From: Pseudomonas mendocina
GTDB lineage: Bacteria; Pseudomonadota; Gammaproteobacteria; Pseudomonadales; Pseudomonadaceae
Direction of reading: 5' to 3'
Length of the DNA stretch: 64,000 bases
Assembly: GCF_003008615.1 (NCBI RefSeq)
Contig: NZ_CP027657.1
Location: 310,001 to 374,000 of the forward strand
Of this stretch, positions 1-64,000 are shown in pieces. The notes under the pieces were generated by a model that worked only from the letters and a program-made list of their open reading frames with translations, was not told where the DNA came from and searched no databases. The position numbers were made by a program, and so were the translations under genes. Positions within the stretch are counted from its first letter, which is position 1. Each line of letters opens with the position of its first letter.

Positions 1-125
1 GCGCACGACCTGGGCGGCTCCGCGTCCCCCTACAAAGGCCATCCGCGCCAGACATCAAGCCTTATTAGGCAATGTCCAAACCTTCGCTCCCGGATTGCAT
101 CCAGGATACCCACCAACAAGAATGA
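1..125. other. Left edge, no assignable gene
   Basis: The first 125 bases carry no gene I can identify. A rightward gene could end here: one forward frame reads into a stop near base 66, ahead of the hairpin at 126-151. Too little coding sequence is left to name it. Confidence 0.3.
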
Positions 126-152
126 AAAAACCGGCCCAAGAGCCGGTTTTTC
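126..152. terminator. Bidirectional rho-independent terminator
   Basis: A 10-bp perfect stem, AAAAACCGGC (126-135) and GCCGGTTTTT (142-151), closes a 6-base loop. It has T-runs on both strands, so it can end leftward sthA transcription (sthA stops at 261) and any rightward gene from outside the window. Confidence 0.8.
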
Positions 153-260
153 TTTGCTGCCGCCTGAGATGCTAGAAGCTCTCCCGATTCGGCCAGCGCC
201 ATTCGGAAGCTACCACCCAGCCTGTCTCCCCGACCGGCTCAGGCCGCCGGCCGGAGCCGC

Positions 261-1655
261 TCAAAAAAGCCGGTTGAGGCCGTCGAACGCCGCCACTCGA
301 TAGGCTTCCGCCATGGTCGGGTAGTTGAAGGTGGTGTTGATGAAGTACTTGATGGTGTTGGCTTCACCCTTCTGATTCATGATCGCCTGACCGATGTGGA
401 CGATCTCCGAAGCCTGGTAACCGAAGCAGTGCACACCTAGCACTTCCAGGGTTTCACGGTGGAACAGGATCTTCAGCATGCCCACCGGTTCGTGGGAAAT
501 CTGTGCCCGCGCCATGCCCTTGAAGAAAGCCTTGCCCACTTCATAAGGCACCTTGGCCTGAGTCAGCTCGCGCTCGGTTTTACCAATGGAGCTGATCTCG
601 GGAATGGTGTAGATGCCGGTAGGCACATCATTGACGAAACGCCAGCTGCCATTGTCGACGATGCTGCCGGCGGCCGAACGCCCCTGGTCGGAGGCAGCGC
701 TGGCCAGACTCGGCCAGCCGATCACGTCACCGGCAGCGTAGATGTTGCCGACTTCGGTGCGGTAGTGCTCGTCAACCTGGATCTGGCCACGGCTGTTGAC
801 CTTGATACCGATGTTCTCCAGACCCAGCAGGTCGGTGTTGCCGGTACGCCCGTTACACCACAACAGCGCATCGGCCTTGATCTTCTTGCCCGATTTGAGG
901 TGCAGGATGACCCCGTTGTCCAGCCCCTCGATGCGCTCGTAGTCTTCGTTGTGGCGAACCAGCACGTTGTTGTTACGCAGGTGATAACCGAGCGCATCGG
1001 AGATTTCTGCATCAAGGAAGCTGAGCAGTTGGTCGCGGTTGTCGATCAGATCCACCAGCACGCCCAGACCACTGAAGATCGAGGCGTACTCGCAACCGAT
1101 GACGCCTGCTCCGTAGATGATCAGACGGCGCGGCGTGTGACCGATGCTGAGAATGGTGTCGCTGTCATAGATACGCGGATGGCGGAAGTCGACATCCGCC
1201 GGGCGATAAGGCCGCGAGCCGGTGGCAATGACGACGTTCTTGGCGACCAGTTTCTCGACCGCACCGTTGAGGCAGACCACTTCGACGGTGTGCTCGTCGG
1301 AAAAGCTGGCAGTACCGAAATAGGTGTCGATGCGGTTGCGCGCGTAGTAGCCAGTACGCGAGGTGACCTGCTTGGCGATCACTTTCTCGGCGCTTTTGAG
1401 TACATCAGGGAAGGAGAACCAGCGCGGCTCGCCGATCTGGCGAAACATCGGATTGGTGTTGAACTGCATGATCTGCCGCACCGAGTGACGCAGCGCCTTG
1501 GAAGGAATGGTGCCAAGGTGGGTGCAGTTGCCGCCGACCAGGGGACGATTATCCACCACCGCCACCTTGCGCCCGGCCTTGGCCGCGTTCATCGCCGCGC
1601 CCTCGCCCGCAGGCCCGGAGCCCAGCACCACTACGTCATAGTTGTAGACCGCCAT
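261..1655 (-). CDS. sthA: Soluble pyridine nucleotide transhydrogenase
   Basis: A 464-residue cytoplasmic FAD enzyme that transfers hydride between NADPH and NAD+, rebalancing the two pools. The N-terminal FAD motif [17 protein letters not shown] lies near residues 12-28. A second dinucleotide motif, [13 protein letters not shown], lies near 182-194. The C-terminal dimerisation domain of the disulfide-reductase fold follows. In the redox position the sequence is [13 protein letters not shown], with one Cys instead of the CxxxxC pair, the hallmark of SthA against lipoamide dehydrogenase and glutathione reductase. Length and sequence match Pseudomonas SthA. A GAGGAG ribosome site lies 6 bases before the ATG. 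It is a single-gene unit ending toward the hairpin at 126-151. Confidence 0.96.
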
Positions 1656-1870
1656 CTAGCACTCCTCAAATTGTTGCGCCCCAGCACCAACCGCCGGCAT
1701 GCGCCAGGCCATTGGTGGGCGTGGATTATCGCGGGCCGCATGACGACTGGCAAAAACTTCCGGGGAAAATCTTCGCAGTCGCTCACCATGATACCCAGAG
1801 TGGCCGCCCTGATTGGCCAGCCACAGGAATCGGAACGCGCAGCATGACTCATCTGCGCGTTGTCCTGCCA

Positions 1871-2095
1871 TTATCGTTTGGTCGCGTCGTAGGCCAGGCT
1901 GCTGTCAGCCTCGTCCTCGGCATTGGCTTCTTCGCACTTGGTGCGATCACCACCGCAGATGGAGCATTCCTTCTCGATCCCCAGGTTGGCGATACCGCCG
2001 CAGGAACCGGCAATCGGCTTGCGCCCCATGAGCACGCCGACGGCCATGCCAAGCACGACCAGCAGCATGATGACGAATACCAGTAACCAGGTCAT
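1871..2095 (-). CDS. nqrM: Na+-NQR maturation protein NqrM
   Basis: A 74-residue protein with one N-terminal membrane helix (residues 3-23) and four cysteines (32, 44, 47, 54) in the pattern SCGG...CSICGGD...C typical of NqrM. The family is required for assembly of the iron centre held between NqrD and NqrE. It is the last gene of the leftward nqr operon, and its ATG overlaps the apbE stop by four bases (translational coupling). The tail after residue 55 is acidic and probably disordered. Length and position after apbE match the usual arrangement. Confidence 0.9.
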   Translation of the reverse strand: MTWLLVFVIMLLVVLGMAVGVLMGRKPIAGSCGGIANLGIEKECSICGGDRTKCEEANAEDEADSSLAYDATKR

Positions 2096-3120
2096 GGTTT
2101 CTCTCCTTGCGCTCCGAAAAGCGCATCGAATGCCGGCGTGCTGCGAGTGCTGAAACCTTCACCCTCACGGGTAATGAAGAAGGCGGCAATCTGCTCACGT
2201 TCGGCGAATGCATAGCCCCGATCCGGGCCAAGCACCATTAATACGGTAGACAACCCATCGGCATGCAGCGCCGACGGAACGATGACGGTGACAGCCGCCA
2301 GACGGTGATTGATCGGCGCCCCGCTCGACGGATCGAGGGTGTGCGAGTAGCGCTGACCGTTCTCCTCGAAGTAGTTGCGGTAGTCACCGGAAGTGGAAAC
2401 CCCGTAACCATCCAGCTCGATGATCCGCTGCGCCACACGCTGATCGTCACGCGGCTCTTCCAGCGCGATTCGCCAGGGCGAGCCATCGGGCTTGCGCCCC
2501 ACGGCCTTGAGTTCACCGGTAGCCTCGACCATATAACTGCGGACACCTTTGCGATGGAGCAGTTCACCAATGCTGTCCACGGCATAGCCGGCGGCGATGG
2601 CATTGAAATCCACCTCCACAGCGGCGTCTTTGCACAGTTGTTGTCCGTCGATACGCAGGTGCTCGTGCCCTACGCGCTGGCGCACTTCGGCCAGGGCTTC
2701 GGCACTCGGCACGCGCTCGCCCTGCCCTTTGGGGCCAAAGCCCCAAAGGTTGAGTAGCGGCTCCAGGGTCAGGTCGAAGGCACCGTCACTGACCTGCGAC
2801 AGCTCCTTGCCATAACGCACCAGCATCAACACCGGCTCGGGCATGGTCTGACAGGTTCCGGCCGGCGCATCGTTGAAGCGCTCGATATCGGAATCCTTGC
2901 GGTAGGTGGACATCTGCTCGTCCAGCTCGGCGAGAAACGCTTCCACCTCGAGCTGCAGCTCATGGGGTTGCGGCGCACCGGAACTGCGCACGTACTTCAC
3001 CGTGTAGGTACTGCCCATGGTCGGGCCGCCAAAGCTTTCCAGGGTGTCGGAAAACAAGCAGCCCGTCAGGGCTGCCGCTAATGCGGCAGCGATGACGGGC
3101 TTGATGATGCGTAGGGCCAT
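2092..3120 (-). CDS. apbE: FAD:protein FMN transferase ApbE
   Basis: A periplasmic lipoprotein that uses FAD to attach FMN covalently to threonines in NqrB and NqrC. The chosen ATG at 3120 gives 342 residues with a lipoprotein signal peptide ending in the lipobox LTGC (Cys near residue 21). The mature part starts with the family motif GGPTMGSTYTVKY. Later come DFNAIAAGYAVD and THTLDP-like motifs (SHTLDPSSGAPI), characteristic of the flavin-transferase fold. An upstream extension of the frame would destroy the signal peptide. It sits between nqrF (1-base gap) and nqrM (4-base overlap). Confidence 0.95.
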   Translation of the reverse strand: MALRIIKPVIAAALAAALTGCLFSDTLESFGGPTMGSTYTVKYVRSSGAPQPHELQLEVEAFLAELDEQMSTYRKDSDIERFNDAPAGTCQTMPEPVLMLVRYGKELSQVSDGAFDLTLEPLLNLWGFGPKGQGERVPSAEALAEVRQRVGHEHLRIDGQQLCKDAAVEVDFNAIAAGYAVDSIGELLHRKGVRSYMVEATGELKAVGRKPDGSPWRIALEEPRDDQRVAQRIIELDGYGVSTSGDYRNYFEENGQRYSHTLDPSSGAPINHRLAAVTVIVPSALHADGLSTVLMVLGPDRGYAFAEREQIAAFFITREGEGFSTRSTPAFDALFGAQGEKP

Positions 3121-3121
3121 A

Positions 3122-4345
3122 TCAGCCGCCGAAGTCGTCGAGCAGGATGTTGTCACGCTCGACGCCCAGATCCACCAGCATCTTGATCACGGCGGCGTTC
3201 ATCATGGGTGGACCGCACATGTAGAACTCGCAATCCTCAGGAGCCGGGTGATCCTTGAGGTAGTTCTCGTACAGCACGTTGTGGATGAAGCCGGTGTAAC
3301 CGGTCCAGTTATCTTCGGGCTGCGGGTCGGACAGTGCCAGGTGCCACTTGAAGTTTTCGTTCTCGGCCTGCAGCTGGTCGTACTCCTCGACGTAGAAGGC
3401 CTCGCGCATGGAGCGCGCGCCGTACCAGAAGCTGATCTTGCGCTTGGAGTTCAGGCGCTTGAGCTGGTCGAAGATGTGCGAACGCATCGGCGCCATGCCG
3501 GCACCACCGCCGATAAAGACCATCTCGGCATCGGTGTCCTTGGCGAAGAACTCGCCGAACGGCCCGTACACGGTGACCTTGTCACCTGGCTTGAGGCTGA
3601 ACACCCAGGACGACATCTTGCCTGGCGGTAGGTGATCCTTGCCCGGGGGCGGCGACGCGATACGGATGTTGAACTTCACCAGCCCGCGCTCTTCCGGGTA
3701 GTTAGCCATGGAGTAGGCACGGATCACGGTCTCGTCGACCTTGGACACGTACTTCCATTGGTTGAACTTGTCCCAGTCGCCGCGATACTCCTCCTGCACA
3801 TCGAAGTCCTTGTAGTGCACGGTGTGCGGCGGGCACTCCAGCTGCACGTAACCACCGGCGCGGAAATCGACGTTCTCGCCTTCCGGCAGCTTGAGCGTCA
3901 GCTCCTTGATGAAGGTCGCGACGTTCGGGTTGGACTCGACGGTGCATTCCCACTTCTTCACACCGAAGACTTCTTCCGGAACCTCGATCTTCATGTCCTG
4001 CTTGACCGGAGTCTGGCAGGACAGACGCCAGCCCTCACGAGCCTCGCGCTTATTGAAGTGCGACTCCTCGGTGGACAGCATCTCGCCGCCACCGCTCTCG
4101 ACGATGCACTTGCACTGCGCGCAGGTGCCGCCGCCGCCGCAGGCGGAAGACAGGAAGATGTCGTTCTCGGCCAGGGTCTGCAGCAGCTTGCCGCCAGCCG
4201 GAACGGTAATGGTGCGTTCGCCATTGATCTCGATGTTCACGTCGCCGCTGGACACCAGGCGCGCGCGAGCCATGAGGATCACCGCCACCAGGGCGACGAT
4301 GACCCCGGTGAACATGGCGACTGCCACTAGAATCTCGAAAGCCAT
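3122..4345 (-). CDS. nqrF: Na+-NQR subunit F (NADH dehydrogenase subunit)
   Basis: The 407-residue electron-entry subunit: it oxidises NADH on FAD and passes electrons to a [2Fe-2S] cluster. One N-terminal membrane helix spans residues 4-26. The ferredoxin domain has cluster ligands Cys69, Cys75, Cys78 and Cys110 ([11 protein letters not shown] ... SC). The C-terminal ferredoxin-reductase domain has the flavin motif RAYSMANYP and the nucleotide-binding [16 protein letters not shown], and ends with the conserved LLDDFGG. It is full length and follows nqrE by 10 bases. Confidence 0.97.
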
Positions 4346-4355
4346 TAGTAACCCC

Positions 4356-4964
4356 TTACAGCTGTACGCCGGAGAACGACATGAAGCCCAGCGACATCAG
4401 GCCGACGGTGATGAAGGTCAGGCCCAGGCCACGCAGCCCGGCGGGCGGATCGCTGTACTTGAGCTTCTCGCGGATGGCGGCCAGCAGGATGATCGCCAGG
4501 GCCCAGGAGACGCCAGCACCGGCGCCGTAGACCACGCTCTCGGTGAAGTTGTAATCACGCTCGACCATGAACAACGTGCCGCCGAAGATGGCGCAGTGCA
4601 CAGTGATCAGTGGCAGGAAGATACCCAGTGCGTTGTAGAGCGCAGGCAGATACTTATCGAGCACCATCTCCATGATCTGCACCACTGCGGCAATCAGGCC
4701 GATGTAGCAGATCAGGCCGAGGAAGCTCAGATCGGTATCCGGCATGCCGGCCCAGCTCAGCGCGCCTTCCTTGAGCAGATAGACGTAGAGCAGGTTGTTC
4801 AGCGGCACGGTGATGACCATCACCACGATCACCGTCAGGCCCAGCATCAAGGAGGTCTCGACCTTCTTGGAAATCGCCAGGAAGGTACACATGCCGAGGA
4901 AGAACGCCAGTGCCATGTTCTCGATGAACACCGCACGGACGAACAGGCTGATGTAGTGTTCCAT
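4356..4964 (-). CDS. nqrE: Na+-NQR subunit E
   Basis: A 202-residue integral membrane subunit with six predicted helices. It is a homologue of RnfA and NqrD and helps form the Na+ channel and the intramembrane iron centre with NqrD. The N-terminus [28 protein letters not shown] is highly conserved in the family (only part needed for recognition). Cysteines near residues 26 and 120 lie in the membrane segments expected to ligate the iron site. Its start overlaps the nqrD stop by one base, consistent with coupled translation. Confidence 0.96.
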
Positions 4965-5632
4965 TAATAGGCCTCCTCATTCTTGACCTGCGGTGCCATG
5001 CGGTACTCGACCTTTTCCACTTGCTCGGTCTTGTAGCTACGCAGGGCCCAGATGAACAGGCCGATCAGGAAGAACGCCGACGGCGGCAGCAGCAGCAGAC
5101 CGTTGGGTTGATACCAGCCACCGTTGTTGACGGTTTCCAGAATCTGATAGCCCAGCAGCGAGCCCGCACCGAACAGTTCGCGCACCACACCCAGAGCGAT
5201 CAGCATGGCGCTGTAGCCCAGACCGTTGCCGATACCGTCGACGAACGAGGCGACCGGCGGGTTGGACATGGCGAAGGCTTCGGCACGGCCCATCACGATG
5301 CAGTTGGTGATGATCAGGCCGACGAATACCGATAGGCGCTGACTCAGGCTATAGGCATAGGCCTTGAGGAACTGGTCTACAACGATCACCAGCGACGCGA
5401 TGATCACCACCTGGGCGATCATGCGGATGGAGCCGGGAATCTGGCTACGCACCAGCGAGATGAAGAAACCGGAAAAACCGGTGACCAGGGTCAGGGCGAT
5501 GGACAGTACCAGCGCCGTACTCAGGCTGGAGGTGACCGCCAGCGCCGAGCAGATGCCGAGGATCTGCAGGCCGATCGGGTTCTTGTTCAGAATCGGATCG
5601 AGCAACAGTTCTTTCATGGTGGGTTTGGACAT
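4964..5632 (-). CDS. nqrD: Na+-NQR subunit D
   Basis: A 222-residue, six-helix membrane subunit, paralogous to NqrE. It has the conserved start ([20 protein letters not shown]) and the central [18 protein letters not shown] segment, whose Cys contributes to the iron centre shared with NqrE. The C-terminal tail is cytoplasmic and charged. It is in the middle of the leftward nqr operon, three bases after nqrC. Confidence 0.96.
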
Positions 5633-5635
5633 GGA

Positions 5636-6421
5636 TCAAGCCTCCCCTGCGGCCAGCTTCTTGAGGAACGGACCGAAGCCGTCCTCGCCAAGCCAGAACT
5701 GAATCATGTGAGTGACGCCGTTGCCGGTGAGGGTCGCGCCTGCGATGGCGTCAACCTGGTAGTCAGCCTGCGGGTTTTCCGGATTGACGCTGCCCTTGAT
5801 CACGCGCAGAGCAGCCTCACCATCGTCGTAGACTTTCTTGCCGACCCACTTGGCTTGCCAATTGGGGTTGTCGATCTCACCACCGAGGCCGGGCGTCTCA
5901 CCATGCTGGTAGAAACCCAGACCGGCGACAGTATCGAGATCCGGCTGCAGCGCGACGAAACCGTACATGGTCGACCACAGGCCATAACCACGAACCGGCA
6001 GGATCAGGCGATCCATCTGGCCATCGTGCTCGATCACGTAGACCACCGCGTAGTGCTCCAGACGACGGATCGAGGCGATATCGCGAGCTGCCGGAATGGT
6101 GCTGGACAGCCCCATATCCTTGGCGGACTTGTTCTGATCGAAGGTGTGCGGGTCATGCGCATCGCTGAACTGACCGCTGCGCATGTCAACCAGACGCGGG
6201 GTGACCTTGGCGCTGAAGACCTCACGAATCTCGTCGTTGGACATGCCTGGCTGCCACAGCCCGGCGATTTCCAGCACAGCGCGCTGGCGATCGACCAGGG
6301 CGTTTTCCTGCTGGGCCGGACGCAGGATCAGTGCAGCGGCCGATACAGCGATCGAGCACACCAGGCACATGACCAGCGCCACCACCAGGGTGCGGACAGG
6401 AGTTTCTTTGATTTTAGACAT
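5636..6421 (-). CDS. nqrC: Na+-NQR subunit C (covalent FMN)
   Basis: A 261-residue subunit with one N-terminal helix (residues 10-33) and a large periplasmic FMN-binding domain. The ApbE target lies in [13 protein letters not shown], with Thr230 the predicted FMN-phosphothreonine. The residue two before Ala-Thr is Gly preceded by Ala, where I recall Ser in the usual SGAT motif. The ETPGLGGEI segment is also characteristic. Its start overlaps the nqrB stop by 8 bases. Confidence 0.96.
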
Positions 6422-7625
6422 TACGTGCCAGCCTCCGCTTGACGTTGGCCCGTACCACGTAGTGGTCGATCAGGGGCGCACACAGGTTGCCGAACAGGAT
6501 CGCCAGCATCATGCCTTCCGGGAACGCCGGGTTGACCACACGAATCACGGTGACCAGCAGGCCGATGACGATGCCGAAGATCCACTTGCCGGTATTGGTC
6601 ATGGAAGCCGACACAGGGTCGGTGGCCATGAAGATCATGCCGAAGGCGAAGCCGCCGGTGACCAGATGCCAATACCACGGCATGGCGAATAGCGAGTTGG
6701 TTTCCGAACCGATGACGTTGAACAGCGTGGCGGTGGCGATCATGCCGATCATCACACCACTGACGATGCGCCACGAAGCGATCTTGGTCAGCAGCAGGAA
6801 CGCACCACCGAGCAGAATGGCAGCAGTGCTGGTCTCACCGATCGAGCCTGGCATCAGACCAATGAACGCTTGAGTCCAGGTCAGTCCACCGTCGATCACG
6901 CCCTGGATGCCAGACGCCGCAGCGGTGTTGAGTGCAGTCGCGCCGGCGAAGCCGTCTACCGACGTCCAGACTTCCTCACCGGAAATCTGCGCCGGATAGG
7001 CGAAGAACAGGAAGGCGCGGCCAACCAATGCAGGGTTGAGGAAGTTCTTGCCGGTACCCCCGAAGATTTCCTTGCCGATCACGACACCGAAGCTGATGCC
7101 CATGGCCACCTGCCAGAGTGGAATGCTCGGGGGCAGGATCAGAGCGAACAGCACGGACGTGACGAAGAAGCCTTCGTTGACCTCATGCTTGCGAATCGAG
7201 GCGAACAGCACTTCCCAGAAACCACCGACGATGAAGGCCGTCAGATAGATGGGCAGGAAGTACGCCGCCCCCTGGATGAAGTTGTCCCATAGACTGCTCG
7301 GGTCGAAACCGCCCAACGCACCGATGAGGCCGAAGCGCCAGCCCTCCTGCGCAGCCAGCAGATCCGGGCTCTGCGCATAGACCAGGTTGGCCTGGTAGCC
7401 GATGTTCCACATGCCGAAGAACATGGCCGGGAAGGTGCAAGCCCAGACGGTGATCATCATGCGCTTGAGGTCGATGCCATCACGCACGTGAGCAGTGGTA
7501 CGAGTCACGCTGCCAGGACGATAGAAGAAGGTGTCCACGGCTTCGTACAAGGCATACCACTTCTCGTACTTGCCGCCCTTCTCGAAGTTGTGCTCGATCT
7601 TGTCGAGGAATTCACGCACACCCAT
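6414..7625 (-). CDS. nqrB: Na+-NQR subunit B (covalent FMN, Na+ path)
   Basis: A multi-helix membrane subunit (403 residues from the ATG at 7625) carrying riboflavin and covalent FMN and forming much of the Na+ pathway. The ApbE site is DGFAGATAL, with Thr230 as predicted target. A TTG two codons upstream is possible, but the ATG has a strong GGAGG site 8 bases away (GGAGGGTTGAGC before ATG). It starts just after the nqrA stop and overlaps nqrC by 8 bases. The start [20 protein letters not shown] is typical of Pseudomonas NqrB. Confidence 0.96.
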
Positions 7626-7627
7626 GC

Positions 7628-8986
<1,359 letters not shown>

Positions 8987-9099
8987 TTATAAAAATTTTA
9001 ATTAGGTGACGGAGGGTCGGAAGACCCAAAGCAATGAACCACGTCAACCCTTTGGGTGACATGGACAGCAAGACCGAAACCGGGTGAGAAATCCGCCCG

Positions 9100-9128
9100 A
9101 TTATAAATATCCCCCCCCACCCTGACCA
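9100..9128 (-). promoter_or_regulatory. Candidate nqr operon promoter with G8 tract in spacer
   Basis: On the minus strand, TGGTCA (9,128-9,123; four of six matches to TTGACA) is followed after exactly 17 bases by a perfect TATAAT (9,105-9,100). Eight consecutive G residues (9,118-9,111) lie inside the spacer. It points at nqrA, 135 bases downstream. Assigned by motif only. Confidence 0.5.
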
Positions 9129-9393
9129 CCCAAGCGCTTGTTTTTTTAGCCATTTGGTAACAGCTGGCAACAGTCTTGCATCTGTCAGGACGTGTCCAGC
9201 CGGTCACGTTCGGATACGAGACAGCCCCCTGCCAACTCCCCCAAAACCAGCCACCACGCGGGATGCGGCGTTATGACGCAGAGACGTAAAGAGAGGTCAC
9301 CGCCCCTACAAAGAGCGATAAAAAACTCTGAAAAAAATTCTTAAATTTTCCTCGCGCCGCAGGGGAATTTGCCCACCTAAAACGACAGGCAAT

Positions 9394-9425
9394 AAAAAAC
9401 GGGAGCCGAAGCTCCCGTTTCTTTT
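9394..9425 (-). terminator. Terminator of gap
   Basis: A 10-bp stem AAACGGGAGC (397-406 of the 9,000 block) pairs with GCTCCCGTTT (411-420) around a CGAA/TTCG tetraloop, followed on the minus strand by TTTTTTATT. It lies just past the gap stop codon. Confidence 0.85.
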
Positions 9426-9440
9426 CACGCTAACCAGCTA

Positions 9441-10889
9441 TCAGCGCGGGAAAGCTGGCGGGTTGACCCCAGCCATGTCTTCCATCACGCGAACCACCTG
9501 GCAGCTATAGCCAAACTCGTTGTCGTACCAGACGTACAGCACGACACGGTTATCGTTGGCGATGGTGGCCTCGGCATCAACCACGCCAGCGTGACGCGAA
9601 CCAACGAAGTCAGTCGAGACCACTTCCTGCGAACTGACGAAGTCGATCTGCTTCTGCAGATCCGAGTGCATGGCCATCTGGCGCAGGTACTCGTTGATCT
9701 CTTCGCGAGTGGTGGCCTTCTCCAGATTCAGATTCAGAATGGCCATCGAAACGTTCGGCGTCGGCACACGAATGGCGTTACCGGTCAGCTTGCCTTTCAG
9801 CACCGGCAGCGCCTTGGCAGCAGCGGTAGCGGCGCCGGTTTCGGTGATGACCATGTTCAGCGCGGCGCTACGACCACGACGACTGCCCTTGTGGAAGTTG
9901 TCGATCAGGTTCTGGTCGTTGGTGTACGAGTGAACGGTCTCGACGTGACCGTTGACAATACCGTACTGATCATTGACCGCCTTGAGCACCGGCACGATGG
10001 CGTTGGTGGTGCAGGAGGCAGCGGAAATGATCTTGTCCTCAGCGGTGATTTCGCTGTGGTTGATGCCATGCACGATGTTCTTCAGAGCGCCCTTGCCCGG
10101 TGCGGTGAGAACCACGCGATCGACACCCGGGCAGGCCAGGTGCTGGCCCAGGCCTTCGGCATCACGCCATACGCCGGTGTTGTCTACCAGCAGCGCGTTC
10201 TTGATACCGTACTGTGTGTAGTCGACTTCCTTCGGCTCCTTGGCGTAGATCACCTGAATCAGGTTGCCATTGGCGGTCAGGGTGTTGTTCTCTTCATCGA
10301 TGGTGATGGTGCCGTTGAACTTGCCATGCACCGAGTCACGACGCAGCAGACTGGCACGCTTGACCAGATCGTTGCTCGCGCCCTTGCGCACGACGATAGC
10401 GCGCAGACGCAGGCCATCACCGCCGCCGGTCTTCTCGATCAGGATTCGCGCCAGCAGGCGACCGATGCGGCCGAAACCGTACAGAACCACGTCGGTGCCT
10501 TCACGGCCGGAACCATTCTGCTTGCCGACCACGTCGTCCAGCTCGTCCTTGACGAACTGCTCGACGCTGCGACCAGCGCCTTCAGCCTTGAACTTGGCAA
10601 CCAGCTTGCCCAGGTCGACGGAGGCGGCGCCCAGTTTGAGCTCGCTCATCGCCTTGAGCATGGGGAAGGTGTCGTGCACCGACAGCTCGGCATCTTCAGC
10701 CAGGCGGTGACGGGCAAAACGGTGAGCCTTGAGGATGTCGATAACCGAACGGTTGATCAGGCCACGGCCATAGATCGAGGTCACCACATTATTGTTGCGA
10801 TAGAGCTGACCAATCAGCGGAATCATCGCTTCTGCGAGGGCTTCACGATCAATCCATTCACCGAGACACTGGTCGGGCTTCTGAGTCAC
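9441..10889 (-). CDS. gap: Glyceraldehyde-3-phosphate dehydrogenase, long form
   Basis: Interconverts glyceraldehyde-3-phosphate and 1,3-bisphosphoglycerate. At 482 residues it is about 130 longer than ordinary GAPDH. An N-terminal helical extension (1-130) precedes the Rossmann motif GFGRIGR (138-144) and the catalytic segment SAASCTTNA with Cys293. The GTG at 10,889 is chosen because GGAAGG lies 8 bases upstream and the product then begins TQKPDQCLGEWIDRE, as I recall for the P. aeruginosa homologue. An ATG six codons earlier (10,907) lacks a good site. The gene is monocistronic and divergent from mfd. A role in gluconeogenesis is inferred for this class, not shown here. Confidence 0.93.
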   Translation of the reverse strand: MTQKPDQCLGEWIDREALAEAMIPLIGQLYRNNNVVTSIYGRGLINRSVIDILKAHRFARHRLAEDAELSVHDTFPMLKAMSELKLGAASVDLGKLVAKFKAEGAGRSVEQFVKDELDDVVGKQNGSGREGTDVVLYGFGRIGRLLARILIEKTGGGDGLRLRAIVVRKGASNDLVKRASLLRRDSVHGKFNGTITIDEENNTLTANGNLIQVIYAKEPKEVDYTQYGIKNALLVDNTGVWRDAEGLGQHLACPGVDRVVLTAPGKGALKNIVHGINHSEITAEDKIISAASCTTNAIVPVLKAVNDQYGIVNGHVETVHSYTNDQNLIDNFHKGSRRGRSAALNMVITETGAATAAAKALPVLKGKLTGNAIRVPTPNVSMAILNLNLEKATTREEINEYLRQMAMHSDLQKQIDFVSSQEVVSTDFVGSRHAGVVDAEATIANDNRVVLYVWYDNEFGYSCQVVRVMEDMAGVNPPAFPR

Positions 10890-11037
10890 GGGCAGTACCT
10901 TCCACATGTAGGGGCTGAAAAAAGGGGCTACATTATGACGGTGCTTGTTGCCTGGAGCAATGCGCGCCTGTCGACACTGACACCATCGCCCCGCCCCGCT
11001 ACAATCGGCGCCCTGTCCGAGCAACCTTGAGCCGCCC

Positions 11038-14000
11038 GTGTCCGCAACGACCCAGTCCGTACTCAAACTCCCGTCCTTGCCGGCCAATGCCGGCAAGCAG
11101 CAATGGGGCAATCTGCCTGGTGCAGCCCTATCCCTGGCCATCGCCGAAGCCGCCAGTAGCGCAGGCCGCTTCACTCTCGTTCTTACAGAAGGCAGCCAGA
11201 GCGCCGAGCGCCTGCAGGAAGAACTGGCGTTCTTCGCCCCCAACTTGCCGGTGCTGCATTTTCCCGACTGGGAAACCCTGCCCTACGATGTGTTTTCGCC
11301 GCATCAGGACATCATTTCCCAGCGCATCGCCGCGCTCTATCGCCTGCCGGCGCTGACCAGCGGCATTCTTGTAGTGCCGATCACCACCGCCCTGCACCGC
11401 CTGGCACCAAAGCGCTTCCTGCTGGGTAGCAGCCTGGTGCTGGATGTCGGTCAGAAACTCGACGTCGAGGAGATGCGCAGTCGCTTCGAAGCTGCCGGCT
11501 ATCGCTACGTGGACACGGTTTACGAGCACGGCGAATTCACCGTACGCGGCGCACTGATCGACCTGTTCCCGATGGGCAGTGACACACCCTACCGTATCGA
11601 TCTGTTCGATGACGAAATCGAGACCCTGCGCACCTTCGACCCGGAAACCCAACGTTCGATAGACAAGGTGGAATCGATCCGCCTGCTACCGGCCCGCGAG
11701 TTCCCGCTGGAGAAAAAGGCCGTCACCGATTTCCGTGGGCGCTTCCGCGAGCGTTTCGACGTCGACTTCCGCCGCTGCCCGATCTATCAGGATCTGTCCT
11801 CCGGCATCACGCCTGCAGGCATCGAGTACTACCTACCGCTGTTCTTCGAAGAAACCGGCACGTTGTTCGACTACCTGCCGAGTGACACCCAGGTGTTTTC
11901 CCTGCCGGGGATCGAGAAAGCCGCCGAACAGTTCTGGTCGGATGCGAGAAACCGTTACGAAGACCGCCGCGTTGATCCCGAACGTCCGCTACTGCCGCCA
12001 GCCGATATCTTCCTGCCAGTGGAAGACTGCTTCGCCCGTCTGAAAAGCTGGCCGCGCGTGGTGGCCAACCAGCAGGACATCGAGCCTGGTGTCGGCAACA
12101 CCCGCTTCGACGCCCGCCCCTTGCCTGATCTGGCGATCCAGGCCAAAGCCGGCGAACCGCTGGCGGCGCTGCGCCGCTTTATCGAGGAGCATCCGGGCAG
12201 AATCCTGTTCTGCGCCGAATCGGCCGGCCGCCGTGAAGTGCTGCTGGAGCTGCTCGCCCGCCTCAAGCTCAAGCCCAAGGAAGTCGACGGCTGGCCGGCA
12301 TTCATAGCAGGCAACGAGCGCCTGGGCATCTGCATCGCGCCGCTGGATGAAGGCCTGCTGCTCGACGAACTGGCACTGATCGCCGAAAGCCCGCTGTTCG
12401 GCCAACGCGTGATGCAGCGCCGCCGTCGCGAGAAAGGCCGCGACGGCGGCGACAACGTCATCAAGAACCTCACCGAATTGCGCGAAGGCGCACCGGTGGT
12501 GCATATCGACCACGGTGTCGGCCGCTACCTGGGCCTGGTGACCATGGAGTTCGACGGCCAGGCCGCCGAATTCCTCGCCCTGCAGTATGCCGACGAGGCC
12601 AAGCTGTACGTGCCTGTGGCCAGCCTGCACCTGATCGCACGCTACACCGGCAGCGATGATGCCCTCGCTCCCCTGCACCGCCTCGGCTCGGAAGTCTGGC
12701 AGAAGGCCAAGCGCAAGGCCGCCGAGCAGGTACGCGACGTCGCGGCCGAGCTGCTCGACATCTACGCCCGCCGCGCCGCCCGCGAAGGTTTCGCCTTCCA
12801 GGATCCGGCGCTGGACTACGCCACCTTCAGCGCCGGCTTCCCCTTCGAAGAAACCCCGGATCAGCAGGCCGCCATCGACGCTGTACGCAGCGACATGCTG
12901 GCCGGCAAGCCAATGGATCGCCTGGTCTGCGGCGACGTTGGCTTCGGCAAGACCGAGGTGGCCATGCGCGCTGCCTTCATCGCCGTGCACAGCGGCAAGC
13001 AGGTCGCCGTACTGGTGCCCACCACCCTGCTCGCCCAGCAGCACTACAACAGCTTCCGCGACCGCTTCGCCGACTGGCCGGTGAAGGTCGAGGTGATGAG
13101 CCGCTTCAAGAGCGCCAAGGAAGTCGATGAGGCCGTACAGCAACTGGCCGAAGGCAAGGTGGACATCGTCATCGGCACCCACAAGCTGCTGCAGGACGAC
13201 GTCAAGTTCCACAACCTGGGCCTGGCCATCATCGATGAGGAACACCGCTTCGGCGTACGCCAGAAGGAGCAGCTCAAGGCCCTGCGCAGCGAAGTGGACA
13301 TCCTCACCCTCACCGCCACGCCGATTCCACGCACGCTGAACATGGCCGTGGCCGGCATGCGCGACCTGTCGATCATCGCCACCCCACCGGCGCGGCGCCT
13401 GTCGGTACGCACCTTCGTCATGGAGGCCAACAAGCCGACCATCAAGGAGGCGCTGCTGCGCGAGCTGCTGCGCGGTGGCCAGGTGTACTACCTGCACAAC
13501 GACGTGAAGACCATCGAGAAATGCGCCGCTGACCTCGCCGAACTGGTGCCCGAAGCGCGTATCGGCATCGGTCACGGGCAACTGCGCGAGCGCGACCTCG
13601 AACAGGTGATGAGCGACTTCTACCACAAGCGTTTCAACGTGCTGGTGGCCTCGACCATCATCGAGACCGGCATCGACGTGCCGAGCGCCAACACCATCAT
13701 CATCGACCGCGCCGACAAGTTTGGCCTGGCCCAGCTGCACCAGCTGCGCGGCCGCGTCGGCCGTAGCCACCACCAGGCCTACGCCTACCTGCTGACTCCA
13801 CCACGCAAGCAGATGACTCCGGACGCCGAAAAGCGCCTGGAAGCCATCGCCAATGCCCAGGATCTCGGCGCCGGCTTCGTCCTGGCCACTCACGACCTGG
13901 AAATCCGCGGCGCTGGCGAACTGCTCGGCGACGGCCAGAGCGGGCAGATCCAGGCAGTGGGCTTCACCCTGTACATGGAAATGCTCGAACGTGCGGTCAA

Positions 14001-14490
14001 GTCCATCCAGAAAGGCGAACAGCCCAACCTGGATCAACCACTGGGCGGCGGCCCGGAGATCAACCTGCGCGTACCGGCACTGATCCCCGAGGACTACCTG
14101 CCAGACGTGCACAGCCGCCTGATCCTCTACAAGCGCATCGCCAACGCCAGTGACGAAGAAGGGCTGAAGGAACTGCAGGTGGAGATGATCGACCGCTTCG
14201 GCCTGCTGCCGGAGCCGACCAAGAACCTGATGCGCCTTACCCTGCTCAAGCTGCAGGCCGACAAGCTTGGCATCACCAAGGTTGACGCCGGCCCGCAGGG
14301 CGGTCGCATCGAATTCGCCGCGGAAACCTGCGTCGACCCGCTGACCCTGATCAAGCTGATCCAGGCTCAGCCCAAGCGCTACAAGTTCGAAGGCGCTACC
14401 GTGTTCAAGATCCAGGTACCGATGGAGCGCGCCGAAGAACGCTTCAACACCCTGGAAGCCCTGCTCGAACGCCTTGCCCCAACCACCTGA
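11038..14490 (+). CDS. mfd: Transcription-repair coupling factor
   Basis: A 1,150-residue ATP-dependent translocase that removes RNA polymerase stalled at DNA lesions and recruits UvrA. It has UvrB-like N-terminal domains (roughly 1-350), an RNA-polymerase-interacting CarD-like domain near 480-550, and a superfamily 2 motor with Walker A GDVGFGKTEVA near 632 and DEEH near 733. The TRG motif region and the C-terminal autoinhibitory domain follow (about 1,000-1,110). The start is a GTG; no closer alternative in frame is convincing. It runs 11 bases ahead of the CsiV-like gene. Confidence 0.97.
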   Translation: MSATTQSVLKLPSLPANAGKQQWGNLPGAALSLAIAEAASSAGRFTLVLTEGSQSAERLQEELAFFAPNLPVLHFPDWETLPYDVFSPHQDIISQRIAALYRLPALTSGILVVPITTALHRLAPKRFLLGSSLVLDVGQKLDVEEMRSRFEAAGYRYVDTVYEHGEFTVRGALIDLFPMGSDTPYRIDLFDDEIETLRTFDPETQRSIDKVESIRLLPAREFPLEKKAVTDFRGRFRERFDVDFRRCPIYQDLSSGITPAGIEYYLPLFFEETGTLFDYLPSDTQVFSLPGIEKAAEQFWSDARNRYEDRRVDPERPLLPPADIFLPVEDCFARLKSWPRVVANQQDIEPGVGNTRFDARPLPDLAIQAKAGEPLAALRRFIEEHPGRILFCAESAGRREVLLELLARLKLKPKEVDGWPAFIAGNERLGICIAPLDEGLLLDELALIAESPLFGQRVMQRRRREKGRDGGDNVIKNLTELREGAPVVHIDHGVGRYLGLVTMEFDGQAAEFLALQYADEAKLYVPVASLHLIARYTGSDDALAPLHRLGSEVWQKAKRKAAEQVRDVAAELLDIYARRAAREGFAFQDPALDYATFSAGFPFEETPDQQAAIDAVRSDMLAGKPMDRLVCGDVGFGKTEVAMRAAFIAVHSGKQVAVLVPTTLLAQQHYNSFRDRFADWPVKVEVMSRFKSAKEVDEAVQQLAEGKVDIVIGTHKLLQDDVKFHNLGLAIIDEEHRFGVRQKEQLKALRSEVDILTLTATPIPRTLNMAVAGMRDLSIIATPPARRLSVRTFVMEANKPTIKEALLRELLRGGQVYYLHNDVKTIEKCAADLAELVPEARIGIGHGQLRERDLEQVMSDFYHKRFNVLVASTIIETGIDVPSANTIIIDRADKFGLAQLHQLRGRVGRSHHQAYAYLLTPPRKQMTPDAEKRLEAIANAQDLGAGFVLATHDLEIRGAGELLGDGQSGQIQAVGFTLYMEMLERAVKSIQKGEQPNLDQPLGGGPEINLRVPALIPEDYLPDVHSRLILYKRIANASDEEGLKELQVEMIDRFGLLPEPTKNLMRLTLLKLQADKLGITKVDAGPQGGRIEFAAETCVDPLTLIKLIQAQPKRYKFEGATVFKIQVPMERAEERFNTLEALLERLAPTT

Positions 14491-14501
14491 AGGACTCCTC
14501 C

Positions 14502-15023
14502 ATGCGCCCACTGCACCTGATCGCCCTGCTGCTCTGCCTGCTCGCACCGAGCGCCTTCGCCGAACGCCTTTACCAGGTGGAGGTGCTGGTGTTTCGCCAG
14601 GCTGGCGAGCCAGTGGTAGCTCCCAAGGTTGCACCGGACGATTGGGCCGGCACCGCCCTACCGATCGCCGGCAGCGAACGCCCCACGACACTCGACGACG
14701 AGGCTGCCAAACTCAATGCAAGCAATGGCTACCAGGTGCTGCTGCACAAGGCGTGGGGCCAGACCCTGGGCAGCAATCCAAATCGCGCAGCCATCAGCAG
14801 CGGCGAGGCGCACTTTGGCCACTACCCGGTTGAGGGCACATTGAATTTCGTACAGGAGCGATTCACCGATCTGGATATCGAACTGTGGATCAACCGCTTC
14901 AGCAGCGACGGTCTGCTGGAAGCCAGTGAACACCTAAAAGTCGCCCAGCGCCTGAAGGACAACGCGCTCACCTATCTCGATCACGGCAGCCTGGGCGTGC
15001 TGATCCGCATCAGCCCGCTCTGA
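14502..15023 (+). CDS. CsiV-family periplasmic protein
   Basis: A 173-residue protein with a cleavable signal peptide (1-20, ending AFA before ERLYQVEVLVFRQ). The opening YQVEVLVFRQ strand and the C-terminal HGSLGVLIRISPL region are typical of the CsiV (cell shape-integrity) family. That family was described as affecting envelope integrity and peptidoglycan synthesis in Vibrio. GGAC lies upstream of the ATG. With only 11 bases after mfd it is probably cotranscribed. The family assignment is from recognition of the pattern; function in Pseudomonas is inferred. Confidence 0.8.
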   Translation: MRPLHLIALLLCLLAPSAFAERLYQVEVLVFRQAGEPVVAPKVAPDDWAGTALPIAGSERPTTLDDEAAKLNASNGYQVLLHKAWGQTLGSNPNRAAISSGEAHFGHYPVEGTLNFVQERFTDLDIELWINRFSSDGLLEASEHLKVAQRLKDNALTYLDHGSLGVLIRISPL

Positions 15024-15059
15024 TCCATCTTTGCACCGCGCGCACCTGATGAACTCGTC

Positions 15060-15082
15060 GGTGCGCACGGCGCACCCTACGC
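15060..15082. repeat. Dispersed 23-bp GGTGCGC repeat, copy 1
   Basis: GGTGCGCACGGCGCACCCTA plus CGC, a partly palindromic sequence (GTGCGC/GCGCAC). Further copies lie at 33,076, 38,670, 55,359 and, inverted, 55,424. Here it lies between the converging CsiV-like gene and nagZ. Confidence 0.8.
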
Positions 15083-15105
15083 GCCCTGCCCCACCCCAGT
15101 AGGCT

Positions 15106-16104
15106 TCAAGCCAGCAATTGAGCGGCGCGCAGAGCGGACACCGCCTGCTGCCAACGTGGCACCTGGCGATAATCGGTGCAGGCATGGGCACGACCGCGCA
15201 TGCGCGCCAAGCGCGTCGAAGCGGTCACATTCAAGCGCTGCAGAGTGGCAAGGGCCAGTTCGGCGGCTGCACGGTCATTGCACACCAGCCCCATATCGCA
15301 ACCCGCACTCAGCGCCGCCTCGATGCGCTGCCCGGCATCACCCGCCACATGAGCGCCGGCCATGGACAGGTCGTCACTGAAGATAACGCCATCGAAGCCC
15401 AGCTCACCACGCAGAATCTCCTGCAGCCAGCGGCGTGAAAAACCAGCGGGCTGCTCGTCTACCTGCGGATAAATGACATGTGCCGGCATCACCGCATCCA
15501 GCTCGCCAGCCAGCAGCTTGAACGGCAGCATGTCACGAGCGCGAAGCGCTTCCAGGCTACGCTCGTCTCGCGGAATCGCTACATGCGAGTCGGCCTCTGC
15601 CCAGCCATGCCCCGGGAAATGCTTGCCGGTAGCCGCCATGCCGGCCTGGCGCATACCACGAATGAAAGCGGCGGCCAGGCACGCGGCACGCTGCGCATCG
15701 CCCTCGAAAGCCCGACTGCCAACCACCGCGCTGCGCTGGTGATCAAGATCCAGCACTGGCGCGAAACTCAGATCCAGCCCGACCGCCAGCACTTCGGTCG
15801 CCATCAGCCAGCCGCAATGCTCGGCCAGAGTCTCAGCATCATCGTTGTCGGCGATCGCACGCATCGCTGGCAGCCGTAGAAAGCCCTGACGCAGACGCTG
15901 TACCCGGCCTCCCTCCTGATCCACCGCCAAGAGCAGATCAGGGCGCAGCGCGCGAATCGACTGGCAGAGCTCACGCACCTGGCGCGGCGACTCGATATTG
16001 CGCGCAAAGATGATCAGGCCGCCCACTTGCGGCTGGCGCAGCATCTGACGATCCTCCGCGGTCAGCCAGGTGCCGGCGATGTCCATCATCAAAGAGCCTT
16101 GCAT
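15106..16104 (-). CDS. nagZ: Beta-N-acetylhexosaminidase, peptidoglycan recycling
   Basis: A cytoplasmic family-3 glycosidase (332 residues) that removes N-acetylglucosamine from imported anhydromuropeptides. In Pseudomonas its product feeds AmpR/AmpC induction. It has the substrate motif KHFPGHGWAEADSH with the catalytic His, and the nucleophile Asp in IFSDDLSMAGAHV. The ATG at 16,104 (MQGSLMMDIAGTWL) is supported by AAGGAA 7 bases before it; upstream in-frame codons run into the neighbouring gene. It follows the transpeptidase gene by 11 bases, making a two- or three-gene leftward unit with psrA possible. Confidence 0.95.
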   Translation of the reverse strand: MQGSLMMDIAGTWLTAEDRQMLRQPQVGGLIIFARNIESPRQVRELCQSIRALRPDLLLAVDQEGGRVQRLRQGFLRLPAMRAIADNDDAETLAEHCGWLMATEVLAVGLDLSFAPVLDLDHQRSAVVGSRAFEGDAQRAACLAAAFIRGMRQAGMAATGKHFPGHGWAEADSHVAIPRDERSLEALRARDMLPFKLLAGELDAVMPAHVIYPQVDEQPAGFSRRWLQEILRGELGFDGVIFSDDLSMAGAHVAGDAGQRIEAALSAGCDMGLVCNDRAAAELALATLQRLNVTASTRLARMRGRAHACTDYRQVPRWQQAVSALRAAQLLA

Positions 16105-16115
16105 AAGAGTATTCC

Positions 16116-16643
16116 TTACTGAAAATCGGGTTCTGCCGCCCACCGCGGGCATGCTGCCTCATCGATACGCACCTGACAGTGCACCGGTACACGCTCGAAC
16201 AAGGTCAGCATGTCGGCATTGCGCAGGCGAATGCAGCCATGTGACAACGGCGTGCCCATGGGTTCCGTGTCCGGCGTGCCGTGCAGATAGATATAGCGAC
16301 GAAAAGTATCGACCGAACCAAGGCGATTACGTCCTGGCTCCAGGCCGCTCAACCAAAGAATGCGGGTAAGAATCCAGTCACGACCGGGAAACTGTTGGTG
16401 CAGCTCGGGCGACCAGACCTCACCCGTCCAGCGCCGCCCACGCAATACCGCCGCCAGTGGCAGCCCGGCGCCAATACGCGCACGCACCTGATGCAAACCA
16501 CGAGGAGTACAACCACTGCCGTTGTTTTCCCCCGCCCCATTGAGTGCGGTGGAGACAGGAAGACGCATGAACAGACGGCCCACATGAAACCCGTAGAGCA
16601 TCTGATCGGCGATGGAGATATGCAGTAAGTCGAGATCCGGCAT
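16116..16643 (-). CDS. L,D-transpeptidase catalytic domain protein
   Basis: A 175-residue protein consisting of little more than a YkuD-type domain. The signature HGTPDTEPMG ... SHGCIRL gives His121, His135 and catalytic Cys137. The family forms 3-3 peptidoglycan crosslinks or anchors lipoprotein. No signal peptide or LysM domain is visible and the protein starts directly with the domain (LLHISIADQMLY), so export is unclear. It sits between psrA and nagZ, a cell-wall-recycling context. Gene and fold are clear; the exact reaction is not. Confidence 0.85.
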   Translation of the reverse strand: MPDLDLLHISIADQMLYGFHVGRLFMRLPVSTALNGAGENNGSGCTPRGLHQVRARIGAGLPLAAVLRGRRWTGEVWSPELHQQFPGRDWILTRILWLSGLEPGRNRLGSVDTFRRYIYLHGTPDTEPMGTPLSHGCIRLRNADMLTLFERVPVHCQVRIDEAACPRWAAEPDFQ

Positions 16644-16684
16644 GGGTCTAGCTTAGCGGATGACTAGCGCCAAGCCCACCGCAG

Positions 16685-17392
16685 TCAAGCTTTGGCCGGC
16701 GCGCTCACGACCTTGTTACGCGGCTTGAGTTGGGCGGCGGCCAAGGCAGGATCGGCAACCCCCGTCTCGGCACGCATACCGGCGGCGAGGAACGGCACCA
16801 TCATGCGCATGACCTGCTCGATGGAAGTGTTCACACCGAAGTCGGTTTCGGCCATGGCGCGCAGCGCCTTGATACCGGACATGCTGAACGCCGCAGCGCC
16901 AAGCATGAAGTGCACCCGCCAAAACAGTTCCAGCGGAGGAATGCGCGGCGCAGCATCGTGCACCAACAGCATGTAGCGGCGAAACACCTTGCCGTACACC
17001 TCTTCCAGGTATTTGCGCAGGTGGCCCTGGCTCTGACTGAATGCCAGACCGAGCAAACGCATGAAGATGGAGAGGTCATTGCCACTGCGCGGCTTTACCG
17101 CCAGTGCCTGCTCGACCAGCAACTCGAGCAACTCCTCCAGCGATACCTGAACGTCGGACTTGGCCTGGCGACGGTCGAGCTCTTTTTCGAGACTGGTACA
17201 GAAGGGCCCGAGAAAACGCGAGAAAACGGCCTGGATCAGCGCCTTCTTCGAACCAAAGTGATAGTTGACTGCAGCCAGGTTCACTCCAGCCTTGCTGGTG
17301 ATCAGACGCAGCGAAGTTTCGGCGAAGCCTTTTTCCGCGAACAGCTGTTCCGCTGCATCAAGAATGCGTTCAACGGTTTCCGACTGAGCCAT
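16685..17392 (-). CDS. psrA: TetR-family fatty-acid-responsive regulator PsrA
   Basis: A 235-residue repressor/activator that senses long-chain acyl groups. It controls fad genes, rpoS and its own gene in Pseudomonas. The N-terminal TetR helix-turn-helix (residues 8-55, with SLRLITSKAGVNLAAVNYHF) is followed by an all-helical ligand domain with the PsrA C-terminal fold. An operator lies 28 bases before the start (17,420-17,433), implying autorepression. It diverges from lexA and is followed by the transpeptidase and nagZ genes. Confidence 0.95.
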   Translation of the reverse strand: MAQSETVERILDAAEQLFAEKGFAETSLRLITSKAGVNLAAVNYHFGSKKALIQAVFSRFLGPFCTSLEKELDRRQAKSDVQVSLEELLELLVEQALAVKPRSGNDLSIFMRLLGLAFSQSQGHLRKYLEEVYGKVFRRYMLLVHDAAPRIPPLELFWRVHFMLGAAAFSMSGIKALRAMAETDFGVNTSIEQVMRMMVPFLAAGMRAETGVADPALAAAQLKPRNKVVSAPAKA

Positions 17393-17419
17393 GAATGATC
17401 ACCTGACAAACACTCGTTT

Positions 17420-17433
17420 GAAACATACGTTTC
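17420..17433. promoter_or_regulatory. PsrA operator
   Basis: GAAAC-ATAC-GTTTC is a perfect match to the known PsrA pattern (G/C)AAAC-N2-4-GTTT(G/C). The inverted repeat extends to TGAAAC/GTTTCA. It lies just upstream of psrA, as expected for autoregulation. Confidence 0.88.
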
Positions 17434-17575
17434 AGCCCATTGAATTGTCAAGCCGCATCGGCCGTCTTTTGGCCAATCGGTCACAGCTTACAACAGGCAA
17501 TGACGCGCATTCATCAACCCACGCTACAGCGCCAGCGGATAAAGAGAGAAATTGATCGTTGCCAAGACCAAGTTA

Positions 17576-17591
17576 CTGTATATAATTCCAG
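17576..17591. promoter_or_regulatory. SOS (LexA) box 1
   Basis: CTGTATATAATTCCAG resembles the LexA consensus CTG-N10-CAG. It lies 28 bases before the lexA start and four bases from box 2. Confidence 0.88.
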
Positions 17592-17594
17592 TCA

Positions 17595-17610
17595 CTGTAT
17601 AAAAAGACAG
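17595..17610. promoter_or_regulatory. SOS (LexA) box 2
   Basis: CTGTATAAAAAGACAG matches CTG-N10-CAG and ends 8 bases before the lexA ATG. Two boxes 19 bases apart imply tight, cooperative autorepression of lexA-sulA. Confidence 0.9.
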
Positions 17611-17618
17611 AGCCCGCC

Positions 17619-18233
17619 ATGTTGAAACTGACGCCACGCCAAGCCGAGATTCTCGCGTTCATCAAGCGCTGCCTGGAAGACAATGGTTATCCGCCGACTC
17701 GAGCGGAAATCGCTCAGGAGCTTGGGTTCAAATCCCCCAATGCTGCCGAGGAACATCTCAAGGCCCTCGCACGCAAAGGCGCCATCGAGATGACACCGGG
17801 CGCTTCTCGCGGTATCCGCATTCCAGGCTTCGAGCCAGGCGCAGCCAACGAAGATGAAGGTCTGCCGGTGATTGGCCGCGTCGCTGCCGGCGCACCGATT
17901 CTCGCCCAACAGCACGTCGAAGAATCCTGCCAGATCAACCCGGCATTCTTTCAGCCCAAAGCCGACTATTTGCTACGCGTACGCGGCATGAGCATGAAGG
18001 ACATTGGCATCTTCGATGGTGATCTACTCGCCGTACACACCACCCGCGAAGCGCGCAACGGTCAGATCGTGGTCGCCCGCATCGACGATGAAGTAACGGT
18101 CAAGCGCTTCAAGCGCGAAGGCAACAAAGTCTGGCTGATAGCCGAGAACCCGGAATTTTCCCCGATCGAAGTGGATCTCGAGCACCAGGATCTGGTGATC
18201 GAAGGTCTGAGCGTCGGCGTGATTCGCCGATAA
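17619..18233 (+). CDS. lexA: LexA repressor
   Basis: The 204-residue SOS repressor, self-cleaved when RecA is activated. It has a winged helix-turn-helix (1-65: [20 protein letters not shown]), a cleavage site Ala90-Gly91 in VAAGAP, and catalytic dyad Ser125 (GMSMKD) and Lys162 (VKRFKREG). All key residues are intact. Two SOS boxes lie directly upstream. It is followed after 18 bases by sulA in the same transcript. Confidence 0.98.
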
Positions 18234-18251
18234 GCGCCACAGGAGACTCCC

Positions 18252-18722
18252 ATGCAGTTGCAGCAGTCGTTCGAGCGCCCCCAACTTCCTCTGTTCAACG
18301 CCTTTCTAGCAGGCGCGTCTCCCGACACCCTGTTAGGTGATGCTCCTCCCTCGTTAGAAGACGATCAGGGTTTCAGCGAGTTGGCGCTACGCGGCGCGGC
18401 CGGCCACTGCCTGCACTTGCTGGCACCAATTCTCCGAGAGCTGAGCCAGAATCAGGACGCACGCTGGCTAACCCTTGTAGCGCCACCGGCCAGCCTGACG
18501 CAAACCTGGCTACGCGATGCCGGACTGAACCGCGAACGCATTCTGCTATTGCACCCACGCCAGGGTCAGAGCGCGATGGAACTGGCCGAAGAAGCACTCA
18601 AGCTCGGCCGCAGCCATACCGTTATCAGTTGGCTTCACCCTGTCGAGCACAGTACTCGCCTACGCCTCGCCAAAGCGGCGCAGGCTGGCAAAGCCGAGAG
18701 CCTCAACATCAGCCTGGGCTGA
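18252..18722 (+). CDS. sulA: SOS cell-division inhibitor SulA
   Basis: A 156-residue RecA-superfamily-like protein without Walker motifs, which blocks FtsZ polymerisation during SOS. The central LTLVAPPASLTQTWLRDAGLN strand-helix region and the HTVISWLHP segment are typical of Pseudomonas SulA. AGGAG lies upstream of the ATG. The gene is second in the lexA operon, so its expression is set by the two LexA boxes, and it ends 6 bases before a perfect palindromic terminator. Sequence conservation in the family is low, but context and pattern make this secure. Confidence 0.92.
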   Translation: MQLQQSFERPQLPLFNAFLAGASPDTLLGDAPPSLEDDQGFSELALRGAAGHCLHLLAPILRELSQNQDARWLTLVAPPASLTQTWLRDAGLNRERILLLHPRQGQSAMELAEEALKLGRSHTVISWLHPVEHSTRLRLAKAAQAGKAESLNISLG

Positions 18723-18728
18723 TGGTAC

Positions 18729-18770
18729 GCAAACGAAAACGGGCTCCCATGGGAGCCCGTTTTCGTTTGC
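18729..18770. terminator. Perfect 42-bp palindromic bidirectional terminator
   Basis: Left arm GCAAACGAAAACGGGCTCCC (18,729-18,748) is the exact reverse complement of 18,751-18,770. Even the central AT is palindromic, so a 19- to 20-bp stem forms. T-rich arm ends serve lexA-sulA (rightward) and the leftward 78-residue gene. Confidence 0.9.
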
Positions 18771-18782
18771 GACCAACAGTCA

Positions 18783-19019
18783 TCAGTGCAGCACGCGCGG
18801 CCCTTCGTCCTCGCTGCTGAAATCACCTTCAGCCAATCGCCCAGCCATCTGTACACCCACATTGAGCATGGCCTTGGCCACCTCGACATGCTGGCCCTGC
18901 AAAAAGGCCTTGGCATCGGCAGAGAAATCCAGAGTCACCAGCGCCTCTTCATCCTCTGCACGGCGCAGGGCAATACGCCCATCGGGCAGTTCGACGATTT
19001 CCAGAAAGGATGTAGGCAT
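18783..19019 (-). CDS. Conserved small hypothetical protein (78 aa)
   Basis: An acidic 78-residue protein (EIVELPDGRIALRRAEDEEALVTLDF). I know it only as a conserved hypothetical gene at this place (between sulA and topA) in pseudomonads. The N-terminal half looks like two or three beta strands, followed by a helix. No signal peptide, membrane segment or Cys pair is present. It ends against the palindromic terminator. Codon use is like its neighbours, so a real gene is likely; its function is unknown. Confidence 0.75.
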   Translation of the reverse strand: MPTSFLEIVELPDGRIALRRAEDEEALVTLDFSADAKAFLQGQHVEVAKAMLNVGVQMAGRLAEGDFSSEDEGPRVLH

Positions 19020-19099
19020 GGGTCAGTCTCGGTACGAAAACACGCCATTGTAACAGCCGACAGGGGTCATCCCCAGCCCACTTGTCCAGATATGCGCAA

Positions 19100-19618
19100 T
19101 CAGCATTCGCTGAGCCCTTCACGGTAGCGCAGCACCAACGCCTTGAGATCCTGCCGCCAGGCTTCGACATCGTCGAGACTCAGCTCAATCGGCTCTTCCA
19201 CCACGCTGACGGCCGTGATCAACGGCATGGACGGGTCTACCTTGGCCTTGCGCTCCTCGCGCGGAGGCTGAAACAGCGCGGCATAGGCAGCCAACAGCTG
19301 CGCCATCCAGGTTTCACGCTGTTGCGCCAGCTCGACCAGTTCAGCCAACTCCGGGCTGGGCGCGCCATCGAGCACCGCCTGCTGAACGAAGGCCTCGACA
19401 CGCGAGGGCGTAGCGTCGTTCATACGGTAGTAGCCGGCAATTTCGTGACACAGCCCGAGCAGTCCGCCATACAGGTGAAACAGCGCAGCCTCGCGCTCGG
19501 CCTGCACCAGCGCTTGCACGTTGAATGCAGTGGAAGCCTCTGCCTTGCGCCAGTTATCCAAGGCGATACCGGCGAAGAAGATCTTTTGATTGGTGCGGGT
19601 ATAGATTTCTTTGGCCAT
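19100..19618 (-). CDS. DUF6586-type hypothetical protein
   Basis: A 172-residue, largely alpha-helical protein starting AKEIYTRTNQKIFFAGIALDNWRKA. The pattern matches the pseudomonad-restricted DUF6586 group found next to topA. The ATG at 19,618 is chosen because an upstream extension is unlike the family. There are no catalytic motifs, no signal peptide and no predicted membrane segment. It lies 81 bases before topA on the same strand and could be cotranscribed with topA. Function unknown. Confidence 0.75.
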   Translation of the reverse strand: MAKEIYTRTNQKIFFAGIALDNWRKAEASTAFNVQALVQAEREAALFHLYGGLLGLCHEIAGYYRMNDATPSRVEAFVQQAVLDGAPSPELAELVELAQQRETWMAQLLAAYAALFQPPREERKAKVDPSMPLITAVSVVEEPIELSLDDVEAWRQDLKALVLRYREGLSEC

Positions 19619-19699
19619 TGCGGCGACCTCCACAGCAGATCGGGTCATGATACGCGCGTCGACCTGTAGCCAGACGCGCATCTCGTCAGAGCACTGAGA

Positions 19700-22306
19700 T
19701 CAGCGCTTGTCCTCGACCTTCCACTTGCCACCATCGTAGAACGCACGCCAGCCGGTCGGCTTGCCATCGACCTCGGATTGCACGTATTGCTCCTTGGTCT
19801 TGCGACTGTAGCGAATCACTGCCGGGCGGCCATCCGGATCCTTCTGCGGAGCCTCGCAAAGGAAGTGATACTTAGGGTCGATCTCATGCTTGTGCGGAAC
19901 GATCTCCAGCACCAGCGGAGCGCGTGTCTCGCGGTTCTTCGGGAACTGGCTGGCAGCGAGGAACAGGCCTGAAGCACCGTCACGCAGCACGTAGGTGTCG
20001 TCCACCTTCTCGCACTTGAGCTCGGGCATGTCCACCTTGTCCATCTTCGGCGGCGCCGCTTCACCATTCTTGAGCAGCTTGCGGGTGTTCTTGCAGCTCG
20101 TATTGGTGCAACCGAAGAACTTGCCAAAACGGCCGGTCTTGAGCTGCATCTGGCTGCCGCACTTGTCGCACTCCAGGCTCGGGCCTTCGTAGCCCTTGAT
20201 GCGGTACTGGCCCTGCTCGATCTCGTAGCCGCTGCAATCGGGGTTGTTGCCGCAGATATGCAGCTTGCGGGTCTCATCCAGCAGGTAGGCATCCATGGCA
20301 GTGGAGCAGATCGGGCAGCGATGCTTGCCGAGCAGCACCAGCGACTCGGACTCACCCTCGTCGTCTGCAGCGATCTCGTCGCCCGGCACCAGGTTGATGG
20401 TGGCCTTGCAACGCTCCTTCGGTGGCAGCGCATAACCGGAACAACCGAGGAACACGCCGGTAGAGGCGGTACGGATCATCATCGGCCGACCGCACTCGCG
20501 GCAGGGGATGTCGGTCAGGGTCGGCTGGTTGGCACGCATGCCACCCTCGCCGGCCTCGGCTGCTTCGAGCTTCTTCTTGAAGTCGCCGTAGAACTCATCG
20601 AGCAGGTTTTTCCACTCACGCTCACCCTGGGCCACATCGTCGAGATGCTCTTCCATGGTGGCGGTGAAGCTGTAATCCATCAGGTTGGCGAAACTCTCGT
20701 CGAGACGCTCGGTGACGATATCCCCCATCTTCTCGGCATAGAAGCGGCGGTTATGCACCGTGACATAACCACGATCCTGAATGGTGGAGATGATCGCCGC
20801 GTAGGTCGACGGACGGCCGATACCACGCTTTTCCAGCTCCTTGACCAGGCTGGCTTCGGAATAACGCGCCGGCGGCTTGGTGAAATGCTGGCTGGGATCG
20901 AGCTGGATCAGCTTGAGGCCCTCACCCTCCTTCATTTCCGGCAGGACATCGTCCTCACCCGGCTTGCTCTGCTGCGGCAGCACGCGGGTGTAACCGTCGA
21001 ACTTGAGGATGCGGCCCTTGGCGCGCAGCTCGAAGTTGCCGGCAGCCACGGTGACGCTGGTGGACAGGTATTCGGCCGGCGGCATCTGGCAGGCGACGAA
21101 CTGGCGCCAGATCAGGTCATACAGGCGCTCGGCATCGCGCTCCATGCCGGACAGCTGGGTCGGGCGCAGGTTGACGTCGGACGGACGAATCGCTTCGTGC
21201 GCCTCCTGAGCGCCCTCCTTGCTCGAATACAGGTTGGGCTTGCCCGGCAGGTACTTGTCGCCGTACTCGCTGCCGATGAAGCCACGCACCATCTCCACCG
21301 CGTCGTTCGACAGGTTGGTCGAGTCGGTACGCATGTAGGTGATGTAGCCAGCCTCGTAGAGACGCTGGGCCATCATCATGGTCTTCTTCACCCCGAAGCC
21401 CAGGCGATTGCTCGCCGCCTGCTGCAGGGTGGAGGTAATGAACGGTGCCGAGGGTTTGCTGCTGGTCGGGCGGTCTTCACGCTTGACGACGCTGTAGCTG
21501 GAGGCCTTGAGCTTCTCCAGCGCGGCCATGGCCTGCGCTTCGTTGACAGGTTTGAAGGCCGCGCCGTCTTCGCGCACCACCTCGAAGCGCACCTTGGCGT
21601 TCTTCGCGGTGCCCAGATCGGCGTGCACTTCCCAGTATTCTTCCGGGACGAAGGCGCGGATTTCTTTCTCACGCGCCACGACCAGCTTCACCGCCACCGA
21701 CTGCACACGACCGGCAGACAGACCGCGAGCGATCTTCGCCCACAGCAGCGGCGAGACCATATAGCCGACCACACGGTCGAGGAAACGCCGCGCCTGCTGG
21801 GCGTTGACGCGGTTGATATCCAACTCGCCAGGCTTGGAGAAGGCTTCCTGAATCGCCTTCTTGGTGATCTCGTTGAACACTACGCGCTTGTAGCGGCTGT
21901 CATCGCCACCGATGGACTCGCGCAGGTGCCAGGCGATGGCTTCCCCCTCGCGATCCAAGTCGGTTGCGAGATAGATGGTGTCGGCATCCTTGGCCAGGCG
22001 GCGCAGCTCTTCGATCACCTTTTCCTTGCCGGGCAGGATCTCGTACTTGGCCTTCCAGCCATGCTCGGGGTCGACCCCCATACGCGTGAACAGCTGACGT
22101 TTGGCCTTTTCCTTGGGCGACAGCGCAGGCGCTTCACCGGCCGCCTTGCCACGCTTGGCAGGCTCCTTGGTGGCACTTGCCGAGCCGCTGGTAGGCAGGT
22201 CACGGATATGGCCGATGCTCGACTTCACCACGTACTGGCTGCCCAGGTACTTGTTGATGGTCTTGGCCTTGGCCGGGGATTCCACGATGACCAGCGATTT
22301 GCCCAT
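19700..22306 (-). CDS. topA: DNA topoisomerase I
   Basis: An 868-residue type IA topoisomerase that relaxes negative supercoils. It has a Toprim domain at the start ([18 protein letters not shown]) with [12 protein letters not shown] acidic residues. The active-site Tyr is in [14 protein letters not shown]. Three C-terminal four-Cys zinc ribbons follow (CRECGRP...C, CPICSTAM...[11 protein letters not shown]...CKN). An 85-residue tail follows the last zinc ribbon, as in other Pseudomonas TopA. The start is upstream of the conserved [13 protein letters not shown]. It is full length and intact. Confidence 0.97.
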
Positions 22307-22410
22307 GGATCAGAAAATTCCTGAATTGCGAAATATAGAAGGCAGGGAGCCTTAAGGCCCCGCTATATATAGTGGTGACCAAGCGAAGGTCAAGCGCAGG
22401 GGCTGCGCAG

Positions 22411-22653
22411 TCAGACTTCCGAGCTACCGATAGGGCTGACTTCAGCCTGAATCAAAGCAAAGCGTGGAACACGCTTGCCGTCCACCTCGATCTCTTCACG
22501 GAACATGCTCAGCGGCCGCACCCAGAGGCCGAATTCGCCGTACAGCGCCTGGTAGACCACCACCTCTTCCTCGTTCTCGGAGTGGCGCGCCACCCCGAAT
22601 ACGCGATACTGCGGGCCTTTGTAATGACGATAGAGTCCTGGCTGCAACTGCAT
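22411..22653 (-). CDS. DUF1653 domain protein
   Basis: An 80-residue cytoplasmic protein starting QPGLYRHYKGPQYRV, the signature of DUF1653, with conserved YQALYGEFGLWVRPLSMF. It is a small beta-rich domain of unknown function, often found as a stand-alone gene next to topA in Pseudomonas. It lies between the fadA terminator and topA. Confidence 0.85.
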   Translation of the reverse strand: MQLQPGLYRHYKGPQYRVFGVARHSENEEEVVVYQALYGEFGLWVRPLSMFREEIEVDGKRVPRFALIQAEVSPIGSSEV

Positions 22654-22685
22654 GAGCGGTTCCCGAAATAAAAAGCCGTAAAAAG

Positions 22686-22716
22686 CAAAACCGGGGCACT
22701 GGGCCCCGGTTTCTGT
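22686..22716 (-). terminator. Terminator of fadBA
   Basis: AAACCGGGGC (22,688-22,697) pairs with GCCCCGGTTT (22,703-22,712), followed on the minus strand by TTTTGCTTTTT. It is placed 10 bases beyond the fadA stop. Confidence 0.85.
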
Positions 22717-22726
22717 CCGCTAACGC

Positions 22727-23917
<1,191 letters not shown>

Positions 23918-23932
23918 CTAGTCATTGCGCGC

Positions 23933-26080
23933 TTAACCGAAGAACTTCTGGCCTTTGGCGGCCATGTCGCGAAGTTTGGCGGTCGGGTGGTACAGCGCGC
24001 CCAGGTCGGCGTACTTGTCGGCCAGGGCGACGAACTCGGCGACACCGATCGAATCGATGTAGCGCAGCGCACCGCCACGGAAGGGAGGGAAGCCGATGCC
24101 GTAGATCAGACCCATATCGGCCTCAGCTGCGGTGTCGACGATGCCGTCTTCCAGGCAACGAACGGTTTCCAGGCACAGCGGGATCATCATGAAGTTGATG
24201 ATGTCCTCGTCAGTGACTTCACGCTCTTCGACCACGATGGACTTGAGCAGCTCGTAGGCAGCCGGGTCGGAGACCTTCTTCGGCTTGCCGCGCTTGTCGG
24301 TCTCGTAGGCGTAGAAGCCCTTGCCATTCTTCTGGCCCAGGCGGTTGGCTTCGTACATCACGTCGACGGCAGTCTTGCCTTCCACGGCCATGCGATCCGG
24401 GAAGCCTTCGGCCATCACGTCACGACCGTGGTGGCCGGTGTCGATGCCGACCACGTCGGAGAGGTAAGCCGGGCCCATGGGCCAGCCAAACTTCTCCATG
24501 ATCTTGTCGATGCGCACGAAGTCGACACCGAAGCCCAGCAGCTTGGAGAAGCCGCCGAAGTACGGGAACAGCACGCGGTTGACCAGGAAGCCGGGGCAGT
24601 CGTTGACCACGATCGGGTTCTTGCCCATTTTCTTGGCGTAGGCAACGGTGGTGGCCACGGCCACTTCGCTGGACTTCTCGCCACGGATGACTTCCACCAG
24701 CGGCATCATGTGCACCGGGTTGAAGAAGTGCATGCCGACGAAGTTTTCCGGACGCTTTAACGCCTGGGCCAGCAGGCTGATGGAGATGGTCGAGGTGTTG
24801 GAGGCCAGGATGGCGTCCTCACGCACAACGGCTTCCACTTCGGCCAGCACGATCTGCTTGACCTTCGGGTTCTCGACCACGGCTTCGACGACGATGTCGA
24901 CGTTGCCGAAATCACCGTAGGACATGGTCGGGCGGATGGCGTTGAGAGCTTCGGCCATCTTCGCCGGCGTCATGCGGCCCTTCTCGACACGCTTGCCGAG
25001 CAGCTTGGAGGCCTCGTTCAGGCCCATCTGGATACCCTCTTCACGGATATCCTTCATCAGGATCGGCGTACCTTTGGAGGCCGACTGATAGGCGATACCA
25101 CCGCCCATGATGCCGGCGCCGAGTACGGCAGCCAGTTTCACGTCGCGAGCGATTTCGTCGTGGTGCTTGGCCTTCTTCTTCAGTTCCTGATCGTTCAGGA
25201 ACAGACCGATCAGGCTCTCGGCCACCGAAGTCTTGGCCAGCTTGACGAAGCCGGCGGCTTCGACTTCCAGCGCCTTGTCACGGCCGAAGTTGGCGGCCTT
25301 CTGAATGGTCTTGATCGCCTCGACCGGCGCCGGGTAGTTCGGGCCAGCCTGGCCAGCGACGAAGCCCTTGGCGGTCTCGAAGCACATCATCTGCTCGATG
25401 GCGTTGAGCTTGAGCTTTTCCAGTTTGGGCTGACGCTTGGCCTTGTAGTCCAGCTCGCCGGAGATGGCGCGTTTGACCAGATCCAATGCAGCGTCCTGGA
25501 GCTTGGCGGGTGCGACCACAGCATCGACGGCGCCGACTTTCAGCGCGTCGTCGGCACGGTTTTCCTTGCCGGAGGCGATCCACTCGACAGCGTTGTCGGT
25601 GCCGATCACACGCGGCAGACGCACGGTACCGCCGAAGCCCGGGTAGATACCCAGCTTGACTTCCGGCAGACCGATCTTGGCAGTCTCGCTCATTACACGG
25701 TAGTCACCGGCCAGACACATCTCGAAACCGCCACCCAGGGCGATGCCGTTGATGGCGACGACGGTCGGCACGGCGAGGTCTTCGAAATCACTGAAGATCT
25801 TGTTGGCTTCCAGGTTGCCAGCCACCAGTTCTGCGTCGGGCAGTTTGAAGTTGTCGACGAATTCGGTGATATCGGCACCGACGATGAACACGTCTTTGCC
25901 ACTGGTGACAATCACGCCCTTGATCGAACCGTCAGCCTTGATCGCGTCGACGGAGGCGCGCAGCTCGTTGAGGGTAAGACGGTTGAATTTGTTGACGGAC
26001 TCACCCTTGAGGTCGAACTTCAATTCGACGATGCCGCTCTCAAGAGCCTTAACCGTGATGGCTTTACCTTCGTAAATCAT
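23933..26080 (-). CDS. fadB: Fatty-acid oxidation complex alpha subunit
   Basis: A 715-residue multifunctional enzyme: enoyl-CoA hydratase/isomerase (1-190) and 3-hydroxyacyl-CoA dehydrogenase (310-700). The hydratase region has [16 protein letters not shown] with catalytic Glu, and [19 protein letters not shown]. The dehydrogenase has the NAD motif [12 protein letters not shown]. The ATG at 26,080 begins [14 protein letters not shown] as in homologues; the open frame upstream is non-coding. A candidate PsrA operator lies 162 bases upstream, fitting acyl-CoA-responsive control. Confidence 0.97.
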
Positions 26081-26547
26081 CAACTGATCTCCACGGTATG
26101 GAAGCTGAACAGTACACATCGGAGCCAACCGGCAGGCCAGCTCACGGCACAGCCGTCGAGCATAGCTCCAATCGGTACGACACACCCACCGACGCGATAT
26201 TCGGGCTGTAGTGGCGCGCCTGATAAGGCAAACGCTCAATTCATACGCCCGTTTGATTTGGGTGTGCACACCATCAGGGAAAAGCCTGCACTTGTCAATT
26301 GGCCTCTTTTCGTCGATTTCTCGACGAATTCTGCAAGCCCGGTCATTCGCGGCCTTCAGCCGATTCCGATAAATAGCGTCAATATCGCGCCATTGCGGGC
26401 ATTTTCGGGTTTGTTGCAGGGATACCCGAGTGCCTAGCCAAATCGCCAAGCTCCGGGTACAGTCGTCTCACTTTCAGCTGGCATAGCGCCATCCGAAGGC
26501 AATACAAAAACAAATCGAGCCCCACGATGGGCCACACGGAGTCGCCA
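26081..26547. other. 467-bp divergent regulatory region, fadBA and 26,548 gene
   Basis: A non-coding region separating leftward fadBA from a rightward gene. It contains the PsrA-like site at 26,242 and a run of AT-rich DNA (26,260-26,390). No credible small ORF was found. Confidence 0.6.
26242..26255. promoter_or_regulatory. Candidate PsrA operator of fadBA
   Basis: CATAC-GCCC-GTTTG matches the PsrA pattern (G/C)AAAC-N4-GTTT(G/C) at 9 of 10 defined positions. The window's own psrA gene and its perfect operator lie 9 kb away. PsrA control of the fadBA operon is known in Pseudomonas; this particular site is my inference. Confidence 0.6.
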
Positions 26548-27369
26548 ATGTCGAGCCGCCGTTCGCTTGCATTTCCCCTGAGCGCCCTGCTCGCTTTCCT
26601 TTTCGCATTCCTCTCCCCGCTCATACTCAACGCAGCCCCGTCCGACGATCTGCTACGCCTGCATCAGTTGCGCCTGGCGACACAGAAGAGCCTCGGTGAC
26701 TTCTATATGTACAACGGCATGGAGGGGGATCAGCGCTACGCCCGGATGATTGGCGAGTCGCTGCAGGAAGGCCAAGCGCATCTGGATGGCCTGGGCGAGA
26801 TGCCTGGGGACGCCAGCAAGGCACTGCGGGCGCAATTGCAAAGCAACTGGCAAAACTACCGTAGCGGGCTGCAGGCATTGATGGATGCCATGCGCACCCA
26901 GGGTTTCACCGACCTGCAACCGGTCGCCGACCTGGCCGACAGCAACCAGCGCCTGATGGCGATCAGCCAGGAGCTGTATCAGAAGATTCAGCAGGAAAGT
27001 GGCCAGAGCGTCCCGCCACTCACTCAGAAAAGCCGTGAGCAGAGCCTGCTGATGCAGAATATCGCCCTGGACTATGCTTCACGCAGCGCCTCGGTCGGCG
27101 CCAGTTTCTTCGGCGGCGGCGAGGAACGCGCCATCGACGAGCTGGCTGGAGAATTCGCCAACAAGCTCGACAGCCTCAGCAGTGCCCAGCAGAACACCCC
27201 GCAGATCACTGCCGCACTGAACTCCATTGGCACCAAGTGGCGCTATATCGAGAAATCCCTGCGTAACTACAACGAGAACACAGTACCCTTCCTGATCAGC
27301 AAGTACTCCGACAGCATCATCGAAGGACTGGAGGGCGTTTCCGCACAATACGCCGCCAGTCAACTGTAA
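26548..27369 (+). CDS. Exported helical protein, possible PilJ-like sensor domain
   Basis: A 273-residue secreted protein. The ATG at 26,548 has GGAG 8 bases upstream; an ATG 21 bases earlier does not. A signal peptide covers about residues 1-29 (LSPLILNA ahead of APSDDLL). The rest is long amphipathic helices. The region near 160-185 (LTQKSREQSLLMQNIALDY) resembles the N-terminal periplasmic domain of PilJ-type pilus receptors, but no HAMP or signalling domain follows. It sits next to fadBA in pseudomonads as a conserved hypothetical. Function unknown. Confidence 0.7.
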   Translation: MSSRRSLAFPLSALLAFLFAFLSPLILNAAPSDDLLRLHQLRLATQKSLGDFYMYNGMEGDQRYARMIGESLQEGQAHLDGLGEMPGDASKALRAQLQSNWQNYRSGLQALMDAMRTQGFTDLQPVADLADSNQRLMAISQELYQKIQQESGQSVPPLTQKSREQSLLMQNIALDYASRSASVGASFFGGGEERAIDELAGEFANKLDSLSSAQQNTPQITAALNSIGTKWRYIEKSLRNYNENTVPFLISKYSDSIIEGLEGVSAQYAASQL

Positions 27370-27402
27370 TACCCCTGTTTTCCGGCCTGCCTGGCCCCGT
27401 TA

Positions 27403-27432
27403 GGCCCGGTGTTCGCACCGGGCCTTTCTTTA
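27403..27432 (+). terminator. Rho-independent terminator
   Basis: GGCCCGGTG (27,403-27,411), loop TTCG, CACCGGGCC (27,416-27,424), then TTTCTTTAT. It ends the gene at 26,548. Confidence 0.9.
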
Positions 27433-27529
27433 TCCATTGCAGCAAAGTGTCACGACAAATCACCACTTGTCTCATGCAATGGGGCCATACTTGATGTAGA
27501 GCCATTTTCAACCTTAGGAGATGTTCGCC

Positions 27530-27979
27530 ATGCCCTATCAGCACATTCTGGTCGCCGTCGACCTGACCGAAGAATGCGATCCCGTGGTGGTTCGCGCACA
27601 GAAGCTGGCTCAGGCCAGTGGTGCCAAGATGTCCCTGGTGCACATCGTCGAGCCGATGGCCATGGCGTTTGGCGGCGACGTACCGATGGATCTTTCGATG
27701 TTGCAACAGCAGCAGTTCGAGCAAGCACGCGAACGTCTGGACAGCTTTACCGGCAAATACCCGGAACTCACTGCAGACCAGCGCCACCTGGCTTACGGTC
27801 AGCCGCGCCAGGAAATCCACCGCCTGGCCGAAGAGCAAGGTTGCGACCTGATCGTCGTCGGCAGTCACGGTCGCCACGGCCTGGCCCTGCTGCTCGGCTC
27901 CACCGCCAACGACGTGCTGCACGGTGCGCCCTGCGACGTGCTCGCGGTGCGCCTGAAGAAAGCGGAAAAAAGCGCCTGA
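27530..27979 (+). CDS. Universal stress protein family protein
   Basis: A 149-residue single UspA domain. The start YQHILVAVDLTEE and the nucleotide-binding GSHGRHGLALLLGSTANDVLHGAPCDVL (GxxGxx-type) mark it as an ATP-binding class protein. The ATG at 27,530 is preferred because AGGAG lies 9 bases upstream. An ATG three codons earlier would abut the site. Family members respond to oxygen limitation, stationary phase or stress; the trigger here cannot be read. It stands alone between two terminators or hairpins. Confidence 0.92.
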   Translation: MPYQHILVAVDLTEECDPVVVRAQKLAQASGAKMSLVHIVEPMAMAFGGDVPMDLSMLQQQQFEQARERLDSFTGKYPELTADQRHLAYGQPRQEIHRLAEEQGCDLIVVGSHGRHGLALLLGSTANDVLHGAPCDVLAVRLKKAEKSA

Positions 27980-28061
27980 TATTTAGCGTGTCGCGGGGCT
28001 GCAAGCTCACGCAACGAGAGATAGCCGCAGGGTATGAGGTGCGCGCCGCGCACCTCGACGG

Positions 28062-28748
28062 TTACTCGAATGAATCGCCCGCACTCATGATCAACGGGCG
28101 AATCTTCTGCAGTTGAGTCTCCAGCGACACCGTCATGCTCGATGACATGGAGAAGAAGGTGAGGAAGGCCTTGAGGTTGGAGTCGCCTTCACAGGTGTCG
28201 TGAATGCGCTGCCAGAAGGCCTGATTGACCAACTTGAGCTGCAGGAACAGGCGAACCAGCCCCTTCAATTCCCAGTCGGCCAAGCGCCCTTCACGCATAT
28301 TGAAATACTGCCGCGTCAGGTACAGCGACACGGCGCGCAAGATGAACTCCTGATTGTTGGCAAACGGCAGATGGTGCTGCGCCATCGGCCGCAAGCGCCC
28401 CAGCAACGGGCACGCGCTGGTGGCCATGATCACCCCGAGCAAGGCGCGCAGCCCCTCCTCCAGGCTCAAGTGTTTGGTGTACTCCCGCTCGGGAGTACGC
28501 ACCCAGACACTGGCTTTCTTGAAGGCCGGCAGGCCACGGAAATCCTCGATCACACGATGCAGGTCGACTGCCGCCGGGCAGTGACTGAACTGCTCGCGGC
28601 TAAGCGGACAATTGCTGCATTGTTGATGTTCCAGGCGGGTCCAGGCGGGTGCCTGCCGCGCTTGTTCTGAATCGTACTCACGGTTCAGCTCGATCCTGTA
28701 GCTGAACTGATGATTGTCGTCGAGAGTAATGCGGTACTCGATGGCCAT
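28062..28748 (-). CDS. Conserved hypothetical with Cys cluster (DUF6901-like)
   Basis: A 228-residue cytoplasmic protein. The N-terminal beta-rich part (IEYRITLDDNHQFSYRIEL) is followed by a Cys-rich patch CSNCPLSREQFSHCPAA (Cys44, 47, 57) that could bind metal. A helical C-terminal half follows. I believe it belongs to the DUF6901 group of pseudomonads, stated from memory. It is read toward the USP gene on the opposite strand. Function unknown. Confidence 0.7.
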   Translation of the reverse strand: MAIEYRITLDDNHQFSYRIELNREYDSEQARQAPAWTRLEHQQCSNCPLSREQFSHCPAAVDLHRVIEDFRGLPAFKKASVWVRTPEREYTKHLSLEEGLRALLGVIMATSACPLLGRLRPMAQHHLPFANNQEFILRAVSLYLTRQYFNMREGRLADWELKGLVRLFLQLKLVNQAFWQRIHDTCEGDSNLKAFLTFFSMSSSMTVSLETQLQKIRPLIMSAGDSFE

Positions 28749-28772
28749 GCGGTTCTCCGTCCCCTTTTGAGT

Positions 28773-28811
28773 CTGTTCCCGTTTTCGACGCAGCTGCGCA
28801 AACGGGAACAG
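28773..28811 (-). terminator. Terminator-like hairpin after uup
   Basis: CTGTTCCCGTTT (28,773-28,784) and AAACGGGAACAG (28,800-28,811), a perfect 12-bp inverted repeat 9 bases beyond the uup stop. It could also serve as a transcript boundary for the downstream gene. Confidence 0.7.
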
Positions 28812-28819
28812 CCTCTTTA

Positions 28820-30748
<1,929 letters not shown>

Positions 30749-30986
30749 GGGCATCTCCAGAAACAGGGGGCGCATTCTACCCGAGTTGCAGACAGGCTGT
30801 AGCCGTTTCCGCCCCGGTAGCCGGTGCTTCAGCAACGCACCTGCAATAGCACTGCGCCACGCATTTTTTCTGCATGTGTCCATCTGGCGCGACGGCATTC
30901 ACCGCGCCCCGCCGAAGCGCTAAGCTAAGGGTATGCGACGACACGGAACGTGTTGCCCCACTCTCTGCTTGCCCCCTGGAAATGCC

Positions 30987-32918
30987 ATGCGCGGTCGCCT
31001 TCTTTCTGTAGTTTCCTGCCTGATCTTCACCACCACTGCTGGCCTGGCCAGTGCCGAAGCCGCCAACCTGGCGCAACAACGCCAGTACTACGACGAAGCC
31101 AAGCGTGCTTTGGCCAAGGGCGACGCAGGCCCTTACCAACGCTATGCCAGCGCCCTGCGCGACTACCCGCTGACGCCCTACTTGGCCTATGACGAGCTGA
31201 CCAATCGCCTGAGATCGGCGAGCAATGCGGAAGTAGAAAAGTTTCTTGCCGAACATGGTGACCTGCCCCAGGCCAACTGGATGAAACTGCGCTGGTTGCG
31301 CGCTCTGGCCGAACGGGGTGACTGGAAACCCTTCCTCGACCACTATGACGCCAAGCTCAATTTCACCGAACTGGATTGCCTCTACGGCCAATACCAGCTC
31401 AGCCACGGCCTGACCGCCGAAGGCAACGCCACTGCCGAGAAACTATGGCTGGTGGGCAAATCCCAACCCAATGCCTGCGATCCGCTGTTCGAGCGCTGGG
31501 CCGCCAATGGCCAGCTCACCGAGCAACGTCGCTGGCAGCGCACCAAGCTGGCGGTGGAAAGTGGCAACTATGGCCTGGCCAACTTCCTGATCAAGGGCAT
31601 GCCGACGCTTGGCGAACGCGGCAAGCTGATGGTCGAGGTGGCGCAGAAACCGCAACTGCTGAAGAACACCGCACGCTTCGCGCCAGCCGATGACGCCATG
31701 AGCGATGTGGTCGGCCTCGGTCTGCGCCGCCTGGCCCGGCAAAACCCGGAAGACGCCATGGCCCTGCTCGACGGCTACGCCCAGCGCATGAAGTTCTCTT
31801 CCGACGAACAAGTCGCCATCGCCCGGCAGATCGGCCTGCGCCTGGCGCAGCGCTTCGACCTGCGCGGCCTGCAGGTGATGACCAAGTACGACCCGCAACT
31901 GCGTGACAACACTGTCAGCGAATGGCGTGCACGCCTGCTGCTGCGTCATGGCCGCTGGGAAGAGGCCTACCAGCTGACCCAGCGCATGCCGTCCGACCTG
32001 GCCAGCAGCAACCGCTGGCGCTACTGGAACGCACGCAGCCTGCAACTGGCGCAACCCAACAGTCAGCAACCGGCCGTACTGTTCCAGGCGTTGGCCAAGG
32101 AACGCGACTTCTATGGCTTCATGGCGGCGGATCAGGTCAAGGCGCCCTATGCGCTGAACAACCAGCCACTGGCCCTCGATCCCAAGGTGGTGCAAAAAGT
32201 GCGCAACACCGCCGGCATCAAGCGCGCCATGGAATTCCATGCGCGCGGCCAGATCGTCGACGGGCGCCGCGAGTGGTATCACGTCAGCCGCCTGTTCAGC
32301 CGTGACGAACTGGTGGCCCAGGCGCGCCTCGCCTACGAAATGGAATGGTACTTCCCAGCCATCCGCACCATCAGCCAGGCCCAGTACTGGGACGACCTGG
32401 AAGTGCGTTTCCCCATGGCTCACCGCAGCGAGCTGGTGCGTGAAGCCAAGCGCCGTGACCTGCACTCGAGCTGGGTGTTCGCCATCACCCGCCAGGAGAG
32501 CGCCTTCATGGCCGACGCCCGTTCCCACGCCGGTGCCATGGGTCTGATGCAGTTGATGCCGGGTACAGCCAAGGAAACCGCGCGCAAGTTCGGCATCCCC
32601 CTGGCGTCGCCACAGCAGGCACTCAACCCGGACACCAACATCCAGCTTGGCGCCGCCTACCTGAGCCAGGTGTACGGTCAGTTCAACGGCAACCGCGTAC
32701 TCGCCTCGGCAGCCTACAACGCCGGCCCCGGCCGTGTCCGCCAGTGGCTGCGTGGCGCCAATCACCTCAGTTATGACGTCTGGGTGGAGAACATTCCGTT
32801 CGACGAAACCCGCCAGTACGTGCAGAACGTGCTTTCTTACTCGGTGATCTACGGCCAGAAACTCAACGCGCCGCATCCGTTGGTGGCGTGGAACGAACGC
32901 TTCTTCGACGATCAGTAA
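30987..32918 (+). CDS. slt: Soluble lytic murein transglycosylase
   Basis: A 643-residue periplasmic exolytic transglycosylase of the Slt70 family. Signal peptide at 1-22 (AGLASAEAA). A long superhelical U-domain (about 30-430) precedes the C-terminal lysozyme-like domain with catalytic Glu near 504 (TRQESAFMADARS), then GAMGLMQLMPGTA and the substrate motif AAYNAGPGRVRQW. Its cleavage products are substrates for NagZ (15,106). It diverges from uup and is followed by a terminator. Confidence 0.95.
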   Translation: MRGRLLSVVSCLIFTTTAGLASAEAANLAQQRQYYDEAKRALAKGDAGPYQRYASALRDYPLTPYLAYDELTNRLRSASNAEVEKFLAEHGDLPQANWMKLRWLRALAERGDWKPFLDHYDAKLNFTELDCLYGQYQLSHGLTAEGNATAEKLWLVGKSQPNACDPLFERWAANGQLTEQRRWQRTKLAVESGNYGLANFLIKGMPTLGERGKLMVEVAQKPQLLKNTARFAPADDAMSDVVGLGLRRLARQNPEDAMALLDGYAQRMKFSSDEQVAIARQIGLRLAQRFDLRGLQVMTKYDPQLRDNTVSEWRARLLLRHGRWEEAYQLTQRMPSDLASSNRWRYWNARSLQLAQPNSQQPAVLFQALAKERDFYGFMAADQVKAPYALNNQPLALDPKVVQKVRNTAGIKRAMEFHARGQIVDGRREWYHVSRLFSRDELVAQARLAYEMEWYFPAIRTISQAQYWDDLEVRFPMAHRSELVREAKRRDLHSSWVFAITRQESAFMADARSHAGAMGLMQLMPGTAKETARKFGIPLASPQQALNPDTNIQLGAAYLSQVYGQFNGNRVLASAAYNAGPGRVRQWLRGANHLSYDVWVENIPFDETRQYVQNVLSYSVIYGQKLNAPHPLVAWNERFFDDQ

Positions 32919-32924
32919 TGTAAA

Positions 32925-32962
32925 AGCCCCGATCGGACTCGGTGTCTGATCGGGGCTCTCTA
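32925..32962 (+). terminator. Terminator of slt
   Basis: AGCCCCGATC (32,925-32,934) pairs with GATCGGGGCT (32,948-32,957), followed by CTCTCTACTTCC. It is a few bases after the slt stop. The T-run is weak. Confidence 0.75.
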
Positions 32963-33075
32963 CTTCCTACGCCAGGGTCGGACGACACTCCACCTCAGTA
33001 CCGCATGAATCTCGGCCCAGCACCGCCCGCCTCCATCCCTAGGCGCGGATGTTCCAGCAGCTCGCGGATCATCCC

Positions 33076-33096
33076 GGTGCGCACGGCGCACCCTAC
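33076..33096. repeat. Dispersed 23-bp GGTGCGC repeat, copy 2
   Basis: GGTGCGCACGGCGCACCCTA plus C. The repeat's CTA (33,093-33,095) is the reverse complement of the TAG stop of the MOSC gene, so the repeat supplies that gene's last codon. Confidence 0.8.
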
Positions 33097-33899
33097 CCCA
33101 GTACTTCGACCGGCAGGCCTACCTGCAGCTCACCAATACCGCGGGGCAGCAGATTCTGTCCGAAGTAGACATCTCCATCGCGTTCCCGATAAGTCTTGAG
33201 CGTAGCCAGCGGTTCGCGCTGGGCGTTGCGCTCGCCGGTCTGCGGATCGATGGTGGTGAGGATGCAGCGCGAGCAGCCCTTGGCCACCTCGAACTCCACC
33301 TCACCGATGCGGATGCGCTTCCAGCTGTCTTCGGCATAGGGCTCACTGCCGGTAACGACCAGATTGGGACGAAAACGCAGCATGGAAAGCGGCTGCCCGA
33401 CACGTTGGGAGAGATCGTCCAGCGACGCCTGACCAATCAGCAGCAACGGGAAACCATCGGCGAATGCCACACGATCCCCTGGCTGGGCATAGGCGGTATC
33501 GACCTGACGGGTACGCTCCTCCGGCACCTGCACCAGTCGGCAGGATTTACCCAGCAGTGCGCTGAGCCATTCGGCCGCTTCATCGCCGGCATCCGGCACG
33601 CGCAGGCTGTCGCGCCAGACGATGACGCCGCGTAGCTCCTGCTCAGGGTCAGGCAGCGTCACCGATAGATCGTCACGGCCCGGCGCACTCAAGGTCAGGC
33701 CACCGCGCGCATCGTACAGGGCGCTCAGTTGGCTCATCTGCGGCAACAGGCGCTGGGTGATGAAACGGCCATTGTCGGCATCGACCAACATCCAGCGCCG
33801 ATCGCCCTGCAGGCCAAGACCGTGAACCGCACTGCGCTGCAACACTTCGCCGCGGCCAGACTTGAGCGGATAACGGTACAGCCCCGAGAGACTCAGCAT
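33093..33899 (-). CDS. MOSC domain protein (YcbX-like)
   Basis: A 268-residue protein with an N-terminal MOSC beta-barrel (1-115, SGLYRYPLKSGRGE and GDRRWMLVDADNGRFITQR). A C-terminal MOSC domain has the key Cys in SRCILTTIDPQTGER near residue 206. YcbX-type proteins reduce N-hydroxylated compounds with a bound molybdenum cofactor, receiving electrons from a partner ferredoxin domain; here the C-terminal ferredoxin domain of E. coli YcbX is missing. The substrate is unknown. Stand-alone, leftward gene; its stop is contributed by a dispersed repeat. Confidence 0.9.
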   Translation of the reverse strand: MLSLSGLYRYPLKSGRGEVLQRSAVHGLGLQGDRRWMLVDADNGRFITQRLLPQMSQLSALYDARGGLTLSAPGRDDLSVTLPDPEQELRGVIVWRDSLRVPDAGDEAAEWLSALLGKSCRLVQVPEERTRQVDTAYAQPGDRVAFADGFPLLLIGQASLDDLSQRVGQPLSMLRFRPNLVVTGSEPYAEDSWKRIRIGEVEFEVAKGCSRCILTTIDPQTGERNAQREPLATLKTYRERDGDVYFGQNLLPRGIGELQVGLPVEVLG

Positions 33900-34042
33900 G
33901 GGTCAGGTTCCTGTTGGCAAAACGCCGTTATACGAGCTGACGGCGATGCTCACAAGCACCAATACTTTGGAAAATTTGCAGATCAGCTGCGAATACAAGC
34001 GGCCATCAGCACTCGGCGGGCGTCACCCGCCCTACGCCAACG

Positions 34043-34975
34043 CTAGCGGGGTTCGTCCAGCTCCAGCCGTTGACGAACCACGTCGACGAGCTTGTCCGGC
34101 TGGAACTTGGAGAGGAAGTTGTCGCAACCGACCTTTTTCACCATCGCCTCGTTGAAGCTGCCGGACAGTGAGGTATGCAGCACGACGTAGAGATCCTTGA
34201 GGCGCGGGTCGCTGCGGATCTCGCTGGTCAGACGATAGCCGTCCATTTCCGGCATCTCGGCATCGGTGAAGATCATCAGCAGCTTGTCGGTCATGACCTC
34301 GCCGGTGTCAGCCCACTTCTTCAGCAGGTTAAGGGCTTTCAGACCGTCGCTGGCCATGTGCAGCCGCATGCCCAGTTGCGACAGGGTATCGCGCAGCTGG
34401 CTGAGAGCGACGCTGGAGTCGTCCACCAGCAGCACCTCGCGTCCGCGCGCCTTTTCCAACAGCGGATCGGCGAGTTTTTCTTCGGAGACCTTGGTGCTCA
34501 TCGGCACAATCTCGGCCAGCACCTTTTCCACATCGATGACCTCGACAATCTGCTCGTCGACCTTGGTGATCGCCGTCAGGTAATGCTGACGACCGGCGCC
34601 ACCGGGCGGCGGCTGGATCGATTCCCAGTTGAGGTTGAGGATGCGATCGACGCTGCCGACCAGGAAGGCCTGCACCGAGCGGTTGTACTCGGTGACGATG
34701 ATGGTGCTGCGCTCATCCGGCACCAGCGGACGCATGCCGATGGCTTGGGATAGATCGATCACCGGCAGGGTCTGGCCACGCAGGTTGACCACGCCACAGA
34801 CGAAGCGGTGACGCTGCGGCATCAGCGTGAGCTTGGGCATCTGCAGGACTTCCTGCACCTTGAACACGTTGATGGCGAACAACTGCCGACCGGCCAGGCG
34901 GAACATGAGGATTTCCAGGCGGTTCTCGCCGACCAGTTGCGTGCGTTGATCTACTGAATCGAGGATGCCAGCCAT
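34043..34975 (-). CDS. cheV: Chemotaxis coupling protein CheV
   Basis: A 310-residue fusion of a CheW-like domain (about 15-160) and a response-regulator receiver (about 178-305). It couples receptors to CheA and damps signalling by phosphorylation. CheW part: FAINVFKVQEVLQMPKL and VNLRGQTLPVIDLSQAIG. Receiver part: LLVDDSSVALSQL and phospho-acceptor Asp in MIFTDAEMPEMDGY. The second of two adjacent ATGs (34,975) has GGAG at 6 bases and is preferred. It is not near other chemotaxis genes in the window. Confidence 0.94.
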   Translation of the reverse strand: MAGILDSVDQRTQLVGENRLEILMFRLAGRQLFAINVFKVQEVLQMPKLTLMPQRHRFVCGVVNLRGQTLPVIDLSQAIGMRPLVPDERSTIIVTEYNRSVQAFLVGSVDRILNLNWESIQPPPGGAGRQHYLTAITKVDEQIVEVIDVEKVLAEIVPMSTKVSEEKLADPLLEKARGREVLLVDDSSVALSQLRDTLSQLGMRLHMASDGLKALNLLKKWADTGEVMTDKLLMIFTDAEMPEMDGYRLTSEIRSDPRLKDLYVVLHTSLSGSFNEAMVKKVGCDNFLSKFQPDKLVDVVRQRLELDEPR

Positions 34976-35067
34976 CATGCGCTCCGAGGTATATAGGTTG
35001 AGTCTAGTCTGCCGTTCGGGTTATCGGCGGACTGCCGGCAGACTGAAGCCTTGCTGGCGCGCAGCCA

Positions 35068-35985
35068 TCATGCCTCAGCCCCAGGCGCCTGACCAGCGAG
35101 CAACGGCGAATGCCTGGGTAGATGCAGACGCAACGCGCCAGGTTGTGCACTGAAGCGCAGACGCTTGCTTTCCATCGGCTCGCCATCGAGGTTCAAATCC
35201 AGCCCTTCCTGCGCTTCCACCTCCAGCCAGGGCAGTCGCGCATTGATCGCGACGCTCTGCAGACCATGCATGCCGCCTGACAGCAGAGTACCCAGGGTAC
35301 TCACCACATCCTGCGCCGCAGGCACGATACACACGTCCAGCAGACCATCGTCGACTGTCGCGTCCGGGCAGAGCAGATGCCCGCCTCCAGCCTGACGTCC
35401 GTTGCCGATACCCAACGCCAGGAATTCGCCCTGCCACTCGAAGTCCGGCCCGTGAAACCGACCGGCGGCCGCACGTACTTCGGAAAAACGGCTGAGCCCG
35501 GTCAGCAGATAGGCGGCACCACCGAGAACTTTCTTGAGTTCTTCCGGGGTGTTGGCGGTGACGTTGGAACCGAAGCCCCCTGTGGCCATATTGAGGAAGG
35601 CACGCTCGCCCGCCATGCCCACGTCCACGGCCACCGGCTCGACCTCCAGCAGCGCCAGCGCCGCGGCAGGCGTCAGCGGAACCCCGGCGGCATGCGCAAA
35701 GTCGTTGGCCGTGCCCAGCGGCAGCAGAACCAGGCTGGCGTCACTCTGCGCCTTGACCAGCGCCTCGACTACATCACGCAGGGTGCCATCACCGCCCCCA
35801 GCGATCAGCGTCGGGTAACCGGCATCCAGTCCTTCCTGTACCAGACGTTCGGCGTCGCCGCCCTCCCAGGTCACGCGCACGGCCAGATCCCAGCCGCGCT
35901 CGCGCAGGCCGTTCACCGCTGCCCTCACCTCTTCGTTCAGCGCCTGCTTGCCATGCAGGATCAACCAGGCTTTGCGTTCGCGCAT
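35068..35985 (-). CDS. yegS: YegS/DgkA-type lipid kinase
   Basis: A 305-residue member of the diacylglycerol kinase catalytic family. Nucleotide-binding motif GGGDGTLRDVVEALVK near 64 and LPLGTANDFAHAAGVP near 95, both diagnostic for the YegS/BmrU group. These kinases phosphorylate diacyl- or sphingoid-like lipids. No membrane segment is predicted. In Pseudomonas synteny it lies next to a sugar kinase and GlpD-like gene, suggesting lipid/glycerol metabolism. The exact substrate is unknown. Confidence 0.9.
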   Translation of the reverse strand: MRERKAWLILHGKQALNEEVRAAVNGLRERGWDLAVRVTWEGGDAERLVQEGLDAGYPTLIAGGGDGTLRDVVEALVKAQSDASLVLLPLGTANDFAHAAGVPLTPAAALALLEVEPVAVDVGMAGERAFLNMATGGFGSNVTANTPEELKKVLGGAAYLLTGLSRFSEVRAAAGRFHGPDFEWQGEFLALGIGNGRQAGGGHLLCPDATVDDGLLDVCIVPAAQDVVSTLGTLLSGGMHGLQSVAINARLPWLEVEAQEGLDLNLDGEPMESKRLRFSAQPGALRLHLPRHSPLLAGQAPGAEA

Positions 35986-36160
35986 TGCACTGCTCCTTGA
36001 AGGAATCTGCGAAAGCCTAGTGCCTGGCCCCCGCGAAACTAATCAAATTAATAGATATTAATACCGTAAATATTGCGCTTTTAAATCGATCAATCCAAAT
36101 AGATGATTCACCCATCAACGCTGCACGGGACTGAACTCGCGCACGACTGGAGGATTGACC

Positions 36161-36859
36161 ATGATCGATGTACGTCCGTTCGAACAACTCGGTGGTGCTC
36201 ACCACGGCTGGCTCAACGCCCGTCACCACTTTTCCTTCGCCGAATACTACGACGCCGAGCGGATGAACTGGGGCCGCCTGCGCGTCTGGAACGACGACGA
36301 GATCGCCCCGCACTCGGGCTTCCCACCGCATCCGCACCGCGACATGGAGATCATCACCTACGTTCGTGAAGGCGCCATCAGCCATGAGGACAACCTGGGC
36401 AACAAGGGCCGCACCGAAGCCGGCGACGTGCAGGTAATGAGTGCCGGCACCGGTATCGCCCACAGCGAGTACAACCTGGAGGATGAAACCACCAAGATCT
36501 TCCAGATCTGGATTCAGCCGAACCAGGCCGGCCTGCCGCCCTCCTGGGGTGCCAAGCCGTTCCCCAAAGGGGATCGCGCAGGAGCCTTCGTCACCCTGGC
36601 CAGCGGTTACGAGGAAGATGTCGATGCACTGCGCATCCGCACCGACGCCCGCCTGGTGGCCGCCACGGTCAAGGCCGGACAGAGCGCCGAGTACGCCTTG
36701 CAGCCTGGTCGCAAGGCCTATCTGGTGGGTGCGAGCGGTGCCTTCAGCGTCAACGGTGTGGCTGCCAAGGCACGTGACGGCGTGGCCGTTGCGGATGTCG
36801 AGGTGATCCGCGTCGAAGCGCAGGAAGACAGCGAGATCGTGCTGGTGGATGTCGCCTGA
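36161..36859 (+). CDS. Pirin-family bicupin protein
   Basis: A 232-residue cytoplasmic pirin. The metal site HPHRDMEIITYVREGAISHEDN has His residues and a Glu typical of the family. The bicupin fold covers 15-130 and 145-230. An ATG at 36,161 has TGGAGG 7 bases upstream; a TTG two codons earlier is inferior. Some pirins are quercetin dioxygenases, others redox-dependent regulators; the role here is not predictable. Unusual for this region, it is rightward, opposite to the lipid kinase. Confidence 0.9.
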   Translation: MIDVRPFEQLGGAHHGWLNARHHFSFAEYYDAERMNWGRLRVWNDDEIAPHSGFPPHPHRDMEIITYVREGAISHEDNLGNKGRTEAGDVQVMSAGTGIAHSEYNLEDETTKIFQIWIQPNQAGLPPSWGAKPFPKGDRAGAFVTLASGYEEDVDALRIRTDARLVAATVKAGQSAEYALQPGRKAYLVGASGAFSVNGVAAKARDGVAVADVEVIRVEAQEDSEIVLVDVA

Positions 36860-36870
36860 CACATACCAAT

Positions 36871-36900
36871 CGCCCTCCCTTCAGGAGGGCGGCTGGTTTC
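36871..36900 (+). terminator. Terminator candidate of pirin gene
   Basis: CGCCCTCC (36,871-36,878), loop CTTCA, GGAGGGCG (36,884-36,891), followed by only a weak T-run. It is 12 bases after the stop codon. Confidence 0.6.
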
Positions 36901-36901
36901 T

Positions 36902-36974
36902 GTAGGAGGGGCTTTAGCCGCGACCAAGTAACACCAAGGTCGCGGCTGAAGCGGAGCGCCGCCCGGCCCCTCAC
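36902..36974. repeat. REP-like palindromic repeat
   Basis: GTAGGAGGGGCTTTAGCCGC is the left part of a pair: CTTTAGCCGCGACC (36,912-36,925) and GGTCGCGGCTGAAG (36,938-36,951) form a 13-of-14 hairpin. GAGGGGC/GCCCCTC flank it. It is the classic Pseudomonas GTAGGAG...GGCTT repeat type. Confidence 0.75.
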
Positions 36975-36996
36975 ACAAATCCCCTTTCTAATCACC

Positions 36997-38556
36997 TCAC
37001 GCCGGATAGCCGGTGATCTTGCGAATGCGCTGGTACAGCGGTTTTAGCTGGCGGTACATGCGCTGATAGACCTGCCCGTAGAGCAGCTCATAGGTGTGCT
37101 GCGCCGCCGGATTGGGCTGGAACACCTGACCAACCCGAGTCATTGCGGCAATGGCGGCCGGATAATCGCCATGCAGCCCCAACCCCACCGCGCAATTGAT
37201 CGCCGCGCCCAACCCACTGGTCTCGTACAGGTGTGGGCGCTCGGCCGGCAGACCAAAAATATCGGCCGTCAGTTGCATGGCCGCATCACTCTGCGAACCA
37301 CCGCCTGAAACGCGCAGGCGCTCGATACGCGTGCCTGAACGTTTCTCGATGCGCTCCTTGCCCTGACGCAGGGCATAGGCCAGCCCCTCGAGGATCGCGC
37401 GGTAGAGGTGCGCACGGGTATGCACGTCGCCGAAACCGATGATCGAACCCTTGGCTTCCAGCCCCGGTTCACGAATGCCCGGTGTCCAGTACGGCTGCAG
37501 CATCAAGCCCATGGAACCCGGCGGCACGGCGTTGACCAGCTCGTCGAACAGTGCCTCGGGCGGTACGCCCAACGCCTCGGCACGCTGCATCTCGCGCAGG
37601 CCGAACTCGCGCTTGAACCAGCTGACCATCCAGAAACCGCGGTAGATCATCACCTCGGTGTTGAAGTGGTTCGGCAGCGCAGCCGGATACGGCGGGATCA
37701 GCGGAATGGTTTCCAGGTAACGGCTGCGCGTGGTGTTGATGGTGGCCGTGGTGCCGTACGAGAGGCACGCGGTGTTGGGCTCCAGCGCACCGGAACCCAA
37801 GACCTCGCAGGCCTTGTCGGCTCCGGCAGCGATCAGCGGCAGGCCCTCGGGAATACCGGTATGGCGGCTGGCCTCGGCGCTGATCTGGCCCAGTCGCTCA
37901 CCCGGTTTGAACAGCTCGGGCAGTTGCTCGTGGCGCACCTTCAGCGCCTGCCACTTCCAGTCGCCGGGCGCGGCCCAACGCAGGCGTTTGTAGTCGAACG
38001 GCAGGTAGGCCACGCAACTGCTGGTCGAATCGACGAAGCGGCCACACAGGCGATGGGTGAGAAACCCCGAGAGCAACAGCACCTTGTGCGCGCGATCGGC
38101 GATGTCCGGCTGATGCTGGGCGACCCAGTTGACCTCGGCCTGGCCACGGAAATGATCGACCGCCTCTTCGGCGCGCACCAGCTTGAATAGCCAGCCCCAC
38201 AGGCCTTGGATACGTTCAGTCACCTCGGCACGGCGCTGATCGAGCCAGAGAATCGCTGGGCGCAGTGGCGCACCCTGCTCATCGACGTGAATGATGCTGC
38301 CGCGCTGGGTGGTAACGGCCACTCCCTTAATCAGGCTGCGGTCTATATCCACCTGCTGCCACAGCAGGCGACAGGCCTCACCGAGGCTGGCCCAGTAGTA
38401 CTCCGGATCCTGCTCGGCCCAGCCTGGCTGGCTGGAGAAATAGGGGTCGAGCTCGACCTTGCCCTTGGCGAGCAGGTTGCCGTTGGTATCGAACAGCAGC
38501 GCCCGCACGCTCTGGGTGCCGTTGTCGATGCTCAGCAGGTAGCTTGGTTCGCTCAA
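36997..38556 (-). CDS. FGGY-family carbohydrate kinase
   Basis: A 519-residue cytoplasmic kinase of the glycerol/xylulose kinase superfamily. N-terminal phosphate-loop YLLSIDNGTQSVRALLFDTNGN; Walker-like GGGSQSDAAMQLTADIFGL near 395; a conserved GADKACEVLGSGA near 270. I chose a TTG start at 38,556 because AAGGA lies 7 bases upstream and the product begins as homologues do. An in-frame ATG at 38,625 sits inside the palindromic repeat region and would add 23 unrelated residues. It follows the GlpD-like gene by 151 bases. Substrate unknown. Confidence 0.88.
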   Translation of the reverse strand: MSEPSYLLSIDNGTQSVRALLFDTNGNLLAKGKVELDPYFSSQPGWAEQDPEYYWASLGEACRLLWQQVDIDRSLIKGVAVTTQRGSIIHVDEQGAPLRPAILWLDQRRAEVTERIQGLWGWLFKLVRAEEAVDHFRGQAEVNWVAQHQPDIADRAHKVLLLSGFLTHRLCGRFVDSTSSCVAYLPFDYKRLRWAAPGDWKWQALKVRHEQLPELFKPGERLGQISAEASRHTGIPEGLPLIAAGADKACEVLGSGALEPNTACLSYGTTATINTTRSRYLETIPLIPPYPAALPNHFNTEVMIYRGFWMVSWFKREFGLREMQRAEALGVPPEALFDELVNAVPPGSMGLMLQPYWTPGIREPGLEAKGSIIGFGDVHTRAHLYRAILEGLAYALRQGKERIEKRSGTRIERLRVSGGGSQSDAAMQLTADIFGLPAERPHLYETSGLGAAINCAVGLGLHGDYPAAIAAMTRVGQVFQPNPAAQHTYELLYGQVYQRMYRQLKPLYQRIRKITGYPA

Positions 38557-38590
38557 GGTGTGATCCTTCTTGTTATACCTATGCCCATGC

Positions 38591-38651
38591 GTAGCCCGGA
38601 TGAAATCCGGGAGCGGCATCTTCACTCATCCCCGGATTACATCCGGGCTAC
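38591..38651. repeat. Long inverted repeat (GTAGCCCGG type)
   Basis: GTAGCCCGGATGAAATCCGG G (38,591-38,611) is nearly the reverse complement (20 of 21) of 38,631-38,651. Related fragments are at 45,587 and 48,003. It lies between the two cluster genes. Confidence 0.8.
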
Positions 38652-38669
38652 AACTGGCAGACCTGAGTT

Positions 38670-38691
38670 GGTGCGCGCGGCGCACCCTACG
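38670..38691. repeat. Dispersed 23-bp GGTGCGC repeat, copy 3
   Basis: GGTGCGCGCGGCGCACCCTA plus CG, beside the GTAGCCCGG palindrome. The centre is ACGG or GCGG or GCAG in different copies. Confidence 0.75.
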
Positions 38692-38707
38692 GGGAGTGCG
38701 ATCCGGA

Positions 38708-40279
38708 TCATGGCAGGCTGTAGCAGCGCTGCCACAGCTCCAGGTAATCGCCCTCTTCCCTCTGCCAGCGTGCATCGCTCCAGCCTAGCCTTGGTTGGCA
38801 CAGTGCACGGATACGCGGCAGCTCGGCGCGGCCGCCTTCGGCCAGCAGCAGGCCCAGGCGCGTGCGGCGCAGCAGCAGGTCGTCGAGATGCAGCACCAGC
38901 TCACCCTCGGCAGCCCAGGCCAGTTCGGCCCACAGAGTGTCGGTACCGGCGACGCAATCGCTGCCAATCTCCGTGATCAGGCGCAACACATCCTTCAGTT
39001 GTCGGCCATGACGGCCAAGCAGTCGGCGTTGCTGCGCCAGGCTCAGGTTCGGCATGACTGGCGGTGTGCAGTCACGGAACACGACGCAGCCACGATCATC
39101 CACCGGCTTGCCGACGAATCCGGCGCAGGCACGCAGCACCTCCAACGCCAGCAGGCGGAAAGTGGTCAGCTTGCCGCCGGCCAGGGTCACGCTGCCCGGC
39201 TCGATCCACAGCGCATGCTCGCGCTTCTCGTCCGAGGGTTTCAGTGCGCTGCCACCATCGCTCACCACCGGCCGCACGCCGGCCCAGGTCGACAGCACGT
39301 CGGCGCGACTCACCTGCGCAGCCGGGAACTGCTGGGCACAGGCGGCCAGCAGGTAATCAACCTCCTCCATGCTGATGGCCGCCTCAGCATCCAGATCGCC
39401 CGCATGATCCAGATCGGTGGTGCCGATCACCGTCGCGCCTTCCCAGGGGAAGACGAATACCGGCCGGCCATCGGCTGCGTGCATGAAGCTGAAGGCATGT
39501 GCCACCGGCAGGCGCCAGCTCGGCAGTAGCAGGTGACTGCCACGCAGCGGACGAATGCGACCATTGCCGGGCTGGCGCAAGCGATCGGCCCAGGCACCGG
39601 TGGCTTGCGCCACGGCGCGGCTGCGCAGGCGGTACTGAGTGCCCGTTTCCATATCCTCGGTCAGCACACCGACCACCTGCCCCGACTCACGTAGCAACTC
39701 GACCACGCGCATGCCATTGAGCGCCTCGCCGCCTTCGGCGCGCGCCTCGCCCAGCACGCGCTGTACCAGGCGGGCATCGTCAGTCACTGCATCGAAGAAG
39801 CGCGTGCCTCCCAGCAGACCGTCCTCACGAATGCCTGGCGCCAGGTAACGCAGTTGCTGCAGCGGGTAGAACAGATGATTGCGCTTGCCGGCCAAGGCGT
39901 CGTACAGGCTGAGCAAACCGCCGAATACCTTCGGCCCAGGAAAACCACCGCGGTAGTGCGGCATGACGAAGCTCAACGGCTCCACCAACCCCGGCGCCTC
40001 GCCGAGCAGGCGCTGGCGCTCGCGCACCGAGTCGCGGGTCAGCCCCAGTTGGCCCTTGGCGACATAGCGCAGGCCACCGTGCACCATCTTCGACGAGCGG
40101 CTGGAGGTGCCCCAGGCGAAATCGCGCTGCTCCAGCAGCAGGCAGCGCCAGCCACGCCGCGCCGCCTCACGCAGGATGCCGGCGCCGCAGATGCCGCCGC
40201 CGATCACCAGCAGATCCCAGTCGCGCGCGGCCAGTTCAGGCAGCGCGCGCCTGCGCCAGGTGGCGTTCCAGGGTTCCAT
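38708..40279 (-). CDS. FAD-dependent glycerol-3-phosphate dehydrogenase-like protein
   Basis: A 523-residue GlpD-family FAD enzyme. N-terminal Rossmann WDLLVIGGGICGAGILREAARRG and SSRSSKMVHGGLRYVAKGQ motifs, and a C-terminal DAO domain. Respiratory-type glycerol-3-phosphate or related polyol-phosphate oxidation is expected. It starts 2 bases after the oxidase gene stop and is followed by the FGGY kinase, making a leftward cluster. The separate glpD locus of Pseudomonas lies elsewhere, so this is a paralogue with unknown substrate. Confidence 0.88.
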   Translation of the reverse strand: MEPWNATWRRRALPELAARDWDLLVIGGGICGAGILREAARRGWRCLLLEQRDFAWGTSSRSSKMVHGGLRYVAKGQLGLTRDSVRERQRLLGEAPGLVEPLSFVMPHYRGGFPGPKVFGGLLSLYDALAGKRNHLFYPLQQLRYLAPGIREDGLLGGTRFFDAVTDDARLVQRVLGEARAEGGEALNGMRVVELLRESGQVVGVLTEDMETGTQYRLRSRAVAQATGAWADRLRQPGNGRIRPLRGSHLLLPSWRLPVAHAFSFMHAADGRPVFVFPWEGATVIGTTDLDHAGDLDAEAAISMEEVDYLLAACAQQFPAAQVSRADVLSTWAGVRPVVSDGGSALKPSDEKREHALWIEPGSVTLAGGKLTTFRLLALEVLRACAGFVGKPVDDRGCVVFRDCTPPVMPNLSLAQQRRLLGRHGRQLKDVLRLITEIGSDCVAGTDTLWAELAWAAEGELVLHLDDLLLRRTRLGLLLAEGGRAELPRIRALCQPRLGWSDARWQREEGDYLELWQRCYSLP

Positions 40280-40281
40280 GC

Positions 40282-41877
40282 TCAGTCCTGCAGCAACACG
40301 CCAGGCGCAAGGCGCTGGTCGGGGTCGAAATGCGTGGCCAGGCTGCGCAGCGTGGCCATGCCCAGCTCGCCCTTCTCTGCTGCCAGATATGGCGCATGGT
40401 CGCGACCGACGCCGTGCTGGTGGCTGATGGTGCCGCGATTCTCCGCGATGGTACGGCTGGCCACCGCCTTGAGCCGCTGCCAGCGCGCCATGGCCTCGGC
40501 GTAGTCGGTACCGGGGCGGAACACGTAGGTGGTGTAGATGCTCGAACCTTCGCCGTAGACGTGCGACAAGTGGGTGAAGACGTGCACCCGCTCGCCGTCG
40601 CTGGTGAGCTCGTCACGCAGGCTGGCCTCGACCTTGTTCAGCAGGTTATCGACGTTCGACCAGTCGGTGGCGGTTTCCAGGGTGTCCACCAGGTAGCCGC
40701 GCTCCCACAGGCCATGACGCAGGTAAGGGAAGCGGAAACGGTTCTGCTCCCACTTCTTGCCCAGCAGGGTACCGGTGAATACGCCGCCAAAACCTTTCAG
40801 CAGGCGCCGCGCCTGTTTCAGCGAGGCGGCATTCTGCACCCGGCTGCCGGTGACGCCAAAGGTGAGCATGCACTTGCCGTCGCGGGCGCCGCGCAGGGCC
40901 AGGTATTTTTCCAACAGAGCGATCTGTTGCGGGTGGCCCGCCAGCGCCAGCTGGGTACGGGTTTCGATGGCATTGGACAGGCGCAACATGGACAACGGCA
41001 CGCGCGCCTGGGCCAGGCTGCGAATGGCGCTCAGCGCCTGCTGCCAGTTGGGCAGGAACACCGCGTAGAAACGCTCCTGCTCGGCCAGACGACTGATGCG
41101 CACACGCACCTCGGAAATCACCCCGAAGCGCCCTTCCGAGCCCATCACCAGCTCGCGCAGGTCGGGCCCGGCCGCCGAGGCCGGAAAGGTTGGAATCTCC
41201 AGGGTGCCAGCGAAGGTTTCCAGCTTGCCGCCAGCAAACAATTGCTCGATGCGCCCGTAACGCAGCGACTGCTGGCCGCTGGAACGACTGGCGACCCAGC
41301 CACCGAGGGTGGACAGCTCCCATGACTGCGGAAAGTGGCCAAGCGTATAGCCACGGGCGCGCAGCTGGCTTTCTACCTGCGGGCCATTGGCGCCAGGGCC
41401 GAAGGTGGCGATCAGGCTGTCCTCGTCGATATCCAGCAGGCGCGTCATGCGCTCCAGCGACAGGGTCAGCACCGGGCGCTGGCCAGCCTGCGGGTTGATG
41501 TGGCCGGCCACCGAGGTGCCGCCGCCGTAGGGAATCAGGGTCACGTCATGCTGTTGCGCCCAGGCCAGCAGTTCGCGGATCTGCTCGGCGCTTTCCGGGC
41601 AGGCGACGCCATCGGGAAACAGACCGAAGTCACCAGAGCGCATCGCCAGCCAGTCCGGCAGGCTCTGGCCGCGGGCGTGGCGTACGCGCACCTCAGCATC
41701 AACGCTGATCAGCGGATGCGGCGCCAGGCGTGACGCCGGCACGCGCGCCAGCACATCCTGCAGGCTGGCATCGGCCAGACGCTGGCCCGGCCCGACCAGC
41801 TCGGCGAGAAAGGCCTCGCCATGGGCCGGCAGTTCCACTTCGGTCGCCTCGTCACCCCATCCGTTCCAGCGTCGCAT
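40282..41877 (-). CDS. FAD-linked oxidase, alkyl-DHAP synthase-like
   Basis: A 531-residue VAO/PCMH-type flavoprotein. FAD domain: CPESAEQIRELLAWAQQHDV, GGGTSVAGH and SRSSGQQSLRYGRIEQL. C-terminal cap domain with ISHQHGVGRDHAPYLAAEKG, which resembles the HHHGVG motif of alkyldihydroxyacetonephosphate synthase. ATGs at 41,889 and 41,877 are both possible; a GGGGGA site 4 bases away favours the second. In eukaryotes such enzymes make ether lipids. In Pseudomonas the natural substrate is unknown. It is first of three leftward genes, with a divergent AraC regulator. Confidence 0.85.
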   Translation of the reverse strand: MRRWNGWGDEATEVELPAHGEAFLAELVGPGQRLADASLQDVLARVPASRLAPHPLISVDAEVRVRHARGQSLPDWLAMRSGDFGLFPDGVACPESAEQIRELLAWAQQHDVTLIPYGGGTSVAGHINPQAGQRPVLTLSLERMTRLLDIDEDSLIATFGPGANGPQVESQLRARGYTLGHFPQSWELSTLGGWVASRSSGQQSLRYGRIEQLFAGGKLETFAGTLEIPTFPASAAGPDLRELVMGSEGRFGVISEVRVRISRLAEQERFYAVFLPNWQQALSAIRSLAQARVPLSMLRLSNAIETRTQLALAGHPQQIALLEKYLALRGARDGKCMLTFGVTGSRVQNAASLKQARRLLKGFGGVFTGTLLGKKWEQNRFRFPYLRHGLWERGYLVDTLETATDWSNVDNLLNKVEASLRDELTSDGERVHVFTHLSHVYGEGSSIYTTYVFRPGTDYAEAMARWQRLKAVASRTIAENRGTISHQHGVGRDHAPYLAAEKGELGMATLRSLATHFDPDQRLAPGVLLQD

Positions 41878-42002
41878 CGCATCCCCCATTCCGATCAGCA
41901 CTTATGGCTGCCTATACTAGCCAGCCGCCGATTTCCGTCACTGTCGAATCGGGACAAGCGCTATCGCCAATCAAGACAGGCATCCCAGAACAAGAAGAAT
42001 CC

Positions 42003-43037
42003 ATGGAAAACCTCGGCTATACCTCGGTTCCCGCCCTGCTCAAATACCTGCGCCAGGCCGAACAGCTCGGCCTGGACATCGACCGCGCCCTGGCCGCCGC
42101 CGGTATCGCCGCGCAGGACCTGGCCGACAATGGCAAACGCATGCCCAGCGAGGTGCACGAGCGCCTGCTGGCACATCTGATGGAGGTTTCCGGCGACCCC
42201 CTGTTCGGCCTGCATGCGGCGCGTTTCGTGCAGCCCGGCTCGTGGAGCGTGCTTGGCTACATCGCCATGAACTGCGCCACCCTCGGCGAAGCCATGGGCC
42301 GCATCGTGCCTTACGAGAAACTGGTGGGCGACATGGGCACCAGTCGCATCGAGGCGGCCGAGGATCACGTGCGGCTGATCTGGAGCTGCCGCCATCAGGC
42401 ACCGGACGTGCGCCGCCATATGGTCGAGAACGTGCTCGCCTCCTGGCTGCTGTACGCCCGCTGGATCGCCGACTCCGAACATTCGCCGCGCGAGGTCTGG
42501 TTCGAGCACGCGCAGCCGAGCGCCACCGACCTGGCCGAATACCAGCAGCTGTTCGGCTGTCCGGTGCTGTTCGAACAACCCTGCAACGCCCTGCTGGTGC
42601 CGCTGGATTACCTCGGCGTACCGCTGCGCCAGGCCGACGCCAACCTGCTGCGCACGCTGGAAGAACATGCCCTGACCCTGATGGCCGGGCTGGATGACGA
42701 CGAGCCGCTGCCGCGCCGGGTCAAGAATGCCCTGCGCCTGCTGCTCAAGGACGGCCTGCCGCGCAAAGAACGGGTAGCGGAGAAGTTCGACATGACCGTG
42801 CGCACTCTGCAGCGTCATCTGCAGCAGGCCGGCACCAGCTACCAGCAGATCCTCGACGAGCTGCGCCAGGAGCTGGCCGAGCACTACCTGCTGCGCAGCG
42901 ATCTGGCGATCCAGGACATCGCCAGCTACCTGGGCTTCACCGAATCACGTTCGTTCCATCGTAGTTTCAAGAGCTGGACCGGGCAAACGCCGGGCGAGTT
43001 TCGCGAGAGCCGGCGCCGGGACAATCCGCTGGGTTAG
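42003..43037 (+). CDS. AraC-family transcriptional regulator
   Basis: A 344-residue regulator. N-terminal arabinose-binding-type domain (about 15-195) of the ArgR/OruR-like class (PSEVHERLLAHLMEVSGDPLFGLHAARFVQPG). C-terminal AraC helix-turn-helix pair (KFDMTVRTLQRHLQQAGTSYQ and IASYLGFTESRSFHRSFKSWTG). ATG at 42,003 is preferred since the upstream frame lacks coding character. It is divergent from the FAD oxidase, so it probably controls the oxidase/dehydrogenase/kinase cluster. Its stop overlaps the DoxX stop by four bases (converging). Confidence 0.9.
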   Translation: MENLGYTSVPALLKYLRQAEQLGLDIDRALAAAGIAAQDLADNGKRMPSEVHERLLAHLMEVSGDPLFGLHAARFVQPGSWSVLGYIAMNCATLGEAMGRIVPYEKLVGDMGTSRIEAAEDHVRLIWSCRHQAPDVRRHMVENVLASWLLYARWIADSEHSPREVWFEHAQPSATDLAEYQQLFGCPVLFEQPCNALLVPLDYLGVPLRQADANLLRTLEEHALTLMAGLDDDEPLPRRVKNALRLLLKDGLPRKERVAEKFDMTVRTLQRHLQQAGTSYQQILDELRQELAEHYLLRSDLAIQDIASYLGFTESRSFHRSFKSWTGQTPGEFRESRRRDNPLG

Positions 43038-43633
43038 CGGGAAATTCGGAAACGCCGCGCCAGCCAGTAATCGATGCTCAACCAGCGCCCTGCCCCGCTG
43101 AAGAACAACGCCACCAGCATCACCAGATAGGTAGCGGCGAACTCGATGCCGTTGTTCAACACCACGAACTTGCCGCTACTAGTCAGCCAATCGTAATTGC
43201 CGTGCTCACGCAGAATCGCCCGCGCCCGTTCGAGCTTCTCCGCCGCTGCCAGTACGCGTTCGCTGGCGAAGGGGGCGGACGAGTCGGCAATTGCCTGCCA
43301 GCCATAGGGCCAGTGCACGGTGACGATGGCCACCAGCATGGTGATGATCAGCGGGATGCTGATCCAGCGCACGGCAAAACCGAACAGTAGCAGGATGGCG
43401 CCACCGGCCTCGGTCAGCGCTGCCGCCCAGGCCAGCAGCTCGGGAAATGGCAGGCCCAGGCCCCAATCCGGATTGCCGAACCAGGCAGCGGTGGCGTCGA
43501 TATCGGCCAGCTTGTGCGTGCCGGCCATCCAGAACACCGGCACCAGATACAGACGCAGCAACAGCGGGCCGAGAAAATCCAGGCGCCGGGAAGCCTCCAG
43601 CGCGTCCTGGAAGCGATTGAGCAAAGCGATCAT
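43034..43633 (-). CDS. DoxX-family membrane protein (HvfX-like)
   Basis: A 199-residue, four-helix membrane protein of the DoxX family (LLLRLYLVPVFWMAGTHKL, VRWISIPLIITMLVAI). In copper-binding RiPP clusters a DoxX-like protein often follows HvfC. I recall the name HvfX for this role, but I am not certain. It starts 5 bases after the hvfC stop and is the last gene of the leftward hvf operon. Possible roles: anchoring, redox coupling or metal handling at the membrane. Confidence 0.82.
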   Translation of the reverse strand: MIALLNRFQDALEASRRLDFLGPLLLRLYLVPVFWMAGTHKLADIDATAAWFGNPDWGLGLPFPELLAWAAALTEAGGAILLLFGFAVRWISIPLIITMLVAIVTVHWPYGWQAIADSSAPFASERVLAAAEKLERARAILREHGNYDWLTSSGKFVVLNNGIEFAATYLVMLVALFFSGAGRWLSIDYWLARRFRISR

Positions 43634-43638
43634 GGCGG

Positions 43639-44349
43639 TCAGTCCTCGGGATACGGAAACCAGATATCGCGCGCCTGCCAGTCATCCAGCAGCACGCGGG
43701 CGTTGTCGAAATAGGCGCGATCCGCGGCCAAGCCATGGGCCGTGGCCAACCCCAGCTGCGCTTGCACAGGCGTCTCGGCGGCCTGCAGGCGCAGCGCCAA
43801 CTGGTAGGCGAACGGCGACAGTTGCATGAAGCGCACCTGATCCTGGCGATCACGCCAGACCAGCAGGCAGGTCGGCTCGGCAGGCGGCTGCGTCGGGCAG
43901 TGATCGGCACCGATCATCTGCACCGGCCACTGGTAGGCCAAAGGCCAGGCCAGCGGCGACCAGCCGCGCTCGGGCAACTGCGCATCGCTGACATCCAGCG
44001 CCAGCTCGACCCACTCGTAATGCGCCAGCTCCAGCATGAACGCAGGGTCGTCAGGCTCGGCGCGATAGCCCTGCTGCAACCAGGCAATGAACTCCTGGCT
44101 GATCTCGAGAAAGTACGGCGTGCTCGCCCGATGCTCAGCGAAGAATGCGCGCAGCAACCGCTGCCAGCGCTCCGCCCCGAGAATCCCGCGCAGCACCGGA
44201 AAGGCGCCGCCGACCAGGCTGGCGACGTTATTGAAAAACAGCTCCTCGTAGATCGCCATGCGCTCGCCGCTGATGCCCGGTAACAGCGCCTGCGCTTCGG
44301 GCTGGCGAATACGCGCGGCGAAATCGCGCTGCAATTGCACGCCGCTCAT
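43639..44349 (-). CDS. hvfC: HvfC-type RiPP maturation partner (DUF2063)
   Basis: A 236-residue protein with an N-terminal DUF2063 domain (1-95: LQRDFAARIRQPEA and ERMAIYEELFFNNVASLVGGAFPVL) and a C-terminal substrate-binding-like region. HvfC/BufC proteins form a complex with the HvfB maturase and bind the precursor leader. Its ATG overlaps the hvfB stop by four bases. No signal peptide; cytoplasmic. The assignment is based on family and operon position. Confidence 0.88.
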   Translation of the reverse strand: MSGVQLQRDFAARIRQPEAQALLPGISGERMAIYEELFFNNVASLVGGAFPVLRGILGAERWQRLLRAFFAEHRASTPYFLEISQEFIAWLQQGYRAEPDDPAFMLELAHYEWVELALDVSDAQLPERGWSPLAWPLAYQWPVQMIGADHCPTQPPAEPTCLLVWRDRQDQVRFMQLSPFAYQLALRLQAAETPVQAQLGLATAHGLAADRAYFDNARVLLDDWQARDIWFPYPED

Positions 44350-45188
44350 GTGCCGTACCTGCTCAGCGGTTGCGCAGCCTGTTGCAGGCTGCGGATATGC
44401 GCCAGCTCGGCATACAGCTCGGCCAGCGGCGGGAAGTTGAAGTCGCGTTCCAGCAGCGTCGGGCGTACGCCATGCTGCGCGTAGGCGCTACTCAGCAGTG
44501 CCCACACCGGGTCGATCACCGGCGCACCGTGGGTGTCGATCTTCAGGTCTGCCGCCTGGTCGTAATGCCCGGCGACATGCAGATAGGCGATGCGCTCACT
44601 CGGCATCGCGGCGATATAGGTCTCGGCATCGAAACCGAAGTTCAGGCTGTTGACGTAGACGTTGTTGATGTCGAGCAGCAGTTGGCAGTCGGCACGTTCC
44701 AGCACAGCACAGACGAAACCTGCCTCGTCCAGCTCGCCGGGCAGGCGCGCATAGGCTGAGACGTTCTCAATGATCAGCGGCCGCTCCAGCACGTCCTGCA
44801 CGATGCGTACGCGCTCGACGATGCGCGCCACCGATTCCTCTGAAAACGGCAGCGGCATCAGGTCATACAGCTGGCCATCATCGGCGCAGGCCGACAGATG
44901 CTCGCTGTAGGCCAACACTCCGTGCTCGTTCAGAAAGCCCTTGATGGCGTGCAGCAACTCCAGATTCAGCGGCGCGAAGCCGCCAAGGTTGAGGGACAGA
45001 CCATGGCACAGCAACGGCCGGCGCTCGCTCAGGGCACGCAGTTGCTTGCCCAGCCGGCCACCGACACCGATCCAGTTCTCCGGCGCGACTTCGAGAAAGT
45101 CGGCGCCGCTGGCCTCATCACCGATCAGCTCGGCGAGCAGCCCGCGACGCAGACCGAGACCGGCGCCGGTGAGGTGTGCGAGGTGCAT
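44346..45188 (-). CDS. hvfB: HvfB-type MNIO RiPP maturase (DUF692)
   Basis: A 280-residue TIM-barrel enzyme of the multinuclear non-heme iron oxidase family (DUF692, MbnB-like). Key segments with metal ligands: LLCHGLSLNLGG, EHLSACADDG, IIENVSAY, LLLDINNVYVN, YLHVAGHYD, HGAPVIDPVW, LLERDFNFPP. These enzymes convert cysteines of the cognate peptide into copper-binding heterocycles. It lies 21 bases after the precursor gene and is coupled to hvfC. All expected His, Asp, Asn and Glu positions look intact. Confidence 0.9.
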   Translation of the reverse strand: MHLAHLTGAGLGLRRGLLAELIGDEASGADFLEVAPENWIGVGGRLGKQLRALSERRPLLCHGLSLNLGGFAPLNLELLHAIKGFLNEHGVLAYSEHLSACADDGQLYDLMPLPFSEESVARIVERVRIVQDVLERPLIIENVSAYARLPGELDEAGFVCAVLERADCQLLLDINNVYVNSLNFGFDAETYIAAMPSERIAYLHVAGHYDQAADLKIDTHGAPVIDPVWALLSSAYAQHGVRPTLLERDFNFPPLAELYAELAHIRSLQQAAQPLSRYGT

Positions 45189-45209
45189 GATCCGTCCTCC
45201 CCTGTGCCC

Positions 45210-45485
45210 TTACTCGCTCTTCTCGCCGCCGCACTTGCCTTCGGCATCGGTCTTCTTGTCGGCGCCGCAGGAGCCTTCCTTGTCCGCCTTCATATCGCCT
45301 TTCATTTCACCGCCACATTTGCCTTCACCGCAGGAACCTTCCTGCGCCTTCTCACCGGCAGCCAGGCTGTAGCCGCTGCTCAGTTCCTGCGCGGCGAACG
45401 GGTTGCTCGCGGCATGCGCGGTGAAGGCAACAGTGCTCAGCAGCGCGGCGCCCAGGGTAGCGGTCAGGGTATTGAGTTGTTTCAT
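45210..45485 (-). CDS. hvfA: HvfA-type secreted copper-binding RiPP precursor
   Basis: A 91-residue precursor with a signal peptide (1-25, ending TAHA) and a Lys/Glu/Gly-rich mature part. It contains four EGxCG motifs: EGSCG 49-53, EGKCG 54-58, EGSCG 70-74, EGKCG 82-86 (Cys 52, 57, 73, 85). HvfA-type EGKCG peptides are modified at Cys by MNIO enzymes to copper-binding oxazolone/thioamide or thiooxazole groups. GGAGA lies 6 bases before the ATG. It is the first gene of the leftward hvfABC-doxX operon and is exported, presumably modified first in the cytoplasm. Confidence 0.92.
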   Translation of the reverse strand: MKQLNTLTATLGAALLSTVAFTAHAASNPFAAQELSSGYSLAAGEKAQEGSCGEGKCGGEMKGDMKADKEGSCGADKKTDAEGKCGGEKSE

Positions 45486-45758
45486 GGCATCTCTCCATCG
45501 GTTTCGAATACGGCGCCAGGTTGGCGCCCTCGCAGCAATGGACGAGGCAGGGATGCGGGCGTTACAGCGGGCGAAAAAAGTTTTCGTAGCCTGGATGAAA
45601 TCCGGGGGCGCTTTGCCCGCTACCAGTCGCGGCTACGACTGTATGGATGCAGGAGGTAGAGCGAAGCAGGATGCCAGAACCGAAAGCCCCTCCCACAGGC
45701 ACAGAAACATCCACCAAACCGTGGGAGGCGCTTCAGCGGCGAGGCTTTCGATAGCCAG

Positions 45759-45800
45759 TAGCCCGAACGGCCATCGCAAGCGGTGGATGACAAAAGCGTC
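45759..45800. repeat. Left 42-bp direct repeat flanking the AT-rich islet
   Basis: Begins TAGCCCGAACGGCCATCGCA and ends AAAAGCGTC. It matches the copy at 48,133-48,174 at 38 of 42 positions in the same orientation. It belongs to a family of intergenic repeats that continues with ATCCGCCCTACGCG. Confidence 0.8.
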
Positions 45801-45962
45801 ATCCGCCCTACGCGCGGTGAACAATGCGTAATGCTGGAGCAAAAAGATAAGATTAAACAAACACAGCTGACTGCCCAGGAAATAGCGGTAAGTCTATGAC
45901 TTAGAGAAGATTCTCGTGCGAAGCGAAACGATATGGTGCGGGGTCAGATGGAAAATTTTATT

Positions 45963-45990
45963 ATTACATCATTATCGCCTTACATATAAA
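45963..45990 (+). promoter_or_regulatory. Candidate promoter of the islet
   Basis: ATTACA (45,963-45,968), 16-base spacer, TATAAA (45,985-45,990), ahead of the TTG start at 46,026. Motif-level evidence only. Confidence 0.35.
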
Positions 45991-46025
45991 TCCTGCTAAA
46001 GATCCTACTACGCAAGGAAATCACA

Positions 46026-47186
46026 TTGGCAATTCAAAAAACAATAAACCAGCATTATGTTCCCCAGTTTTTACTGGAGGGCCTTGACTCGACCGGAGCC
46101 AAAAAACCAAAAGTACATATTTTTGACTTAGAAAGGAACATTGTTCGCCAAAGCCAAGCAATTAAAGAGATTTTCTCTCAAAATTACTTCTATGACAAAA
46201 ACAATGAAATCGAGAACTTTTTATCATCAAACATCGAAGGCCCCGCATCAGAAATAATAAATAGAATAAGACATGGTGACTTCAACATACCAAACCAAGC
46301 CAGAACCACATTAATTAAGTTCATGTGTTGTCAAAATGCCAGAACCGTCGAAGGCAGAGAGGACGCTCTAAACTTCATCAACGCGCACTTCCATCAAATA
46401 GTTTCAAATTTAAACAGACTTAACAACTTAGGAATAAAAAATCCAGAAGACTTCAATATAAGACCATCAAACAAAGACTCGATGCGCCTTTTCAATGCAG
46501 CACAAGCCTTAAACGGGGTCAATGACTCGAAAGGAATGGAGGATCTTGAATTTCATTTCTTGATAAACAAAACCAATCAGGAATTTATTATTTCAGACCA
46601 TGCAATAGCCCGATACAACTGGCTCTATCGTGACCTTCATGATCCACGCATTGGGAGTATGCTAGCCAAAGGTGTTCAGCTGTTCCTTCCACTTTCAGAC
46701 AAGATTTGTCTTTGTGCGTATGACGCGAAAATTTATAAGTATGGAAATAAATCCTCTAATATTTCCGAATTGATTTTTGAGAGCGATGTCTCCTGGATGA
46801 ATCAGCTACAAGTGAGAAACGCTCACTCATTCATAGCTTTCAAGTCCATATCCATGGTTGGTATTTTAGAAAAAATGCGCGCAGAGTTTTATGGAAAAAA
46901 GATTTACGCTAGAAAAAGCGCTTACCTAGGACAAAAAAATATTGGAGAGGAAAGACTTAAGACGACGCACGTTGTGTATACCGAACAGGTAAAACTGAGA
47001 GACAAACCCACGTTCTTTAAAATTCTTAAAAAATCAAGAAACTCTGCCATCTGCTTCGAAGAGCGCGACCCCAATATATCTAAGAGCTTAATGATACTGA
47101 AAGAAAAGATACGGAAAGACAGAAACACCAATCAACCCTTAAAAAACCAAAGCACTCGAACGCAACAAAATTGCGCCGACAATTGA
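46026..47186 (+). CDS. DUF4238 family protein
   Basis: A 386-residue protein with the DUF4238 hallmark NQHYVPQFLLEGL (8-20) near the N-terminus and the internal EFIISDHAIARYNW segment. The C-terminus (about 330-386) is basic and probably disordered. It starts at TTG with AAGGA 7 bases upstream. Base composition is near 38% GC, unlike all neighbours, so it is horizontally acquired. It is co-oriented with the HEPN-like gene 31 bases downstream, and the two form a stand-alone unit opposite to the surrounding operon. DUF4238 has no agreed function; a nuclease or defence-linked role is a guess. Confidence 0.82.
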   Translation: MAIQKTINQHYVPQFLLEGLDSTGAKKPKVHIFDLERNIVRQSQAIKEIFSQNYFYDKNNEIENFLSSNIEGPASEIINRIRHGDFNIPNQARTTLIKFMCCQNARTVEGREDALNFINAHFHQIVSNLNRLNNLGIKNPEDFNIRPSNKDSMRLFNAAQALNGVNDSKGMEDLEFHFLINKTNQEFIISDHAIARYNWLYRDLHDPRIGSMLAKGVQLFLPLSDKICLCAYDAKIYKYGNKSSNISELIFESDVSWMNQLQVRNAHSFIAFKSISMVGILEKMRAEFYGKKIYARKSAYLGQKNIGEERLKTTHVVYTEQVKLRDKPTFFKILKKSRNSAICFEERDPNISKSLMILKEKIRKDRNTNQPLKNQSTRTQQNCADN

Positions 47187-47217
47187 AGTAATATTCTTAA
47201 CTGATGGGAGATTAGGT

Positions 47218-47988
47218 TTGAGTCAGAAAATAAGGATCTGGGAAACTAGCATCTCATTGTTAATTGCATATGAGATACTCGCCCTTGGATATAAGAAAGC
47301 TAAATCCATACGCACACCACTAAGGCTTGATGATGGAAATTTAGAGAAAGATACCACCCCGACATCCGATTATGCTAACTACCACCAGTCTTTTGCTTTG
47401 TTAATCTTAAATGCATCAATTATTGAAGGAACCATTAGAAGCATCCTCTCTGAAAGAATATCTAGCGACATTGACTATGAAATAGAAAAAGGAAAATCCT
47501 TCGGCCAAGAAAAGCCTTCTCGCGCCGAAGAGCTTTTGTATAAATTTCGAGAAGAAGTCGAACTCCAAGGCGGATGGGAAAAGCTCAAAAGCCAATACAA
47601 ACAATATTTAGAAATCAACCTAGACAAGATCACAAACGAAGAAACCAGAGAAGGTATAAACACACTTTTTGCCCTTAGAAACATTTTATCGCATGGAACA
47701 GCAATCATCCAGCCAAGCATAAAAATGGACGACGAACTCAAAAATGTGTACCCATTTAATTGGCAGACAAAAATCCAGAGAGCTAGCGTATATCTAAAAT
47801 CAAAATTCAGCCATGAAGGGATTTTTGAAAATCTAGCTGAATTCGAAGTTCCAGAGCATTTTATGGAAATCACCAAAACATATTTAAATGACCTAAAAAA
47901 GGCTGTAGGGGACATACCAGAGCGAGCGAAGAAAACCATTGAAATGGTAGATAGATATAGCTTCGGTTACATTAACTACTCCAGATAG
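47218..47988 (+). CDS. HEPN-like protein with Rx4H motif
   Basis: A 256-residue, mostly helical cytoplasmic protein. The segment ALRNILSHG contains Arg154 and His159 in Rx4H spacing, the catalytic signature of HEPN ribonucleases. An upstream helix (FALLILNASIIEGTIRSILSERI) resembles the first HEPN helix. The TTG start has GGGAG 7 bases upstream. AT-rich like its partner DUF4238 gene, and separated from it by only 31 bases. HEPN proteins are typical toxins or effectors of antiphage systems. Here no MNT-type antitoxin gene is adjacent, so the DUF4238 protein may be the partner. No named family recognised. Confidence 0.72.
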   Translation: MSQKIRIWETSISLLIAYEILALGYKKAKSIRTPLRLDDGNLEKDTTPTSDYANYHQSFALLILNASIIEGTIRSILSERISSDIDYEIEKGKSFGQEKPSRAEELLYKFREEVELQGGWEKLKSQYKQYLEINLDKITNEETREGINTLFALRNILSHGTAIIQPSIKMDDELKNVYPFNWQTKIQRASVYLKSKFSHEGIFENLAEFEVPEHFMEITKTYLNDLKKAVGDIPERAKKTIEMVDRYSFGYINYSR

Positions 47989-48010
47989 CACATAAAAAAG
48001 CAAGTAGCCC

Positions 48011-48066
48011 GGGTAGAGCACAGCGAAACCCGGGAGAAATTCGATGGGTTTCGCGTTGCTCTACCC
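48011..48066. repeat. Imperfect inverted repeat (GGGTAGAGCA type)
   Basis: GGGTAGAGCACAGCGAAACC C pairs with GGGTTTCGCGTTGCTCTACC C (19 of 21). Typical of pseudomonad intergenic repeats; it lies directly at the right edge of the AT-rich islet. Confidence 0.7.
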
Positions 48067-48132
48067 ATCATACGGTGCTGCTCTTGCAAGCGAAGTTTGC
48101 CGGAGGTTTCTTCGTTGCGAGGCACTACCAAT

Positions 48133-48174
48133 TAGCCCGAACAACCATCGCAAACGGTGGATGAAAAAAGCGTC
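48133..48174. repeat. Right 42-bp direct repeat flanking the AT-rich islet
   Basis: TAGCCCGAACAACCATCGCA ... AAAAAAGCGTC; differs from the left copy at four positions. The distance between copies (about 2.37 kb) equals the islet plus its edges. Confidence 0.8.
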
Positions 48175-48250
48175 GGCTACGCACCCCGATCCACCCTACG
48201 CAGGATCTTGCCCAGATGGGCGACACCAAGCCGTCCAACAAGCACGCAGT

Positions 48251-48484
48251 TCACCCCTGATTGCGCCGATCCTGCGCCAGGCGCTCGGCCAGGGCGTCAA
48301 GTTCGGGCAACTCCCCCTCCGGCATCTGCCGGATCACCGCCTGGGTCAGTTTCATCTGGCGGATAAAACGCCGGCAGTTGCCGCACATGGCCAGGTGCGT
48401 GCGCACGGCCAGGCGCTGGCGCAGGGTCAGCTGGCCGTCGAGATAATCGCTGGAGTGAGCGACCAGTTCCTTGCAGGTCAGCAT
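48251..48484 (-). CDS. Zinc-finger anti-sigma factor (ZAS type)
   Basis: A 77-residue protein with Cys4, His30-type and the HLAMCGNC (HxxxCxxC) zinc motif of the zf-HC2 family. It lacks a membrane segment, so it is a soluble anti-sigma. Its start overlaps the sigma gene stop by 7 bases, indicating coupled synthesis. It probably holds the ECF sigma inactive until a redox or metal signal changes the Cys site. Downstream on this strand, beyond the AT-rich islet, lies the hvf operon. Confidence 0.88.
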   Translation of the reverse strand: MLTCKELVAHSSDYLDGQLTLRQRLAVRTHLAMCGNCRRFIRQMKLTQAVIRQMPEGELPELDALAERLAQDRRNQG

Positions 48485-49080
48485 TGGCCTGTCTCCTCGA
48501 AATGTTCCAGGGTGGCGAAAACTTTCAGGCGTGCCCGGTGCAGCAGCACACGGGCATTGGAGAGGGAGATGTCGAGAAGATTACAGATCGCCTCCAACTC
48601 CAGCCCCTGTCGCTCGCGCAGCACCAGTACGCTGGCCTGCAGCTCGGACAGGCTGGCCAGGGTGTGTTCCAGGCACTGGCGCAGTTCGTCCTCGGTAAGC
48701 AGCGCTTCGGGGCTGTCCTGGTGCCAGGCATGCGGCGCCAGGAGCCAGTGGCCGTCATCGGCAAAGCGCTCGTCACCCACCGTGCCATGCGGCGCAGCCA
48801 GGTCGTCGAGCAGCACCTCGCGGCGGTTGTGCTTGAGGCGGGTCTTGGCGGTGTTGGCGGTGATGGTCAGCAGCCAGGTCTTGAGGCTGGAGCGTTCCTG
48901 AAAGCCTGCCAGGCTGCGCACCACGGCGAGCCAGGCATCCTGTACCACTTCATCGGCGTGGCGGCTGCCGACGATGGCGTAGGCCACCGCGCGCATCGCC
49001 CCCTGATAGCGCACGACCAGCTCGCGGTAGGCCTTCTGCTCACCGGCGAGCAGACGGCCCAAGAGATCGGAATCGGACAT
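48478..49080 (-). CDS. ECF RNA polymerase sigma factor
   Basis: A 200-residue extracytoplasmic-function sigma factor. Region 2 (LVVRYQGAMRAVAYAIVGSRHADEVVQDAWLAVVRSL), a linker, and region 4 (SLSELQASVLVLRERQGLELEAICNLLDISLSNARVLLHRAR). It is followed by its anti-sigma. In P. aeruginosa I recall the same gene group beside the PA3286-type KAS III and DUF692/DUF2063 genes, which suggests it controls the hvf operon. Its target promoter motif is not visible from this sequence alone. Confidence 0.92.
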   Translation of the reverse strand: MSDSDLLGRLLAGEQKAYRELVVRYQGAMRAVAYAIVGSRHADEVVQDAWLAVVRSLAGFQERSSLKTWLLTITANTAKTRLKHNRREVLLDDLAAPHGTVGDERFADDGHWLLAPHAWHQDSPEALLTEDELRQCLEHTLASLSELQASVLVLRERQGLELEAICNLLDISLSNARVLLHRARLKVFATLEHFEETGQC

Positions 49081-49151
49081 GGAACTCCCGTAGGTCAGGC
49101 CTGCGCACGAAGCCGAACGCCCCGTGCATGTCAGGCATGCCTACAGAGAGT

Positions 49152-50279
49152 TCAACGCTTGCGCAAAATTACACTGCCGATCGAATAACCGGCACCGAAG
49201 GAGCTTAGAACACCCAGGCTGCCCGCCGGCAGGTCGTCCTGATTCTTGTGCAGGGCGATCACGGAACCAGCCGAACTGGTGTTGGCGTAGGTGTCGAGGA
49301 TCACCGGCGCCTCGTGTGGCTCGGCGTCACGCCCCAGCAGCTTGCGCGTGATCAGCAGGTTCATGTTGAGGTTGGCCTGGTGCAGCCAGAAGCGCTTGAC
49401 GTCGCTGACGTTGAGCTGGTTTTCCGCCAGGTGCGCGGCGATCAGCTCGGCGACCATCGGGCAGACGTCCTTGAACACCTTGCGGCCTTCCTGCACGAAC
49501 AGCTTGTCCCTGGCACCAATACCCTCTTCCGCCGCACGGTTGAGGAAACCGAAGTTGTTGCGAATGTTGTTGGAGAACTGAGTCAGCAGCTTGGTGCCGA
49601 CCACGTCGAACTGGTACTTGGAGGTGGCCTGGTCGGCACGCTCGATGATCACCGCAGTGGCGGCATCGCCGAAGATGAAGTGGCTGTCGCGGTCACGGAA
49701 GTTGAGGTGGCCGGTGCAGATTTCCGGGTTGACCATCAGGATGGCACGGGCCTGGCCGGTCTGGATCGCGGTGGTCGCAGCCTGAATACCGAAGGTGGCC
49801 GAGGAGCAGGCCACGTTCATGTCGTAACCCCAGCCCTGGATACCCAGCGCGGCCTGCACTTCGATGGCCACCGCCGGGTAAGCGCGCTGCAGATTCGAGC
49901 AGGCGACGATTACCCCGTCGATATCGGCGACGGTCTTGCCGGCGCGCTCCAGCGCCTGCTTGGCAGCGCCGACGGCCATTTCACAGAGGATGCCCCAGTC
50001 TTCGTTGGAACGCTCAGGAATGCGCGGCACCATGCGCTGCGGATCGAGAATGCCGGCCTTGTCGATGACGAAGCGGCTCTTGATGCCCGACGCCTTCTCG
50101 ATGAAACCACTGCTGGACTCGCTCAGCGCCTCGACTTCACCGCGGGCGATGGCCTCGGCATTGTCGGCGTTGAACTGCTGCACGTAGGCATTGAAGGATG
50201 CCACCAGCTCGTCGTTGGAAATGCTGTTGGCCGGGGTATAGAGGCCGGTACCACTGATCACGACGTTATGCACGCTCAT
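49152..50279 (-). CDS. 3-oxoacyl-ACP synthase III-like (octanoyl-CoA shunt type)
   Basis: A 375-residue thiolase-fold condensing enzyme. Catalytic triad: Cys in [10 protein letters not shown] (about 143), His in [10 protein letters not shown], Asn in [10 protein letters not shown]. It resembles P. aeruginosa PA3286, reported to join octanoyl-CoA from beta-oxidation to malonyl-ACP, linking fatty-acid degradation and synthesis. It is a plausible metabolic partner for the fadBA operon. Leftward, ending 72 bases before the sigma gene. Function at this locus is inferred. Confidence 0.88.
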
Positions 50280-50631
50280 TCCTCTTGTCGGCCGCGCCGA
50301 GCGGCCTCAGGCAGTAAACCCGCGCCTGATGAGCGTGGGTAAATGGAGAAGTAGCAAGCGGGGCTTTGATAGCGGCCCCTGCCCAATCAGCAGAGTTTGC
50401 CACAGCCGTTTGCGTTCGTCCTCAAGCCGAAACAGTGGCCATATGGCCACTATATGACCGAAAATAATTAAAAAGTCTCCAACTATCTTGAGATAGCCAT
50501 AAGTGGCTCGTATGGCGACACAGGCACCCTTTAGACGACAACCTGTGGATACTCAATCCACACTGTCTAGCCTGAAGCTTTCAGCGTCCTGCTAGAGTGA
50601 AGCCTTTGATCCCGGCACCAACGGAGACTGC
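50280..50631. other. 352-bp intergenic region with palindromes
   Basis: Lies between the divergent KAS III and FMN-synthase genes. It holds an 18-bp perfect palindrome at 50,434 and a second, imperfect one (GCCATAAGTGGC, near 50,494) further right. No small gene seen. Confidence 0.6.
50434..50451. promoter_or_regulatory. 18-bp perfect palindrome, candidate operator
   Basis: AGTGGCCATATGGCCACT is fully palindromic, with a related half-site (GCCATAAGTGGC) 45-60 bases away. It probably binds a dimeric regulator of the KAS III gene or the 50,632 gene. Regulator unknown. Confidence 0.5.
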
Positions 50632-52242
50632 ATGAACCTATCGCTACTGAGCCGTTACGCTTTTTTTGCCTTCTGCGTCCTGTTCACCCTAGCCAGCCTG
50701 CCCTTCCTGCGTCATGAATGGCTGTGGCCGTTCACCCTGCTCACCGGCATTCTCAGCTTGATCGGTATCGGCGACCTGCTGCAAACGCGCCACGCGGTCA
50801 GGCGCAACTACCCCATCCTGGGCAACATCCGCTACCTGGTCGAAGGTATCCGCCCGGAGATTCGCCAGTACCTGCTCGAAGGCGATGCCGAGCAACTGCC
50901 CTTCTCCCGCGCCCAGCGCTCGCTGGTCTATTCGCGCGCCAAGAACGAAGGCGCCGACAAACCCTTCGGCACCCTGAGCGACGTGTACCAGAACGGCTTC
51001 GAGTTCATCAGCCACTCGATGCGCCCGGCGCCGCTCACCGATCCGTGCAGCTTTCGCGTGGAGATCGGCGGGCCGCAATGCAGCCAGCCGTACTCGGCCT
51101 CGCTGTTCAACATCTCGGCGATGAGCTTCGGCTCGCTCAGCGCCAATGCCATTCGCGCGCTCAACGAAGGGGCGAAACTGGGCGAGTTCTACCACGACAC
51201 CGGCGAGGGCAGCATCAGCCCCTACCACCGCGAACACGGCGGCGATCTGGTCTGGGAACTGGGCAGCGGCTACTTCGGCTGCCGCACCTCCGACGGGCGT
51301 TTCGACCCCGAGCGCTTCGCCGCGCAGGCCGCCAGTACGCAGGTGAAGATGATCGAGATCAAGCTCAGCCAGGGCGCCAAACCGGGTCATGGCGGCATCC
51401 TGCCAAAGCACAAGATCACCGAGGAAATCGCCAATACCCGCGGAGTCCCAATGGGCGAGGACTGCATCTCGCCGTCGCGCCACAGCGCCTTCTCTACCCC
51501 CACCGAGCTGCTGCAATTTATCGCCCAGCTACGCGAGTTGTCGGGCGGCAAGCCGGTGGGTTTCAAGTTCTGCCTCGGCCACCCGTGGGAGTTCATGGGC
51601 ATCGTCAAGGCCATGTTGGAGACCGGCATCCTGCCGGACTTCATCGTCGTCGACGGCAAGGAAGGCGGCACCGGCGCGGCGCCGCTGGAGTTCACCGATC
51701 ACCTTGGTGTGCCGTTGCGCGAGGGCCTGCTGTTCGTGCACAACACCCTGGTCGGCAGCAACCTGCGCGACAAGATCAAGCTTGGCGCCAGCGGCAAGAT
51801 CGTCAGTGCCTTCGACATCGCCCGGGTGCTGGCCATCGGCGCCGACTGGGCCAACTCGGCGCGTGGTTTCATGTTCGCCATCGGCTGCATCCAGTCGCAG
51901 TCGTGCCACACCAACAAGTGCCCCACCGGCGTAGCCACCCAGGATCCTCTACGCCAGCGCGCCCTGGTGGTCGAGGACAAGGCGCAGCGCGTCTACAACT
52001 TCCACCGCAACACGCTCAAGGCGCTGGCCGAGATGCTCGCCGCCGCCGGCCTCGATCACCCGGCACAGATCGACGCCAAGCACCTGGTGCAAAGGCTGTC
52101 GGCCACCGAGATCAAGCTGTTCTCGCAGCAGCATGTGTTCCTCGCGCCGGGCGAGTTGCTCAGCGGCCAGATCGGCGGCGAGTTCTACGAGCGCATGTGG
52201 CGCATGGCACGTGCCGACAGCTTCGAGCCGGCGCCGGCCTGA
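50632..52242 (+). CDS. FMN-binding glutamate-synthase-like membrane protein
   Basis: A 536-residue protein. Two N-terminal membrane helices (7-24, 32-49) are followed by the FMN domain of glutamate synthase large subunit: ISAMSFGSLSANAIRALN, GEGSISPYHREHGGDLVWE, KEGGTGAAPLEFTDH. A three-Cys iron-sulfur motif is present, CIQSQSCHTNKCPTG. No glutaminase domain, so ammonia or a different donor is used, or the enzyme is something else. Stand-alone members of this family are common in Pseudomonas and uncharacterised. Confidence 0.88.
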   Translation: MNLSLLSRYAFFAFCVLFTLASLPFLRHEWLWPFTLLTGILSLIGIGDLLQTRHAVRRNYPILGNIRYLVEGIRPEIRQYLLEGDAEQLPFSRAQRSLVYSRAKNEGADKPFGTLSDVYQNGFEFISHSMRPAPLTDPCSFRVEIGGPQCSQPYSASLFNISAMSFGSLSANAIRALNEGAKLGEFYHDTGEGSISPYHREHGGDLVWELGSGYFGCRTSDGRFDPERFAAQAASTQVKMIEIKLSQGAKPGHGGILPKHKITEEIANTRGVPMGEDCISPSRHSAFSTPTELLQFIAQLRELSGGKPVGFKFCLGHPWEFMGIVKAMLETGILPDFIVVDGKEGGTGAAPLEFTDHLGVPLREGLLFVHNTLVGSNLRDKIKLGASGKIVSAFDIARVLAIGADWANSARGFMFAIGCIQSQSCHTNKCPTGVATQDPLRQRALVVEDKAQRVYNFHRNTLKALAEMLAAAGLDHPAQIDAKHLVQRLSATEIKLFSQQHVFLAPGELLSGQIGGEFYERMWRMARADSFEPAPA

Positions 52243-52384
52243 GCCAGCGCACCGACCTTCGCCCGAGCATCTTGAGCGGCGCACAAAAGCGTGACACCTT
52301 CGCCCGTGCGCCTGGTCGTCGAGGAGTCACCATGTTTTCCCCACGCTGTACAACATCATCGCTCGGTCGGTCATCGCCATCTGC

Positions 52385-53122
52385 ATGAGCGTATCCTCCC
52401 TTTACCGCCTGTGCGCCCTGCTAGCCTGCCTGTTCAGCACGCAGGCGCAGGCCGAGCAGCCGGCGCTGCGCTTCGCCGTCACAGAAAGTACTGCCATGCC
52501 GATGATGCAGATCGAGCATGGCGAAGCCGTGGGCGGCATTCTCTACGACCTGCAAGCGCGCCTGGCGCAGAAAGTCGGGCGCCAGGCCAGGATGTTGGTA
52601 CTGCCCCGCCTGCGCGTGCAAAGCATGATGATGCACGGCGAGATCGACGTGCGCTGCAACGTCAGCCCGGCCTGGCTGATCAGCGGGCACCATCAGTACA
52701 TCTGGAGCCTGCCGTTCACGTTCCAGCACGACGTGCTGGTGACCCGTGCCGACATGCGACAGCGCAAGCCCAAGGCGGGCGAACGGATCGGCACCGTGCT
52801 CGGCTTCGGCTACGCCGCGCTGGAAGCACGATTTCTCAGCGGCGACCTGCTGCGCGAAGACGTGCGCACCCAGGATCAGGTGCTGGAGAAACTGGCAGCC
52901 CGGCGCTATGACTTCGCCGTCGCCAACCAACTGACCCTGGACTGGTTCAACCGCCACCTCGCTCCGGACAAACGCCTGGTGCGCATCGCCGAGATCGGCA
53001 GCGACCCGCTGGCCTGCATCATCCGCAACGAAGCGGACGTACCGACCCAGGCCCTGCTCAGGGCCATGGTGCAGATGAAAGAGGATGGCGAGCTCGACGC
53101 CATCCTCGCCCGCTATCGCTGA
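52385..53122 (+). CDS. Periplasmic solute-binding protein, family 3 type
   Basis: A 245-residue exported protein. Signal peptide about 1-23 (LFSTQAQA). The mature part begins PALRFAVTESTAMPMMQI and has the two-lobe SBP_bac_3 pattern (GGILYDLQARLAQKVGR, YAALEARFLSGDLL). No transporter genes are nearby, so it may work with a distant ABC system or act as a sensor. It overlaps the stop of the leftward agmatine deiminase by 10 bases (convergent). No good ribosome site was seen, so the exact start is uncertain. Confidence 0.78.
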   Translation: MSVSSLYRLCALLACLFSTQAQAEQPALRFAVTESTAMPMMQIEHGEAVGGILYDLQARLAQKVGRQARMLVLPRLRVQSMMMHGEIDVRCNVSPAWLISGHHQYIWSLPFTFQHDVLVTRADMRQRKPKAGERIGTVLGFGYAALEARFLSGDLLREDVRTQDQVLEKLAARRYDFAVANQLTLDWFNRHLAPDKRLVRIAEIGSDPLACIIRNEADVPTQALLRAMVQMKEDGELDAILARYR

Positions 53123-54228
53123 ACGGCAGGTGCCGCATATTGCGGCAGAGTAATGCAGCCGACGTTGCCGCCGCCGAGCAACAACTCACGCGAGCGTTCG
53201 ATGCCGATGATGCGATGCTGCGGGAACAGCTCGGCCAGCACGGACTGCGCGGCGCGGTCGTTGGGATCATCGAACAGCGGCATGACGATCGCCGAATTGC
53301 CGGTGTAGAAGTTGATGTAGGACGCGCAGATCAGCGTCCCGTCCTGGCGCGCCATGCTGCCGTCCACCGCATCGAGCCCCTCGGCCTCCTCCGCGCTCCA
53401 TTCCAGCACTCGTGGTTGCGGCAGCTTGTGCACCTCCAGCGTGCGGCCACGAGCATCGCGGACGCTGCGTAGCACATCGTAGGCCTCCTGGTAGATTTCC
53501 CACTGCGGGTCGCTGCGGTCGTCCGTCCACTGCATCACCACCACGCCCGGCCTGACGAAACAGGCCAGGTCGTCGATGTGCCCGTCGGTCTCGTCGAACT
53601 TGCAGCCTCGCGGCAGCCAGATGATTTGCTCGGCGCCTAGGTAATCGGTCAGGCGCCGGGTGACCTCGGCCTTGCCCAGATGGCCATTGCGATTGCGGTT
53701 GAGCACGCACTGCTCGGTGCTCAGCAAGGTGCCCTGACCATCGCTGCGGATGCTGCCCATCTCGGCGATCAGCGAGGCGCGGTAGCGGTCGCACTCTTCC
53801 AACTCAAGAATCTTCTGCGCGATCTGGTCGTCCTTGTCCCAGGGAAAATACAGCCCGCCATCGAAGCCGCCATAGGCATTGAACTGGAAATCCACGCCGC
53901 GCACTTCACCAGTGGCGTCGTTGACCAGGAAGGCCGGGCCGCTGTCGCGGAACCAGGTGTCGTTGCAGCTCATCTCCACCACCCGTACCTCCGCTGGCAG
54001 GCGGCTACGGGCGTTGGCGTACTGCGCGGCCGAGGCGCAGACGGTGACCGGCTCGCTGCTGGCGATGGCACTGACCACGTCGACCCAGACCTGCTGCGCC
54101 GGCTTACCGCCGTTGCGCCACACATCCGGGCGCTCCGGCCAACCCAGCCAGCAGCGGCGCTTGGGCTCGAACTCGCCAGGCAGACGAAAGCCATCGGCCT
54201 TGGGGGATGAAGTCAGGGTACGGGCCAT
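53113..54228 (-). CDS. Agmatine deiminase family protein
   Basis: A 371-residue amidinotransferase-fold protein. Pattern matches agmatine deiminase: SNDTWFRDSGPAF-type Asp95, ETDGHIDDLACF with His217, and nucleophile Cys358 in GGGNVGCIT. Against the AguA I remember, GGSIH becomes MGSIR (157-161) and the residue before the catalytic Cys is Gly rather than His. So substrate or activity may differ from agmatine hydrolysis. It starts 85-98 bases from a divergently organised LysR gene pair. I leave the gene name blank for this reason. Confidence 0.85.
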   Translation of the reverse strand: MARTLTSSPKADGFRLPGEFEPKRRCWLGWPERPDVWRNGGKPAQQVWVDVVSAIASSEPVTVCASAAQYANARSRLPAEVRVVEMSCNDTWFRDSGPAFLVNDATGEVRGVDFQFNAYGGFDGGLYFPWDKDDQIAQKILELEECDRYRASLIAEMGSIRSDGQGTLLSTEQCVLNRNRNGHLGKAEVTRRLTDYLGAEQIIWLPRGCKFDETDGHIDDLACFVRPGVVVMQWTDDRSDPQWEIYQEAYDVLRSVRDARGRTLEVHKLPQPRVLEWSAEEAEGLDAVDGSMARQDGTLICASYINFYTGNSAIVMPLFDDPNDRAAQSVLAELFPQHRIIGIERSRELLLGGGNVGCITLPQYAAPAVQR

Positions 54229-54325
54229 CTCACGGCTCCTCGTCGGTGGCTGGAATCGGCCCAGACACTACCCGCGCGGCCCGCTCGCGACCAATGAGGT
54301 TTATCGCGGAACCCTTGAATTCAAT

Positions 54326-55213
54326 TCACAGGTCTACCAACTGATCGGTGAACCATTCGATGAAGCCGGCAACCGCCGGCTTGTCCAGGCGCAGGCGCTC
54401 GCAGACCAGCGCGTACTGCCCCAGCGCCGGCACCTGAGCGGCGAAGGGCCGCACCAGGCGACCGCTGGCCAGATCCTCGCCGCTGGTGAGGTTGTCGCCG
54501 ATGGCCACGCCCTGGCCGCGCGCGGCGGCTTCCATGGTCAGGCCGGCATGCCCCAGATAGAGGTGCCGCGTGGGGCGAATGTCACCGGCATGGGTGGTCA
54601 GCCAGGCCGTCCAGGTCTTGCCGTCCTGATCATCGTGCAGCAAGCAGTGGCGCGCCAGGTCACGCGGGTGCTTGAGCGGCGACAGGTTGAACAGGCCGGG
54701 GCTGCATACCGGGAAGAACTGCAGGGTCGGCAACGGCCGCACGAAGTAGGCACTGGCATCGTCCGGGCCGGTGCCGTAGGTGATGGCGATGTCGATATCC
54801 GCCGCTGGCAGCGAGGCGTCGAGCGGCTGCTCGTGCAGGTGCAGGGTGACCTGTGGATGGCGCTCGGCGAAATCGGCCAGGCGTGCCACCAGCCACTTCT
54901 GCGCCAGCTCGGCAGTCACCGCGATACGCAACTGGGCTTGCGAGCCGGGGTCACGCAGTTCGTCGCAGGCCTCGCCGATCAGTTCGAAGGCCTGCTGCAG
55001 ACGGCTCAACAGGCGCCGCGCCTGGGGCGTCGGGCGTACCTGGCGGCCATCACGCTCGAACAGGGCGCTGCCCAGTTGCTCTTCCAACTGACGAATCTGG
55101 TGGCTGACGGCGCTGTCGGTGACGCACAGCTCGTCGGCGGCGCGGCCGAAATGTGCATGCCGCGCGGCGGCTTCGAAAGTGCGCAGGGCGGTGAGCGAGG
55201 GCAGACGGCGCAT
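54326..55213 (-). CDS. LysR-family transcriptional regulator (GcvA-like)
   Basis: A 295-residue regulator. N-terminal LysR helix-turn-helix (SLTALRTFEAAARHAHFGRAADELCVTDSAVSHQIRQLEE) and a C-terminal co-inducer-binding domain, resembling GcvA-type. ATG at 55,213 (RRLPSLTAL) is the family start; upstream ATG adds 19 residues unlike the family. It is upstream of the agmatine-deiminase-like gene on the same strand. It may control it or the next genes; the effector is unknown. Confidence 0.88.
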   Translation of the reverse strand: MRRLPSLTALRTFEAAARHAHFGRAADELCVTDSAVSHQIRQLEEQLGSALFERDGRQVRPTPQARRLLSRLQQAFELIGEACDELRDPGSQAQLRIAVTAELAQKWLVARLADFAERHPQVTLHLHEQPLDASLPAADIDIAITYGTGPDDASAYFVRPLPTLQFFPVCSPGLFNLSPLKHPRDLARHCLLHDDQDGKTWTAWLTTHAGDIRPTRHLYLGHAGLTMEAAARGQGVAIGDNLTSGEDLASGRLVRPFAAQVPALGQYALVCERLRLDKPAVAGFIEWFTDQLVDL

Positions 55214-55358
55214 GACGATCCCGGTTCGGTCGAAAACGCGCATCCTCGCCCAGCCATGGATGCCCGACAAGTTTCGTAGCGTGTCGCAACGCGCCCAGAC
55301 GTTGCGCGCCGCTGATTGCAGCCATGGCTGGCTGAACTCCAGGTGTGTTCCACAAGCC

Positions 55359-55446
55359 GGTGCGCGCAGCGCACCCTACGCAAAACCACCTGCGGCATCC
55401 CAGCAAGTGCTTCGCTCGTTCGAGCGTAGGGTGCGCAGTGCGCACC
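55359..55446. repeat. Two facing copies of the dispersed GGTGCGC repeat
   Basis: Copy 4, GGTGCGCGCAGCGCACCCTA CGC (55,359-55,381), faces inverted copy 5 at 55,424-55,446 (GCGTAGGGTGCGCAGTGCGC ACC). Together they can form a long hairpin just beyond the nadR stop. Confidence 0.78.
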
Positions 55447-55458
55447 GACTACCTCCGA

Positions 55459-56499
55459 CTAGGTTCCGCTCAGGCTATGCAGCACCTGTTCGATGCGCTG
55501 TGGCAGAGAGCCGGTCAACCGGGTGAATGGCCAGCCGCGCCGCGTCAGTTCCTGCTCGTACCACTGGTTCTGGCGGCGGCGAAAGGTCTCGTCCTGACGC
55601 GTACCATCCTGCACGAAGGGGAAGTCATCGGCGCACAGGAACAGGTGGTGATAGTGCCGCTCGGCCAACTGCTCCAGTTCGACCTCGGCGCGGCCGAACA
55701 GCTCGCGGCAGTAGAACAGCGTGGTCAGGGGCGTGGTGTCGCAGACCAGGTAGCGTCGGCACTGCCCGGCCAACTCGCCCTCCCGCGCGACCTGGGTGCG
55801 GCCGATACGCAGCAGGTCGTCATAACCGAGCACACCGCCCTGCTCTTCCCACAGTTCGCGGCCGTACTCGGCGGCATGGCGCGTGCCCAGCGCCTCGGCC
55901 AGTGCCACGGCGAGGCTGCTCTTGCCGGTGGACTCACCGCCGAGCAAGGCGATGCGCTCGACGAAATCGGCATAGACCGGCGGCGCCAGATATTCGCGCA
56001 GACCATGGATATCGGCCCTTAGACGCGTACCGGACACCGGCACCTGCGTGCGCGCCCGGTCGATCTCGACATGTTGCACCGCTCGCCCGAAGCATCGGCT
56101 CAGGTGCGCGGCGAAGCCCTCGCCATAGGCCTCGCTGGTAAATACCGCATCGACCGGCTGCCTCAGCACGGCCAGGCAGAAGTCGGCAACGAACTGGCGC
56201 TGCACGGAATCGGGCTCGGATTCGTCGGGTAGATCAGGCAGCGCCAGGCTCTGCGCACGTTGCCGAGCCACCCACTCGGGCGTCACCACCCAGCTGCGTA
56301 GCTCGGGAAAGCGTAGCCGCAACCAGTTCGCCCGCCGCTCGGGCTCGCAGCCTGCACGCTCCGGTCGCGACCAACTGAGCAGCACGAGCTGCTCGCACTG
56401 GGCCTGCGCCTGGCGAATCAGCCACTCGTGCCCCAGGTGCAGCGGCGCGAACTTGCCCACCACCAGGCCAATTGCGAATCGCCTGGTCATGTCAGGCAT
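55459..56499 (-). CDS. nadR: NadR-like nicotinamide mononucleotide adenylyltransferase / ribosylnicotinamide kinase
   Basis: A 346-residue bifunctional enzyme of NAD salvage. The N-terminal nucleotidyl transferase domain has VGKFAPLHLGHEWLI (GxFxPxHxGH) and SGTRLRAD. The C-terminal kinase domain has Walker A LLGGESTGKSSLAVAL near residue 190. The helix-turn-helix found in enterobacterial NadR is missing, so it should not act as a repressor. Its start overlaps the pnuC stop by 8 bases. Confidence 0.9.
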   Translation of the reverse strand: MPDMTRRFAIGLVVGKFAPLHLGHEWLIRQAQAQCEQLVLLSWSRPERAGCEPERRANWLRLRFPELRSWVVTPEWVARQRAQSLALPDLPDESEPDSVQRQFVADFCLAVLRQPVDAVFTSEAYGEGFAAHLSRCFGRAVQHVEIDRARTQVPVSGTRLRADIHGLREYLAPPVYADFVERIALLGGESTGKSSLAVALAEALGTRHAAEYGRELWEEQGGVLGYDDLLRIGRTQVAREGELAGQCRRYLVCDTTPLTTLFYCRELFGRAEVELEQLAERHYHHLFLCADDFPFVQDGTRQDETFRRRQNQWYEQELTRRGWPFTRLTGSLPQRIEQVLHSLSGT

Positions 56500-57058
56500 T
56501 CTGCGCGTTCAGTTCACGGCGCCAGCGATACAGGCCGTACCAGGCGTTGCACCAGAACAGCAGGTAGATGAACGCCGTCAGGTACAGCTCACGCGCAGCG
56601 AACAGCGGTACGGCGAGGGTATTGACCAGCAACCAGCCGTACCAAGTTTCCAGCTTGCGGCGCATCAGCAGCAGTTGCGCCAGCACGCTGAAGGTCAACA
56701 CCAGCGAATCGATGAAGGGCGCGTAGGCATCGGTGAAATGGTGCAACAGGACGCCATAGGCCAGCGCCACCAGCACCGCCACGGCGAGCGCCAGAGATAG
56801 CCCCGTCCAGGCCGAGCGACTGATCGGCATGGGCTCGCCACCGCGACCGTGCAACCAGCTCCACCAGCCCAGCAGACTGGTGACGATGAAGAAGCCCTGC
56901 AAGGTGACATCCGCATACAACTGCACGCTGAAGAACAGCCAGCCGAACAGCACGCAGCCGACCAACCCGACCACCCAGGTATGCACCGAATTGCGCGCCG
57001 CCAGCAGCACCGAAACCAGGTAGAAGAGGTTGGCGAAGATCTCCAGCGACGACGGCAT
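56492..57058 (-). CDS. pnuC: Nicotinamide riboside transporter PnuC
   Basis: A 188-residue membrane protein with about seven helices. PnuC features: LLAARNSVHTWVVGLVG, GWWSWL, and the substrate-site WYGWLLVNTLAVPLF and WCNAWYGLYRWRREL. The real start is the ATG at 57,058 (AGGA 7 bases upstream); longer frames upstream are not coding. It imports nicotinamide riboside, which NadR phosphorylates and adenylylates. Translation is coupled to nadR. Confidence 0.93.
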   Translation of the reverse strand: MPSSLEIFANLFYLVSVLLAARNSVHTWVVGLVGCVLFGWLFFSVQLYADVTLQGFFIVTSLLGWWSWLHGRGGEPMPISRSAWTGLSLALAVAVLVALAYGVLLHHFTDAYAPFIDSLVLTFSVLAQLLLMRRKLETWYGWLLVNTLAVPLFAARELYLTAFIYLLFWCNAWYGLYRWRRELNAQNA

Positions 57059-57199
57059 GCACGCATCCTGATGGACATGAAAACAGCCGCGCAGCCTATC
57101 ACGTGACGTACGCCACAGCCGTGCACGCGTCACCTGACAACACGCATGATCCGTGCTCTGATACGCATCCCTTCGCACTCCAAAGGACTGGATCGCACC

Positions 57200-57952
57200 A
57201 TGCCCTTGCTCGCCCTGTTGGTCATCGCCTGCCAAGTCACCTGCGGCCTCCACGTGGTACGCAGTGGTCAGGAACGCTATTGGCTGTACCTGATCATCGC
57301 CCTGCCCGGCCTCGGCTGCCTGATCTACTTTCTCGGCATCATGCTGCCGGATCTGCTCGGCAGCCGTCGTGGCCGCCGCGTCCTCAATCGCCTGCACGAC
57401 AGCGTCGACCCGCAGCGCCATCTGCGCGCCCTGCGCGATGAACTGGAAATTCGCGACACCCGCGACACCCGCGTCAATCTCGCCGATGAACTGCTGCGCA
57501 TGGGTCAGGCGGAGGAAGCCGCCAAGCACTACCAGATGGCCTTGCGCGGCATCCACAGCGATGCGCCCGACATCCTCCTTGGCCTGGCCAGGGCACGCTT
57601 CGCCCTGGGTGATTTCGCTGGTTGCCAGGCGAGCCTCGATCAACTGATCACCCACAACCCCGACTTCCGTTCCAGCGACGGCCACCTGCTGTATGCCCGC
57701 GCCCTCGAAGGCCAGGGCAACGATTTCAAGGCCGAGGAGGAATACCGCGCCCTCGGCAGCTATTGCGCCAGCCCGGAAGCCAACTACCGCTATGCCCTGC
57801 TACTGCGTCGACTGGGGCGCGAGCGCGAAGCGGTCGAGTTGTTGCTGCAAATCCAGACCCACGCCCGCCGCTCTGCCCGACACTATCGCGTGCTGCACAA
57901 GGAGTGGCTGGATCTCAGCCAGAAAGCCCTGCTCGAGCTGCAACGCAACTGA
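57200..57952 (+). CDS. Membrane-anchored TPR-like protein
   Basis: A 250-residue protein. Two N-terminal membrane helices (2-18, 26-45) and then a helical repeat domain about 80-240 with tetratricopeptide-like units (NLADELLRMGQAEEAAKHYQMAL; LARARFALGDFAGCQASL; LLYARALEGQGNDFKAEEEYRAL; YALLLRRLGREREAVELL). The domain faces the cytoplasm or periplasm depending on helix orientation. Probably a scaffold protein, unknown partners. Divergent from pnuC. Confidence 0.82.
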   Translation: MPLLALLVIACQVTCGLHVVRSGQERYWLYLIIALPGLGCLIYFLGIMLPDLLGSRRGRRVLNRLHDSVDPQRHLRALRDELEIRDTRDTRVNLADELLRMGQAEEAAKHYQMALRGIHSDAPDILLGLARARFALGDFAGCQASLDQLITHNPDFRSSDGHLLYARALEGQGNDFKAEEEYRALGSYCASPEANYRYALLLRRLGREREAVELLLQIQTHARRSARHYRVLHKEWLDLSQKALLELQRN

Positions 57953-58102
57953 GCGGTGAACGCCACTATTTGCGTGCATCGCTCACAAAACAGAGACGCC
58001 GCACGCCACTGCGCAAGACTTTGCGCATAGGTCATTGGTTAGCATCGGACGCTGACGAAGGAACCTGCCGGCATCCGCCGGCTGCAGCAGGGATGCAACA
58101 GG

Positions 58103-59578
58103 ATGAGCGGCTACGTCCCCAACAACCGCAACGACCGCCCGGCTCCAACGCCGGAACCCTATAACGGCGATTTCCACCGCCAGGCCCCCAGGCCACTGGA
58201 AGGTGGCAGCACCCAGACCGCTAGTTGCCTGGTCGGCCTGCGTTTCGTCTGGGACAACGGCGAATGCCTCGGCGCCAATCTGCCCTACAGCCTCTCGCCG
58301 GCCAGCGGCAATGCCTTGCGCGGCAGCCTGGATACCCGCGGCAGTCTGATTCAGAGCATACCCAGCGGCGAGTACGAAGCACAGCTGCTCGCTGACGCTG
58401 ATGTCGACACCGACATCAGCAGTGCCCGTGCCGAGCTACAGACCGTACTGGACGAAATTCTTGCCGCAGAGCGCGCGGAAGCAGCGCGATTACAAGCCAT
58501 CCAGGATCAGCGCAGCGCTTTCTCCAACTATGTGCATCGCCAACTCGCGGTGGGCAAAGGTTTCTTTCTTGGTGCCTGGGGGCTTCTCAAGACCGCCAAG
58601 GAATTCTCTGACCTGGTCAATCCCTTCACCGCCTTCTCCAATGCCCTGCGCAGCGCCTGGCAGGCTCGCGCCAGTGAAGGCGAAACCTGGCTGGCCGCCT
58701 ACAACCGCCAGTTCAGCGCCGAGCAACACCGCGAACTGGTCGAGGCACTGGGCTTCGACCCGAGCAGCATCACCCGCGAACAATTGGCCGAAGCCTACGA
58801 ACTGGCCTGCTTCATCTACGAAGACGCGCCCAGCAAGGCCATGCTCGGCCGTTTCGCCGTCGACTACGCCAAGGCGCAGAACGTCGAGGAGGTCGCCGAG
58901 TTCAGCGGCGGCGCACTGTTCGAAATCGTACTGGCAGCCCTGCTGATCGTCTTCACCGGCGGCGTCGGCCTGGCCGCTCGCGGTGCAGCATCGGTAAGCT
59001 ATCTGGACAAGCTCACTCGCCTGGGCAATGCATTGAAACGCCTGAGCGCGGCCTTGAAGCGCGCAAGGATCAGGCGTGGAGGCAGAGCGAGAGGGAGCGG
59101 GACTGGGGCACGGACGGTAGAGGTAGAAAGACCTGAAACAATTCGACCTGAGACACTTGCTGCCCCAACCTTACGGAGCTGGTCGCATTTAACTCTTAGC
59201 GAAAGGCACTTTCCTCATAAGGTGACAATCCCTAAGAAAACTGGAAACACCATGTATACCGTTTCACCAGAGGAAGTCGCGAAAGATTTAAGAGAAATTC
59301 ACACAAACGGTGAATCTATTCGCCAAGGCGAGTTATTTTATACATCCTCGGGGCGAGTATATGGCCTGCATGAAAACTCAATACACCCAATTAGTGGCCC
59401 TGGCACTGTAAATATCACCTCAGCCGAATACAACATACTGATAAATGCCAAAAAGAAAGGCCTGGACAACGCAAGAAAAACATTAGACATCATGACCCAA
59501 AAAGGAATATTCACCCTAGAACAAAAGACTCGTACAACACAACTACTCGACATCATGAAAGAACGAGGCATCAAATGA
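58103..59578 (+). CDS. Polymorphic toxin-like protein with foreign C-terminal domain
   Basis: A 491-residue protein. The first about 110 residues (SCLVGLRFVWDNGECLGANL; LRGSLDTRGSLIQSIPSGEYE) resemble the beta domains attached to VgrG or PAAR-linked effectors. A helical middle includes a hydrophobic stretch 268-300 (GALFEIVLAALLIVFTGGVG). An Arg/Gly-rich linker (313-340) leads to a C-terminal domain (about 355-491) with base composition dropping to AT-rich. The next gene overlaps by ATGA, the usual immunity arrangement. I propose an antibacterial effector with a nuclease-like or unknown toxin domain. No T6SS genes or PAAR motif seen here. Toxin fold not recognised. Confidence 0.75.
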   Translation: MSGYVPNNRNDRPAPTPEPYNGDFHRQAPRPLEGGSTQTASCLVGLRFVWDNGECLGANLPYSLSPASGNALRGSLDTRGSLIQSIPSGEYEAQLLADADVDTDISSARAELQTVLDEILAAERAEAARLQAIQDQRSAFSNYVHRQLAVGKGFFLGAWGLLKTAKEFSDLVNPFTAFSNALRSAWQARASEGETWLAAYNRQFSAEQHRELVEALGFDPSSITREQLAEAYELACFIYEDAPSKAMLGRFAVDYAKAQNVEEVAEFSGGALFEIVLAALLIVFTGGVGLAARGAASVSYLDKLTRLGNALKRLSAALKRARIRRGGRARGSGTGARTVEVERPETIRPETLAAPTLRSWSHLTLSERHFPHKVTIPKKTGNTMYTVSPEEVAKDLREIHTNGESIRQGELFYTSSGRVYGLHENSIHPISGPGTVNITSAEYNILINAKKKGLDNARKTLDIMTQKGIFTLEQKTRTTQLLDIMKERGIK

Positions 59579-59979
59579 GCAAGTCAATAAATCTATTCAT
59601 CAAGAGAAAAGTCTCCGAAGCACAAATAATCACATTGCTTAATCGATATATTCCAGAAGGGGTCGAATCTCTTGAGCATCCACAAGACAGTGCTGCTTTT
59701 TTTCTTCAATACTTCGACAACGAATCTGAATTTCATCAAAATCTAGGTCTCTCTTGGGCGTCTGATGATTTGATTCTTGACGAAGTAAAACTGGCCATGA
59801 ATTTGGCCAATGAACTGTCCACAGATGTATTGCTGGAACCTGAGCGCCTGGCTCTGCCCGATGGCTACCAGTGGTGCCTCGCAACGATGAACAACCAACT
59901 GTATGCAGTCGAAACCATTGACGTCGAAGACGGAATCGCTCTAAGACCGCATACCCCAAAAGTTCTGCTCACCACTTGA
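59575..59979 (+). CDS. Probable cognate immunity protein
   Basis: A 134-residue, AT-rich small gene overlapping the toxin stop by four bases (ATGA). No signal peptide or membrane segment: cytoplasmic. Sequence is acidic (FFLQYFDNESEFHQNLGLSWASDD) and resembles no family that I can name. Its position, size, composition and overlap fit an immunity partner. The inference would be confirmed by specific binding to the C-terminal domain of 58,103-59,578. Confidence 0.65.
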   Translation: MSKSINLFIKRKVSEAQIITLLNRYIPEGVESLEHPQDSAAFFLQYFDNESEFHQNLGLSWASDDLILDEVKLAMNLANELSTDVLLEPERLALPDGYQWCLATMNNQLYAVETIDVEDGIALRPHTPKVLLTT

Positions 59980-59993
59980 AAAGCACTACCTTC

Positions 59994-60007
59994 ACTGTTC
60001 GAACAGT
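59994..60007. other. Palindrome after the immunity gene
   Basis: ACTGTTCGAACAGT, a perfect 14-bp palindrome between the immunity gene and the converging monooxygenase gene. It has no clear T-run. An outer TGAAAAG/CTTTTCA pair surrounds it. Confidence 0.4.
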
Positions 60008-60040
60008 AGTCATTAATGGACTTTTCAGACCATCCTTAAG

Positions 60041-61339
60041 CTAAATTCGCGAAGCCTCTTCCCAGGCCTCACGCTCCCCCGTCCACACATGCAACTCGCG
60101 CTTCTGTGCCCCTGACCATAGCCAGCCATTACGCGCACCGACGAGGGTGCTGACCGCATGCTGGCGACCGAAGCGGTTGTGCCGGGCAAGCATCAAGGCG
60201 ATATCGCGCATGACCGCCAATACGTTGCTGTTGGACTGGAACAGGGGCGTCAGCAAACGGCTGGCCTGGCGGTAGTAACGCAGGTGATCACGGCGCGTAT
60301 CGCCGTAGTGAGCGAAGACCGCGTTCCAATCGAGAGACTGCTGCTCGCGCTCAGTGGCATCACCCAGTGCATCGGCCAGCGCTGCTGCGTCGACCAGCGC
60401 CATATTGGCGCCCTGCCCCAGTTGCGGACTCATGGCGTGGGCGCAGTCACCGATGGCCAGGACGCGGCCATCGTGCCAGCGCTGCATGCGCACATCCGCG
60501 TAGGCGGCCAGGGTCAGTTGCGCGGTGTCATGGAGCTGTTCGAGATAAACCTCGGCAGGCTCGCCAGCCAGGCTACGCACGCGGGTTTTCCAGGCCTCCA
60601 GTCCACTCGCTCGCCAGGCGTCATGCTCACTGAGCGGCAGGCTCCAGAACAGGCTGGTCAGTGACGTTTCACGGGCCTGATGGGTACAACCGGTTGGCAT
60701 CAACCCGAACATTTCCCGGCAACCGCGATACCACTGGCGCAGCTCACCGGAGCCGGCGTTCACCGACGTCGGCAACATGCTCCACAGGGCGCCCCAGGGA
60801 TAGGGGCGCGACCACTGGCGTACCTGCATCTGCGCACGCAGGGTCGAGCGCGTGCCGTCCGCCAGGATCAGCGCGGCAAAGTCGCCCATGGGAAATTCCT
60901 CGCCATTCTCGTCCTGCCGCAGCAGTCGGATATGGCCGCAGGCCTGCTCGAAACGACTGACAGTGACACCGGTTTCCACCTGCACGCCGGCACGTTGCGC
61001 GGCATACAGCAATGCCGTCATCAGTACGCCGCGGTGGATGCCAAGACCAAAGCTGCCCGGCTGCCAGTCGTGATAACGCGTGTCGAGGATCGTCCGCCCC
61101 TGGCAACTGGTGCCGTACAGCCGACTGACCGGAGCGCCCAGTGCGGTGCACTCAGCCAGCAGGCCGAGGCGCTGCAATACCGCTAGGCCGGAGGGCTGCA
61201 GCAGGATGCCCGCGCCCACCGGCTGCAACTGCTCGACCCGCTCCAGCAGGCGCACCGCGTAGCCCTGGCGGGCCAGGAAAATTGCACTGGCCAGGCCGGC
61301 CGTACCCGCCCCCACTATCGCTATCGGCAATCCGTTCAC
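60041..61339 (-). CDS. FAD-dependent monooxygenase (UbiH/salicylate hydroxylase class)
   Basis: A 432-residue flavoprotein aromatic hydroxylase. FAD motif IAIVGAGTAGLASAIFLARQGY at the N-terminus; the DG motif LILADGTRSTLRAQ near 150; the second FAD motif AIGDCAHAMSPQLGQGANMALVDAAAL near 290. The GTG at 61,339 is preferred: AGGGAG sits 7 bases upstream and the enzyme starts at the conserved FAD motif. An ATG further upstream would add unlikely sequence. Substrate is unknown (quinone, phenolic or NAD(P)H-type). It lies opposite the signal peptidase. Confidence 0.88.
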   Translation of the reverse strand: MNGLPIAIVGAGTAGLASAIFLARQGYAVRLLERVEQLQPVGAGILLQPSGLAVLQRLGLLAECTALGAPVSRLYGTSCQGRTILDTRYHDWQPGSFGLGIHRGVLMTALLYAAQRAGVQVETGVTVSRFEQACGHIRLLRQDENGEEFPMGDFAALILADGTRSTLRAQMQVRQWSRPYPWGALWSMLPTSVNAGSGELRQWYRGCREMFGLMPTGCTHQARETSLTSLFWSLPLSEHDAWRASGLEAWKTRVRSLAGEPAEVYLEQLHDTAQLTLAAYADVRMQRWHDGRVLAIGDCAHAMSPQLGQGANMALVDAAALADALGDATEREQQSLDWNAVFAHYGDTRRDHLRYYRQASRLLTPLFQSNSNVLAVMRDIALMLARHNRFGRQHAVSTLVGARNGWLWSGAQKRELHVWTGEREAWEEASRI

Positions 61340-61482
61340 AACTGCTCTCCCTCTTCGACCGGCCGATTCTAACCGTGATACCCAGCGCTGCGCTTGATCC
61401 GGCACGCACTTGAACGACACGGCTTGCAGGCGCGTCGCACACTCCACTAAGGTGGCGCCCTCCACAGGTACAAGGATCGACC

Positions 61483-62052
61483 ATGCGCTGGAATTTCTGG
61501 ACAGGCTTCATCGCCCTAGCCCTGCTGATGCTCGGCTTCTATCTGCTGAATCCACTGGGCCCGGCTACGCTCGATCCGCGAGCGCGCATCGCGGGCTACT
61601 TGCCCAATCAGGTGCCGGCCAACTCGATGGCGCCTACCCTGCAAACGGGTGACTACATTCTCAGCAGTGTCTGGGCCTATGTCGGTAGCGAACCCGAGCG
61701 TGGTGACGTGGTGGTCTTCGTGAGCCCGGTCAATGACGTCGTTTACGTCAAGCGCATCATCGGCCTTCCCGGCGACCGCCTGGCGATGCGTGATCATCGT
61801 GTCTACATCAACGGCCAGTTGCTGGACGAGCCGTACCTGCACCCTGCCCCAGCCCTGAACGTGCCGGATCGGAACTACGGCGACCTGACCGAAACGACCA
61901 TCGCCGAGGGCGAGCTGTTCATGCTCGGCGACAATCGCCGCAACTCCGCTGACAGCCGCCTCTGGGGCAGCGTGCCACGGGCCAACCTGATCGGTCGCGT
62001 CGAGCGTATCTGGTGGGCCGAGGATCCACAGCGAACGGGCAAGCTGCGCTGA
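61483..62052 (+). CDS. Signal peptidase I (second copy type)
   Basis: A 189-residue type I signal peptidase. One N-terminal membrane helix (6-24), catalytic Ser in PANSMAPTL (near 50) and Lys in VVYVKRIIGLPGD (near 90), then EGELFMLGDNRRNSADSR (conserved boxes D-E). It is short compared with the main LepB (about 280 residues) and is placed beside secreted-protein genes, so it is likely an accessory peptidase. The substrates are unknown. Its promoter region is shared with the FAD monooxygenase. Confidence 0.92.
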   Translation: MRWNFWTGFIALALLMLGFYLLNPLGPATLDPRARIAGYLPNQVPANSMAPTLQTGDYILSSVWAYVGSEPERGDVVVFVSPVNDVVYVKRIIGLPGDRLAMRDHRVYINGQLLDEPYLHPAPALNVPDRNYGDLTETTIAEGELFMLGDNRRNSADSRLWGSVPRANLIGRVERIWWAEDPQRTGKLR

Positions 62053-62078
62053 CCCGCTGAACGTCCGAGCCCTGTGCG

Positions 62079-62504
62079 TCAGGGCGTATCCGGCACGATA
62101 TCGAAACCACCACGGTTCTGGCTGATGATGCGCAGCTTGTGGGTCTCGCCAGTCTTCACCGGCACCGCCACTTCGCGCAGCAGTCGGCCCATGCCGCACA
62201 GGGTGTCATCCATGCGATCCGGCGTGATGCCTACCACACGCGTACCCGGCGGCACCTGGAAGGTGGCGACCTCGCCCATACCGATTCGCGCAGCGACCTT
62301 GCGATCAACCTCGATGGCCACGTAGCAACCGCCCCCCATCACGCCGAAATCACGATTGACCACGATCTGCGCGCTGTTCGCCTGCGCCTCCTGAAACGCC
62401 AGCAGGCGATCTTCAGACACCGGCTTGATGTTTTCCGGATCACCGCGAAACGATGAACAACCCGCCAGCAAAAGCAGAGGTAGAACGATGAGAGTCGAAC
62501 GCAT
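62079..62504 (-). CDS. Small lipoprotein, unknown function
   Basis: A 141-residue protein. The ATG at 62,504 has GGAGG 5 bases upstream and gives a lipoprotein signal with lipobox LLAGC (Cys near residue 17). The mature part is a beta-rich domain with two cysteines (GGCYVAIEVDRKVA, DTLCGMGRLL). It is reminiscent of 3-isopropylmalate-dehydratase-annotated lipoproteins in pseudomonads, though I place no weight on that name. Converges with the signal peptidase gene. Confidence 0.78.
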   Translation of the reverse strand: MRSTLIVLPLLLLAGCSSFRGDPENIKPVSEDRLLAFQEAQANSAQIVVNRDFGVMGGGCYVAIEVDRKVAARIGMGEVATFQVPPGTRVVGITPDRMDDTLCGMGRLLREVAVPVKTGETHKLRIISQNRGGFDIVPDTP

Positions 62505-62688
62505 GAAGCCCTCCATGGGCAGATGGATGCCGCCTGAGTATTGGTGTTGACGAGCCAGCGAGCAAGGTATCGATGGCAGCAATGTTCAGTAGCACAAGCA
62601 TCGATTTCATCAATGAACAGCGTGATGTTTTCATCTCTCTCGACCCCAGCGCCACACACTTCGGCGCCACTGATCGGAGACCATCACC

Positions 62689-62955
62689 ATGAAACTCGCC
62701 GCTATCACCACCACGCTCATCGCCGCTTTCGCACCCATGGCGTTCGCCAGCGAAAAAGCACCTGACATCAGCAAGCTGGACGTGCAGCAGTATCACTACG
62801 GTATGCAGCTGGACATCGACCAGGTGCTGCAACGCACCGACAACAGCCGCAAGAGCGGTGTAGTGCCCAGCGTGCTGGTCTACCGCGACAGCCAGGGCGA
62901 AGTGCATGCCGTGCGTTTCATGGAATGGGGTGGGCTGAACAACCAGAACGGTTGA
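62689..62955 (+). CDS. DUF2790 periplasmic small protein
   Basis: An 88-residue exported protein. Signal peptide 1-20 (APMAFA). The DUF2790 core is KLDVQQYHYGMQLDIDQVL, then PSVLVYRDSQGEVHAVRFMEWGG. This small domain is nearly restricted to Pseudomonas, often in multiple copies and sometimes linked to metal stress. It ends before a bidirectional terminator at 62,970. Confidence 0.85.
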   Translation: MKLAAITTTLIAAFAPMAFASEKAPDISKLDVQQYHYGMQLDIDQVLQRTDNSRKSGVVPSVLVYRDSQGEVHAVRFMEWGGLNNQNG

Positions 62956-62969
62956 ACACACCCATGAAG

Positions 62970-63006
62970 ATGCCCCGACCGATTCACTCGGCCGGGGCAT
63001 TCTCGT
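62970..63006. terminator. Bidirectional terminator between DUF2790 and HIT genes
   Basis: ATGCCCCGACCGA (62,970-62,982), loop TTCAC, TCGGCCGGGGCAT (62,988-63,000), with one mismatch. It serves both converging genes, though T-runs are modest. Confidence 0.7.
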
Positions 63007-63007
63007 T

Positions 63008-63445
63008 TCAGCCTTGCAGACGTTTGACCAGACGCGCCTGCAACGCTTCCAGTTCGGCCGGGTCGGCCTTGTTGGCGGCATGAATACCGAGGCCTTCGCC
63101 CTCGAAACGCGGGATCACGTGCATATGGATATGGAACACCGTCTGCCCGGCGGGCGCGCCGTTGAACTGTGCAATCTGCACACCAGCCGGCTGCAATTCA
63201 TCGACTATGGCCTGGGCGACCTTCTTCACCACGGCCATGACCTTGGCCAGGCTGGCTTCGTCGATCTCCAGGATATTGCGCGCGGCAGCACGTTTGGGGA
63301 TCACCAGGCTGTGGCCCTTGGATTGCGGGAACAGGTCGAGAAAGGCCAGTACATCGTCGTCCTCGTAAAGTTTGTAGCAGGGCAAGTCGCCGCGAATGAT
63401 CTGGGCGAAGATGTTCTGGGAATCGTAAGTACCGTGCAGGCTCAT
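63008..63445 (-). CDS. HIT family hydrolase
   Basis: A 145-residue histidine triad protein. The HIT motif HIHMHVIP is present with AGQTVFHIHMH, and the start is SQNIFAQIIRGDLPCYKLYED, the typical HinT/protein-kinase-C-inhibitor-like start. ATG at 63,445 is supported by the family start. Members hydrolyse nucleoside phosphoramidates. The frame extends upstream into a repeat, which is not part of the gene. Confidence 0.9.
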   Translation of the reverse strand: MSLHGTYDSQNIFAQIIRGDLPCYKLYEDDDVLAFLDLFPQSKGHSLVIPKRAAARNILEIDEASLAKVMAVVKKVAQAIVDELQPAGVQIAQFNGAPAGQTVFHIHMHVIPRFEGEGLGIHAANKADPAELEALQARLVKRLQG

Positions 63446-63764
63446 GCCGATGGGCTCCGTGCCGGGTGGATGAAAACCCGCACCATACCGCCTCGCTCGC
63501 GCACAGGGAACCGGGCAGGATTGCCCGAGTCGATGACTACTAGCAGTTGGATCGATTTCCTGCGCCCCACCACTCGTGTTCTGATCGCCCCTTTCGTAGA
63601 GGTTGTTCAGGATCTCGCGAGCTAGAGCGATACAAGGCAAAAACAAGCGAGGAAGCAGAGTGTACTTTTGTACATGAGCATTCCGAGCTTGTTTTTAACG
63701 CAGTAGCGCCGACGCACAGCAGATCGTGAACAGGCTCTTAGGCCCATTCGACATGGAACTCCAC
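63446..63764. other. 319-bp intergenic region with MITE-like element
   Basis: Between the divergent HIT and glutathione-transferase genes. Apart from the 141-bp element (63,598-63,738) it holds no recognised motif. Promoters for both genes are expected here. Confidence 0.5.
63598..63738. mobile_element. 141-bp MITE-like palindromic element
   Basis: Terminal inverted repeats AGAGGTTGTTCAGGATCT and, at the other end, the reverse complement AGAGCCTGTTCACGATCT (15 of 18). Internal AAAAACAAGC/GCTTGTTTTT arms and a GTAC-TTTT-GTAC centre make the whole element one large stem. I recall related intergenic sequences in many pseudomonads. No coding capacity. Confidence 0.65.
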
Positions 63765-64000
63765 ATGACCGACCTCAGCCCCTTCCACATCACCCGTAAA
63801 TGGCCCGCCCAGCATCCCGAGCGCCTGCAGCTCTACTCGCTGCCCACCCCCAACGGCGTCAAGGTTTCGATCATGCTGGAAGAGATCGGTCTGCCCTACG
63901 AGCCGCACCTGGTCAGCTTTGAGAGCGATGACCAGTTCAGCCCCGAGTTTCTCTCGTTGGCGCCGAACAACAAGATTCCCGCCATCCTCGACCCCGATGG
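63765..64000 (+). CDS. Glutathione S-transferase (partial, runs off window)
   Basis: The first 79 residues of a glutathione transferase. N-terminal thioredoxin-like domain with LQLYSLPTPNGVKVSIMLEEIGLPYEPH and LAPNNKIPAILDPDG (the cis-Pro motif region). Resembles the YghU/YfcG class. ATG at 63,765 (TDLSPFHITRKWPAQHPE) is preferred over the ATG at 63,753 by similarity to remembered pseudomonad homologues. The 3' part lies outside the window. Confidence 0.85.
   Translation, partial: MTDLSPFHITRKWPAQHPERLQLYSLPTPNGVKVSIMLEEIGLPYEPHLVSFESDDQFSPEFLSLAPNNKIPAILDPD

Follow-up and report, generated by a model that had tools for sequence, protein, structure and literature searches.

Two AT-rich genes stand side by side in the window (the whole 64,000-nucleotide stretch of Pseudomonas mendocina DNA that was analysed) and raise the question of whether they form one dedicated defence system or two separate genes that share a spot. 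An earlier note on this DNA had proposed that they are a recurrent antiphage pair. The best reading of the present analysis is that they are two largely independent predicted defence genes, arranged as one operon at a variable spot, and that the less-described part of the islet is the HEPN family and not the pair. The genes and their nearest signals are as follows.

46014..46019, plus strand: likely ribosome-binding site of the DUF4238 gene, AAGGAA (sequence)
46026..47186, plus strand: DUF4238 gene, 386 amino acids, TTG start (Pfam PF14022, AlphaFold2 model, database family)
47205..47210, plus strand: likely ribosome-binding site of the HEPN gene, TGGGAG, within the 31-bp gap (sequence)
47218..47988, plus strand: HEPN-type gene, 256 amino acids, TTG start (invariant active-site residues, model)
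48011..48066, no strand: inverted repeat immediately past the HEPN gene, 21-nt arms with 14 nt between them, absent from the terminator-scan list

Both frames open with TTG about 7 bases behind their ribosome-binding sites, and a gap of 31 bp (47187-47217) separates the two same-strand genes, an arrangement that agrees with the earlier description; the genes would be co-transcribed. The GC content is 38.2% for the DUF4238 gene and 37.7% for the HEPN gene, compared with 61.3% for the whole window and 63.5-65.8% for the two 5-kb flanks, and among all 1,960-bp segments of the 64 kb, taken in steps of 100, the islet has the lowest GC, about five standard deviations under their mean. The AT-rich character ascribed to the genes is thus borne out, as is their orientation opposite to the surroundings, given that the nearest genes on both sides lie on the minus strand. 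On the right these encode a zf-HC2 zinc-finger protein, an ECF-type sigma factor and KAS III, and on the left DoxX, a DUF2063 protein, an MbnB/TglH/ChrH enzyme and a small Cys-rich protein, the last four forming an operon (43034-45485) that we take to resemble a bufferin-type RiPP operon. The islet itself holds only the two genes, and no surplus of promoter or terminator signals over shuffled sequence was found there.

A 49-nt imperfect direct repeat flanks the islet.

45752..45800, plus strand: left copy (right copy 86% identical)
48126..48174, plus strand: right copy, 86% identical to the left copy

Used as a query against the genome, the left copy was found at four places including itself, and the right copy was not among them. 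In the related genome G012, with flanks that are 91% identical, the islet spot has other contents, namely a DDE transposase and a 96-amino-acid frame that matches nothing in Pfam. A further genome (G008) differs on the left side and has one copy of the repeat, on the right flank. The islet spot is variable between related genomes. The islet was likely acquired horizontally, possibly from a low-GC donor, and its insertion or exchange may have proceeded via the 49-nt repeats.

The second gene encodes a predicted HEPN ribonuclease with two putative active-site motifs.

47425..47439, plus strand: codons of E70-R74 (Ex3R, predicted HEPN active site), both residues invariant (109/109), motif as in PMC3710099
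47677..47694, plus strand: codons of R154-H159 (RNxxxH, Rx4H motif), R154, N155 and H159 invariant (109/109), at the end of model helix 141-158

The family comprises 119 database proteins (clustered at 90%) with a length of about 250 amino acids; most of the names given to them are "hypothetical". E70, R74, R154, N155 and H159 are identical in all 109 aligned rows, at a mean column identity of 45%. R154 and H159 lie in RNILSH, the signature singled out by the earlier note, where N155 supplies the polar residue after the arginine of the HEPN Rx4-6H motif, and the acidic Ex3[KR] motif expected in helix 2 is present as E70 and R74 (model helix 52-94). The predicted fold is confident (pLDDT 92), with RNILSH at the end of its helix, and appears to put the active-site residues where HEPN ribonucleases are described to have them. 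Neither Pfam nor NCBIfam cut-offs were reached by the protein: its match to PF18735 (HEPN_RiboL-PSP) is below the cut-off (20.7 bits vs 28.4, E 4.2e-4) and PF18737 (HEPN_MAE_28990) gave no match at E <= 10. Weak matches across the family were found to PF18735 in 26/109 members and to PF18737 in 1/109 (E 0.0078), and two relatives are named MAE-28990/MAE-18760-like. The HEPN assignment thus has three lines of support: the motif, the placing of the active-site residues on the helices of the model, and weak profile matches. The window protein shares the superfamily and the Rx4H motif with the PF18735 and PF18737 families but is set apart from them by these match levels and by the length of its own family. 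The top row of the structural search with the HEPN model was a toxin–antitoxin entry (7bxo, 11% identity), chain F of which is presumably HepT; unlike HepT, the toxin of the HEPN/MNT toxin–antitoxin system, the window protein is twice as long and was seen with no MNT partner. AbiV, AbiJ and Abi_2 also belong to the HEPN superfamily (PMC3710099) and occur in the same islands as the HEPN relatives, but are separate families by sequence, and AbiV is without the canonical Rx4-6H (PMC3710099).

The product of the first gene passes the PF14022 cut-off (E 3.6e-32, 112.3 bits vs 27) over residues 8-274, corresponding to positions 1-279 of the 281 in the profile, which confirms its identity as a DUF4238 protein. 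It belongs to a set of 74 database proteins including itself, its conserved residues include H10, E63, R106, D191, N259 and Q262, and its AlphaFold2 model is confident (pLDDT 91.3), with no match found among solved structures in the PDB. In Pfam at E <= 10 the protein matches DUF4238 only and no nucleotidyltransferase, and hence the HEPN gene does not have the MNT nucleotidyltransferase neighbour of HEPN/MNT pairs. The earlier statement that DUF4238 has no agreed role stands for the molecular function, which is called unknown in PMC9122126, and falls at the level of phenotype, where the same paper (Rousset et al. 2022) reports that a DUF4238 protein acting as a single gene makes cells resistant to phage T7. 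DUF4238 is also listed among defence systems in PMC12629846, PMC10855318 and PMC11291487. The single-gene system, represented in PMC9122126 by an E. coli protein, is in the same Pfam family as the window protein, a likeness at the family level, but the window gene shares its islet with a HEPN gene.

The company of the HEPN relatives was examined for known defence systems. The first defence-gene scan covered ten neighbours picked by eye from four loci (L042, L043, L044, and L048). Lamassu LmuA/LmuB adjoin the HEPN gene in P. cichorii (L042), which also contains Gabija GajA/GajB, and in P. khorasanensis (L044); McrBC and E1-E2 were found near the HEPN gene of P. graminis (L043) and PD-T4-5 and PDC-S32 near that of a P. 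aeruginosa plasmid (L048). The HEPN gene is divergent to Lamassu in both cases (L042 8101-9989, L044 8389-9983), a second repeated neighbour in two Pseudomonas species. The island in genome G091 also carries AbiV and a PD-(D/E)XK protein. Ten chosen neighbours of six more loci (L040, L041, L045, L046, L047, and L061) revealed no clear defence system: L041 gave a GajB-type helicase match and an HTH match, L040 a DinG-type helicase match, and the other seven scanned proteins no match. Overall, a recognised defence gene lies within the inspected stretch in 5 of the 12 other HEPN loci, of which all but L062 were scanned; the count is not a rate since the neighbours were chosen by hand. In a viral contig (L047) tail and endolysin genes precede the HEPN gene, and L061 has an integrase close to it. 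L061 (290-1278) and L062 (1-989) are related integrase-bearing elements in which the last base of an 82-amino-acid gene, a possible small partner, is also the first base of the HEPN gene. The known defence genes near some relatives, together with the T7 resistance conferred by another DUF4238 protein (PMC9122126), support the proposal that the islet is defence cargo.

The recurrence of the pairing was assessed from both sides. Searches with the HEPN protein identified relatives in 5 genomes of a 298-genome draw from the genus and in 6 of a 398-genome draw (including those five), only in the genome itself among 321 class and 332 order genomes, in seven loci of genome contigs, in one and three loci of viral contigs (one shared), in one plasmid locus and in no phage. 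After merging, 13 distinct HEPN loci remained (the window, G091 or L009, L040-L048, L061, and L062), where G370 was merged with L042 on equal profile score. DUF4238 adjoins HEPN in two of the 13, the window and G091, and since L040, L047, L061 and L062 are short on one side a neighbour there could escape notice. Of 296 genus genomes, 42 contain DUF4238, at 46 places in all; 41 of these genomes score above the cut-off, and stops interrupt the gene at one place or more. It was also identified in 11 more class genomes of 301 and in six viral loci, two of them near-identical. A HEPN gene lies beside DUF4238 in 2 of the 63 DUF4238 places (about 1.5 kb or more inspected per side, unless the contig ends), the same two as from the HEPN side. 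Thus, for neither family are the two adjacent in most loci, and these counts mean that the families mostly live apart. The earlier expectation of a recurrent pair was not upheld. The pairing was also not found described in the open-licence full-text literature, where PMC9122126 was the one paper found to name both and treats them separately, nor among the five best matches of a wider search. The closest relatives of the pair's members are P0007 (Alloalcanivorax profundimaris, on an 8,267-bp contig) for HEPN and P0126 (Pontibacterium, on a 38,224-bp contig) for DUF4238.

The explanation given somewhat better than even credence is a horizontally acquired islet of two-gene defence cargo. The HEPN protein would be a dormant ribonuclease in the uninfected cell, and phage infection would trigger it, leading to RNA cleavage and a halted cell; the DUF4238 protein would probably stop phage by itself. 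The two genes would act independently, because their families occur mostly separately.

A single dedicated system, in which the DUF4238 protein senses infection or is modified in it and activates the HEPN ribonuclease, with lone relatives responding to other triggers, is possible but unlikely. The 31-bp same-strand spacing, the matched composition and the absence of further genes from the islet would suit it, as would the adjacency of the two families in G000 and G091, the only genus-draw genomes found to contain both, an outcome hardly to be expected from random placement; clustering in defence islands may, however, account for this. Furthermore, the families are apart in 11 of 13 HEPN loci and 61 of 63 DUF4238 places in the stretches inspected. 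The G091 order is the reverse of that in the window (HEPN before DUF4238, 514 bp apart), and its DUF4238 protein differs from that of the window (794 vs 386 amino acids, 24% identity over 236 amino acids, a SEC-C match below the cut-off). Genomes with HEPN are also not clearly richer in DUF4238 (2/5 vs 40/291 others, Fisher p 0.15, assuming that the three HEPN genomes without DUF4238 were also in the second draw).

A related proposal, which is rather improbable, is that the HEPN proteins are a new family of phage-triggered ribonucleases that serve as plug-in effectors and can borrow DUF4238 as a phage sensor. The islet would then be one two-part immune system with DUF4238 as its infection sensor and not an effector.

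It is doubtful that the genes are cargo unrelated to defence, such as stress-regulated RNA decay or functionless genes. The short frame and transposase in G012 indicate that contents of the spot can decay, and the lack of a promoter or terminator surplus points the same way, but neither frame is disrupted and each has a ribosome-binding site, the active-site residues are kept across the HEPN family, and some relatives were found next to known defence genes and within phage-like contigs. The six loci without clear defence neighbours slightly raise the probability of this explanation and slightly lower that of independent defence cargo.

Toxin–antitoxin pairs are usually antitoxin-first and closely spaced. 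A constitutive HEPN toxin held by a DUF4238 antitoxin, as HepT by MntA, is very improbable. The antitoxin-first order, the tight spacing and the top structural row fit it, but most HEPN relatives found have no DUF4238 neighbour, the G091 order is reversed, Pfam gives DUF4238 no match to a nucleotidyltransferase, and a DUF4238 protein on its own is active in defence (PMC9122126).

With two independent defence genes as the preferred reading, the HEPN family offers a concrete single-gene defence candidate. Its predicted RNase site is invariant, and members were found close to Lamassu, Gabija, E1-E2 and Abi genes, on a plasmid and within phage-like contigs. DUF4238 is an experimentally supported defence family for which a confident predicted fold without a solved-structure match and a short list of conserved residues are now available.

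Further forms of DUF4238 were noted in the searches. The genome itself has a second DUF4238 gene (L087 4186-5289, contig 1 near position 5254200, 46% GC), prophage cargo that follows a tail-completion gene and directly precedes baseplate genes. A long form with frames of about 790-830 amino acids and a large C-terminal part occurs in five loci (L009 9816-12200, L103, L104, L105, and L106); that of L009 has its SEC-C match slightly under the cut-off and is the only one of the five that a HEPN gene adjoins. In L016 (1462-3241) a DUF4238 gene is followed 26 bp on by a DUF2971 gene, which is another possible pair.
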